Under the pieces are notes generated by a model. The model was not told the DNA's origin, made no database searches, and saw only the letters and a program-made list of their open reading frames with translations. From positions 1 through 38,630 of IMG/VR virus record IMGVR_UViG_3300025601_000826: a stretch of 38,630 nucleotides of DNA. One strand, 5' to 3'. Positions 1 to 38,630 of the stretch are shown here, piece after piece. Position 1 is the first letter of the stretch. The number at the start of each line of letters is the position of its first letter. A program made the translations under genes and the position numbers. This DNA comes from a virus.

Positions 1-2
1 GT

Positions 3-869
3 GGTAGTAATGCTGGTTCCGCATATATCTTCACACGATCTGGTACTACATGGACACAACAACAAAAAATACAAGCATCTGATATAGAAGCAGGTGATTT
101 CTTTGGATACTCAGTTTCTATATCTGGCGATACAGTAGTCGTTGGTGCGTGGTATGAAGACACTGGTGGTGCTGGTACTGGTGCTGCTTATGTTTTCACC
201 AGATCTGGTACTACATGGACACAGCAACAGAAGATACAAGCATCTGATGCACAAGCAGATGATTGGTTTGGTTGGTCAGTTGCTATATCTGGAGATACAG
301 TAGTTGTTGGCGCATACAATGAAGACACTGGTGCATCTAATGCTGGAGCTGCTTATGTTTTCACCCGCTCTGGAACTACTTGGACAGAACAACAGAAGAT
401 ACAAGCGTCTGATCCAGAAGCAAATGATCAATTTGGTCAGTCAGTTGCTATATCTGGCGAGACAGTAGTTGTTGGTGCACGATATGAAGACACTGGTGGT
501 TCTAATGCTGGAGCTGCTTATGTTTTCACCCGATCAGGCACCACATGGACACAACAACAAAAAATACAAGCATCTGATATAGAAACAAATGATGAATTTG
601 GGGCATCAGTTTCTATATCTGGAGATACAGTAATTGTTGGTGCTAGACTCGAAGACACTGGTGGTCTCTCTGCTGGAGCTGCTTATGTTTTCACCCGATC
701 AGGTACTACTTGGACAGAACAAGCAAAGATACAAGCATCAGATGCACAAAGAACTGATCAATTTGGCAATTCAGTTGCAATTGATGGTGATACAGTGGTT
801 GTTGCTGCATTTGCTGAAAGCACCGGCGGCGCTAGTGCTGGCGCGGCATATATCTTCACTGCACCATAA
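3..869 (+). CDS. FG-GAP-like beta-propeller repeat protein, 5' end outside window
   Basis: The frame is open from the left window edge to a TAA at 867-869, so the start lies outside. The protein is a series of about 55-residue repeats, each beginning (A)AYVFTRSGTTWT..QKIQASD and continuing ..FG.SV(A/S)ISGDTVVVGA..EDTGG. This resembles FG-GAP/integrin-type beta-propeller blades, which I infer from the FG and SGDTVVVGA strands. It stands just before a glycine-rich fibre gene and the neck genes, where T4-like marine phages keep tail fibres and adhesins. A role in receptor binding is therefore inferred, not shown. The last repeat (from about 728) is the most divergent and ends in AAYIFTAP. Family assignment is moderate; the presence of a coding frame is certain. 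Confidence 0.8.
   Translation, partial: GSNAGSAYIFTRSGTTWTQQQKIQASDIEAGDFFGYSVSISGDTVVVGAWYEDTGGAGTGAAYVFTRSGTTWTQQQKIQASDAQADDWFGWSVAISGDTVVVGAYNEDTGASNAGAAYVFTRSGTTWTEQQKIQASDPEANDQFGQSVAISGETVVVGARYEDTGGSNAGAAYVFTRSGTTWTQQQKIQASDIETNDEFGASVSISGDTVIVGARLEDTGGLSAGAAYVFTRSGTTWTEQAKIQASDAQRTDQFGNSVAIDGDTVVVAAFAESTGGASAGAAYIFTAP
18..842 (+). repeat. 165-bp in-frame tandem repeat, five units
   Basis: Codons for the conserved (S/A)AY motif start at 18, 183, 348, 513, 678 and 843, exactly 165 bases apart, giving five full units plus the start of a sixth. Units are similar in DNA as well as protein: gct-tat-gtt-ttc-acc recurs at four of the six positions. The repeat continues beyond the left edge. 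It codes for the blades of the propeller-like protein and could allow unit gain or loss by recombination. Confidence 0.9.
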
Positions 870-872
870 ATA
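865..872 (+). promoter_or_regulatory. Possible late promoter, CATAAATA
   Basis: CATAAATA differs by one base from the T4-type late box TATAAATA and overlaps the stop codon of the upstream repeat protein. The next start codon is 21 bases downstream, leaving a very short leader. Weak call, because one mismatch in an AT-rich region is easily found by chance. Confidence 0.3.
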
Positions 873-893
873 GATAAAACAGGATAACACAAA

Positions 894-2147
894 ATGACAT
901 ACCCATCATCCCCAGTAAATGATCAAGTGTTCGAACGCTATGGTCGTTCATACATATATTCTACAACCACGGGCGCGTGGGGGTCAGTTGATGTAGTAAT
1001 TCCTACGGTAGAGGGTTCTGTCGGAGTAGAAGTATATGCAGAACTAGCATCTCTACCAACTACAGACAATTCCGAGGGAGATCAAGCATTCGTATCAGAA
1101 AATGGTAGCCTATATGTGTGGGATGGTACACAATGGTCTATATTAAATGCTCCAGCGTTTAGTGGTGTTGGTATTGATTCCCCAACTGGTGCAGCAACAT
1201 TACCAGCAGGCACAACTGCACAAAGACCAGTGTCGCCTGTTGTTGGTATGGTTCGCTTCAACACGGATTTAAATTACCTTGAGGAGTACCGCTCAGGTCA
1301 GTGGCTGGCGGTGTCCGACGTTGTTTCGGCTGATGGCGGAACGATCGCGGTCGCTGGTGGATACAAATACCACACGTTTACATCATCTGGTACTTTTAGT
1401 GTCCTGAGTGGTGGCACTGTAGTTGAATATTTAATTGTTGCTGGCGGCGGAAGTCATCGTGCTGGCGGGGCCGTTACTGGCTCAGGTGGCGGAGGCGCTG
1501 GAGGGGTGGTAGATTCGTCAATTACAGCAACAGCGCAAACATACCCTATTGTAATTGGCGCTGGTGGTGCTGGCGCAAGCGGCGCTGGAAACGGGTCAAA
1601 CGGCGATAATTCAACCGCATTTGGGCAAACAGCAATAGGTGGCGGTCGTGGCGCGAGTTACAATGGCTGGGCTGCGGCGTCTGGAGGATCCGGAGGTGGA
1701 GGTGGATACGCACCAACCGCAGGCGCTGCTGGCACATCAGGGCAAGGAAATGCAGGAGGCACAGGTATCAATGGTACTACTCGTGTTGGCGGAGGCGGGG
1801 GCGGAGCTGGTGGCGCGGGTGGTGATGGCAGTGGTAGCGGCTCTAGTGGTGTTGCGGGCAACGGTGGAGTAGGAATTAACTGGAAATCACTCGGTACTTA
1901 CTACGCAGGTGGCGGTGCCGGCGGCGCAGCCCCTTGGACTGAAGGCGGGAAAACCGCTGGAACTGGAGGACTAGGTGGCGGTGGTAATGGTGCTAGAGCA
2001 AGTTCACAGGTATATCTTGCTGGCGATGCTGGTGCTGCAAACACTGGCGGTGGTGTAGGAGGTGCTTCAGTAAATGGTGGTTCTCAGGATAACCAAGCTG
2101 CTGCTAATGGTGGCTCTGGTATTGTAATCATTCGTTACGCAATTTAA
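894..2147 (+). CDS. Glycine-rich tail fibre protein
   Basis: The 417-residue product begins MTYPSSPVNDQVFERYGRSYIY and contains two short modules of the G.LYVWDGTQWS and Y.EEYRSGQWL type, which are common near the N terminus of marine phage fibre proteins. From about residue 175 onward it is extremely rich in Gly, Ala and Ser (runs such as GGGGAGG). This resembles the glycine-rich receptor-binding tips of T4-like fibres, where polyglycine helices pack side by side. It ends in a hydrophobic strand (GIVIIRYAI), which often closes such domains. It probably forms the distal, host-contacting part of a fibre. Several overlapping open frames on both strands here come from the biased codons and are not genes. 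Confidence 0.8.
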   Translation: MTYPSSPVNDQVFERYGRSYIYSTTTGAWGSVDVVIPTVEGSVGVEVYAELASLPTTDNSEGDQAFVSENGSLYVWDGTQWSILNAPAFSGVGIDSPTGAATLPAGTTAQRPVSPVVGMVRFNTDLNYLEEYRSGQWLAVSDVVSADGGTIAVAGGYKYHTFTSSGTFSVLSGGTVVEYLIVAGGGSHRAGGAVTGSGGGGAGGVVDSSITATAQTYPIVIGAGGAGASGAGNGSNGDNSTAFGQTAIGGGRGASYNGWAAASGGSGGGGGYAPTAGAAGTSGQGNAGGTGINGTTRVGGGGGGAGGAGGDGSGSGSSGVAGNGGVGINWKSLGTYYAGGGAGGAAPWTEGGKTAGTGGLGGGGNGARASSQVYLAGDAGAANTGGGVGGASVNGGSQDNQAAANGGSGIVIIRYAI

Positions 2148-2167
2148 AAATTAATAGGAAAATAAAA

Positions 2168-2527
2168 ATGGCACATTTTGCAAAAATAAACAACGGTATC
2201 GTAGAGCGAGTAATTGTTGCTGAACCAGAATTTTTTAACACATTCGTGGATACATCTCCAGGTGAATGGATCCAGACATCATATAATACACATGGTGGTC
2301 AACACACTCAAGGCGGCACTCCATTGCGTAAGAATTACGCCGGTGTTGGTTATGCATACGATTCTACAAGAGATGCTTTCATTCCACCAAAACCTTATTC
2401 ATCATGGGTATTAGATGAAGAAACTTGCTTATGGAACGCACCTACTCCATATCCAGACGATGGTAAGGTATATTCATGGGAAGAAGAAGCTTTGTCTTGG
2501 ATTGAAGTAGAATTTCCAGAAGAGTAA
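2168..2527 (+). CDS. Conserved T4-like marine phage protein of unknown function, fibre-associated
   Basis: A 119-residue acidic, aromatic-rich protein (MAHFAKINNGIVERVIVAEPEF...). Its C-terminal half has the pattern PPKPYSSWVLDEE..LW.AP.PYPDDGK.YSWEEEALSWIE. I recognise this layout from small proteins encoded beside tail fibre genes in marine T4-like phages, but know no assigned function. It follows the glycine-rich fibre gene by 20 bases and ends before a clear operon boundary, so it is probably made with the fibres. It may be a fibre-attached or adaptor protein; that is inference from position only. Confidence 0.65.
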   Translation: MAHFAKINNGIVERVIVAEPEFFNTFVDTSPGEWIQTSYNTHGGQHTQGGTPLRKNYAGVGYAYDSTRDAFIPPKPYSSWVLDEETCLWNAPTPYPDDGKVYSWEEEALSWIEVEFPEE

Positions 2528-2552
2528 CCCGTATAAAGAACTTCATAAAATG

Positions 2553-2560
2553 TATAAATA
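2553..2560 (+). promoter_or_regulatory. T4-type late promoter TATAAATA, before the dps-like gene
   Basis: A perfect match to the T4 late promoter box (recognised in T4 by gp55 with gp33 and the clamp). It lies 42 bases before the Dps-like start and would drive Dps plus the neck and terminase genes, which follow with little or no spacing. Confidence 0.7.
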
Positions 2561-2588
2561 GTACTAGTAATAAACACTAGTGCTATTT
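2556..2588 (+). terminator. Long hairpin overlapping the late promoter
   Basis: AAATAG-T-ACTAGT pairs with ACTAGT-G-CTATTT around the loop AATAAAC, giving a 13-pair stem with one G-T wobble, followed by TTATAT. It could terminate read-through from the fibre genes. Its left arm begins inside the TATAAATA box, so transcripts starting at that promoter would lack part of the stem. Confidence 0.5.
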
Positions 2589-2602
2589 TATATGGAGTCA
2601 GT

Positions 2603-3049
2603 ATGATGGTCGCTCAAAATTTAAAAGTTGTTCTTGCAACTACATTCACATTTTATCTCAAAGCACATAAGTTCCACTGGAATGTTATGGGGTCAGACTT
2701 TGCTCAACAACATGAGTTCCTTGGAGATCTGTGGGAAGAAACATTTGCTGCTATCGACCCTATTGCAGAAGCAATTCGCACACTTGGGGAGTTTGCTCCT
2801 GGATCACTTTCAGAGTTTATGGAACTATCATATGTCGAAGATAGTGTAGAAGATGTTTCTAATGGTCAGGTAATGTTCTCAACGCTTATTACCGACAATG
2901 AATTAGTTATTCAATCGTTAAATGAAGCATACGAAGTCTCAGAGTTAGATAAAACATTTGATGTCAGCGACTTACTTGCTCAAAGAATTAGCGCTCATAA
3001 AAAACACGGATGGATGCTGAATTCATTCCTAAGTAAACAACAAGGTTAA
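2603..3049 (+). CDS. dps: Dps/ferritin-like protein
   Basis: A 148-residue protein, close to the usual Dps length. It has the Dps signature KAHKFHWNVMG..F...HEFL.DLWEE....D.IAE.IRTLG. Aligned by spacing to E. coli Dps (H51, H63, D67, D78, E82), the ferroxidase residues correspond to H25, H37, D52 and E56; the D67 position is Gly41, with Asp42 next to it. The C-terminal DLLAQRISAHKKHGWML matches the last Dps helix. Dps dodecamers oxidise and store iron and protect DNA from oxidative damage. A late promoter lies upstream and the neck gene follows after 5 bases, so expression should be late. ATGs at 2603 and 2606 are both possible; GGAG at 2594 slightly favours the second. Confidence 0.85.
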   Translation: MMVAQNLKVVLATTFTFYLKAHKFHWNVMGSDFAQQHEFLGDLWEETFAAIDPIAEAIRTLGEFAPGSLSEFMELSYVEDSVEDVSNGQVMFSTLITDNELVIQSLNEAYEVSELDKTFDVSDLLAQRISAHKKHGWMLNSFLSKQQG

Positions 3050-3054
3050 TTCAC

Positions 3055-3804
3055 ATGGCACGCCCTAATTCAAGAGAAACCCTTATCGACTACTGCTTTC
3101 GTAGACTAGGTGCTCCGGTCATCGAGATCAACGTTGATGAAGATCAGGTAGAAGATCGCATTGACGATGCGATGCAGTTCTATCAAGAGTACCACAGTGA
3201 TGCAGTAGCAAAGGTATACCTTAAACACCAAATAACTACGATGGACAAAGAGAATGGATGGATTCCAGTTACAGATTCTACTATCTATGTAACTCGTATT
3301 CTGCCTGTTGCAAGCGCATTGTCATCAAGTAGTATGTTTAGCGCCAAGTACCAGATGTACCTGAACGACTTATATAACTTGAACTACATGGGTTCTATGA
3401 CAAACTATGTGCAAACGATGCAGTACATGTCTATGATCGATACTGTAATATCCGGTTCTGGTATGGAGATCACCTCTTTTAATAGAAACGCAAATAGATT
3501 GTTCCTACGCATAGACTGGAACGAAATTGAAGTTGGTGAGTATATTGTAGTGGAAGGTTATCAAATTATAGAACCCGCTTTGTTCTCAGATGTATATGAT
3601 GACATGTTTCTAAAAAAATATGCAACAGCACTTATCAAACAACAGTGGGGAACTAACTTAATCAAGTTCGACGGAATGCAACTTCCAGGCGGGGTTACCA
3701 TCAATGCTCGTCAAATATTTGATGATGCTACCACAGAGATAGAACAAATTAGAGAGCAGATGCAGCTTAGTTACGAAACGCCTCCAATGTTCTTTGTTGG
3801 TTAA
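3055..3804 (+). CDS. 13: Neck protein gp13
   Basis: The 249-residue product (MARPNSRETLIDYCFRRLGAPVIEINVDEDQVEDRIDDAM) is readily recognised as the T4 gp13 family of neck or head-completion proteins. In T4, gp13 joins gp14 at the portal vertex after DNA packaging, sealing the head and forming the platform for tail attachment. The N-terminal segment, with the Arg/Leu-rich start and the acidic VDEDQVEDRIDDA helix, is the family's most conserved part. Gene 14 follows 9 bases downstream, the T4 order. Confidence 0.9.
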   Translation: MARPNSRETLIDYCFRRLGAPVIEINVDEDQVEDRIDDAMQFYQEYHSDAVAKVYLKHQITTMDKENGWIPVTDSTIYVTRILPVASALSSSSMFSAKYQMYLNDLYNLNYMGSMTNYVQTMQYMSMIDTVISGSGMEITSFNRNANRLFLRIDWNEIEVGEYIVVEGYQIIEPALFSDVYDDMFLKKYATALIKQQWGTNLIKFDGMQLPGGVTINARQIFDDATTEIEQIREQMQLSYETPPMFFVG

Positions 3805-3813
3805 GGAGACCCA

Positions 3814-4851
3814 ATGCCAACAAGTGTTTATTTTGGTAATGGAACTAAAAGTGAGCAGTCACTATATGAAGACATTGTAGTAGAGTCGTTGAAGATTTAT
3901 GGGAACGATGTTACATATGTTCCCAGAAGATCAGTCCGTGATAATATTTTAAACGATGTAACATCTGGATTCTACGACTCGTATGCGGTTGAGATGTATA
4001 TTGAGAACAATGGTGGTTTCGAGGGAGACCAAACTTTGATGTCTAAGTTTGGTCTGGAGATACGCGACCAAGCAACATTCATTGTTGCTAGAAGAAGTTG
4101 GGAACGCTTTGTTGGAATTTTCAATAACGAGGTTAATAGTATTCGCCCACTTGAAGGCGATATTATTTACTATCCACTATCTAAATCGTTCTTTGAAATT
4201 AAATTCGTAGAACATCAGCAACCGTTTTATCAACTGAATAACCTCGTGGTATTCAAACTGCAATGTGAATTGTTTGAATACAGTAATGAGATCTTTGACA
4301 CAGGAAATCCTGACGTCGATGCTGTTCAAACATATAGTGCAGTATCAACAGTTATTAGAGTCGCGTTACCATATGATGATTCGGAACTTCTCGTGGGTGA
4401 GCAAATAGTTCAAGGCGTTGCAGACGGAATCTTTATAAATGCTGAAATCACCAATGTAGTTGTTGACAGTGAGGATCCTGCCAAGAGAATCGTTTGGTTA
4501 AGTAATATAACTTCTAGCGATGGTGAATGGCACGATATACTGAATAACTTTAGAATAGTTGGTCAGGCAAGTTTATCTAGTTGGTTGATTGATAGAATAT
4601 ATGATATTAATGATACTGACGTGAACTTTACATTCCCACAGAACTCTGCTCAAAACCAAGAATTCGAAATAGAAGCGGATGGTATCATGGACTTCAGTGA
4701 GGTTAACCCGTTTGGTGATCCAAACGACGGAAGATACTTTAGTATACCAGATAATATAGAATCTAATTCTATATCTGGAGCATTTACAGTTAACTCTACA
4801 AGTATCACAGTAGATAGCGTCCTGATAACATCAGACAAAACAATTTTTTAA
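3814..4851 (+). CDS. 14: Neck protein gp14
   Basis: A 345-residue protein starting MPTSVYFGNGTKSEQSLYEDIVVESLKIYGNDVTYVPR, the conserved opening of T4 gp14 relatives in marine phages. gp14 forms the lower neck ring that docks the contractile tail on the filled capsid. It is longer than T4 gp14 (about 256 residues), as is common in marine relatives. The start has a good ribosome site (AAGGAG, six bases before the ATG). It is co-transcribed with gene 13 and the following structural gene. Confidence 0.88.
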   Translation: MPTSVYFGNGTKSEQSLYEDIVVESLKIYGNDVTYVPRRSVRDNILNDVTSGFYDSYAVEMYIENNGGFEGDQTLMSKFGLEIRDQATFIVARRSWERFVGIFNNEVNSIRPLEGDIIYYPLSKSFFEIKFVEHQQPFYQLNNLVVFKLQCELFEYSNEIFDTGNPDVDAVQTYSAVSTVIRVALPYDDSELLVGEQIVQGVADGIFINAEITNVVVDSEDPAKRIVWLSNITSSDGEWHDILNNFRIVGQASLSSWLIDRIYDINDTDVNFTFPQNSAQNQEFEIEADGIMDFSEVNPFGDPNDGRYFSIPDNIESNSISGAFTVNSTSITVDSVLITSDKTIF

Positions 4852-4860
4852 GGATATATA

Positions 4861-5388
4861 ATGGCTAAACAAACTATATTTACCGGAAGTGTTTCTAACG
4901 ACGGCACTGGAGACCTATTGCGAGACGCATTTATTAAAGTTAACCAAAACTTCGACGAACTGTATGTAGAAAATTCTGGTGCTCATGATAGGTTCAATGT
5001 AGCATATGGTGGAATTAATTCTGTTCAAGCACTTGTTGATACGGTATTTTCATATAACTCAGTTCCGATAGAAGTATCTATTACAGTGACGAGCGAAATA
5101 TTCCCTAGATGCGAAGTTAGGTTAGCGGCGCCTCAAATTATTTTGGATGGTGTAACGAACGGACCCGTTATCATCCAACGAGTAATCGGCGCGACAATTA
5201 CAAACCTGCATGCTGTATCAGTTTCTAACATTGATAATAATTATCATGTAGTAATAGAAGATGAACATAATCAAGAGGCAGGGGTTGAAGTTACATATAG
5301 ACTTTATAATGGAACTTCAGTTGAACATGGTGGAACTATATACTTCCCAACTACATATGGATTTCAATTCGGATGTAAGGAAGTATAA
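4861..5388 (+). CDS. Structural protein of unknown function between genes 14 and 15
   Basis: A 175-residue protein whose N terminus, GSVSNDGTGDLLRDAFIKVNQNFDELY, carries the G(T)GD.LRDAF.K.N.NF.ELY motif. That motif is found at the start of many virion proteins in T4-like phages. The remainder is beta-rich with no catalytic signature. In several marine T4-like genomes an extra open frame occupies this place between 14 and 15, so a neck or virion decoration role is likely but unproven. Its stop codon overlaps the start of gene 15 by one base, suggesting translational coupling. Confidence 0.65.
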   Translation: MAKQTIFTGSVSNDGTGDLLRDAFIKVNQNFDELYVENSGAHDRFNVAYGGINSVQALVDTVFSYNSVPIEVSITVTSEIFPRCEVRLAAPQIILDGVTNGPVIIQRVIGATITNLHAVSVSNIDNNYHVVIEDEHNQEAGVEVTYRLYNGTSVEHGGTIYFPTTYGFQFGCKEV

Positions 5389-6347
5389 TGGTCGGAGAAT
5401 ATTTCTACCACTCATCTATTCGTAGGTTTGTAGCAGTATTTGGTTCTCTGTTTAACGACATCAAGGTTATTCATCAGAACGGTGCTCAACAGCGTGTACC
5501 TCTTTCATATGGGCCCAAGGATAAATTCCTTGCTAGGTTAGATGAACAAGTAGACTTAGAAGCACCAAAGGTTGCTATTAAATTACCTCGTATGTCGTTT
5601 GAAATATTAAACATGACATATGACACACAATCTAAATTGAATAGGAATAATAGAATCATTGTCGACGAAAGTGTATTATATACATATGCTCCATATAATA
5701 TATCAATGTCGTTGAGTATTATGGCTAAAACTCAAGACGATGCGCTTCAGATTATAGAACAGATCATTCCGTATTTTCAACCAGAATATACGGTTACTAT
5801 TAAAGAAGGTGTCTCTGACTTATTGAAAACAGATATACCTATTACACTAAATAGTATTGACATGACCGAAGATTATGAGGGTGACTTCATGAATAGGCGT
5901 GCTATAATATACACACTTTCGTTTGACGCGAAAGTGCGTTTCTACGGTCCTGTTTTGAGAACAGGAGTCATTAAGAAAGTTTCTGTTAGAACTATCGATA
6001 CAGAAAATACAAATAATCGCTATATGAGGCAAACTACTGCGGTTTCACCCAGTAGCGCTCAAGCTTCAGAAGATTATGAAATTATAGAAGACACCAACTA
6101 CCTTGATGTATCTTATGTATTATCATTAAGACTGTTTCCTGGAACTTATGGCGGTAACTTGGTTAATTATGTTGCTGGGGAAACCGTAACTGGGGCCAAT
6201 TCTAAGATTAAAGCAAAGGTGTTATCATGGAACCCAATATCTGAAGTTATCAACTTAGTCGATTTTGATGGAACTGAGTTTTATATCAACGAAACATTAT
6301 TAGGTTCTACTACTAACGCAGCTAGGTTGATTGAACAATTTATATAA
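5388..6347 (+). CDS. 15: Tail sheath stabiliser and completion protein gp15
   Basis: The 319-residue product begins MVGEYFYHSSIRRFVAVFGSLFNDIKVIHQNGAQQRVPLSYGPKDKFLARL. This is the conserved start of T4 gp15 relatives. In T4, gp15 forms the hexameric terminator ring at the head-proximal end of the tail and contacts gp3 and the sheath, then joins to the neck. The order 14, extra gene, 15, 16 is that of marine T4-like phages. The C-terminal part (GNLVNYVAGETVTGANSKIKAKVLSW) resembles an added beta domain, an observation from sequence only. Confidence 0.88.
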   Translation: MVGEYFYHSSIRRFVAVFGSLFNDIKVIHQNGAQQRVPLSYGPKDKFLARLDEQVDLEAPKVAIKLPRMSFEILNMTYDTQSKLNRNNRIIVDESVLYTYAPYNISMSLSIMAKTQDDALQIIEQIIPYFQPEYTVTIKEGVSDLLKTDIPITLNSIDMTEDYEGDFMNRRAIIYTLSFDAKVRFYGPVLRTGVIKKVSVRTIDTENTNNRYMRQTTAVSPSSAQASEDYEIIEDTNYLDVSYVLSLRLFPGTYGGNLVNYVAGETVTGANSKIKAKVLSWNPISEVINLVDFDGTEFYINETLLGSTTNAARLIEQFI

Positions 6348-6360
6348 ATCGGAATATATT

Positions 6361-6831
6361 ATGAGTGAAAAATCAAGCAAGTTATTAGAGGGATTGAGTA
6401 AAAACATTCCCGCTGAGGTTGTACAACGCAATGTAGTAGTTGCTCCTCCAAAGGAAGACACTTCTATACAAGAACTAGATGCAGACTATGAGTTCTCGCG
6501 TGAAAAATATAAAGATCTTGTTGATAAAGGTACTCTAGCAATAGACAGTATGATGGAACTTGCTTTACAAAGCGATCACCCCCGAGCGTTTGAAGTTCTT
6601 GGTGGTATGCTTAAACACGTTTCCGACATGACTGATAAACTAATGGTGCTGCATAACAATGTAGAGAAGATTAAAACCGTTAAAGAACAAAACAGTAATA
6701 CTCCGCAAGTTACATCATCAGGTGGATCAGTTACAAATAATGTATTTGTTGGTTCTACTACAGATCTACAACGGTTTATTATTGCCCAGCAGAAACAAAA
6801 TGTAATAGACGCAGATACGATAGAGGATTAA
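6361..6831 (+). CDS. 16: Small terminase subunit gp16
   Basis: A 156-residue largely helical protein, identified by position directly before the large terminase and by the central segment YKDLVDKGTLAIDSMMELALQSDHPRAFEVLGGMLK, typical of T4 gp16 relatives. gp16 forms rings that recognise DNA and stimulate the gp17 ATPase during packaging. I chose the ATG at 6361, preceded by GGA, over an upstream in-frame ATG at 6331 that would overlap gene 15. A short Gly/Ser-rich segment (TSSGGSVTNNVFVGS) links the helical core to the C terminus. Confidence 0.85.
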   Translation: MSEKSSKLLEGLSKNIPAEVVQRNVVVAPPKEDTSIQELDADYEFSREKYKDLVDKGTLAIDSMMELALQSDHPRAFEVLGGMLKHVSDMTDKLMVLHNNVEKIKTVKEQNSNTPQVTSSGGSVTNNVFVGSTTDLQRFIIAQQKQNVIDADTIED

Positions 6832-6833
6832 CA

Positions 6834-8441
6834 TTGCAGGTCACTAATAATCATTATGGATACCTCGGAAACCCTAACGTCAAACGCGATGGAGTAGAAC
6901 AACAGTTTACCCAACATGAGTTGTCAGAGTATATTCGTTGTATGAACGATCCAACATACTTTGCGTGTAAGTACATCAAGGTGATCAACTTGGACAAGGG
7001 TTTGGTTGACTTTGATTTGTATCCGTACCAAGAGAAGATGTTTAACCACTTCAACAAGAATAGGTTTTCTATCATTCTTGCTTGTCGACAGAGTGGAAAG
7101 TCTATCAGTTCTGTGGTGTATCTCCTATGGCATGCTATATTCAAACCAGAACAAACAATTGCGGTCTTAGCAAACAAGGGGTCTACTTCTCAAGAAATGC
7201 TTTCTAGGGTAACACTAGCATTAGAGAACCTCCCGTTCTTCCTTCAGCCAGGTTGTAAAGCACTGAACAAGAGGTCTATTGAGTTTAGTAATAACTCTAG
7301 GATTGTTGCTGCAGCGACCTCCGGTTCATCGATTCGTGGAATGTCGGTCAACTTATTGTTTTTAGATGAGTTTGCTTTCGTTGAAAATGATACAGCCTTC
7401 TACACCTCGACATATCCAGTTGTATCATCTGGTAAAACTACGCGAGTTATTATTACATCTACTGCGAATGGTATTGGTAACCAGTTCCACAAATTGTATG
7501 AAGGTGCTGTGCAAGGAACTAATGAGTTTAAATCTTTTCGTGTAGATTGGTGGGATGTTCCTGGTCGTGATGAAGAATGGAAGCGTCAGACTATCGCAAA
7601 TACTTCAGAGTTGCAGTTTGCCCAAGAATTTGGAAATACTTTCGCTGGTAACGGCAATACATTAATTTCTGCAGACTGTTTACTTTCATTAAAAGCACAT
7701 ACTGCGATACTTCAGCAAGCGGGCGTTAATGTATACGACAAACCAGAACAGGATCATCAATACCTAATGTTTGTAGACGTATCAAAGGGTCGTGGGCAAG
7801 ATTATTCTACCTTCAATGTTATTGACATTACTGCAAGACCGTTTAAGCAAGTCGCAACATTTCGCGACAATATGATATCACCCCTACTTTTTCCAGATGT
7901 AATTTATAAATGGGCAAACTATTATAACAAGACATTTGTTGTAATAGAGAACAACGACCAAGGTTCTGTTGTATGTAATGGGTTGTATTATGACCTAGAG
8001 TATGAAGAAACATTCATGTCCTCAGTAGTAAGGGCGGGTGACATTGGGGTTACTATGAACAAGAAGATCAAGCGCATAGGATGTTCTAACATTAAAGACT
8101 TGGTTGAGCAAGGTAAACTACACATAGTTGATCCAGAAACTATTATAGAAATGTCTACATTTGTTGCGAAGGGTAGTTCATACGAAGCAGATGGAAATGG
8201 CCATGATGACTTGATGATGAACTTAGTTTTATTTGGTTGGTATGCAACAACGCAGATGTTCTTAGACGAGACGGATATTAATGTAAGAGAATTGTTGTTT
8301 GCTGAGAAGATGAAAGCAATTGAAGATCAATTACTACCGTTTGGTATTATACACAATCATAACCCTGAAGACGATGTAGAGGTAGAAATAGTTAATGGTG
8401 ATAGATGGGTAACTGAGCCTGGTGGGACATTCGGACACTAA
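6834..8441 (+). CDS. 17: Large terminase subunit gp17 (packaging ATPase and nuclease)
   Basis: A 535-residue protein that pumps DNA into the prohead and cuts the concatemer. The ATPase domain has Walker A CRQSGKS (84-90), Walker B LLFLDEF (174-180) and coupling motif ITSTANG (207-213). The RNase H-like nuclease domain has MFVDVSKGRGQDYSTF (about 312-327), VVIENND and a late HDDLMMN acidic motif. The best start is TTG at 6834, two bases after gene 16, with GAGG at 6823-6826. The next in-frame ATG is at residue 37, inside conserved sequence. Confidence 0.95.
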   Translation: MQVTNNHYGYLGNPNVKRDGVEQQFTQHELSEYIRCMNDPTYFACKYIKVINLDKGLVDFDLYPYQEKMFNHFNKNRFSIILACRQSGKSISSVVYLLWHAIFKPEQTIAVLANKGSTSQEMLSRVTLALENLPFFLQPGCKALNKRSIEFSNNSRIVAAATSGSSIRGMSVNLLFLDEFAFVENDTAFYTSTYPVVSSGKTTRVIITSTANGIGNQFHKLYEGAVQGTNEFKSFRVDWWDVPGRDEEWKRQTIANTSELQFAQEFGNTFAGNGNTLISADCLLSLKAHTAILQQAGVNVYDKPEQDHQYLMFVDVSKGRGQDYSTFNVIDITARPFKQVATFRDNMISPLLFPDVIYKWANYYNKTFVVIENNDQGSVVCNGLYYDLEYEETFMSSVVRAGDIGVTMNKKIKRIGCSNIKDLVEQGKLHIVDPETIIEMSTFVAKGSSYEADGNGHDDLMMNLVLFGWYATTQMFLDETDINVRELLFAEKMKAIEDQLLPFGIIHNHNPEDDVEVEIVNGDRWVTEPGGTFGH

Positions 8442-8448
8442 CTAATTG

Positions 8449-8472
8449 TATAAATATGTAAAAGTATAAATA
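8449..8472 (+). promoter_or_regulatory. Two tandem T4-type late promoters before the sheath gene
   Basis: Perfect TATAAATA boxes occur at 8449-8456 and 8465-8472, sixteen bases apart. They lie 83 and 67 bases before the tail sheath start. The sheath and tube proteins are needed in high copy, which fits a doubled promoter. A further TATAAT at 8495-8500 has no acceptable -35 partner. Confidence 0.75.
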
Positions 8473-8539
8473 TAAGTAGTGATGAACAAAACCGTATAAT
8501 GATTACTCATAATTATCTTTTGCAAAAGGAAAATAAGCC

Positions 8540-10216
8540 ATGGCATTTCAAGTATCTCCAGGCGTTCAAGTTAAAGAAATCGACTTAACTAACGTCGTAC
8601 CAGCAGTATCTACCTCAATTGGTGGAACAGTTGGTGCATTCAATTGGGGTCCGGTCGAAGAAATCAGAACAGTTGGTTCTGAGAAAGAACTAGCGTCTAT
8701 CTTCGGAACCCTCGACATAAACACATTCCCATATTTTTTAACAGCAGCATCTTTCTTGAAGTACGGCAACGCACTTAAAGTAGTTAGAGCAGAGTCTGAT
8801 CACCTAAACGCAACTACTAACGGCACTGGCGTATTAGTTAAAAATATGGACCACTACGATGACGTGACTAAGACTGGTTACGGTGCATGGGCTGCAAAAT
8901 ATCCAGGCACATTGGGCAATTCTTTAAAGGTTGAAATTTGTCCTGCTGACGCAACTGCATGGGCAGCATTCGAACATGCTGGTTTATTTGACCAACGCCC
9001 AGATACATCTACATACGCATCTACACTATCGTCTTCTAATGACGAAATGCATGTCGTAGTTATCGATGAAGACGGCGCATGGACAGGCACTCCTGGTACA
9101 GTGTTAGAGAAGTTTGCCCTAGTTTCCCAAGCATCTGATGCTAGAAGTTCTGATGGAACTTCAAGTTACTATGTTGACGTCATCAACGGAAGTTCACAGT
9201 ATATTTGGTTTATGGATCATTCAAGTGCATTGACAACTGCAGGCGATGCTGCTTCAGATACTTCTACTTTCGTAACAGGTACTTCTGTAATTTCTAACAG
9301 TTTATCTGGTGCTATCGATGATAATACACCGACAGTTGGCGAAATATACACTGCGTTTGAACAATTTGCTGATGCAGAAACTGTTGATGTAAACTTGTTA
9401 ATTGCCGGACCAACACCTTCTGGTCAAGATGGCGTGACTCTGGTAAATAATCTAATCGCGCTTGCAGAAGCTCGTAAAGATGTGTTATTGTTCGTATCTC
9501 CTCCTATCGCAAGCACAGTAGGAACATTAACTCCTGCTAACGATGTTACAGTTTTTGCTGATCAATTAATATCAACTTCTTATGCAGTGATCGACTCGAC
9601 TGCACTTAAAGTATACGATAAGTACAAAGATGTATACCGTTGGATTCCTGCGTGTGGTCATACTGCTGGTCTGTGTGCTAAGACAGATGCTCAAGCAGAT
9701 GCATGGTTCTCTCCTGCTGGATATAACCGTGGGCAATTGCTCGGGGTGACTAAGGTTGCGTTCAACCCTAAGAAAGCAGACCGCGACACACTATACAAAG
9801 CGCGTATTAACCCAATTGTGTCTTTCCCAGGAGAAGGAACTATCCTATTCGGCGACAAGACAATGTTGAGCAAGCCAAGTGCGTTTGATAGAATCAATGT
9901 GCGTAGACTGTTTATCATCCTGGAAAAGGCAATTGCCACAGCATCTAAGTACCAATTGTTTGAATTCAACGATGAGTTCACTCGTGCGATGTTCAGGAAC
10001 ATGGTAGAACCATTCTTGCGTGATATCAAGGGTCGTCGTGGTATTACTGACTTTAGAGTCGTATGTGATACTACAAACAACACAGGTCAAGTTATCGATA
10101 GAAACGAGTTTGTTGCAGACATCTACATCAAACCTGCGCGTTCTATCAACTTTATCTCGTTGAATTTCATTGCTACTCGAACTGGCGTAGATTTCGCCGA
10201 GATCGTTGGCGCTTAA
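8540..10216 (+). CDS. 18: Tail sheath protein gp18
   Basis: A 558-residue protein with the conserved opening MAFQVSPGVQVKEIDLTNVVPAVSTSIGGTVGAFNWGPVEE. Its C-terminal half (RINPIVSFPGEGTILFGDKTM....FDRINVRRLFIILEKAI) is the classic contractile sheath core. In T4, 138 copies surround the tube and contract during infection. A strong ribosome site (AAAGGA) lies ten bases before the ATG, and two late promoters lie upstream. The variable middle region (about residues 90-300) is probably the surface-exposed protrusion domain, inferred by analogy with T4 gp18. Confidence 0.95.
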   Translation: MAFQVSPGVQVKEIDLTNVVPAVSTSIGGTVGAFNWGPVEEIRTVGSEKELASIFGTLDINTFPYFLTAASFLKYGNALKVVRAESDHLNATTNGTGVLVKNMDHYDDVTKTGYGAWAAKYPGTLGNSLKVEICPADATAWAAFEHAGLFDQRPDTSTYASTLSSSNDEMHVVVIDEDGAWTGTPGTVLEKFALVSQASDARSSDGTSSYYVDVINGSSQYIWFMDHSSALTTAGDAASDTSTFVTGTSVISNSLSGAIDDNTPTVGEIYTAFEQFADAETVDVNLLIAGPTPSGQDGVTLVNNLIALAEARKDVLLFVSPPIASTVGTLTPANDVTVFADQLISTSYAVIDSTALKVYDKYKDVYRWIPACGHTAGLCAKTDAQADAWFSPAGYNRGQLLGVTKVAFNPKKADRDTLYKARINPIVSFPGEGTILFGDKTMLSKPSAFDRINVRRLFIILEKAIATASKYQLFEFNDEFTRAMFRNMVEPFLRDIKGRRGITDFRVVCDTTNNTGQVIDRNEFVADIYIKPARSINFISLNFIATRTGVDFAEIVGA

Positions 10217-10239
10217 TAGTATTATAGGAGTAAATAAAA

Positions 10240-10767
10240 ATGGCAACTTTAGGCGTAGATGATTTCAAAGCTAAATTAATTGGCGGCGGAGCAAGACCTA
10301 ACCTTTTCAAAGCAACTTTAAACTTTCCAGCATACGCTGGTGGTAATGTTGAATTAACATCGTTCATGTGTAAGGCAGCACAACTACCAGGATCTATAAT
10401 CGCTCCGGTTGTAGTTCCTTTTAGAGGTAGACAGGTTCAGATCGCGGGAGATCGCACATTCGAACCTTGGTCAGTTACTATCATTAACGATAGTGGTATG
10501 GAAGTCCGCAATGCAATGGAGCGTTGGATGAATGGTATTAATTCTCACTCCCAGAATACCGGTCTCGCAAACCCATTGGATTATGTCGCGGACATGTCGG
10601 TAGAGCAGTTGAATAAGGCTGGCGATACCACTAAGACATACAACTTCCGCAGTGTATGGCCTTCAAACATCTCTGCAATCGAACTTTCTTACGAAAGTAA
10701 TGATCAGATTGAAGAGTTCACTGTTGAATTCCAAGTTACATACTGGGAGTCTAATACAACCAGCTAA
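10240..10767 (+). CDS. 19: Tail tube protein gp19
   Basis: A 175-residue protein of normal gp19 length. The pattern ...RPNLFKATLNFPAYAGG....FMCKAAQLPGSIIAPVVVPFRGRQVQIAGDRTFEPWSVTIIND is diagnostic of T4 gp19. It polymerises into hexameric rings forming the inner tail tube through which DNA passes. It sits 23 bases after the sheath gene, so the two share the tandem late promoters. A strong terminator follows it. A distant paralogue of the same fold appears at 15904-16425. Confidence 0.93.
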   Translation: MATLGVDDFKAKLIGGGARPNLFKATLNFPAYAGGNVELTSFMCKAAQLPGSIIAPVVVPFRGRQVQIAGDRTFEPWSVTIINDSGMEVRNAMERWMNGINSHSQNTGLANPLDYVADMSVEQLNKAGDTTKTYNFRSVWPSNISAIELSYESNDQIEEFTVEFQVTYWESNTTS

Positions 10768-10788
10768 AAATGTTGTATAAGTAAATAC

Positions 10789-10819
10789 ATGGGGTTGGGA
10801 GAAATCCCTCCCCATTTTT
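10789..10819 (+). terminator. Intrinsic terminator after gene 19
   Basis: ATGGGG-TT-GGGA pairs with TCCC-T-CCCCAT around a GAAA tetraloop, followed by TTTT. It separates the highly expressed 18-19 pair from the portal gene, which starts 27 bases later without an obvious promoter of its own. Partial read-through would lower portal expression, where only 12 copies are needed. Confidence 0.8.
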
Positions 10820-10846
10820 ATTGAATATGAGATATCAGGAAAAATT

Positions 10847-12397
10847 ATGGAACTATTTGGTTTTCAAATAAAGCGTAAGTCCGAAGAAGCGGAAGAAGCA
10901 AAGAAAGTATCGTTTGTCCCTAAAGAGACTGATGATGGTGCAGGTGTAGTCACATCTGGTGGTTACTATGGTTCTTATGTTGATATTGATGGAACTTCTA
11001 GTAGAAGTGATGCTGAACTAATTCTAAAATATAGACAAATTGTCGAGCACTCAGAATGTGATTCTGCCGTGGAAGACATTGTTAACGAATCAATTATATC
11101 TGATGAAGATTCTACTCCAGTGGACATTATCACAGATGATCTAGAGCAACCAGATAAAGTTAAAAAACTTATTAAAGATTCATTTGATGAGGTGTCATCA
11201 TTACTGAACTTTAATAGCTCTGGCCATGAGATTTTCCGTAAGTGGTATGTTGATGGTAGATTGTACTACCACATGATCATTGACGAGAAGTCGCCAAAGA
11301 AAGGTATCCTGGAACTACGACCAGTCGAACCTACAAAAATTCGCAAAGTGCGTGAAATAAAAAAAGATAAAAAAGACCTTGCTACTGGTAATAATTTAAT
11401 TGGTGGTGTAGAAGAATACTTCATCTACCAAGACCAAGCACTAGGTAAGAGTAATCAGGGGTTGAAGATTAGCAAAGATGCTATCTGTTATGTAACAAGT
11501 GGATTACTAGATTCTAGCAGAAAACGGGTACTGTCGCACCTACACAAAGCACTTAAACCAGTTAACCAGTTGCGCATGATGGAAGACTCGTTGGTTATTT
11601 ACCGACTATCAAGAGCACCCGAGCGCAGGATTTTTTATATTGACGTGGGTAACTTACCAAAGGGTAAGGCAGAAGAATATCTACGATCGGTTATGGCACA
11701 GTACAAGAACAAACTTGTATACGATGCAAACACTGGTGAGATCAAGGACGATCGTAAACACATGTCTATGCTAGAAGACTTCTGGCTGCCGCGGCGCGAA
11801 GGCGGTAGAGGCACAGAGATCACCACTCTCCCAGGCGGTGAGAACTTGGGTCAGATTGATGATATTATATTCTTTCAAAAGAAACTATATAAATCATTGA
11901 ATGTACCCACAAACCGTTTAGAGTCAGAAGGGTCATTCTCTTTGGGTAGATCTAGCGAGATTAGTCGCGATGAGTTGAAATTTCAGAAGTTTATTGATAG
12001 ACTACGCAAGCGCTTCTCGCAATTGTTTATGGAGTTGTTGCGTACACAGTTGATTCTAAAGGGTGTTATCAATAAAGAAGACTGGGACGAAATTAAAGAG
12101 CAGATCACAGTAGACTTCTTAAAAGATAACCATTTTACTGAACTGAAAGAATCTGAAATGTTGCGCGAACGCCTAAACACGCTGCAACAGATGGAAAACT
12201 ATATTGGCACATACTTCTCCCGTGAATGGGTTAAGAAAAATATTCTTCGCATGAATGATGATGATATTAAGGCAATGGATGAGCAGATGGCAGAAGAGAA
12301 AGATAATGAGGATCCGGAGGAAGTTGACATGGGTCAATCAGAAACTCCTCCAGAACCTAACGCACCTGATGCAGAAGAAGTTAATCTTGACCGATAA
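10847..12397 (+). CDS. 20: Portal vertex protein gp20
   Basis: The 516-residue product matches T4 gp20: an acidic N terminus, then DGTSSRSDAELILKYRQIVEHSECDSAVEDIVNESI, RPVEPTKIRKVREIKK and the highly conserved QLRMMEDSLVIYRLSRAPERR...VGNLPKGKAEEYLR. LPGGENLGQIDDIIFFQKKLYKSLNVP also occurs in marine T4-like portals. Twelve copies form the channel at the capsid vertex where the prohead starts assembling, the terminase docks and the neck attaches. The acidic C-terminal tail overlaps a terminator hairpin in the DNA. Confidence 0.95.
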   Translation: MELFGFQIKRKSEEAEEAKKVSFVPKETDDGAGVVTSGGYYGSYVDIDGTSSRSDAELILKYRQIVEHSECDSAVEDIVNESIISDEDSTPVDIITDDLEQPDKVKKLIKDSFDEVSSLLNFNSSGHEIFRKWYVDGRLYYHMIIDEKSPKKGILELRPVEPTKIRKVREIKKDKKDLATGNNLIGGVEEYFIYQDQALGKSNQGLKISKDAICYVTSGLLDSSRKRVLSHLHKALKPVNQLRMMEDSLVIYRLSRAPERRIFYIDVGNLPKGKAEEYLRSVMAQYKNKLVYDANTGEIKDDRKHMSMLEDFWLPRREGGRGTEITTLPGGENLGQIDDIIFFQKKLYKSLNVPTNRLESEGSFSLGRSSEISRDELKFQKFIDRLRKRFSQLFMELLRTQLILKGVINKEDWDEIKEQITVDFLKDNHFTELKESEMLRERLNTLQQMENYIGTYFSREWVKKNILRMNDDDIKAMDEQMAEEKDNEDPEEVDMGQSETPPEPNAPDAEEVNLDR

Positions 12398-12406
12398 GTC
12401 AAGATT
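12383..12406 (+). terminator. Terminator-like hairpin with the gene 20 stop codon in its loop
   Basis: AATCTTGAC and GTCAAGATT form a perfect 9-pair stem around CGATAA, which holds the portal stop codon (12395-12397). The following sequence, TCAATTT, is only moderately T-rich. A late promoter starts eight bases further on. It could be a terminator or an mRNA 3' end stabiliser. Confidence 0.6.
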
Positions 12407-12414
12407 TCAATTTG

Positions 12415-12422
12415 TATAAATA
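12415..12422 (+). promoter_or_regulatory. T4-type late promoter TATAAATA, before the prohead genes
   Basis: A perfect late box 32 bases before the small prohead gene at 12455. It would drive the scaffold, protease and capsid genes to the terminator at 15828, since no other promoter is evident in between. Confidence 0.75.
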
Positions 12423-12454
12423 TAATTACAGTAAAGTATATTGGAGATTACATT

Positions 12455-12655
12455 ATGAGTAACGAAAACATTAGAGCAATGATTGATGCACTTGCAGATC
12501 AAGATTACTCTACGGCAAAAACAGAATTCGATTCTGCATTGTCTAGTAGAATGTCAGATGCAATTGAAGATCGTCGTATTGAGATCGCATCTCAGGTATA
12601 TAACAATGCTACCGAAGAAATCGCATTAGATGGCGATGAAGTAGCAGAAGAATAA
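12455..12655 (+). CDS. 67: Small prohead core protein, gp67-like by position
   Basis: A 66-residue acidic protein (MSNENIRAMIDALADQDYSTAKTEFDSALSSRMSDAIEDRRIEIASQVY). It lies between the portal and the prohead protease genes, where T4 has genes 67 and 68. The predicted helix with DAIEDRRIEIA recalls the small core proteins of marine T4-like phages. T4 gp67 is an internal scaffold component that the protease destroys during maturation. The assignment rests on position, size and acidity rather than clear sequence similarity. It has a good ribosome site (TTGGAG). Confidence 0.6.
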   Translation: MSNENIRAMIDALADQDYSTAKTEFDSALSSRMSDAIEDRRIEIASQVYNNATEEIALDGDEVAEE

Positions 12656-12668
12656 ATAAAAGGTATAT

Positions 12669-13316
12669 ATGAAACTCATTACAGAGCATATCGATAAGAA
12701 GTTAGCAGTGCTTACAGAAGCCAAGAAGGACGGAACTAAGGGTTACGTCATTGAAGGCATTTTCATGCAAGCAGAAAAAGCTAACCGAAATGGTCGTGTA
12801 TATGAGAAGCGCATCATGGAAGGTGCAGTAAATAAATATATAACCGATCAAGTTAAAACAGGACGTGCTGTTGGTGAGTTAAATCACCCAGAAGGTCCTA
12901 CAATTAACTTAGATAAAGTTTCGCACCGCATCACAGACCTTCGTTTTGAAGGAAATGATGTAGTAGGAAAGGCATCCATTCTTAATACTCCTATGGGTAA
13001 GATCGTACAAGGTCTTCTTGAAGGTGGTGTTCAGTTGGGTGTCTCAAGTCGTGGTATGGGTAGTCTAGTGGAAAAGAATGGCGTCATGTACGTCCAGGAT
13101 GACTTTATGTTGTCCACTGTTGATATTGTGCAAGATCCTTCCGCTCATGAAGCATTTGTTAATGGAATCATGGAAGGTGTCGAGTGGATATGGGAAAACG
13201 GTATGTTAAAACCACAGCAAATTGAAAAATATGAGACAGAAATTAAGAGTGCATCAAGTGCTAAGCTTTCCGAAGCAAAGTTACAGGTGTTCCAAGATTT
13301 CCTCTCAAAACTTTAA
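12669..13316 (+). CDS. 21: Prohead maturation protease gp21
   Basis: A 215-residue protein recognised as T4 gp21, a serine-type prohead protease with a herpesvirus assemblin-like fold. Conserved stretches are GYVIEGIFMQAEKANRNGRVYEKRIM, GELNHPEGPTINLDKVSHRI (candidate catalytic His73 or His86) and GVQLGVSSRGMGSL (candidate Ser126 or Ser127). After assembly it cleaves the scaffold, the capsid protein and itself at L/I-x-E sites. A possible self-cleavage site, LTE|A, is visible at residues 15-18. It sits between the core and scaffold genes, as in T4. Confidence 0.92.
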   Translation: MKLITEHIDKKLAVLTEAKKDGTKGYVIEGIFMQAEKANRNGRVYEKRIMEGAVNKYITDQVKTGRAVGELNHPEGPTINLDKVSHRITDLRFEGNDVVGKASILNTPMGKIVQGLLEGGVQLGVSSRGMGSLVEKNGVMYVQDDFMLSTVDIVQDPSAHEAFVNGIMEGVEWIWENGMLKPQQIEKYETEIKSASSAKLSEAKLQVFQDFLSKL

Positions 13317-13334
13317 CCTTATAGGAGTATGCTA

Positions 13335-14480
13335 ATGTCAGAGAAACAAAAGGGTCAAAAACTTGACCTAGTCGCTGAAGACATTAATGTTGAAGAACTC
13401 CAGGATGAGCAAATTGTGGAGGACGTTGAAGTTTCTGATGAGGAAACTGTAGACGCCGAAACTAATGCTGAACTGGATGAAGCAGCAGATGCTGAAAAAG
13501 AAGTTAATGGTGATAAAGCAAACGACGAGACAATTGCTTCTATAAAGAAGTCTGCCTCTAAGAAAGCTGTCGCACCTAAGACCAAAGCAGGTCTAATTAA
13601 CGCATCTTACAAAGCAATGTCACAGATGACCAAAGAAGAATTATCTTCAATCTATGACACATTGGTGAATGTCCAAGAAGAATCCGAAGAAGTTTCTGAA
13701 GATGCGATTGCTGAACAAGCAGTTGTAGAAGAAGATACCCAAGTAGAAATCAAAGTCGACTTTAAAGAAGACTTGAACGCACTTGTTTCTGAAGATACTA
13801 ACCTTTCAGAAGAATTTAAAGACCGTGCAGCTATCATTTTTGAAGCAGCTGTTAAGTCTAAATTATCTGAAGAGATCGACCGTTTGGAAGAGCAGTACAC
13901 AACTGAACTTTCAGAAGAAGTAGAACAAGTTAAAACTGACTTGGTCGAAAAGGTTGATGGATATCTATCATATGTTGTAGAACAGTGGATGGAAGAAAAC
14001 AAAGTTGCTGTTGAGAGCGGTCTTCGTGCCGAAATCGCAGAGTCTTTCATCACCGGACTGAAAGGTCTATTCGAACAACATTATGTTGAAGTGCCAGATA
14101 CTAAGTATGACTTAGTCGATGACCTCGCAACTAAAGTTGATGAACTAGAAGAACAGTTGACAAAGTCTGTCGAAGACAATATTAAGTTGTCTGAGCAAGT
14201 ATCAGGTTTACGCCGTGAACAGATTATCGCAGAAGCGACATCTGGAATGGTTGAAACAGATGCTGCTAAATTGTCGAACCTAGTTGAAAGTATCGACTTC
14301 GAAAGCGAGAAAACATTCTCTAAGAAAGTTTCCGTTATCAAAGAATCATACTTTAAAGCAACTAAGTCAGCAATGATCGACGAATCAACCGAAATCGCTA
14401 CTGATGAAAAAGGTACACTGTTGGAGTCTTCTCCCGCAATGGGCCGTTACCTCACAGCACTTTCAAGAACTACCAAATAA
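13335..14480 (+). CDS. 22: Prohead scaffold protein gp22
   Basis: A 381-residue, very acidic, almost wholly helical protein with long coiled-coil stretches (for example around AAVKSKLSEEIDRLEEQYTTELSEEVEQVK and DDLATKVDELEEQLTKSVEDNIKLSEQ). It forms the internal scaffold of the prohead and is degraded by gp21; several L-x-E sequences could serve as cleavage sites. It lies directly before the capsid gene, as in T4. I chose the ATG at 13335, six bases after AGGAG; an ATG at 13329 lies too close to that site. The acidic N-terminal 60 residues are an extension relative to T4 gp22. Confidence 0.88.
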   Translation: MSEKQKGQKLDLVAEDINVEELQDEQIVEDVEVSDEETVDAETNAELDEAADAEKEVNGDKANDETIASIKKSASKKAVAPKTKAGLINASYKAMSQMTKEELSSIYDTLVNVQEESEEVSEDAIAEQAVVEEDTQVEIKVDFKEDLNALVSEDTNLSEEFKDRAAIIFEAAVKSKLSEEIDRLEEQYTTELSEEVEQVKTDLVEKVDGYLSYVVEQWMEENKVAVESGLRAEIAESFITGLKGLFEQHYVEVPDTKYDLVDDLATKVDELEEQLTKSVEDNIKLSEQVSGLRREQIIAEATSGMVETDAAKLSNLVESIDFESEKTFSKKVSVIKESYFKATKSAMIDESTEIATDEKGTLLESSPAMGRYLTALSRTTK

Positions 14481-14499
14481 TCACATAGGAGAACTATAA

Positions 14500-15804
14500 A
14501 TGTTCAACGCAGAAAAATTACAAGAAAAGTGGGCTCCAGTAATCGAGCACGCAGAACTTCCAGAAATCAAAGACGGCTACCGCAAGGCAGTTCTTGCTTT
14601 GGTATTGGAAAACCAAGAAAAAGCAATGCGCGAAGAGCGCGGTCATCAGTCATACCAGTTGAACGAAGCAGCTCCTGCTAACGCAACTGGCGCTGGTGTT
14701 GACAACTGGGATCCAATCTTGATCTCTTTGGTTCGTCGTGCTATGCCTAACCTTATCGCATACGACATCGCTGGTGTTCAGCCAATGAGTGGTCCTACTG
14801 GCTTGATCTTCGCAATGAAGAGCAAGTACACAGCCCAATCTGGTGCAGAAGCAATGTTTGACGAAGCAAATACCGCTTTCTCTGGCGCAGGTACACAAGG
14901 TGGTGAGTCTTCATCATTGGTTGGTGCTGATACTAACACCGATGATGTTGCAGATCCGTTTGCAGTAGGTAACGCAATGGCTACCGCCGCTGGCGAAGCA
15001 TTGGGTGATGGTTCTACTGACTTTGCTCAGATGGCATTCAGCATCGAAAAAGCAACCGTGACTGCAAAGACACGTGCTTTGAAGGCAGAATACACTATGG
15101 AACTGGCTCAAGACTTGAAGGCAGTGCATGGTCTGGACGCTGAAAGCGAATTGGCAAACATTCTGTCCGCAGAAATTCTTGCTGAAATCAACCGCGAAGT
15201 TATTCGTAAGATCAACGTTAAAGCAAAATTGGGTGCTCAGCAGTCAAACACTGCTACCAAAGGTATTTTCAACCTGTCTACAGATGCCGATGGCCGCTGG
15301 TCAGTTGAGAAGTACAAGGGTCTGTTGATGCAAATCGAACGCGAAGCGAACGTTATTGCTAAAGAAACCCGTCGTGGTAAGGGTAACTTCATCCTAGTTT
15401 CTAGCGATGTTGCTTCTGCCCTAGTTGCTGCTGGTATGTTGGATTACACTCCTGCATTGTCAACCAACTTGCAAGTTGATGACACAGGCAATACTTTTGC
15501 TGGTCTGTTGAATGGTCGCACTAAGGTGTATATCGATCCATACGCAACTACTGACTACGTTACCGTTGGTTACCGTGGAACTTCTGCATACGATGCAGGT
15601 TTGTTCTACTGCCCATACGTGCCGTTGACAATGGTTCGTGCCGTTGGTGAGAACAGCTTCCAACCAAAAATTGGTTTCAAGACTCGTTACGGTATGGTTG
15701 CTAACCCATTCGTGGGTGCTGCTCCTGCAAGCGACGAAGGTGCTAACCGCGCTAACCAATACTACCGCATCTTCCGTGTAGACGGTTTGATGGAAACTGC
15801 TTAA
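14500..15804 (+). CDS. 23: Major capsid protein gp23
   Basis: A 434-residue HK97-fold capsid protein. It starts MFNAEKLQEKWAPVIEHAELPEIKDGYRK, the hallmark opening of marine gp23. A gp21 cleavage site is visible at YQLNE|AAPAN (after Glu56), matching the T4 processing consensus. Other conserved parts are NWDPILISLVRRAMPNLIAYDIAGVQPMSGPTGLIFAMKSKY and KIGFKTRYGMVANPF. Its codons are more GC-rich and uniform than those of its neighbours, as expected for the most abundant virion protein. It has an AGGAG ribosome site and ends at a strong terminator. Confidence 0.97.
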   Translation: MFNAEKLQEKWAPVIEHAELPEIKDGYRKAVLALVLENQEKAMREERGHQSYQLNEAAPANATGAGVDNWDPILISLVRRAMPNLIAYDIAGVQPMSGPTGLIFAMKSKYTAQSGAEAMFDEANTAFSGAGTQGGESSSLVGADTNTDDVADPFAVGNAMATAAGEALGDGSTDFAQMAFSIEKATVTAKTRALKAEYTMELAQDLKAVHGLDAESELANILSAEILAEINREVIRKINVKAKLGAQQSNTATKGIFNLSTDADGRWSVEKYKGLLMQIEREANVIAKETRRGKGNFILVSSDVASALVAAGMLDYTPALSTNLQVDDTGNTFAGLLNGRTKVYIDPYATTDYVTVGYRGTSAYDAGLFYCPYVPLTMVRAVGENSFQPKIGFKTRYGMVANPFVGAAPASDEGANRANQYYRIFRVDGLMETA

Positions 15805-15827
15805 ATTTTAAGTAGTTAGGTAATATG

Positions 15828-15854
15828 AAAAGGACCCTTCGGGGTCCTTTTTTT
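15828..15854 (+). terminator. Strong intrinsic terminator after the capsid gene
   Basis: AAAAGGACCC pairs with GGGTCCTTTT around a TTCG tetraloop closed by C-G, an especially stable arrangement, and runs into a T tract. It ends the prohead operon. A late promoter begins seven bases downstream. Confidence 0.95.
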
Positions 15855-15860
15855 ATTGTG

Positions 15861-15868
15861 TATAAATA
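15861..15868 (+). promoter_or_regulatory. T4-type late promoter TATAAATA after gene 23
   Basis: A perfect late box just after the capsid terminator and 35 bases before the gp19-like gene. It restarts late transcription for that single virion gene before the recombination genes, which have their own sigma70-type promoter. Confidence 0.75.
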
Positions 15869-15903
15869 ATGTCATATACAAATATTAATGGAGACCATGC
15901 ACA

Positions 15904-16425
15904 ATGGCACTAGATACAAACATCAACCTATTAAGTCCCACTGGGTTTAAGATGATATTTTCGCGAGCTGACCTCAAAGGGTTAGAATTTTACCTACAGG
16001 CAGTAGACTTGCCTACAGTATCGGTTGGAGAAGCGAACTTATCTACTCCTAAGTTGAACATTATGCTTGGTGGTGATAAGTTGATGTTTGATCCGTTTAC
16101 TGCATCTATTCTATCAGATGAAAAGATGGACAACTTTGCATCCATATACAAGTGGTTGCAAGATACAGTCAACATTGATGACCCAAGCTCGCTAGTATGC
16201 GACGCGTCGTTGGTCATATTAAATAGTTCAAACAACCAGACCAGGACTATTGAGTTTAAGAACTGTTATCCAAACAGCATGTCAGGTATTGCTTTTGATG
16301 TTGGTGCTACAGAGGTACAGTACGCATCATTTTCGGTAACTTTTCGATACGACTACTATGTTGTTACTCCAGAGTTTGATACAGAAAAGTTCATGCGAAT
16401 TCCAGTGTCTTTACCAGTAACCTAA
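15904..16425 (+). CDS. gp19-like tail tube paralogue, at the gene 3 position
   Basis: A 173-residue protein with the gp19-type layout: LLSPTGFKMIFSRADLKGLEFYLQAVDLPTVSVGEANLSTPKLNIMLGGDKLMFDPFTASILSDEKMDNFASIYKWL, then VEVQYASFSVTFRYDYY-type closing strands (here ATEVQYASFSVTFRYDYY). In marine T4-like genomes the gene after 23 is usually annotated as gene 3, the tail tube terminator. That protein or a baseplate tube initiator (gp54/gp48-like) are both possible here. It is clearly distinct from gp19 at 10240 but shares its fold signature. The upstream late promoter fits a virion role. Confidence 0.65.
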   Translation: MALDTNINLLSPTGFKMIFSRADLKGLEFYLQAVDLPTVSVGEANLSTPKLNIMLGGDKLMFDPFTASILSDEKMDNFASIYKWLQDTVNIDDPSSLVCDASLVILNSSNNQTRTIEFKNCYPNSMSGIAFDVGATEVQYASFSVTFRYDYYVVTPEFDTEKFMRIPVSLPVT

Positions 16426-16438
16426 ATAGTGGTATAAT
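16410..16438 (+). promoter_or_regulatory. Sigma70-type promoter before uvsY
   Basis: TTTACC at 16410-16415, a 17-base spacer and TATAAT at 16433-16438, with TGG immediately before the -10. The -35 lies inside the end of the upstream gene. Transcription would start about 20 bases before the uvsY ATG. Confidence 0.6.
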
Positions 16439-16464
16439 GTAATTTTTGAACGAGGTTTTATAAT

Positions 16465-16914
16465 ATGATTAATATTGAAGATATTTTAGAGATGTGGAAA
16501 AAAGACACAGAGATCAACGACTTTGATCTCTCCGAGTCTTCTAGGGATACTGCAAAACTACACTCCAAGTATCTGGAGTTACTCACTACATCTAAACTGT
16601 TACTTAAGCGTAAAGATATGCAACAGAGTATCCTTCTACGCGATAAGTGGTTATACTACACTGGTGTGATGAGTAAGCAAGAGATGGATGATCGTGGATG
16701 GGATTACGATCCATTCAAAGGTGCGCGTAAACCACTAAAGACAGACCTACACTACTTCTACGAAGCAGATCCAGAACTACAAAAGTCACAAGCAACTATT
16801 GACTATATAAAGTCAACGATAGAAACTTTAGAATCTATTATGACTAATTTAGTTTGGCGTCATCAGACCATCAAGAATATGATTGATTGGAAGAAATTTA
16901 CTTCCGGAGGTTAA
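16465..16914 (+). CDS. uvsY: Recombination mediator UvsY
   Basis: A 149-residue protein resembling T4 UvsY (137 residues) in length and layout: an N-terminal DILEMWKKDTEIN...LHSKYLELL, central Lys/Arg-rich helix KLLLKRKDMQQSILLRDKWLYYTG, and C-terminal IDYIKSTIETLESIM...RHQTIKNMIDWKKF. UvsY helps the UvsX recombinase displace gp32 from single-stranded DNA. Its gene lies beside uvsW, as in T4 and marine relatives. It has its own early or middle promoter. Confidence 0.88.
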   Translation: MINIEDILEMWKKDTEINDFDLSESSRDTAKLHSKYLELLTTSKLLLKRKDMQQSILLRDKWLYYTGVMSKQEMDDRGWDYDPFKGARKPLKTDLHYFYEADPELQKSQATIDYIKSTIETLESIMTNLVWRHQTIKNMIDWKKFTSGG

Positions 16915-16940
16915 CACCTCAATATAATAGGGATACTGCC

Positions 16941-18473
16941 ATGTCGACAGAAAAAATAATCGTCAAGAAAAAGAACGAAGTATTCCTTCAAGTTATATGC
17001 GAGCCAGGCACGGCAAGAGAGTTGTCTGACTTCTTTTGTTTCTTTGTTCCTAACTACAAGTTCACTCCTGCGTATAAGAACAAAATCTGGGACGGAAAAA
17101 TACGACTGTACAACCAGTTAACAAAGGAACTCTATGCAGGTTTGTTACCATACATTAAAGAGTTTGCTGAGGTGCGTCAACTAGATATTGAGTATGAAAA
17201 CAGTGACTACTACGGTATGCCTGAAGTTACAGAGTATATTGATAGAGATGCGTTAGAAGAGTTTATCAAGACTCTAAACCTACACTCTAAGGATAAAGCA
17301 ATTGCTCCGAGAGATTATCAGGTTAACGCAATTATGCATGCCAGTGAGCGCAATCGTGCTTTATTATTATCGCCAACGGCAAGTGGTAAGTCCCTGATTA
17401 TTTACATTCTAACTAGGTTGTATCTGGATAGTGATCCTAAACAAAAGGCATTGATCATCGTACCAACTACTTCATTAGTAGAACAAATGACATCAGACTT
17501 CTTGGACTATAGTTCATACGATGATACCTTTGGTGTAGATGATGTACATAAGATCTATTCTGGTAAAGAAAAAATCACTACTGCTAAAGTTGTTATAACT
17601 ACTTGGCAATCTATCTACAAGATGCAGAGTCCTTGGTTTGAGCAGTTTGGTTTTGTTGTTGGTGACGAGGCACACACATTTAAAGCAAAGTCGTTAACAT
17701 CAATCCTAGAAAAGATGCGAGACTGTAAATACCGTTTTGGCACTACTGGCACATTAGACGGGACTCAGACTCATAGGTTGGTATTAGAGGGTTTGTTCGG
17801 TCAAGTGTTTAAAGTAACCACTACCCGCGAACTAATAGATTCAAAGGATCTTGCTGATCTGAAGGTTACTGTATTATTGTTGAAGTACAGCGAAGCGGTA
17901 AGAAAATCACTAAATAAAGTTAAATATAATGAAGAATTGGATTATATCATAGGTAACGTTGCAAGGAATCGTTTTATACGCAACTTAGCAATGTCGCAAG
18001 ATGGAAATACATTAGTGTTGTTTCAATTTGTTGAGAAGCATGGTATTCCTATCTACGATTCTATAAAAAATAAGGTAGAGTCTATACCTGGATCTCAACG
18101 CAAAGTATTCTTTGTATCTGGAGGCACAGATGTCGACACTAGGGAAAATATTAGGGCTATTACGGAAAAAGAGTCCGATGCTATTATCGTGGCTTCAAGC
18201 GGTACTTTCTCAACTGGCATTAACATTCGTAATCTACATAATATTGTTTTTGCTTCGCCTTCTAAGTCGCAAATAAAGATCCTACAATCTATCGGTCGAG
18301 GTTTGCGTAAATCAGATAACGATGCATCAACAAAGGTGTTTGACCTTGCTGATGATTTGCACTGGAAGACTCGTAAAAATTATACACTAGAACATGCTGC
18401 GGAAAGAATAAAGATCTACACCAAAGAGAAGTTTGATTATAAAATTATAGAGGTAGATATTAAAGATGACTAA
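16941..18473 (+). CDS. uvsW: Recombination DNA helicase UvsW
   Basis: A 510-residue superfamily 2 helicase. Motif I is SPTASGKSL, motif II is GDEAH (DEAH box), motif III is TTGT, and motif VI is QSIGRGLRKSD. An N-terminal 100-residue domain precedes the helicase core, as in T4 UvsW. The enzyme unwinds R-loops and branch-migrates stalled forks, helping switch from origin- to recombination-dependent replication. I chose the ATG at 16941, with AGGGA seven bases upstream; the frame is also open upstream from a TTG at 16887 that overlaps uvsY. Confidence 0.92.
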   Translation: MSTEKIIVKKKNEVFLQVICEPGTARELSDFFCFFVPNYKFTPAYKNKIWDGKIRLYNQLTKELYAGLLPYIKEFAEVRQLDIEYENSDYYGMPEVTEYIDRDALEEFIKTLNLHSKDKAIAPRDYQVNAIMHASERNRALLLSPTASGKSLIIYILTRLYLDSDPKQKALIIVPTTSLVEQMTSDFLDYSSYDDTFGVDDVHKIYSGKEKITTAKVVITTWQSIYKMQSPWFEQFGFVVGDEAHTFKAKSLTSILEKMRDCKYRFGTTGTLDGTQTHRLVLEGLFGQVFKVTTTRELIDSKDLADLKVTVLLLKYSEAVRKSLNKVKYNEELDYIIGNVARNRFIRNLAMSQDGNTLVLFQFVEKHGIPIYDSIKNKVESIPGSQRKVFFVSGGTDVDTRENIRAITEKESDAIIVASSGTFSTGINIRNLHNIVFASPSKSQIKILQSIGRGLRKSDNDASTKVFDLADDLHWKTRKNYTLEHAAERIKIYTKEKFDYKIIEVDIKDD

Positions 18474-18909
18474 TGATTTGCAAGAGTACATTGAACAACT
18501 TGAGATACAAGAGTTCAGGTTGGTGTCGGGAGAGCATGTGGTTGCAGAAATCATTGATGAGTCTGACGACACATACTCTGTTAAAGACCCCATTCTAGTT
18601 GAACGTATAAGTAATATGCAAACATTCAGTGAATGGTTCCCGTACAGTGACAATACTTACTTTGGCATCGACAAGGATCATATCATAGGTTGCAGTGCTG
18701 TAGACTTTCACACTAAGATTATGTTCTGTAGGTTAATCACTACAAATAACCTCAAGAAAGAACTATCCACTACAGGTGAATATGATAGTAGTGAGGTTGA
18801 AATGCTTGAACAACTAACTGCGTTAGCAGGTATGGTAGATGGTCATGATCCAGTAATTGATAATAACAATGATTGGTCAGATGATGTTGATACCAATGTG
18901 GTTCATTAA
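18466..18909 (+). CDS. Unknown protein with small beta-barrel (LSm-like?) N-terminal region
   Basis: A 147-residue protein overlapping the end of uvsW by eight bases. Residues 17-85 read EFRLVSGEHVVAEIIDESDDTYSVKDPILV...SEWFPYSDNTYFGIDKDHIIGCSAVDFH. This pattern of short strands, with a conserved R-x-x-SGE-x-V start and a W-x-PY centre, also occurs in the protein at 32908-33195, so the two are paralogues. The shape suggests a small Sm/LSm-like barrel, which is inference. The C-terminal third is acidic and probably disordered. Such proteins recur in marine T4-like replication regions without known function. Confidence 0.7.
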   Translation: MTNDLQEYIEQLEIQEFRLVSGEHVVAEIIDESDDTYSVKDPILVERISNMQTFSEWFPYSDNTYFGIDKDHIIGCSAVDFHTKIMFCRLITTNNLKKELSTTGEYDSSEVEMLEQLTALAGMVDGHDPVIDNNNDWSDDVDTNVVH

Positions 18910-18987
18910 TTAATAGTAGCTACTACCCTGCTGGACCAATGAATATTATAACACAGAAATAGAATTCTGACAAGTATTATTTTGCTA

Positions 18988-19016
18988 TTGCCATAAATTA
19001 GTTTTTATGGTATAAT
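18988..19016 (+). promoter_or_regulatory. Sigma70-type promoter before gene 55, with spacer dyad
   Basis: TTGCCA at 18988-18993, 17-base spacer, TATAAT at 19011-19016. CCATAAA (18991-18997) and TTTATGG (19004-19010) form an inverted repeat filling the spacer up to the -10. A second imperfect dyad, TATGGT/ATCATA, straddles the -10. Either could be an operator for control of the late sigma factor. The remainder of the 162-base intergenic region contains only the 12-base palindrome TAGTAGCTACTA at 18914. Confidence 0.7.
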
Positions 19017-19071
19017 GATCATATCTTAACAAGACTAAGATGTAACATTAATTAAATAGGGAATAATCTAT

Positions 19072-19668
19072 ATGACCCAAGATAAAACAAAAAGACCTCA
19101 TTATGTGAGTAACAAAGTATTCTCCCAAGCAGTGGTGGACTATGTAACTCTAGTTCGCGCAGCAGAGAAAGATAATCTACCCGTTCCAGTTGTACCAAAG
19201 TACATCGGTGAATGTTTTCTGAAGATCTGTGAAGGGTTGTCTACTAAGATTAACTTTAATCGTTATACTTATCGTGAAGAAATGGTTATGGATGCAGTTG
19301 AAAATTGCTTAAAGGCGATTATGAACTACAACATCGACACCGCAACACGCACTGGCTCACCCAATGCGTTCTCATACTTTACGCAAATTGCATTCTATGC
19401 ATTCCTACGCAGAATTGCTAAAGAGAAGAAGCAACAAGACATCAAGTGGAAATATCTCGACTCGGCAGATATTGAACAGTTCATGCACTACGACTCTAAT
19501 GAACTTGGACAAATGCATACCAGTGAACGACAGTTTATCGACTACTTGAAAGACCGCATTGATAAAGTGCGCACTCAAGATGCAAAGGTAAAGGAATTGG
19601 TCAAGAAAGATAAAGTTTCTAAAAAAAGCAATTTAGAACTGTTTATGGGTGAGGTGTTCGGTGAGTAA
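19072..19668 (+). CDS. 55: Late-transcription sigma factor gp55
   Basis: The 198-residue product matches T4 gp55 in size and in its conserved blocks: YVSNKVFSQAVVDYVTLV near the start, ...FLKICEGLSTKINFNRYTYREEMVMDAVENCLKAIMNYNIDTA and NAFSYFTQIAFYAFLRRIAKEKKQ, equivalent to sigma region 2. gp55 directs host RNA polymerase core to TATAAATA late promoters, which are present throughout this window. The gene has its own sigma70-type promoter. The C-terminal tail, basic then hydrophobic (LELFMGEVFGE), resembles the clamp-binding end of T4 gp55. Confidence 0.93.
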   Translation: MTQDKTKRPHYVSNKVFSQAVVDYVTLVRAAEKDNLPVPVVPKYIGECFLKICEGLSTKINFNRYTYREEMVMDAVENCLKAIMNYNIDTATRTGSPNAFSYFTQIAFYAFLRRIAKEKKQQDIKWKYLDSADIEQFMHYDSNELGQMHTSERQFIDYLKDRIDKVRTQDAKVKELVKKDKVSKKSNLELFMGEVFGE

Positions 19669-20464
19669 TATACTCGTTGTAGGCAAAGGGTTTGTCGGTG
19701 ATGCTGTTGGATTCACATTGAGTAAATTTCATATAGTACACTATCATGATCCGGATAAAGGCGATCATTACGATATGGATCACTTGAATGATTTAGATGG
19801 AGTTGTGTTATGTTTACCAACGCCATCTCATGAGGATGGTGCATGTGATGATTCCCTTGTTATCGATTATTATGAAACTATACGGGTAGTACGCAAAGAA
19901 TTACCTATATTAATCAAATCTACTACCAGCATCAAAACTCTCAACATGTTGCAATGTGAATGCGATCAATATCTAACATTCTCTCCAGAATTCTTAGTTG
20001 CATCCAGAGCTAGAGAAGATATGGTAAATGCACCATTTTATATCTATTCTTCAGTTAATCCGAATACATCCCAATTTTGGTCTGATATTTTTCTGAACTG
20101 TGTGAAGAATGGTACGAACACTGTATTCTGTAATAGCATGGTAGAAGCGGGATTTGTTAAATATGCGATTAATTCGTTCCTCGCAACCAAAGTTACTTTC
20201 ATGAATGAGTTGTATAACTTATTTTCATCTTATACTAACGGTATGGGAAATTTCAACGAAGTGGTTGAAATGATGTCGATGGATCATAGAATCGGATCTA
20301 GTCATATGCAAGTACCTGGACCAGACGGTAAGTTTGGCTGGGGTGGAGCATGTTTTCCAAAAGATACTTTAGAGTTTGTTCAGTTTGGTCAGGACACATG
20401 TGAACCATTGAATGTATTAGAATCTGCACGAACAGCAAATCGGTCACATAGGAATAATGCATAA
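19661..20464 (+). CDS. Truncated UDP-glucose/GDP-mannose 6-dehydrogenase-like protein
   Basis: A 267-residue protein with an N-terminal NAD-binding fold (NILVVGKGFVGDAVGF), VVLCLPTPS, a TFSPEFL segment, the central helix region EAGFVKYAINSFLATKVTFMNEL and the active-site sequence GWGGACFPKDT with its catalytic Cys. This family oxidises nucleotide sugars to uronic acids. Full-length enzymes are about 390-450 residues; here the C-terminal nucleotide-sugar domain is missing and the protein stops about 30 residues after the Cys. The GTG at 19661, five bases after GAGGT, is preferred; the start overlaps gene 55. The next gene overlaps its stop by one base. Confidence 0.8.
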   Translation: MSNILVVGKGFVGDAVGFTLSKFHIVHYHDPDKGDHYDMDHLNDLDGVVLCLPTPSHEDGACDDSLVIDYYETIRVVRKELPILIKSTTSIKTLNMLQCECDQYLTFSPEFLVASRAREDMVNAPFYIYSSVNPNTSQFWSDIFLNCVKNGTNTVFCNSMVEAGFVKYAINSFLATKVTFMNELYNLFSSYTNGMGNFNEVVEMMSMDHRIGSSHMQVPGPDGKFGWGGACFPKDTLEFVQFGQDTCEPLNVLESARTANRSHRNNA

Positions 20465-21195
20465 TGATATCATCTAACATACTCATGACGGGTTCTGATG
20501 GTTATATTGGTTCACACCTAAAACCATATCTAGAAAATAAGGGATATACAGTTACTCCATATCAAGGAGATATCTGCGATTTTGATATAGATGTAGACGA
20601 CTTTCCAGATATGATTATTCACCTTGCTGCGTTGACTGGGGTACGCAAGTCATTTGATAACGCCGAAGAATATGGCAGAGTTAATATAGAAGGAACTCGC
20701 GCAGTGTTTTCCGTTGCCAAGGAACACTTTATCCCCACTCTATTCGCTTCTTCATCCAATGCGCTTGAGGTGACTAATCCATATGCTGAGACTAAGTTTA
20801 TAAATGAGCAAGATCGTATACCAAACTCGGTAGGGTTCCGCCCTCATACAGTGTATCCAGGTAGACCAGACATGTTGTATCAACGTTTGCTGAAGGGGGA
20901 AGTTGATTATATTAACGAGGGGCACTACAGAGATTTTACCCATATAGATGATTTGTGCTCTGCGCTATTTACATTAGTGGAAAACTATGATATAATGGCT
21001 GGTAAGGTAGTTGACATTGGTTCTGGTAAAGCAGTTCCCGTTAAAGAAGTGGCATCTGCAATGGGTTACACTGGTGCATATTCTAATGACCCAACTCCTC
21101 ATGAACGAGCATACACTCATGCAAACATCGAACCCTTGACCGAACTAGGTTGGAAACCAGAAAAATACATACTAAATGAAATTCGTAATTCTTAA
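20464..21195 (+). CDS. NAD-dependent nucleotide-sugar epimerase/dehydratase
   Basis: A 243-residue extended short-chain dehydrogenase. The Rossmann glycine motif is TGSDGYIGSH (residues 9-18), followed by IIHLAALTGVRKSF, then a Ser-rich ASSSNALE and the catalytic YAETK (Y-x-x-x-K). RDFTHIDDLCSALF and VVDIGSGKAVPVKEV are typical of UDP-glucose or UDP-glucuronate epimerases. It is shorter than the usual 310-340 residues, losing part of the sugar-binding half. Coupled to the dehydrogenase upstream, it could make or alter uronic sugars for glycosylation of virion or host surface. The substrate is unknown. Confidence 0.82.
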   Translation: MISSNILMTGSDGYIGSHLKPYLENKGYTVTPYQGDICDFDIDVDDFPDMIIHLAALTGVRKSFDNAEEYGRVNIEGTRAVFSVAKEHFIPTLFASSSNALEVTNPYAETKFINEQDRIPNSVGFRPHTVYPGRPDMLYQRLLKGEVDYINEGHYRDFTHIDDLCSALFTLVENYDIMAGKVVDIGSGKAVPVKEVASAMGYTGAYSNDPTPHERAYTHANIEPLTELGWKPEKYILNEIRNS

Positions 21196-22237
21196 CGACA
21201 CGCATTCAGGCGCTCGCAACAACTCAGAAATCTTTATCAACTATCAGGAAGATTTCTACACCAATGTATTTTTCCCTTACATGAAAACGCATGGTATCAC
21301 GCATATCGTGCATCTGGGAGACTACTACGAGCATCGCAAGTTTGTGAACTTCAAAGCGCTACAAGCAAACCGTAAACACTTTCTACAAAAGTTGGTTGAC
21401 AACGGTATGACGATGGATATTATTCCAGGCAATCATGATGTTGTATATAAGAATACCAACGAACTGTGTTCACTCAAAGAGTTGATGGGTCATTACATGA
21501 ACAACGTCAACATTGTGATGAAGCCCACTGTTATGGACTATGATGGTTTGAAGTTTGGTTTGATTCCATGGATTAATAACGAAAACTATGCCGAGACCAT
21601 GAAGTTTGTTAAAAACTGTACTGCCGATATGATTGGTGGGCACTTTGAGTTTGAAGGTTTTGAAATGCATAAGGGTGCGATGAACACTCACGGCATGTCT
21701 ACCAAAGAATTCGGGCGGTTTGAACTAGTGTTGTCCGGACACTTCCATACCAAGTCGCATAAGGGTAACATACACTATCTTGGTTCGCAGATGGAGTTTA
21801 ACTGGGGTGATTGTGATGATACTAAGTACTTTCATGTGATCGACACCACTGACCGATCACTGACTCCAGTTGCTAATCCATTAACCATGTTTACGAAAAT
21901 CATTTACAATGATGATAAAAACGAGTATAATGATTATAACGTCGATGCACTTGAAAATAAGTTTGTTAAAGTTGTTGTGGTTAAGAAAACCAACTTGTAT
22001 GCGTTTGATCGCTTTATAGATCGTATTCAACAAGTTAACACACATGAACTAAAGATAGCAGAGACGTTTGAAGAGTTCTTGGGAGATTCTGTTGATGATG
22101 CAAAAATATCAGTAGAAGATACCACTGAACTATTAGATACCTATGTCCAAGCAGTTGAAACAGATCTAGATAAAGATCGACTGAAAACTATAATGAGAAC
22201 CCTATATGTTGAAGCGCAAAACGTTTCAATTGTTTAA
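21176..22237 (+). CDS. 47: Recombination exonuclease subunit gp47 (SbcD/Mre11-like)
   Basis: A 353-residue metallophosphoesterase with the full motif set: NDTHSG, HLGDYYEHR, PGNHD, GGHFEFEG and SGHFHTKSH, which bind two metal ions. With gp46 it resects double-strand ends for recombination and degrades host DNA. The start codon lies 20 bases inside the end of the epimerase gene, so translation is coupled to the sugar genes. Gene 46 follows 9 bases downstream, as in all T4-like phages. Confidence 0.93.
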   Translation: MKFVILNDTHSGARNNSEIFINYQEDFYTNVFFPYMKTHGITHIVHLGDYYEHRKFVNFKALQANRKHFLQKLVDNGMTMDIIPGNHDVVYKNTNELCSLKELMGHYMNNVNIVMKPTVMDYDGLKFGLIPWINNENYAETMKFVKNCTADMIGGHFEFEGFEMHKGAMNTHGMSTKEFGRFELVLSGHFHTKSHKGNIHYLGSQMEFNWGDCDDTKYFHVIDTTDRSLTPVANPLTMFTKIIYNDDKNEYNDYNVDALENKFVKVVVVKKTNLYAFDRFIDRIQQVNTHELKIAETFEEFLGDSVDDAKISVEDTTELLDTYVQAVETDLDKDRLKTIMRTLYVEAQNVSIV

Positions 22238-22246
22238 TAATAATAT

Positions 22247-23968
22247 ATGCTGAAGTTTAAAACTGTTCGATGGAAGAATTTCTTATCAACTGGTGATGTT
22301 TTCACCGAAGTTGCACTAGATCGATCACCGTCTACTCTTATTGTTGGCCAGAACGGTGCTGGTAAGTCAACCATGTTGGATGCGCTGTCATTCAGTTTGT
22401 TTGGTAAACCTCACCGAAATATCACAAAACCTCAACTCACCAACTCTATCAATGGCAAGGGTACACTTGTTGAGGTAGAGTTCGACACTGCTGGAGTTCA
22501 GTTCAAAGTTGTGCGTGGTATCAAACCTAATAAGTTTGAGATCTATCAAAACGGTGTTATGATTAACCAAGACAGTAACTCTAGGGACTACCAAAAGTTC
22601 CTAGAGCAAAATGTGCTTAAACTAAACCACAAATCTTTCCATCAGATTGTTGTGCTCGGTTCTAGTTCTTTTATACCGTTCATGCAGTTGACAACAAATA
22701 ACCGTAGAGAGGTCATCGAAGACTTGTTGGATATTCAAGTGTTTACTAAGATGAATGTTCTGTTAAAAGAACGCGCATCAAATTTAAAAGAAGACTTGGT
22801 ACAAGTTAACCATGCACTAGAACTAACTAAGGAAAAGTACGATCTACAGAAACGCCATATCAAAAGCATTGAGAATATTAATCAAGAGCAGATTGATATC
22901 AAGACTAAAACAATTTTTGCTAAACAAGATCAGGTTTCTGCACTCAATGAAATGAACAGTAGTCTGAGCGAATTTGTTGCAGATAACTTAGAGTCTGTGA
23001 CTACTGGACTCGAAAAGTTCAATGGTAAGAAAACAAAGCTAAACAACTACAACTTTCAAATCAAGAGTAACATTAAGAAAGTAGTTGAAGATGCTAAGTT
23101 CTATACTGAAAACGATGTTTGTCCAACATGCACACAACCGATCGGTGATGATATCAAGGCAACTAAACTCGCAGATGCTAAGGCACGCGCCGCCGAGTTG
23201 AAAGATGGTCAAACTAAGTTGCAAGAGTCTATGCAAGAACTGGAAGAAAAACTATCTGCCGTTGTAGAACTGCAAAATGCAATTGCAGATAATCAGAATT
23301 CTATCAATGTGAACAATGCTTCTATTAATGTATTGCAAAAAGATATTAAGGCAACAGTTGCGGAAATAGATTCATTAAGCGATGCATCTGCTGATTTATC
23401 TACTGCAAAGGTTGATCTAGAAGAATTAGTTAATGAGAAAGAAGAACTAACTGAAAAGAAGTTACTTCTTAGTGATCAGAAAACTTATCATGATGTTATT
23501 TCTGAAATGTTAAAGGACTCTGGAATTAAGACCAAAGTAATTAAACAATACTTGCCAGTAATGAATAAACTAATTAATCATTATCTACAAGTATTAGACT
23601 TCTTTGTATCATTTAATTTAGATGAATCATTTGAGGAAACTATTCGTTCGCGTCACCGTGATGATTTTACATACAGTTCATTCTCTGAAGGCGAGAAGCA
23701 GAGAATCGATTTGGCATTGCTATTTACTTGGCGGCAAATTGCAAAGATGAAGAATAGTGCATCTACTAACTTATTAGTATTAGATGAAACATTCGATTCT
23801 TCATTAGATAATGATGGTGTAGATAACTTAATGAAGATATTGAACACATTAGACGAAGGAACTAATGTGTTTATTATATCACATAAGGGTGAGATTCTAG
23901 AAGGTAAGTTCCGTTCTAAAATTGAATTCGTAAAGCAAAATAACTTTAGTGTAATGAAATTAACATGA
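22247..23968 (+). CDS. 46: Recombination ATPase subunit gp46 (SbcC/Rad50-like)
   Basis: A 573-residue SMC-type ATPase. Walker A is GQNGAGKS (34-41). Two coiled-coil arms surround a zinc hook CPTC (292-295). The C-terminal half has the signature FSEGEKQRIDLALLF and Walker B LLVLDETFDSSLD. It partners gp47 to form the end-processing nuclease used in recombination-dependent replication. Length and motif order are normal for the family. Its TGA overlaps the ATG of a 44-codon frame. Confidence 0.94.
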   Translation: MLKFKTVRWKNFLSTGDVFTEVALDRSPSTLIVGQNGAGKSTMLDALSFSLFGKPHRNITKPQLTNSINGKGTLVEVEFDTAGVQFKVVRGIKPNKFEIYQNGVMINQDSNSRDYQKFLEQNVLKLNHKSFHQIVVLGSSSFIPFMQLTTNNRREVIEDLLDIQVFTKMNVLLKERASNLKEDLVQVNHALELTKEKYDLQKRHIKSIENINQEQIDIKTKTIFAKQDQVSALNEMNSSLSEFVADNLESVTTGLEKFNGKKTKLNNYNFQIKSNIKKVVEDAKFYTENDVCPTCTQPIGDDIKATKLADAKARAAELKDGQTKLQESMQELEEKLSAVVELQNAIADNQNSINVNNASINVLQKDIKATVAEIDSLSDASADLSTAKVDLEELVNEKEELTEKKLLLSDQKTYHDVISEMLKDSGIKTKVIKQYLPVMNKLINHYLQVLDFFVSFNLDESFEETIRSRHRDDFTYSSFSEGEKQRIDLALLFTWRQIAKMKNSASTNLLVLDETFDSSLDNDGVDNLMKILNTLDEGTNVFIISHKGEILEGKFRSKIEFVKQNNFSVMKLT

Positions 23969-24099
23969 CCGAAGAAAGAATTAAAGAACTACTAACCCAA
24001 ATGACTGAGTACTTTGGTGGTAGTTTACCTGATCCAGTTGCACATCCAAGAGTATTTGCGTACTATGTAACACTTTTTAGGTACTTTAAAAAAGTGTAG
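23965..24099 (+). CDS. 44-residue protein of unknown function after gene 46
   Basis: The sequence MTEERIKELLTQMTEYF..SLPDPVAHP.VFAYYVTLFRYFKKV is translated from an ATG overlapping the gene 46 stop (ATGA), a common coupling arrangement. It has two predicted amphipathic helices and a tyrosine- and phenylalanine-rich C terminus. The acidic start and the P-D-P-V-A-H-P hinge look like a real protein, and I believe similar short frames follow 46 in other marine phages. No function is known. Its last codons form the right arm of a terminator hairpin. Confidence 0.6.
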   Translation: MTEERIKELLTQMTEYFGGSLPDPVAHPRVFAYYVTLFRYFKKV

Positions 24100-24106
24100 T
24101 ATTTTT
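24070..24106 (+). terminator. Intrinsic terminator at the end of the 47/46 operon
   Basis: ACACTTTTT and AAAAAGTGT form a perfect 9-pair stem around a 10-base loop, followed by AGTATTTTT. The arms lie inside the 44-codon gene and the right arm reaches its stop codon. Confidence 0.7.
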
Positions 24107-24136
24107 GCAACATCGCTGTTTTTGAGAGATTTATGG

Positions 24137-24147
24137 TGTATAATACA
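24137..24147 (+). promoter_or_regulatory. Possible promoter -10 inside a perfect dyad, before the VWA gene
   Basis: TATAAT at 24139-24144 lies within TGTAT-A-ATACA, a perfect palindrome. No convincing -35 hexamer was found 16-18 bases upstream, so an activator may be needed. This -10 favours the downstream start at 24166 over the open ATG at 24133. Confidence 0.45.
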
Positions 24148-24165
24148 GCTTGTAACGAAAGAAAA

Positions 24166-26283
24166 ATGATGTCCCAACACACTAATCTCACAATCAAGTC
24201 AACAACAGCACGCTTGCTCGCGACAGAAAACATTCAAGTAACTCAGACCAATAGCAAGACTGCATGGTTTGATGTCGAAAAGCGGGTTCTTAACTTACCT
24301 CTCTGGGATGTTGAACCTTATGTGTACGACATGCTAGTTGGTCACGAAGTTGGTCATGCATTGTATACTCCGGCTCAAGGTTGGCACGATGCACAGATTG
24401 ACCTTGGAATCCCACGGTCTTACATCAACGTCGTAGAAGATGCTCGCATTGAAAAGTTGATAAAATCCAAATACCCCGGATTGGTATATACATTTACTCG
24501 TGCATACTCATGGATGCACGATGAAGACTTTTTCAAAATACAGAATCGTGATCTACATACAATGAAGTTGATCGATCGTATCAACTTACATTTTAAATTA
24601 GGCGGTTCTATGAAAGTTCCGTTCTCTGACATTGAATTCCCATTCATTGATAAGGTTGCACAATGTGACACCTTCGAAGATGTAGTGCGAGTATCTACAG
24701 AAATACTTAATTTCTGGAAAGATAATAAGGAAGAAATTCAAGATCAACTGGAAGGTATGGGTTCTTCATCCGCCGCTGATGATGAATATGACGACTTTGA
24801 TGATGATTATGACTTTGAAGAATCTGACGGTTCTGGTGACGAGAGTGAAGATTCTTCAACTGATGTAGACCCATCCCCTGATGAAGCAGCAGCATATGAT
24901 GATAATCGTGCTACTGCTAGTTCTGGAGGTAATACTACCCCTCCTGAAGATTCTCCTGATGATATTTCTGATACTGATGAGGCACAACGCAGTTCTGAAC
25001 ATCGCATGTTGAATTCAGAATCTGGTGATATTATCAAGTTGTTCCCAGAATCTATGCTTAATGATATGGTAGTGTCATATAAAGAATATTATGCGTCCGA
25101 GCGTAAAGTGTTTCTTTACCGTAGTCGTTTTATGGGATATGACCGATATACTATGGATGATCATGACATTTCTTATCCCATATTTTGCGACAATATATTT
25201 AAGATTTTCATGACAGAAACTAATAGAGCAGTTTCATATATGGCAAAGGAATTTGAACAGAAGAAGGCTGCGTTTCAGTACTCACGTGCTAAGACATCAA
25301 CTTCGGGCACATTGAATACATCTGCCCTTTACAAATACAAATTCAGTGAGGATATATTTAAACGCATTACTACTCTTGCTGACGCAAAGTCTCATGGCAT
25401 GATGATATCTATTGATATGTCGGGGTCTATGTCTGATGTTATGATAGATACAGTCAAACAGGCATTAAACCTAGCATTGTTTTGTCGCCGTGTTAACATT
25501 CCATTCGAGATGTATGGATACACAGATGGTCGTGAATATAATCCTGCAGAACAGGACGCCAAATTATTAGACGGCACTATTAACCCTTACGATACTAGGT
25601 TAACACAGTTCTTCTCACATAAAATGAATAAACGAGAGTTTGATACCGCTGTAAAACAAATATTCATGATGGCATGTGGTATACAGAACACCCATGATAG
25701 GTTGGGTTCTACTCCAACTAATGAAGCGTTAATCGCTATTTCATATCTGCTGAAGCGGTTTCGCAAGGCGACCGGAGTACAGAAGATGATGAACATTGTT
25801 TTGTCCGACGGAGAACCAAACCGAACATCTGCTATAGGGTTTTCATACTATAGGTCTTCTCGCGGTACTCTTTTACAAGTATCTCCAACCAAGTTCGTAA
25901 AGCTCAATAATGTTCAGAATGATCTTTCTGTGAAATTGCTAGAGTATATTAAGAAGGAATGCGATGTAACTAATTTCGGTTACTTTTTGGGTGATAGTCA
26001 TAGTATGAAAATGACTATTATTCGATTGAGCGAGGGTTCTTACGATGAAACCGCTCGTATTAAATCCGAGATCCGTAAACATGGTTCTATCACTATGGAC
26101 AACGCTCTAGGATACGACCGCTATGTGGTTATTCGCAATAAGTCCTTTTGTATTGAAGATGGTGCGTTCGAGGTCGCTGAGGACGCTAATAAGTCTACTA
26201 TTGCCCGAGAATTCTCTAAGTTTACTAAGGGTAAACGCACAAGCCGAGTTCTGCTGGACAAATTCGTACAGTGTGTGGTGTAA
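24166..26283 (+). CDS. Metallopeptidase-like protein with VWA domain (CobT-like)
   Basis: A 705-residue protein. Near the N terminus is a zinc metallopeptidase-type motif HEVGH (60-64), with NVVEDARIEKL downstream as a likely further ligand region. An acidic, Ser-rich low-complexity linker follows (about residues 200-285). The C-terminal half is a von Willebrand A domain with MIDAS sequence DMSGSMSD (about residue 417) and later SDGEPN. CobT of aerobic cobaltochelatase has the same acidic linker plus VWA layout and works with a CobS-type ATPase, encoded next here. Cobalamin synthesis is unlikely given the HExxH motif and phage setting. I chose the ATG at 24166; ATG at 24133 precedes the probable -10. 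Confidence 0.8.
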   Translation: MMSQHTNLTIKSTTARLLATENIQVTQTNSKTAWFDVEKRVLNLPLWDVEPYVYDMLVGHEVGHALYTPAQGWHDAQIDLGIPRSYINVVEDARIEKLIKSKYPGLVYTFTRAYSWMHDEDFFKIQNRDLHTMKLIDRINLHFKLGGSMKVPFSDIEFPFIDKVAQCDTFEDVVRVSTEILNFWKDNKEEIQDQLEGMGSSSAADDEYDDFDDDYDFEESDGSGDESEDSSTDVDPSPDEAAAYDDNRATASSGGNTTPPEDSPDDISDTDEAQRSSEHRMLNSESGDIIKLFPESMLNDMVVSYKEYYASERKVFLYRSRFMGYDRYTMDDHDISYPIFCDNIFKIFMTETNRAVSYMAKEFEQKKAAFQYSRAKTSTSGTLNTSALYKYKFSEDIFKRITTLADAKSHGMMISIDMSGSMSDVMIDTVKQALNLALFCRRVNIPFEMYGYTDGREYNPAEQDAKLLDGTINPYDTRLTQFFSHKMNKREFDTAVKQIFMMACGIQNTHDRLGSTPTNEALIAISYLLKRFRKATGVQKMMNIVLSDGEPNRTSAIGFSYYRSSRGTLLQVSPTKFVKLNNVQNDLSVKLLEYIKKECDVTNFGYFLGDSHSMKMTIIRLSEGSYDETARIKSEIRKHGSITMDNALGYDRYVVIRNKSFCIEDGAFEVAEDANKSTIAREFSKFTKGKRTSRVLLDKFVQCVV

Positions 26284-26291
26284 AAACAACA

Positions 26292-26314
26292 AAACCCTAC
26301 TACAAATAGGGTTT
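26292..26314 (+). terminator. Hairpin after the VWA gene
   Basis: AAACCCTA and TAGGGTTT form a perfect 8-pair stem with loop CTACAAA. The T run is contained in the stem and the next bases are ACACTT, so it may be a weak terminator or an RNA-end stabiliser. The next promoter begins five bases after it. Confidence 0.5.
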
Positions 26315-26318
26315 ACAC

Positions 26319-26351
26319 TTGCGTTTAACTTGAAATGATGTTATACTAACA
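26319..26351 (+). promoter_or_regulatory. Sigma70-type promoter with -10 dyad, before the MoxR/CobS-like gene
   Basis: TTGCGT at 26319-26324, 17-base spacer, TATACT at 26342-26347. TGTTA (26339-26343) and TAACA (26347-26351) form a dyad centred on the -10. The -35 is identical to that used by gene 43. Confidence 0.6.
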
Positions 26352-26395
26352 GCAGTGAGTGGGAAAATGTTCTCATACTATATTATGGAGTTTTT

Positions 26396-27541
26396 ATGAA
26401 TCTCGTCGCATCTGAAGTGCTTGCAGAAACCAAAGCACGGTTCCCTAATCAAGAGGTGTTCTCCCGTAGTGAAATACATTTCACCGGCCGTGATATGGGA
26501 TATTCCGCTTATAAGTTCAAAGAACTGTTCAGTGATACATATAAAGTCAGCCATGGCAAATATTCATTTGAGTTAAATGAATTTAAAGATGCATCTTCGG
26601 TTAAAGTTATGGAGATCCCCGAAAAACAACTACCCAAGAAAGATATGACAACTCAAAAGTCAATTGATGACGGTGATGTATATGTTCCCGCCAAAGACGC
26701 ATGTTACATTCCATGGGGGAACTTTACAGATGTAACTGAGATTATTAAATCACAGCAATTCTATCCTACTTTCATTACTGGACTTTCTGGCAATGGCAAG
26801 ACTATGATGGTTGAACAGGCGTGTGCTAAACTGAAACGTGAATATGTTCGTGTACAGATCACTCCAGAAACTGATGAGGATGACCTGATCGGTGGTTTCC
26901 GACTGATTAATGGTGAAACCGTATTCTCTTACGGTCCGGTCGTTAAGGCGATGAAGCATGGTGCTATCCTATTGATTGACGAGATCGACCGTGGTTCTAA
27001 TAAACTGATGTGCCTACAGTCTGTCCTTGAAGGTAAGTCTTTGCTCCTGAAGAAAACTGGCGAAGTGGTTAAACCTGCTGCTGGTTTCAACATTATCGCA
27101 ACTGCGAACACCAAGGGCAAGGGTTCTGATGATGGTCGTTACACTGCTGCTACTATCCTGGACGATGCTTTCCTAGAACGGTTTGTTGACACCATTGAAC
27201 AGTCATACCCTAGTGCTAAGATTGAGAAAAAGATCGTCATGAAGCACATGGAAAAGTTCAATAAGATAGATGAAGAATTCTCAGATAACCTTATCACTTG
27301 GGCTGAGATTATCCGTAAGACATTCACCGAGGGCGGTGTCGATGAAGTAGTAACTACTCGTCGTCTGTGCCACATTGTGCAGATCTACTCCATCTTCAAC
27401 GATAAGATGAAGGCGATCACACGAGGTATCGCTCGCTTTGATGAAGATACTAAGGCGGCTTTCGCTGACTTGTACACCAAAGTAGATGCCAAGGCAATTG
27501 TCTTTCAACCAGTAACTGAGGAAGATTCTGAAAATAATTAA
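26396..27541 (+). CDS. MoxR/CobS-like AAA+ ATPase
   Basis: A 381-residue protein. After a 130-residue N-terminal region comes a AAA+ module: Walker A GLSGNGKT, then ETDEDDLIGGFRL, Walker B AILLIDEIDRG, sensor 1 IIATANTKGKG and an arginine-finger region DDAFLERF. This is the CobS/MoxR class, widely annotated as cobS in marine T4-like phages. MoxR ATPases act as chaperones with VWA-domain partners, and such a partner is encoded immediately upstream. The pair probably remodels or matures a protein or complex rather than inserting cobalt; that is inference. It has its own promoter. Confidence 0.88.
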   Translation: MNLVASEVLAETKARFPNQEVFSRSEIHFTGRDMGYSAYKFKELFSDTYKVSHGKYSFELNEFKDASSVKVMEIPEKQLPKKDMTTQKSIDDGDVYVPAKDACYIPWGNFTDVTEIIKSQQFYPTFITGLSGNGKTMMVEQACAKLKREYVRVQITPETDEDDLIGGFRLINGETVFSYGPVVKAMKHGAILLIDEIDRGSNKLMCLQSVLEGKSLLLKKTGEVVKPAAGFNIIATANTKGKGSDDGRYTAATILDDAFLERFVDTIEQSYPSAKIEKKIVMKHMEKFNKIDEEFSDNLITWAEIIRKTFTEGGVDEVVTTRRLCHIVQIYSIFNDKMKAITRGIARFDEDTKAAFADLYTKVDAKAIVFQPVTEEDSENN

Positions 27542-27549
27542 GAAAACAC

Positions 27550-27585
27550 TTGCAAAACCAACTACTCTATGGTATAATAACCATA
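27550..27585 (+). promoter_or_regulatory. Sigma70-type promoter with -10 dyad, before gene 45
   Basis: TTGCAA at 27550-27555, 17-base spacer, TATAAT at 27573-27578. TATGGT (27568-27573) and ACCATA (27580-27585) form a perfect 6-pair dyad around the -10, a plausible operator. Confidence 0.7.
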
Positions 27586-27615
27586 TCAACTATCTAATGG
27601 AGATTACATTAAATC

Positions 27616-28299
27616 ATGAAACTATCTGACAATACCCTAAACATTCTTAAGAACTTCTCTACCATCAATCCTAATTTGGTGTTTAAAGAAGGTAATCAAC
27701 TTAAGACTATCTCAGTCGCCAAGAACATTCTCGCCACTGCAACCATTGATGAAACCATTCCTAGTGAATTTGGTATTTACGATTTACCTGAGTTCTTGAG
27801 TGTTATCGGTTTGATCGAAGACGCAGAACTAGTTATTGGTGATACTAGTGCCAAGATCCGCGGAGACGGTGATTCACTAAACTACTTCTTCAGTGATGTG
27901 AGTAACCTTACTACACCACAAAAAGATATCACAATGCCAAAGTGCGAAATCGAGTTTGACTTGACCGAGGTTAGTTTGGGTAAACTGCGTCGTGCTGCAT
28001 CTACTATGGGTGTGTCTGAGGTGTTGGTTGTTGGTGAAGAGAATGGTGTTGGTATTTCTATTCAAGTAGTTGATACCAAGAATCCAACTTCAAACTCTTA
28101 TCAACTCGACTTGCCAACAGAAACCGTTGTGCGACCTTCAAACGAATTTAAAATGGTATTCAACATTGGTAACTTTAAGTTCGCCTCTGGCGACTACCGT
28201 GGTAAACTAAGTTCTAAACTGATCTCAAACTTCTCGAATACCAATGGTAAACTTGAATATTGGGTCGCGCTAGAAAAATCATCTACTTTTAATCAATAA
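27616..28299 (+). CDS. 45: DNA polymerase sliding clamp gp45
   Basis: A 227-residue protein of T4 gp45 length (228). It opens MKLSDNTLNILKNFSTINPNLVFKEGNQLKTIS and shows repeated clamp strands such as LPEFLSVIGLIEDAELVIGD and SGDYRGKLSSKLISNF. Trimeric gp45 tethers the polymerase gp43 and also serves as the mobile activator of late transcription through gp33 and gp55. It stands upstream of dsbA-like and clamp loader genes, with its own promoter. Confidence 0.93.
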   Translation: MKLSDNTLNILKNFSTINPNLVFKEGNQLKTISVAKNILATATIDETIPSEFGIYDLPEFLSVIGLIEDAELVIGDTSAKIRGDGDSLNYFFSDVSNLTTPQKDITMPKCEIEFDLTEVSLGKLRRAASTMGVSEVLVVGEENGVGISIQVVDTKNPTSNSYQLDLPTETVVRPSNEFKMVFNIGNFKFASGDYRGKLSSKLISNFSNTNGKLEYWVALEKSSTFNQ

Positions 28300-28312
28300 G
28301 GAATCATATAAC

Positions 28313-28549
28313 ATGACTACAGACCAAACTACCCCAGCCCCAGAAACAACTGCACCAGAGACTGAATCTGTTGGTGTTTCACTAAACGACATTGCTCTTG
28401 CAGTACGCATTGTAGACCTCGCCAGTGAGCGCGGCGCATTTAAGGGACCAGAGTTGAGTGCTATCGGTACATGCCGCGATCGCCTGGCTGCATTTGTAAA
28501 AGCAAATGCCGCCGCGCCTGCTGAGCCCCAAGAACCTGTCTCTGAGTAA
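28313..28549 (+). CDS. Small conserved protein of unknown function beside gene 45
   Basis: A 78-residue protein with a Thr/Pro/Glu-rich, probably disordered N terminus (APETTAPETE), a helical core VSLNDIALAVRIVDLASERGAFKGPELSAIGTCRDRLAAFVKA and an Ala/Pro-rich tail. The core pattern L-N-D-I...I-D-L-x-S-x-R-G-A-F-x-G-x-E-L is one I recognise from small proteins next to the clamp gene in marine T4-like phages. No function is established; its position suggests a link to replication or late transcription. AAGGA lies upstream of the ATG. Confidence 0.7.
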   Translation: MTTDQTTPAPETTAPETESVGVSLNDIALAVRIVDLASERGAFKGPELSAIGTCRDRLAAFVKANAAAPAEPQEPVSE

Positions 28550-28568
28550 TACATAGGAAAATTATATA

Positions 28569-28844
28569 ATGTCCGTAGTGAATACCAATGTCGCGAAGAT
28601 CCCAACGGATCCCGCTGAGCGCAAAAAAGTTATGGGAGCACTGATGGAAATCAGTGCATCTATGACGAGGATGGAAGCAGAACGCGATCTGATTAAATCT
28701 ATCCTCGAACGTATGGAAGACGAGTTTGAAATTCCTAAGAAACCTGGACGCAAGTTGGCGAAGATCTACCACAAGCAGAACTTCTCCGAGGTCAAGGAAG
28801 AACAGGAAGAACTTGAAACTCTGTACGAAACCATCGTGGGATAA
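28569..28844 (+). CDS. dsbA: Double-stranded DNA-binding protein DsbA-like
   Basis: A 91-residue, largely helical, charged protein. Its C-terminal half, KPGRKLAKIYHKQNFSEVKEEQEELETLYETIV, aligns well with the end of T4 DsbA (LLALYHKDNRDVFEAETEEVVELYDTVF), and the length is nearly the same (89 in T4). T4 DsbA binds double-stranded DNA near late promoters and modestly stimulates late transcription. This fits the location after the clamp, which also activates late transcription. It is unrelated to the disulfide-bond enzyme of the same name. Confidence 0.75.
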   Translation: MSVVNTNVAKIPTDPAERKKVMGALMEISASMTRMEAERDLIKSILERMEDEFEIPKKPGRKLAKIYHKQNFSEVKEEQEELETLYETIVG

Positions 28845-28881
28845 TCCACAAATTTATCATTCTATATAAGGAAACCCTGAA

Positions 28882-29139
28882 ATGACTAAAACATCTAACC
28901 TACACACTGCACTGAAATCAGGTGCTAACATGACTGCAAAGCAAATCTCTGCCCAGTTCAAGATCAAGAACGCCCGCGAGGCAGTTCGCTCACTGCGCGA
29001 GTCTGGCGTATGTATCTATGGTAACCCCGCTGTGATGAGCGACGGTACTAAGACAACCAAGTACCGAATTGGTACTCCTACTAAGGCAATGGTTGCCGCT
29101 GCTTACGCCTCTGTTGGTGGTGAATTGTTTACTGGCTAA
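28882..29139 (+). CDS. Small helix-turn-helix-type protein
   Basis: An 85-residue basic protein. Residues 8-45 (HTALKSGANMTAKQISAQFKIKNAREAVRSLRESGVCIY) look like a helix-turn-helix: a T-A-K-Q-I-S-A-Q-F first helix, a short turn, and a recognition helix N-A-R-E-A-V-R-S-L-R. A small wing (GTKTTKYRIGTPT) follows. It is therefore a candidate DNA-binding regulator. It lies directly before the unusual gene 44 promoter with its long inverted repeat, which makes that site a possible target; this link is inference. Strong ribosome site AAGGAAA. Confidence 0.65.
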   Translation: MTKTSNLHTALKSGANMTAKQISAQFKIKNAREAVRSLRESGVCIYGNPAVMSDGTKTTKYRIGTPTKAMVAAAYASVGGELFTG

Positions 29140-29150
29140 TTAAATAGTAG

Positions 29151-29179
29151 TTTACTTTTGAATGGGAACATGTTATAAT
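29151..29179 (+). promoter_or_regulatory. Sigma70-type promoter before gene 44
   Basis: TTTACT at 29151-29156, 17-base spacer, TATAAT at 29174-29179. The -10 lies in the loop of the inverted repeat described separately. Gene 44 starts 36 bases downstream of the -10. Confidence 0.6.
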
Positions 29180-29197
29180 GATACATGTTCCCTTTTT
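29164..29197 (+). terminator. Terminator hairpin whose loop holds the gene 44 -10 box
   Basis: GGGAACATG (29164-29172) and CATGTTCCC (29184-29192) pair perfectly, with one more T-A pair inside, followed by TTTTT. It reads as an intrinsic terminator for the upstream genes. The same repeat surrounds TATAAT, so as DNA it could also be an operator. Confidence 0.75.
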
Positions 29198-29215
29198 ATA
29201 TTATGGAGATAGATT

Positions 29216-30157
29216 ATGAGCGTAAAAGAATTTCTCTGGGTTGAAAAATATCGACCAAAAACCATTGAAGATTGTGTGCTACCCGAGCATATCAAGAACA
29301 CCTTTCAAGAGATCGTTAACACTGGTGAGATGCATAACATGTTACTTTGTGGTACGGCTGGTCTAGGTAAGACTACCGTTGCTAAGGCATTGTGTAATGA
29401 GTTGGATCTAGACTACATGATGATTAACGCTTCTGAGGATGGTAACATTGACACACTACGCGGCAAGATCAAACAGTTTGCATCAAGTGTATCATTGCAG
29501 GGCGGTTACAAAGTTGTTATCCTAGATGAGGCAGACTACCTTAACGCACAGTCAACTCAACCAGCACTACGGGGTTTCATTGAAGAATTCTCAAACAACT
29601 GTCGTTTCATTATGACATGTAACTTCAAGAACCGCATTATTGAACCACTTCATAGTCGTCTTGCTGTTATTGAATTCAACATTGCAAAGAAGGATACGCC
29701 TCCATTGTTGATGAAGTTCATGAAACGACTTAAAGTTATCCTAGACACTGAAGGTGTTAAATATGATGACAAGGTACTTGCCGAGGTTATCATGAAGTTT
29801 GCTCCTGACTGGCGTCGTGTTATCAATCAATGTCAGAACTATGGTAAGACAGGTTCGATTGATAGTGGTATGTTGTCTTGGATGAACAACTCATCGATCG
29901 ACCCGTTGATCAAAGCACTAAAGGATAAAGACTTCAAGAAGATGCGTCAATGGGTTGCTGACAACATGGACTCTGATGCGTCTGCTATCTATCGCAAGAT
30001 CTACGACAGTTTGTACGACCATATCCAACCTCAGTCTATCCCTCAGGTGGTGGTTACTATTGCTGATTATCAGTACAAGGATGCATTTGTTGCAGACCAT
30101 GAACTGAATACTGTTGCATGTATGACAGAGTTGATGGTTTCCACTGAGTTCAATTAA
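29216..30157 (+). CDS. 44: Clamp loader large subunit gp44
   Basis: A 313-residue AAA+ ATPase of normal gp44 length. It starts EFLWVEKYRPKTIEDCVLPE, as clamp loaders do; Walker A is CGTAGLGKTT (45-54), Walker B VVILDEADY, sensor 1 FIMTCN, and the SRC-like arginine region is LHSRLAVIEF. With gp62 it opens the gp45 ring and loads it at primer ends. A 62-codon gene sits between it and gene 62. Confidence 0.95.
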   Translation: MSVKEFLWVEKYRPKTIEDCVLPEHIKNTFQEIVNTGEMHNMLLCGTAGLGKTTVAKALCNELDLDYMMINASEDGNIDTLRGKIKQFASSVSLQGGYKVVILDEADYLNAQSTQPALRGFIEEFSNNCRFIMTCNFKNRIIEPLHSRLAVIEFNIAKKDTPPLLMKFMKRLKVILDTEGVKYDDKVLAEVIMKFAPDWRRVINQCQNYGKTGSIDSGMLSWMNNSSIDPLIKALKDKDFKKMRQWVADNMDSDASAIYRKIYDSLYDHIQPQSIPQVVVTIADYQYKDAFVADHELNTVACMTELMVSTEFN

Positions 30158-30158
30158 T

Positions 30159-30347
30159 ATGCGTACTAAGATAGCAAGCCTATATAAAGATAATGACCCA
30201 GAAGTATTCTCTAAGGTATACCTTAACGAAATCACAGGATACTACGAAGTTCATTATTACGATGAGACAATTAAAGAAGAACCTCCCGTGGGATTATTCA
30301 CTAAGTATTTGCAAGCAATAGAATCAGCAAGGGAGTGGACAATATGA
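30159..30347 (+). CDS. 62-residue protein of unknown function between genes 44 and 62
   Basis: MRTKIASLYKDNDPEVFSKVYLNEITGYYEVHYYDE...FTKYLQAIESAREWTI. The sequence starts one base after gene 44 and overlaps the gene 62 start by four bases, so it is clearly part of the operon. The Y-L-N-E-x-T-G-Y-Y-E-V-H-Y-Y pattern suggests a small beta hairpin domain followed by a helix. I recall small frames at this position in marine T4-like phages but no function. It might bind the clamp loader, a guess from position alone. Confidence 0.65.
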   Translation: MRTKIASLYKDNDPEVFSKVYLNEITGYYEVHYYDETIKEEPPVGLFTKYLQAIESAREWTI

Positions 30348-30739
30348 GCCTTAGTCCGTTTGATTATACCAATGCAATCAACATGACCAAAGAAGATATC
30401 ATGGTGGATGACCTTGCTGAAAAGGCATATGCTCCATACATGGTTAATCGTTCGTTGTCGTATTTTATGGATACTGTATTACTTGCTAACGAGATGAATA
30501 CTCGCCACCGCACAGACCATAAGTTACAGTTTTCTTTTTTACTAAATAGTATTCGTAAGGGTAAACGTTTCTCTAAATGGGCGAAACCTATGTTACCTGA
30601 TGACATTGAAGTGGTCAAAGAATACTATGGATACAGTAATGATAAAGCCAAAGTTGCATTGACCCTTTTGAGTGAAGAAGAATTAAAAGAACTTAGAATG
30701 AGGGTATATAAAGGTGGAACTAGAAAACTACGAAATTAA
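30344..30739 (+). CDS. 62: Clamp loader small subunit gp62
   Basis: A 131-residue protein, shorter than T4 gp62 (187). It is identified by position after gene 44 and by the conserved region TDHKLQFSFLLNSIRKGKRFSKWAK, which recalls the PRGKRYGKWAK segment of T4 gp62. The protein completes the 4:1 gp44-gp62 clamp loader. I chose the ATG at 30344 with GGGAG eight bases upstream. Its 3' end overlaps regA by 26 bases if regA starts at its GTG. Confidence 0.82.
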   Translation: MSLSPFDYTNAINMTKEDIMVDDLAEKAYAPYMVNRSLSYFMDTVLLANEMNTRHRTDHKLQFSFLLNSIRKGKRFSKWAKPMLPDDIEVVKEYYGYSNDKAKVALTLLSEEELKELRMRVYKGGTRKLRN

Positions 30740-31145
30740 AGGATGGACTGCCGCTTCAATGCTGGAAGTTACTTTGAATGAACCAGATGATTTTTTGAAA
30801 GTGCGGGAGACTCTAACTAGAATTGGGGTTGCATCACATAAAGAAAATAAGTTATTCCAGTCATGTCATATCCTACACAAACAAGGGCGATACTTTATCG
30901 TTCACTTTAAAGAACTGTTTTTACTTGACGGTAAACCAAGTACTTTGATGTTGAATGATATACAGAGACGAAATACAGTTGCCACATTGTTGTCTGATTG
31001 GGGTCTTATCGACATCACAGATAATGAGATGGTTAAGGACAAGGCACATCTGCGTCAGATAAAGGTTATATCACACAAAGATAAACACCAATGGGAGTTG
31101 TCTCCAAAATATAATATCGGATCTTCTAGACGCAAGCCTGCATAG
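30714..31145 (+). CDS. regA: Translational repressor RegA
   Basis: T4 RegA begins MIEITLKKPEDFLKVKETLTRMGIA; here MLEVTLNEPDDFLKVRETLTRIGVA occupies residues 16-40, and SCHILHKQGRYFIVHFKELF and LSDWGLIDI also match. RegA binds start regions of early mRNAs and shuts down their translation. The frame opens with GTG at 30714, nine bases after GAGGG, which adds 15 residues before the usual start. The ATG at 30759 matches the T4 start but lacks a well-placed ribosome site. The product is 143 residues from the GTG, 128 from the ATG. Confidence 0.92.
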   Translation: MELENYEIKGWTAASMLEVTLNEPDDFLKVRETLTRIGVASHKENKLFQSCHILHKQGRYFIVHFKELFLLDGKPSTLMLNDIQRRNTVATLLSDWGLIDITDNEMVKDKAHLRQIKVISHKDKHQWELSPKYNIGSSRRKPA

Positions 31146-31153
31146 AATAAATA
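31146..31153 (+). promoter_or_regulatory. Possible late promoter AATAAATA before hsp20
   Basis: One mismatch from TATAAATA, 93 bases before the Hsp20 start, right after regA. Plausible because the next late box (31747) serves only the genes after hsp20; weak on sequence alone. Confidence 0.35.
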
Positions 31154-31156
31154 CTA

Positions 31157-31183
31157 TTGAGGGGATAGTATAAAACTCCTCAA
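31157..31183 (+). terminator. Hairpin after regA
   Basis: TTGAGGGG pairs with CTCCTCAA (one G-T wobble) around ATAGTATAAAA, followed by CTTT. It may be a weak terminator of the 44-62-regA operon. A second imperfect hairpin, CTGATA/TATCAG at 31189-31212, follows in the hsp20 leader. Confidence 0.4.
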
Positions 31184-31246
31184 CTTTACTGATATGCCTT
31201 ATTGGGTATCAGACATAACTTAACTCGCTTTTAAGGAGAATAAAGC

Positions 31247-31723
31247 ATGACTTATCTAAATAGTCCACTCGGACACGACCTATTCGAACGCTCACGCAAA
31301 TATCACGTCGGCATCGAACAGCAACTAGATCGTATGTTACGCCAGGCGTCTACCGCCCAAGGCACTCTAACAACCAACTACCCTCCATACAATATCTATC
31401 GAGATGGCGACAACTATCGCGTAGAAATTGCCGTGGCTGGTTTTAAGAGAAGTGACATTGATATAGAACTAACTGAAAACATGTTGACCGTAACTGGAAA
31501 GATCGAGCAGAAAGGTGAAACTGTAGACGTCATTCATCGAGGCATCGCTTCTCGTGAATTTTCTCGTTCGTTTGTACTCGGTGAAAACATCATTGTTAAA
31601 GGTGCAGACCTACAGGATGGTATGTTGTTTATAGATATGGTTCATATCGTGCCAGAAGAAAAGAAACCTCGTAAGATTGAAATTGGTTTATCTGAAAATA
31701 AACCTGAATTATTGAACGAATAA
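31247..31723 (+). CDS. hsp20: Small heat shock protein Hsp20
   Basis: A 158-residue alpha-crystallin-type chaperone. The N terminus (LGHDLFERS) resembles IbpA-type proteins. The crystallin domain runs from about residue 45: YPPYNIYRDGDNYRVEIAVAGFKRSDIDIELTENMLTVTGKI, then HRGIASREFSRSFVLGENIIVKGADLQDGMLFIDM. The C-terminal K-I-E-I-G matches the I-x-I/V-type tail motif. Hsp20 genes are common in marine T4-like phages, where they may hold host or virion proteins soluble. It has an excellent ribosome site (AAGGAG). Confidence 0.93.
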   Translation: MTYLNSPLGHDLFERSRKYHVGIEQQLDRMLRQASTAQGTLTTNYPPYNIYRDGDNYRVEIAVAGFKRSDIDIELTENMLTVTGKIEQKGETVDVIHRGIASREFSRSFVLGENIIVKGADLQDGMLFIDMVHIVPEEKKPRKIEIGLSENKPELLNE

Positions 31724-31746
31724 TTCTATATTGGGGTTAACCCTAG

Positions 31747-31754
31747 TATAAATA
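31747..31754 (+). promoter_or_regulatory. T4-type late promoter TATAAATA after hsp20
   Basis: A perfect late box preceded by the palindrome GGGTTAACCC (31734-31743). It lies 65 bases before the 70-residue protein. In the leader, GGGACTG (31771-31777) and CAGTCCC (31788-31794) make a perfect 7-pair hairpin without a T tract, probably stabilising the mRNA. Confidence 0.7.
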
Positions 31755-31819
31755 CTTTATGAAGGAGAACGGGACTGCTCCATAATTCAGTCCCATCACA
31801 CTACACACAGGAGTACAAT

Positions 31820-32032
31820 ATGTACACACTAAAAGCTGTTGCGCAGCACAATGCAAAATTCGTTGATTCCTTTGTAGAATTAAAAATCGTTGGGTGGAAA
31901 TCCTACGAGTCTGCAATGAATTCATACACATATGGATTTTTCAAAGATACATTGACAAAACAAACTCAATTGGTTGAGAAGTTTGCTGATGGTATCAAAT
32001 CGGTTAATGTTAAACTAATAGATTCTATCTAA
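31820..32032 (+). CDS. Small helical protein of unknown function, phasin-like in appearance
   Basis: A 70-residue helical protein (MYTLKAVAQHNAKFVDSFVELKIVGWKSYESAMNSYTYGFFKDTLTKQTQLVEKFADGIKSV). The amphipathic layout with spaced aromatic residues resembles short phasin-like proteins that coat granules, but the match is one of appearance only. It is the first gene after a perfect late promoter, with a structured leader and an AGGAG ribosome site, so strong late expression is expected. The next gene encodes a similar-sized helical protein; the two may act together. Confidence 0.65.
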   Translation: MYTLKAVAQHNAKFVDSFVELKIVGWKSYESAMNSYTYGFFKDTLTKQTQLVEKFADGIKSVNVKLIDSI

Positions 32033-32043
32033 GGAATATTATC

Positions 32044-32265
32044 ATGGCAAATAAAAACCCCTTTGAAATTCGTACTGAAATGCTCCAAATGGCTAAAGAC
32101 TATATGGACCGTACTTGGGAAATGAACTATATGTTTACCCAACAACTTTTTGATGAAGGTAAGAAAACTGCAGAAGACATGCAAGATGCATTAAAACCTT
32201 ATTCAACAAAAGAGTTGATGGAAAAGGCTACAGAATTATATTCTTTCGTATCAAAGAAGGACTAA
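32044..32265 (+). CDS. Small helical protein of unknown function
   Basis: A 73-residue protein (MANKNPFEIRTEMLQMAKDYMDRTWEMNYMFTQQLFDEGKKTAEDMQDALKPYSTKELMEKATELYSFVSKKD). It is predicted to be all helix, rich in Met and aromatic residues. It begins 11 bases after the preceding small gene, with AAGGA upstream, in the same late operon. The N-P-F-E-I-R-x-E-M-L-x-M-A-x-D-Y start is a pattern I associate with small marine phage proteins lacking a function. Phasin-like or virion-internal roles are possible. Confidence 0.65.
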   Translation: MANKNPFEIRTEMLQMAKDYMDRTWEMNYMFTQQLFDEGKKTAEDMQDALKPYSTKELMEKATELYSFVSKKD

Positions 32266-32269
32266 TACT

Positions 32270-32326
32270 ATGTGGCCAGTAAGCGACGAAGAATGGGAAG
32301 CATGGTTTAATCAACCATCTGCTTAA
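32270..32326 (+). CDS. Possible 18-residue microprotein
   Basis: An ATG with AAGG nine bases upstream opens MWPVSDEEWEAWFNQPSA, an acidic peptide with three Trp. It lies four bases after the preceding gene and just before a terminator. The unusual composition and good ribosome site suggest it may be translated, but such a short frame could occur by chance. Confidence 0.35.
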   Translation: MWPVSDEEWEAWFNQPSA

Positions 32327-32334
32327 CTAATACG

Positions 32335-32360
32335 AATCCCGAGTGATCCTCAGGATTTTT
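32335..32360 (+). terminator. Intrinsic terminator of the small late operon
   Basis: AATCC-C-GAG pairs with CTC-A-GGATT (one C-A mismatch) around TGATC, followed by a T run. It closes the 31820-32326 group. Confidence 0.65.
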
Positions 32361-32385
32361 AATGTGCATATCTTACGAGGATAAA

Positions 32386-32559
32386 ATGCTAAAACTAATA
32401 ACAAAACTTTTCAACGCCCTAGAGTGGGCACTAGATCAAATGTCTCCAGATTTTGTTCATATGAACCGTAAACAGATTGACAACTACCTTGGTCAGTCAG
32501 AGAATCTTGCAGAACTAGAAACCCGCCAACGTGAACTAATGCGCAGAGGTGTTATATGA
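32386..32559 (+). CDS. DUF3563-like small protein
   Basis: A 57-residue protein with an amphipathic N-terminal helix (MLKLITKLFNALEWALDQ). The C-terminal motif IDNYLGQSENLAELETRQRELMRRGV matches my memory of DUF3563, in which a Y-L-x-x-S-x-x-L-x-x-L-E-x-R-x-R-E-L segment is conserved. The function of that family is unknown. I chose the ATG at 32386, five bases after ACGAGG; the frame is also open from 32362. Its stop overlaps the next start (ATGA). Confidence 0.6.
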   Translation: MLKLITKLFNALEWALDQMSPDFVHMNRKQIDNYLGQSENLAELETRQRELMRRGVI

Positions 32560-32666
32560 TACAGAAGATACTAGATATCATAGAGGCTATCGGTCGTAGG
32601 CGTGCCGCGAGAGAATTATACCGTCTAGGTCATCATAAAATTGCATCAGACCTCTTGAACAGATAA
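32556..32666 (+). CDS. 36-residue basic protein coupled to the DUF3563-like gene
   Basis: The frame encodes MIQKILDIIEAIGRRRAARE followed by LYRLGHHKIASDLLNR. Its ATG overlaps the previous stop (ATGA), typical of coupled genes. The peptide is an amphipathic helix with a basic R-R-R-A-A-R-E-L segment, reminiscent of short DUF1127-type proteins. The combination with a DUF3563-like partner makes it credible, although its size keeps confidence modest. No function can be given. Confidence 0.5.
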   Translation: MIQKILDIIEAIGRRRAARELYRLGHHKIASDLLNR

Positions 32667-32669
32667 TAC

Positions 32670-32698
32670 TTTACATAAATATGATAGTATGGTATAAT
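32670..32698 (+). promoter_or_regulatory. Sigma70-type promoter, TTTACA-N17-TATAAT
   Basis: TTTACA at 32670-32675 and TATAAT at 32693-32698 with a 17-base spacer, the best sigma70 match in the window. The next ATG (32709) is only ten bases past the -10, so that transcript would have almost no leader. It also serves the gene at 32908. Confidence 0.65.
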
Positions 32699-32708
32699 AA
32701 GGAATGTT

Positions 32709-32915
32709 ATGAAACTACTATCAATGGATACAGTAATACGAGGGAACTGGAAAATTCGCGCTTCCATAGTGCAGAATGAACAGATTCTCATTTGTATGTT
32801 TAATACTTGGACTTTCGAGACAGTAGTACGCGCATTCACCGATGAGTTGAATGCTAACTTGATGATAGAATATATTCTACATAAAAATTTATTAAAGGAT
32901 GGATACGATGAATGA
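32709..32915 (+). CDS. 68-residue protein of unknown function
   Basis: MKLLSMDTVIRGNWKIRASIVQNEQILICMFNTWTFETVVRAFTDELNANLMIEYILHKNLLKDGYDE. A mixed strand and helix protein with no recognisable motif. AAGGA lies five bases before the ATG, but the promoter -10 is so close that its own transcript may be nearly leaderless. It overlaps the following gene by eight bases, implying coupling. The C-terminal half looks like a helical pair. Confidence 0.6.
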   Translation: MKLLSMDTVIRGNWKIRASIVQNEQILICMFNTWTFETVVRAFTDELNANLMIEYILHKNLLKDGYDE

Positions 32916-33195
32916 TGTGAAACTGGTGCGAATTACTTCTGGTGAAGAAGTATTGTGTACCATTATTAAAGACGAAGCCGCTGACTATATTACAATCGCA
33001 CAACCTACTATTATTATTCCAACGCAGGACAGGAGCATCGCTCTAGCACCGTGGATGCCCTATGCAAAGACTGATAAGATGGACATTAGTCGTTCGGCAA
33101 TTGCGTTCATTATTGAACCAGTAGAACAACTTGCCACGCAATATAATGAGATCCACTCTAAGATCCTAGTACCAAACCAGAAAATCATAACATAA
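32908..33195 (+). CDS. Paralogue of the LSm-like protein at 18466
   Basis: A 95-residue protein: VKLVRITSGEEVLCTIIKDEAADYITIAQPTIII....ALAPWMPYAKTDKMDISRSAIAFIIEPVEQL. It shares the R-x-x-SGE-x-V start, an x-I-I-x-[DE]-E centre, a -P-x-I-[IV] strand and a W-[MF]-PY motif with the protein at 18466-18909, at matching spacing. It lacks that protein's acidic C-terminal tail. A small Sm-like beta barrel that binds RNA or protein is possible. I chose the ATG at 32908, eight bases after AAGGA. It precedes the DNA polymerase promoter. Confidence 0.7.
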   Translation: MNDVKLVRITSGEEVLCTIIKDEAADYITIAQPTIIIPTQDRSIALAPWMPYAKTDKMDISRSAIAFIIEPVEQLATQYNEIHSKILVPNQKIIT

Positions 33196-33219
33196 CATTT
33201 ATGATTATGATTCATAAGG

Positions 33220-33244
33220 CTGTTGTTATAATGTAACATAACAG
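33220..33244 (+). promoter_or_regulatory. Dyad with TATAAT upstream of gene 43
   Basis: TATAAT at 33227-33232 sits in an imperfect dyad: CTGTT...AACAG outside and GTTA...TAAC inside. No clear -35 was found. Just upstream, TTATGA-T-TCATAA (33205-33217) is a perfect palindrome. Likely an operator or second start site for the polymerase gene. Confidence 0.45.
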
Positions 33245-33273
33245 TTGCGTTATAACACCTTTTATGTTATAAT
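33245..33273 (+). promoter_or_regulatory. Sigma70-type promoter before gene 43
   Basis: TTGCGT at 33245-33250, 17-base spacer, TATAAT at 33268-33273. The gene 43 start is 26 bases downstream. The -35 hexamer is the same as at the MoxR gene. Confidence 0.6.
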
Positions 33274-33299
33274 GATTATATTATGTTAGAAGGTGAATG

Positions 33300-35828
33300 A
33301 TGCGATTTTATACCAATGTAGGGCGATACGGTAACTCTATTCTGTATCGTGGTTTTGATGACGGCAAACGAGTAACTACCAAAGTTCCGTTCTGCCCGAC
33401 TCTATATGTTCCAGACCGCAATGGTGACTGGAGCACCTTAGATAATCAAACTGTATCACCAATGCAGTTCGAAGACATGAAGTCTGCTAAAGAGTTCATG
33501 ACCAGTTATGAAGATGTAAACAACTTTACCATCTACGGTAATAGCAACTTCATCGCACAGTACATTCACGACAACTTTCCTGGCAGTGAAATCCCATTTG
33601 ACCCATCACTAATCAATGTCTGTACAATTGACATTGAGGTACAGTCTGATGATGGATTTCCTCAACCCGAAGAAGCAAAGTATCCAGTCACCGCAATCGC
33701 AATCAAAGACAGTGTCCGTGATACTTACTACGTCTGGGGTACGGGTGAGTATGATGTGTCTAAGTCTGAACTGCCTGGAATTATTGTAAAGTACACACGA
33801 TGTACAGACGAAGTTCATTTGTTGAAGTTGTTCCTCACGCACTGGAATACTCCACACCTCACACCAGATGTTATCACAGGTTGGAACATCCGTGGGTTCG
33901 ATGTACCATACTTGGTTAACCGTTTGAGCGTGTTGTTTGGTGAAGATATCGCCAAGAAACTATCCCCTTGGAAGATGATCAACGAACGAGTTGTTACTAT
34001 CAAAGGTAAGAAGCAACAGATGTTTGACTTGGTTGGTATTCAACAGATGGACTATCTTGAACTGTTCTTGAAGTTCGGTGTTCAGACATATGGTAAACAA
34101 GAATCCAACAGACTTGATCACATTGCATGGGTTATCCTAGGTGAGCGCAAACTTGCATTTGATGGTAACTTGCATACATTGTACAAGACAGATCACCAGA
34201 AGTTCATTGAGTACAACATTAAAGACGTTTACTTGGTTGATCGCATTAACGATAAGACTGGCTTGATGCAGCTTGCATTCACACTGGCTTATAAGGGTGG
34301 AGTTAACTACAATGAGACACTAGGCACTACTGGTATTTGGGATACCATTATCTACCGTCAGTTGAGCGCCAAGAAGGTTGCGATTCCACCAAATAAACAC
34401 ACCGCCAAGGAAGAGTATCCGGGTGCATATGTTAAAGAACCTATTCCTGGTAAGTATGATTGGGTAGTTTCCTTTGACTTGAACGCACTATATCCTTCTA
34501 TCATTATCCAGTTGAACATGGGTCCAGACACTATATCAGATCATGTTACATCGGGTGTTGACGTTGATTCGTGTCTTGCCGGAACTAATGCACCAAACGA
34601 ACTACCTGGAACTGCAATGAGTGCATATGGTATTCACTTCAACACTGCTGAACAGGGTGCGTTACCCGAGATTATCGATGGTTACTACAAAGAACGAGTA
34701 ACCATTAAGCGAAAGATGTTGGATGCTAAACAGGCAAAGCAACATTTGTCGGGTAGTGATGCTGATGAAAAGTACCGCATCGAAAAAGAGATATCGCAGT
34801 ATGATAGTCAACAGATGGCGATTAAGATTCTACTCAATTCACTTTATGGTGCGATGGGTAATCAATGGTTCCGTTACTATGACAATCGTATCGCTAAGTC
34901 AATTACATTGTCCGGTCAGTTAACTATTCGCTGGGCAGAACGCGCCGTGAACGACTACATGAACAAGATTATGGGTAGTACAGATGTTGACTATGTCGTC
35001 GCAATGGACACTGACTCTTTGTATTTGAACTTCGGACCCTTTGTTAAGAAGTATCTTGGTGATGCACCTGAAACACAAAAAGCGGTTAAGTTCCTTGATG
35101 CAGTATGTGAAGAAAAGTTTACTAAGGTACTTGAATGTTCTTTCCAACAATTGTACGACAAGATGGGTGGTTACAAGAACCGCATGGTTATGAAACGCGA
35201 AGGTATCTCTGATAAAGGTATCTGGGTTGCCAAGAAACGCTATATACTAAATGTATGGAACAATGAGGGTGTTCAATACAAAGAAGCAGACTTGAAGGTT
35301 ATGGGTATTGAGGCAGTTAAATCGTCTACTCCACAAGTGTGTCGTGATAAGTTTATGGATGTATTTAAACTACTGATCGATGGTGACGAGCGTGATGTGC
35401 GTACATTCGTAGATAACTTCCGTGATGAGTTCCGAGCATTGCCTCCAGAGAAAGTATCATTCCCTCGTGGTGTTAGTGATGTTATCTCTTGGGCAGATCG
35501 CGCAAGCATCTACAAGAAAGGTTGCCCAATTCATGTTCGTGGTAGTCTGCTATATAATCATCATGTTAAGAAACATGGTCTTGAAAAGCAATATGAGATG
35601 ATTAAGAATGGTGAGAAGATTAAGTTCTGTTACTTGCGTATGCCAAACCCCATTGGTGAAAACATCATATCATACTCAGAGCAGTTCCCCGAAGAGTTGG
35701 GGTTGTTGAAATATATCGACAAAGACAAGCAATTTGATAAAACATTTAAAGACCCTCTTAACGCAATTATGGAAGCGATTGGATGGTCTCTAGAAGATAA
35801 AAACACACTTGAAGATTTTTTTGGTTGA
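33300..35828 (+). CDS. 43: DNA polymerase gp43 (family B)
   Basis: An approximately 842-residue replicative polymerase, slightly shorter than T4 gp43 (898). The 3'-5' exonuclease motifs are CTIDIEV, GWNIRGFDVPYL and YNIKDVYLV. Polymerase motif A is SFDLNALYPSII, motif B KILLNSLYGAMGN, and motif C AMDTDSLYL. Uninterrupted by introns, unlike some T4-like polymerases. ATGs at 33297 and 33300 are both possible; AAGG at 33290 gives better spacing to the second. The accessory operon with the DNA methyltransferase follows after 10 bases. Confidence 0.97.
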   Translation: MRFYTNVGRYGNSILYRGFDDGKRVTTKVPFCPTLYVPDRNGDWSTLDNQTVSPMQFEDMKSAKEFMTSYEDVNNFTIYGNSNFIAQYIHDNFPGSEIPFDPSLINVCTIDIEVQSDDGFPQPEEAKYPVTAIAIKDSVRDTYYVWGTGEYDVSKSELPGIIVKYTRCTDEVHLLKLFLTHWNTPHLTPDVITGWNIRGFDVPYLVNRLSVLFGEDIAKKLSPWKMINERVVTIKGKKQQMFDLVGIQQMDYLELFLKFGVQTYGKQESNRLDHIAWVILGERKLAFDGNLHTLYKTDHQKFIEYNIKDVYLVDRINDKTGLMQLAFTLAYKGGVNYNETLGTTGIWDTIIYRQLSAKKVAIPPNKHTAKEEYPGAYVKEPIPGKYDWVVSFDLNALYPSIIIQLNMGPDTISDHVTSGVDVDSCLAGTNAPNELPGTAMSAYGIHFNTAEQGALPEIIDGYYKERVTIKRKMLDAKQAKQHLSGSDADEKYRIEKEISQYDSQQMAIKILLNSLYGAMGNQWFRYYDNRIAKSITLSGQLTIRWAERAVNDYMNKIMGSTDVDYVVAMDTDSLYLNFGPFVKKYLGDAPETQKAVKFLDAVCEEKFTKVLECSFQQLYDKMGGYKNRMVMKREGISDKGIWVAKKRYILNVWNNEGVQYKEADLKVMGIEAVKSSTPQVCRDKFMDVFKLLIDGDERDVRTFVDNFRDEFRALPPEKVSFPRGVSDVISWADRASIYKKGCPIHVRGSLLYNHHVKKHGLEKQYEMIKNGEKIKFCYLRMPNPIGENIISYSEQFPEELGLLKYIDKDKQFDKTFKDPLNAIMEAIGWSLEDKNTLEDFFG

Positions 35829-35838
35829 AAGTTATATA

Positions 35839-36039
35839 ATGTATTCAGAAATTTTAGAATTTGATCCTGCTACTCAAGAATATACAACTAATATGATCTG
35901 TATAGATCGTATAGAAAAGACCCCTGATGGTTCTATTGAGCTTGCTATGACTATTGATAAGATGAACCATGATAGTCTGAAGCGCAAGGGGTTCTATCGC
36001 AAGTTCTTAGAGAACCCTGATAACATTTGGATTGGATAA
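35839..36039 (+). CDS. 66-residue protein of unknown function after gene 43
   Basis: MYSEILEFDPATQEYTTNMICIDRIEKTPDGSIELAMTIDKMNHDSLKRKGFYRKFLENPDNIWIG. Mixed composition with a beta-hairpin-like start and a charged helical end; no motif recognised. I chose the ATG at 35839; an upstream open start would overlap gene 43. Its TAA shares a base with the methyltransferase ATG (TAATG), so it heads the accessory operon and could be a partner of those enzymes. That link is inferred from position only. Confidence 0.6.
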   Translation: MYSEILEFDPATQEYTTNMICIDRIEKTPDGSIELAMTIDKMNHDSLKRKGFYRKFLENPDNIWIG

Positions 36040-37199
36040 TGAATATGTACACACCCTATAATCTTCAAGACGTATTAGAAGCGTCTAATCAGAATAAGTT
36101 TAACGTGATATCAACATTTGCTGGCGGTGGTGGTTCTTCTACTGGATACCGTCTCGCAGGTGGTAAGATACTATGTGTGAACGAGTTTGTTGAACAGGCT
36201 CAACGCACATATGCGGAGAACTACGCCGATACACCAATTCTACCTGATGACATAAAAAAACTTTCTGGTAAAGATTTCATGTCTATAGCGAATATACAAC
36301 CAGGCGAACTTGATATCTTTGATGGTTCGCCTCCATGTTCTGCTTTCTCTGTATCAGGTAAGTTATCACACACCAAGGATGGTAAACATTCTGACGGTTG
36401 GGGCAAGACCAAGAAATACTCTGATGGTATGATGGTCGAAAATATCGAGGACTTGTTCTTTGAGTTTCTACGCATCGCTAATGAAATTAAACCTAAAGTC
36501 ATCATCGCAGAAAATGTCAAGGGTTTAACTATTGGTGAAGCGAAATCATATTTCAATAAAATCCAGAACACATTTGGTGAAATTGGATACGATGTATGTG
36601 CTCACGTGTTAGACAGTAGGTATTATGGCGTATCGCAGACTAGGTCAAGGGTTATCTTCATTGGTGTCAGAGAAGATATCAGCGAAGCGTTGGGACTAAG
36701 TATATTAAACATTGGAAACATATTTCCTGATCCAACTGCATATACTATCCCCCTTAAAGACGCATTAGTTGGTTTGGTGTATGATCCTGATGAGGTTGAG
36801 TTGTTAACCAAGAAGTTTTCTGCAACTGCATATTGGAAACAGACTGGTTCTCTAATGCCCTTGGACCCACCAAAGGTATTGAGCGGAATGGATTATCATC
36901 CAAAGGGGCATCACTTTAACCTAAAGCGAGTTTCGCAATACGCACCAGCACCAACACTAACCGCTCTTGGTAGTGGTGACGGTACTGCCGGAGCATTCCA
37001 CTGGAACGAACCTAGGAAACTAACTCTTGGTGAGTTGAAGCGTATTATGTCATTACCAGATGACTATAAATTAACTGGTACATGGAATCAAAAGGCAGAG
37101 CGCATTGGGCGCATGGTTCCTCCGTTAATGATGAAATCAGTAGCGAGTTCTGTCTACGAAAGAGTATTAAACCCATATAAGGAATTACATAATGGCTGA
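36039..37199 (+). CDS. C5-cytosine DNA methyltransferase with motif X Arg; candidate carboxymethyltransferase
   Basis: A 386-residue enzyme with all main C5-methyltransferase motifs in order. Motif I is STFAGGGGSSTGYRLAG (25-41), motif IV GSPPCSAFS with nucleophile Cys100, motif VI ENVKG (158-162) and motif VIII QTRSRVIFIGVR (200-211). A target-recognition region of about 110 residues follows, then motif IX-like LGELKRIMSLPDDYKL and motif X ERIGRMVPPLMMKSVA (354-369). The near-invariant motif X Asn (GNS/AVPP) is Arg358. In the engineered enzyme M.MpeI N374K, a basic residue at this position allows use of carboxy-SAM. The next gene encodes a CmoA-like carboxy-SAM synthase. Plain methylation remains possible; the target site is unknown. 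Confidence 0.92.
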   Translation: MNMYTPYNLQDVLEASNQNKFNVISTFAGGGGSSTGYRLAGGKILCVNEFVEQAQRTYAENYADTPILPDDIKKLSGKDFMSIANIQPGELDIFDGSPPCSAFSVSGKLSHTKDGKHSDGWGKTKKYSDGMMVENIEDLFFEFLRIANEIKPKVIIAENVKGLTIGEAKSYFNKIQNTFGEIGYDVCAHVLDSRYYGVSQTRSRVIFIGVREDISEALGLSILNIGNIFPDPTAYTIPLKDALVGLVYDPDEVELLTKKFSATAYWKQTGSLMPLDPPKVLSGMDYHPKGHHFNLKRVSQYAPAPTLTALGSGDGTAGAFHWNEPRKLTLGELKRIMSLPDDYKLTGTWNQKAERIGRMVPPLMMKSVASSVYERVLNPYKELHNG

Positions 37200-37887
37200 T
37201 TTTACATTTGCACACCGTGAAGAAGGTTTCGATGAACACATTGAAAACTCTATCCGAGGATATAGCAACCTACTAGAAGATGTTATATCTTTGTCTAGAT
37301 ACTTTGTAGAAGACAATACTAATGTTTACGACATTGGGTGTTCTACTGGTAAGTTGACTGAACGCATGTTGGAATCTAACATGGACTTTTGCAAGAATGC
37401 AACCTACATTGGAATCGAGATTGCCGAGGGGTTCTATAAAGATATGGATAACCGTAGCACTTCATTGAATGATAAGTTCCCTTGGTCTAATGTTGAGTTC
37501 ATTAAAGATGATGTACGAGAAGTCGTGCTAGAAAATGCTTCTTTGGTTACATCTATCTTTACTTTACAGTTTATGCGACAACAAGACAGGCAGGGAATGG
37601 TTCATCGTATTTACGATAGTTTGAACGAAGGTGGTGCATACATCTTCTCTGAGAAAACCATTTGCGAAAATGCCCGTCATCAGGATATGCTTACTTTCAA
37701 CTACTATGACTACAAGCGTAAGTCTTTCACCACAGAAGATATCATGGACAAAGAGCGTACACTACGCCCCATGATGAAACCTAATACATGGAGTGAGATT
37801 GAGAACATGTTACACACAGCAGGTTTCCGAGAAATACAACCATTCTGGCGCAACTATATGTTCGTCGGCGCAATTGCTTTAAAATAA
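37192..37887 (+). CDS. cmoA: CmoA-like carboxy-SAM synthase
   Basis: A 231-residue class I SAM-fold protein that matches CmoA along its whole length, not only in the SAM fold: FDEHIENSIRGYSNLLEDV (E. coli has FPDMIQRSVPGYSNIISM), VYDIGCSTGKLTERM (45-59), D-D-V-R-E-V-V-L-E-N-A-S-L-V (106-119), FTLQF (123-127), GGAYIFSEK (147-155) and AGFREIQPFWRNYMFVGAIALK at the end. R189 aligns with E. coli R199, which binds the Cx-SAM carboxylate. CmoA converts SAM and prephenate to Cx-SAM, normally used by CmoB on tRNA; no CmoB is seen here. It overlaps the DNA methyltransferase gene by eight bases. Confidence 0.88.
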   Translation: MADFTFAHREEGFDEHIENSIRGYSNLLEDVISLSRYFVEDNTNVYDIGCSTGKLTERMLESNMDFCKNATYIGIEIAEGFYKDMDNRSTSLNDKFPWSNVEFIKDDVREVVLENASLVTSIFTLQFMRQQDRQGMVHRIYDSLNEGGAYIFSEKTICENARHQDMLTFNYYDYKRKSFTTEDIMDKERTLRPMMKPNTWSEIENMLHTAGFREIQPFWRNYMFVGAIALK

Positions 37888-37888
37888 T

Positions 37889-38512
37889 ATGTTAGAAACT
37901 ATTTGTGAAGTAATGGTAGACGCCTATGAGCGTAATTGGATCACCAGTCGTGATGGTAATGTAAGTATTCGTCACCACGACCGTGATCACTTTTACATTA
38001 CTCCTTCGGGTGTTCGCAAGCAGACTCTACAACCCGATCAGTTCAAGAAGATTGAGATTGTAAGTGGTCTAATGTGGCGTGAAGAATCTTACACTGACAT
38101 CAGTTCAAATCTAAAACCATCTGGTGAGATTCCTCTACATTTTGGTCTACAGAAGAATATGGGACAGCACAGCAATGATGTGCGAGTAGTAGTGCATGTA
38201 CATCCTACATATTGTATCGCCGCTATGCATGCTGGTATTGACCTAAGCACAATTAGCGATGCGTTTCCAGAGTTGAACCGTTACACCCGAGTTGGTAAAA
38301 ATGTTGGTGATGTACCACCAATTAGTCAACAACTTGCTGATGAATGTTTTGAAAGTTTTCAACTTGATAAAGATGGTAATATTGGTTTTGATATTATAGG
38401 TATCAAGGGTCACGGTGTTGTTGCGGTGGATACAAGTCCATGGCGAGCGTATGAACACATCGAACGATTAGAACACATTTGCAAGATTGTACTTGCGTCA
38501 GGAAAATATTAA
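37889..38512 (+). CDS. Class II aldolase/adducin-family protein
   Basis: A 207-residue zinc-dependent protein. The conserved order is RDGNVSIR (21-28), ITPSGVRK (37-44), PSGEIPLHFGLQ with likely catalytic Glu80, HVHPTY with zinc ligands His103 and His105, and IKGHGVVAVD with His175, followed by AYEHIERLEHICKIV. This is the family of fuculose- and rhamnulose-phosphate aldolases, ribulose-phosphate 4-epimerase and the methionine-salvage dehydratase MtnB. The substrate cannot be told from sequence. It begins one base after the cmoA-like gene and ends directly at the next start, so it is part of the same operon. Confidence 0.88.
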   Translation: MLETICEVMVDAYERNWITSRDGNVSIRHHDRDHFYITPSGVRKQTLQPDQFKKIEIVSGLMWREESYTDISSNLKPSGEIPLHFGLQKNMGQHSNDVRVVVHVHPTYCIAAMHAGIDLSTISDAFPELNRYTRVGKNVGDVPPISQQLADECFESFQLDKDGNIGFDIIGIKGHGVVAVDTSPWRAYEHIERLEHICKIVLASGKY

Positions 38513-38630
38513 ATGTTAGTTAATATAAGAAACTATTGGAATCTATTACCAGATTTTAGCCTAAGCCATATTCTGCTGCGTATCCCACTAGCGCTGATCT
38601 TTATTCAGCAGGGTTTAAGTAAAATGCCGT
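38513..38630 (+). CDS. DoxX-like membrane protein, 3' end outside window
   Basis: An ATG immediately after the aldolase stop opens a frame that runs past the right edge; 39 codons are visible. The sequence SLSHILLRIPLALIFIQQGLSKMP has the first transmembrane helix pattern of DoxX/DoxD proteins (L-x-R-x-x-L-A-x-x-F-x-x-x-G-x-x-K). Those are four-helix membrane proteins linked to redox or quinone chemistry. Only the first helix is available, so the family call is moderate. It continues the accessory operon. Confidence 0.55.
   Translation, partial: MLVNIRNYWNLLPDFSLSHILLRIPLALIFIQQGLSKMP

Follow-up and report, generated by a model that had tools for sequence, protein, structure and literature searches.

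A Dps-type mini-ferritin gene behind a late promoter, directly ahead of gp13, in a T4-like environmental virus

Why should a virus with a T4-type block of neck and terminase genes carry a mini-ferritin gene directly in front of gp13? The question is raised by a stretch of viral DNA of 38,630 nucleotides (IMG/VR record IMGVR_UViG_3300025601_000826, positions 1 to 38,630; hereafter the window), in which the original prediction, made from the sequence alone, placed a Dps-like ferritin at 2553–3049. The features on which the analysis turns are the following.

2553..2560, + strand: T4-type late promoter TATAAATA (-10 element), exact match, 42 nt before the ATG
2556..2588, + strand: 13-bp hairpin with a loop of 7 nt, overlapping the late promoter
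2594..2597, + strand: GGAG ribosome-binding site, read from the sequence, 5 nt before ATG 2603 and 8 nt before ATG 2606
2603..3049, + strand: Dps-type mini-ferritin ORF, 148 aa, pI 4.5
3055..3804, + strand: gp13, head-tail adaptor (Ad2); phrog_211, E 1e-43
3814..4851, + strand: gp14, head closure/neck; PF11649, phrog_460
4861..5388, + strand: short protein with only the gp9/10 N-terminal domain, between gp14 and gp15; PF07880, E 1e-8
5388..6347, + strand: gp15, tail sheath stabilizer; phrog_227, E 2e-77
6331..6831, + strand: gp16, terminase small subunit; phrog_445, E 2e-36
6834..8441, + strand: gp17, terminase large subunit; phrog_5989 and phrog_2

The ORF encodes a real, conserved Dps protein of the ferritin fold. 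It matched the Pfam family PF00210 (Ferritin) at 71.9 bits (cut-off 24.5) and the PHROG profile phrog_3636 at 102 bits, and among the sequences of solved structures it matched 8ff9, the Pseudomonas aeruginosa Dps PA0962, at 88 bits. The AlphaFold monomer reached a pLDDT of 95.5, and Foldseek returned 8ff9 as the best solved structure (TM 0.91, rmsd 1.3), with 36% identity, a similar length and the same H-H-D-E residues. By Pfam match, pLDDT and TM score, the protein is thus a ferritin-like four-helix bundle of about 150 aa, as is typical of mini-ferritins, and the Dps-like ferritin of the original prediction was borne out, fold included. Its coordinates stood in part: Dps is present, and the gene begins at 2603, position 2553 being the first base of the promoter. 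The start codon lies in a pair, ATGATG, so that 2603 and 2606 are equally possible; 2606 is the start used in the homologue on the IMG/VR contig L005, a relative with 68% identity.

The late promoter was found exactly as predicted. Perfect TATAAATA sites number six in the window against 2.9 expected, only modestly above chance, and this count alone is weak evidence. The placement of the six is not: all lie on the + strand and in intergenic DNA, which makes up 1,781 of the 38,630 bases (4.6%), and all read GTATAAATA, with a preceding G, 32–83 nt before a start codon. The same late-promoter sequence is used in T4, KVP40 and cyanophage (PMC2984593), and the Dps gene has it on its coding strand at the distance of T4 late genes (about 30–80 nt upstream). 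In L005, TATAAATA also stands 31 nt upstream of Dps. Late expression of the window Dps would be expected from this arrangement, and a promoter of this class leaves room for read-through from upstream, which may occur as well.

The hairpin that overlaps the promoter was considered as a regulator of Dps and rejected, as it leaves the GGAG site uncovered and is not visible in L005. The region 2528–2620 folds with a z-score of -4.9, and the predicted late transcript, starting at about 2566, contains no 5' arm of the hairpin and folds like its own shuffles. Since the region upstream of Dps in L005 keeps TATAAATA and shows no comparable hairpin repeat, the hairpin is probably a local terminator, possibly for the tail-fibre unit that lies upstream, or a site of RNA processing.

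Downstream, gp13 begins at 3055, five bases past the Dps stop at 3049, as originally described. The next perfect late promoters after 2553 stand at 8449 and 8465, ahead of gp18, and gp17 is the last gene before them. With no perfect site between Dps and gp18, Dps probably heads the gp13-14-15-16-17 operon, in keeping with the earlier view of a late neck and terminase operon, and the likely late transcript, as judged from the sequence, would run Dps-gp13-gp14-(gp9/10-N protein)-gp15-gp16-gp17. After gp17, the T4 module continues with gp18, gp19, gp20, gp21, gp22 (assigned by position), gp23, uvsY and uvsW. Two tail-tube-like proteins of the gp19 family are encoded in it, at 10240–10767 and 15904–16425; the second precedes uvsY, where P-SSM2 has its gp3 gene.

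For the T4-like references that were compared, the remark that this module does not usually include Dps genes is correct. None of Cr30, DLP6, C48C1, Melnitz, HTVC008M, Mosig, S-SKS1, P-SSM2 and T4 has an annotated Dps gene directly before gp13; in phiN3, the place before gp13 lay outside the compared region. In INPHARED, 2,177 records match gp13, and the window Dps as query retrieved 14 records only, none of them T4-like by name or size; a more sensitive query (E 1e-3) retrieved 59 records, in which the only T4-like phage is S-SRM01 (two entries). Synechococcus phage S-SRM01 is a cultured T4-like phage of the Kyanoviridae with a Dps annotated as "DNA starvation/stationary phase protection protein"; in contrast to that of the window, its gene is very divergent and sits outside the structural module, some 66 kb away from gp13.

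In environmental T4-like phages, however, Dps recurs at several slots of the module. At least 590 loci in IMG/VR encode Dps relatives, and the window Dps is a member of this large viral family, about which little has been described. Among the matches listed, the distinct sequences with flanks comprise 35 at the gp16/gp17 slot, ten next to the second tail-tube gene or uvsY, two before gp13 and 163 elsewhere. The two before gp13 are the window type and L005, so that the proposed survey of this site in relatives gave no annotated Dps in nine references and a Dps in L005 among the listed IMG/VR matches. The T4 gp23 was detected in 21 of 29 Dps-bearing contigs chosen for this search, mostly long ones with Dps elsewhere, and most of them are therefore T4-superfamily viruses. 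As a further observation, in loci of the L044–L079 type (e.g., L066:5042–6441) Dps comes right after a gene with a DUF6321 domain at its end (RKALALRKWNC); the N-terminal part of this gene is sometimes cytidyltransferase-like. On several of the large contigs, the DUF6321 match adjoins Dps or lies within a few kb of it.

Phage-encoded Dps proteins are known from other phage groups. The phrog_3636 Dps, the profile matched by the window protein, is found in phiEco32/7-11-like podoviruses (Salmonella 7-11, Aeromonas 4_4572), where the gene lies not in a late virion operon but among nucleotide-metabolism genes (thymidylate synthase, PhoH-like, DNA polymerase, and in Aeromonas 4_4572 also RNR). The Dps proteins of gut Gratiaviridae/Flandersviridae phages, another phage group, have been read as oxidative-stress proteins and proposed to ease iron and oxidative stress (PMC8008677). 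A similar relief was proposed for the Dps of Lactobacillus plantarum myophages (PMC6669764), which differ from the window in their phage group and in the location of the gene near replication genes. Within T4-like phages, a parallel in gene arrangement is the g15–g18 region of cyanomyoviruses, a known hypervariable site with cargo genes inside the late structural module (PMC2984593); in the window, by contrast, the cargo is Dps, its position is before gp13, and it has its own late promoter. The open-access literature yielded nothing on phage Dps in T4-like late modules.

The history of the gene was addressed with trees of gp13, gp17, uvsW and gp23. In those of gp17 and uvsW, C48C1 is one of the cultured phages nearest to the window, and neither INPHARED query, the window Dps or the more sensitive one, found a Dps in it. 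L005 joins the window and C48C1 in the gp17 tree, and the phages with Dps at the uvsY position join them in the uvsW tree, while the gp16/17-slot phages form a different group in the marker trees, barring one or two outliers. In the Dps tree, the window and L005 fall with the uvsY group (support 100/96; 96 in a larger tree), apart from the gp16/17 group. The Dps tree agrees with the marker trees. On the simplest reading, Dps would have entered late modules at least twice and moved once within the lineage of the window.

Viral Dps proteins, including that of the window, branch apart from the sampled bacterial ones such as PA0962. A split with support 100/96 sets them apart as one group from the 69 bacterial Dps sampled; in the larger tree with more viral sequences the bacterial sequences group together with weak support (63), and the bacterial sample for the trees consisted of the 80 best-scoring loci only. 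A recent capture from bacteria is not supported by this separation, and because the viral sequences are not nested inside the sampled bacterial Dps, the search for a donor by phylogeny named none. Among T4-like relatives, two other positional groups showed strong purifying selection, with dN/dS of about 0.04–0.2 in unsaturated pairs; the window Dps can be compared in this way with L005 only, and dS is saturated there.

The predicted conservation of H25, H37, D52 and E56 was confirmed. The four residues are invariant in an alignment of 38 viral and bacterial Dps, and their spacing is exact in 200 of the 208 distinct viral sequences among the matches listed. They correspond to H31, H43, D58 and E62 of the intersubunit ferroxidase site of Listeria Dps, in which H31, D58 and E62 are metal ligands (PMC8389677). 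Two differences from bacterial Dps, PA0962 included, were found around them. First, the position four residues after H37, where bacterial Dps usually have an acidic residue, is Gly41 in the window, at the place of the acidic residue near the second iron site of Listeria Dps (H43+4). Glu or Asp occupies this position in 60 of 79 bacterial sequences; in the viral ones it is acidic in only 18 of 200 and mostly Gly or Gln (viral figures among the matches listed). An acidic residue here is no strict requirement for a Dps, because bacterial Dps also do not have it universally. Second, His135 sits in a C-terminal H-x-K-H-x-W motif, the fourth position of which is His in 187 of 212 viral sequences among the matches listed and in 3 of 79 bacterial ones. 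A longer form, HKKHGWM, was dropped as a universal viral signature because AHKKHGWM had itself been a search pattern; looser patterns leave H-x-K-H-x-W as the stable part. Iron oxidation, called plausible in the original prediction, thus keeps its four ferroxidase residues, whereas the acidic residue at H37+4 is replaced by Gly, and since this residue is rarely acidic in viruses, ferroxidase activity could be altered.

What the protein does for the virus is best explained by a soluble late Dps that detoxifies iron and protects the replicated DNA during packaging until lysis, a reading to which we give a probability of about 0.6. The direct basis of this reading is the fold, the ferroxidase residues, the promoter, the operon position, the purifying selection in relatives and the recurrence in late slots. 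The late promoter at 2553 would switch on Dps together with the neck and terminase proteins; the protein would be soluble and probably assemble into a 12-subunit cage, bind the Fe(II) freed in the late-infected cell, oxidise it with peroxide as the likely oxidant, and keep the oxidised iron as a mineral. The replicated DNA would thereby suffer less hydroxyl-radical damage while it is being packaged, and the cell would stay productive until lysis. Genes inserted in the equivalent slots of relatives also speak for this reading. Dps would probably be a cargo of the late operon, neither a virion part nor a DNA-binding protein. Late control of iron and peroxide is the most likely use because other phage Dps proteins have been read in this way and because an attacked host has been observed to respond in kind, YerA41 infection inducing host dps and catalase early (PMC7354516).

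The original prediction also allowed for packaging of Dps, and it is possible to picture the protein as an internal head protein that guards the packaged DNA or, on injection, equips the next host to store iron or to resist oxidants. The shared operon with neck and terminase genes speaks for this. So does one relative, L280, whose Dps domain follows directly behind MKTFSKLQE-A, similar to the T4 internal-protein start MKTYQEFIAE-A, and the fold search shows that some larger viral proteins contain a Dps domain, three of them bearing the name "Prohead protease" by database annotation. T4 internal head proteins have an N-terminal targeting peptide ending in (L/I)xE; a motif scan found no N-terminal LxE site in the window Dps, whose first Glu is residue 38, although the gp23 of the window does carry the protease site at the expected place (QLNE-A). 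Moreover, the prohead would have to take in a folded cage, and among the viral loci inspected there is no clear fusion besides L280. Packaging of the window protein is accordingly unlikely, while in some relatives it is plausible, given L280 and the "Prohead protease" fusions. A general loading of mini-ferritin into the heads of environmental T4-like phages, where it would guard the packaged DNA or from which it would enter the next cell with or without iron, is likewise improbable; if true, these fusions would be the covalent form of the co-expression in the window phage. The L280 protein itself (L280:3626–5362) is a Lys/Arg-rich protein of 578 aa with the Dps domain at 118–263 and several (L/I/V)xE motifs, the first of which lies immediately before the Dps domain and resembles a T4 capsid-targeting peptide. 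A search for gp23 on this contig found none, and a Dps-protease fusion as a common form was discarded after two further scans showed no case besides L280.

Instead of a protector, Dps might be an iron store that feeds phage enzymes or iron sites of the virion, such as a tail tip of the "Ferrojan horse" type. Iron-enzyme genes do occur beside gp13 and gp16/17 in marine relatives (pelagiphages): beside gp13, 2OG-Fe(II) oxygenases and ferrochelatase are encoded in HTVC008M and Mosig, and the gp16/gp17 interval of HTVC008M contains genes for an oxygenase and a halogenase. Iron stored late in infection would nevertheless come after replication enzymes need it, no known iron-binding domain was found by Pfam in the tail fibre protein at 894, and the iron-release machinery that would be needed is not seen here, which makes this use quite improbable.

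Binding of the replicated genome, another of the original suggestions, was rejected on charge and missing basic tails. In this alternative Dps would bind and compact, or physically shield, the replicated phage DNA as E. coli Dps does with the nucleoid. The family name and the PHROG label "DNA binding protein" favor it, but the label is an inherited annotation only. DNA binding is unlikely because the protein is acidic (pI 4.5; 9 basic versus 22 acidic residues, net charge about -13) and has no Lys/Arg-rich tail of the E. coli type at either end (N terminus MMVAQNLKVV, C terminus SKQQG), nor the extended tail of PA0962. Its viral relatives are acidic too (pI 4.5–5.8), and compaction could also hinder the terminase. 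Least credible of all is a nearly or wholly functionless passenger gene that came from a host not long ago and sits in a hypervariable slot, as the varied cargo in the gp13 and gp16/17 slots of relatives might suggest; it appears already largely refuted by selection and trees, given the strong purifying selection in relatives, the ferroxidase spacing kept in those 200 of 208 listed viral sequences, the viral clade apart from sampled bacterial Dps, and the retention of Dps by two T4-like lineages at different sites.

Phage Dps as such is already known; what is new is that it heads a T4-like neck-terminase operon, recurs in late slots and has altered ferroxidase surroundings. So far it has been described as an occasional stress gene in the genomes of podoviruses and of gut and Lactobacillus phages. 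Among environmental viral contigs, many of which are T4-like, this fold is common, and at least two T4-like lineages hold Dps at different places within the late virion module. If Dps is indeed made late, selection would act on the control of free iron or peroxide during packaging and before lysis. With its altered ferroxidase site, the protein also provides a naturally occurring variant in which to study the chemistry of Dps.

Two further loci place a Dps outside the 13–23 module: in L252 and L254, contigs that have genes in common with the window (h29216 homologue), it lies two genes before an Hsp20 gene. The window has its own Hsp20 small heat-shock gene (PF00011) at 31247–31720, upstream of DNA polymerase and followed by a perfect late promoter at 31747. 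At its other end, positions 1–870 contain repeat units of about 165 nt (QASD...DxFGxSV...GDTVVVGA) and resemble the gene of a beta-propeller repeat protein truncated at the window edge.
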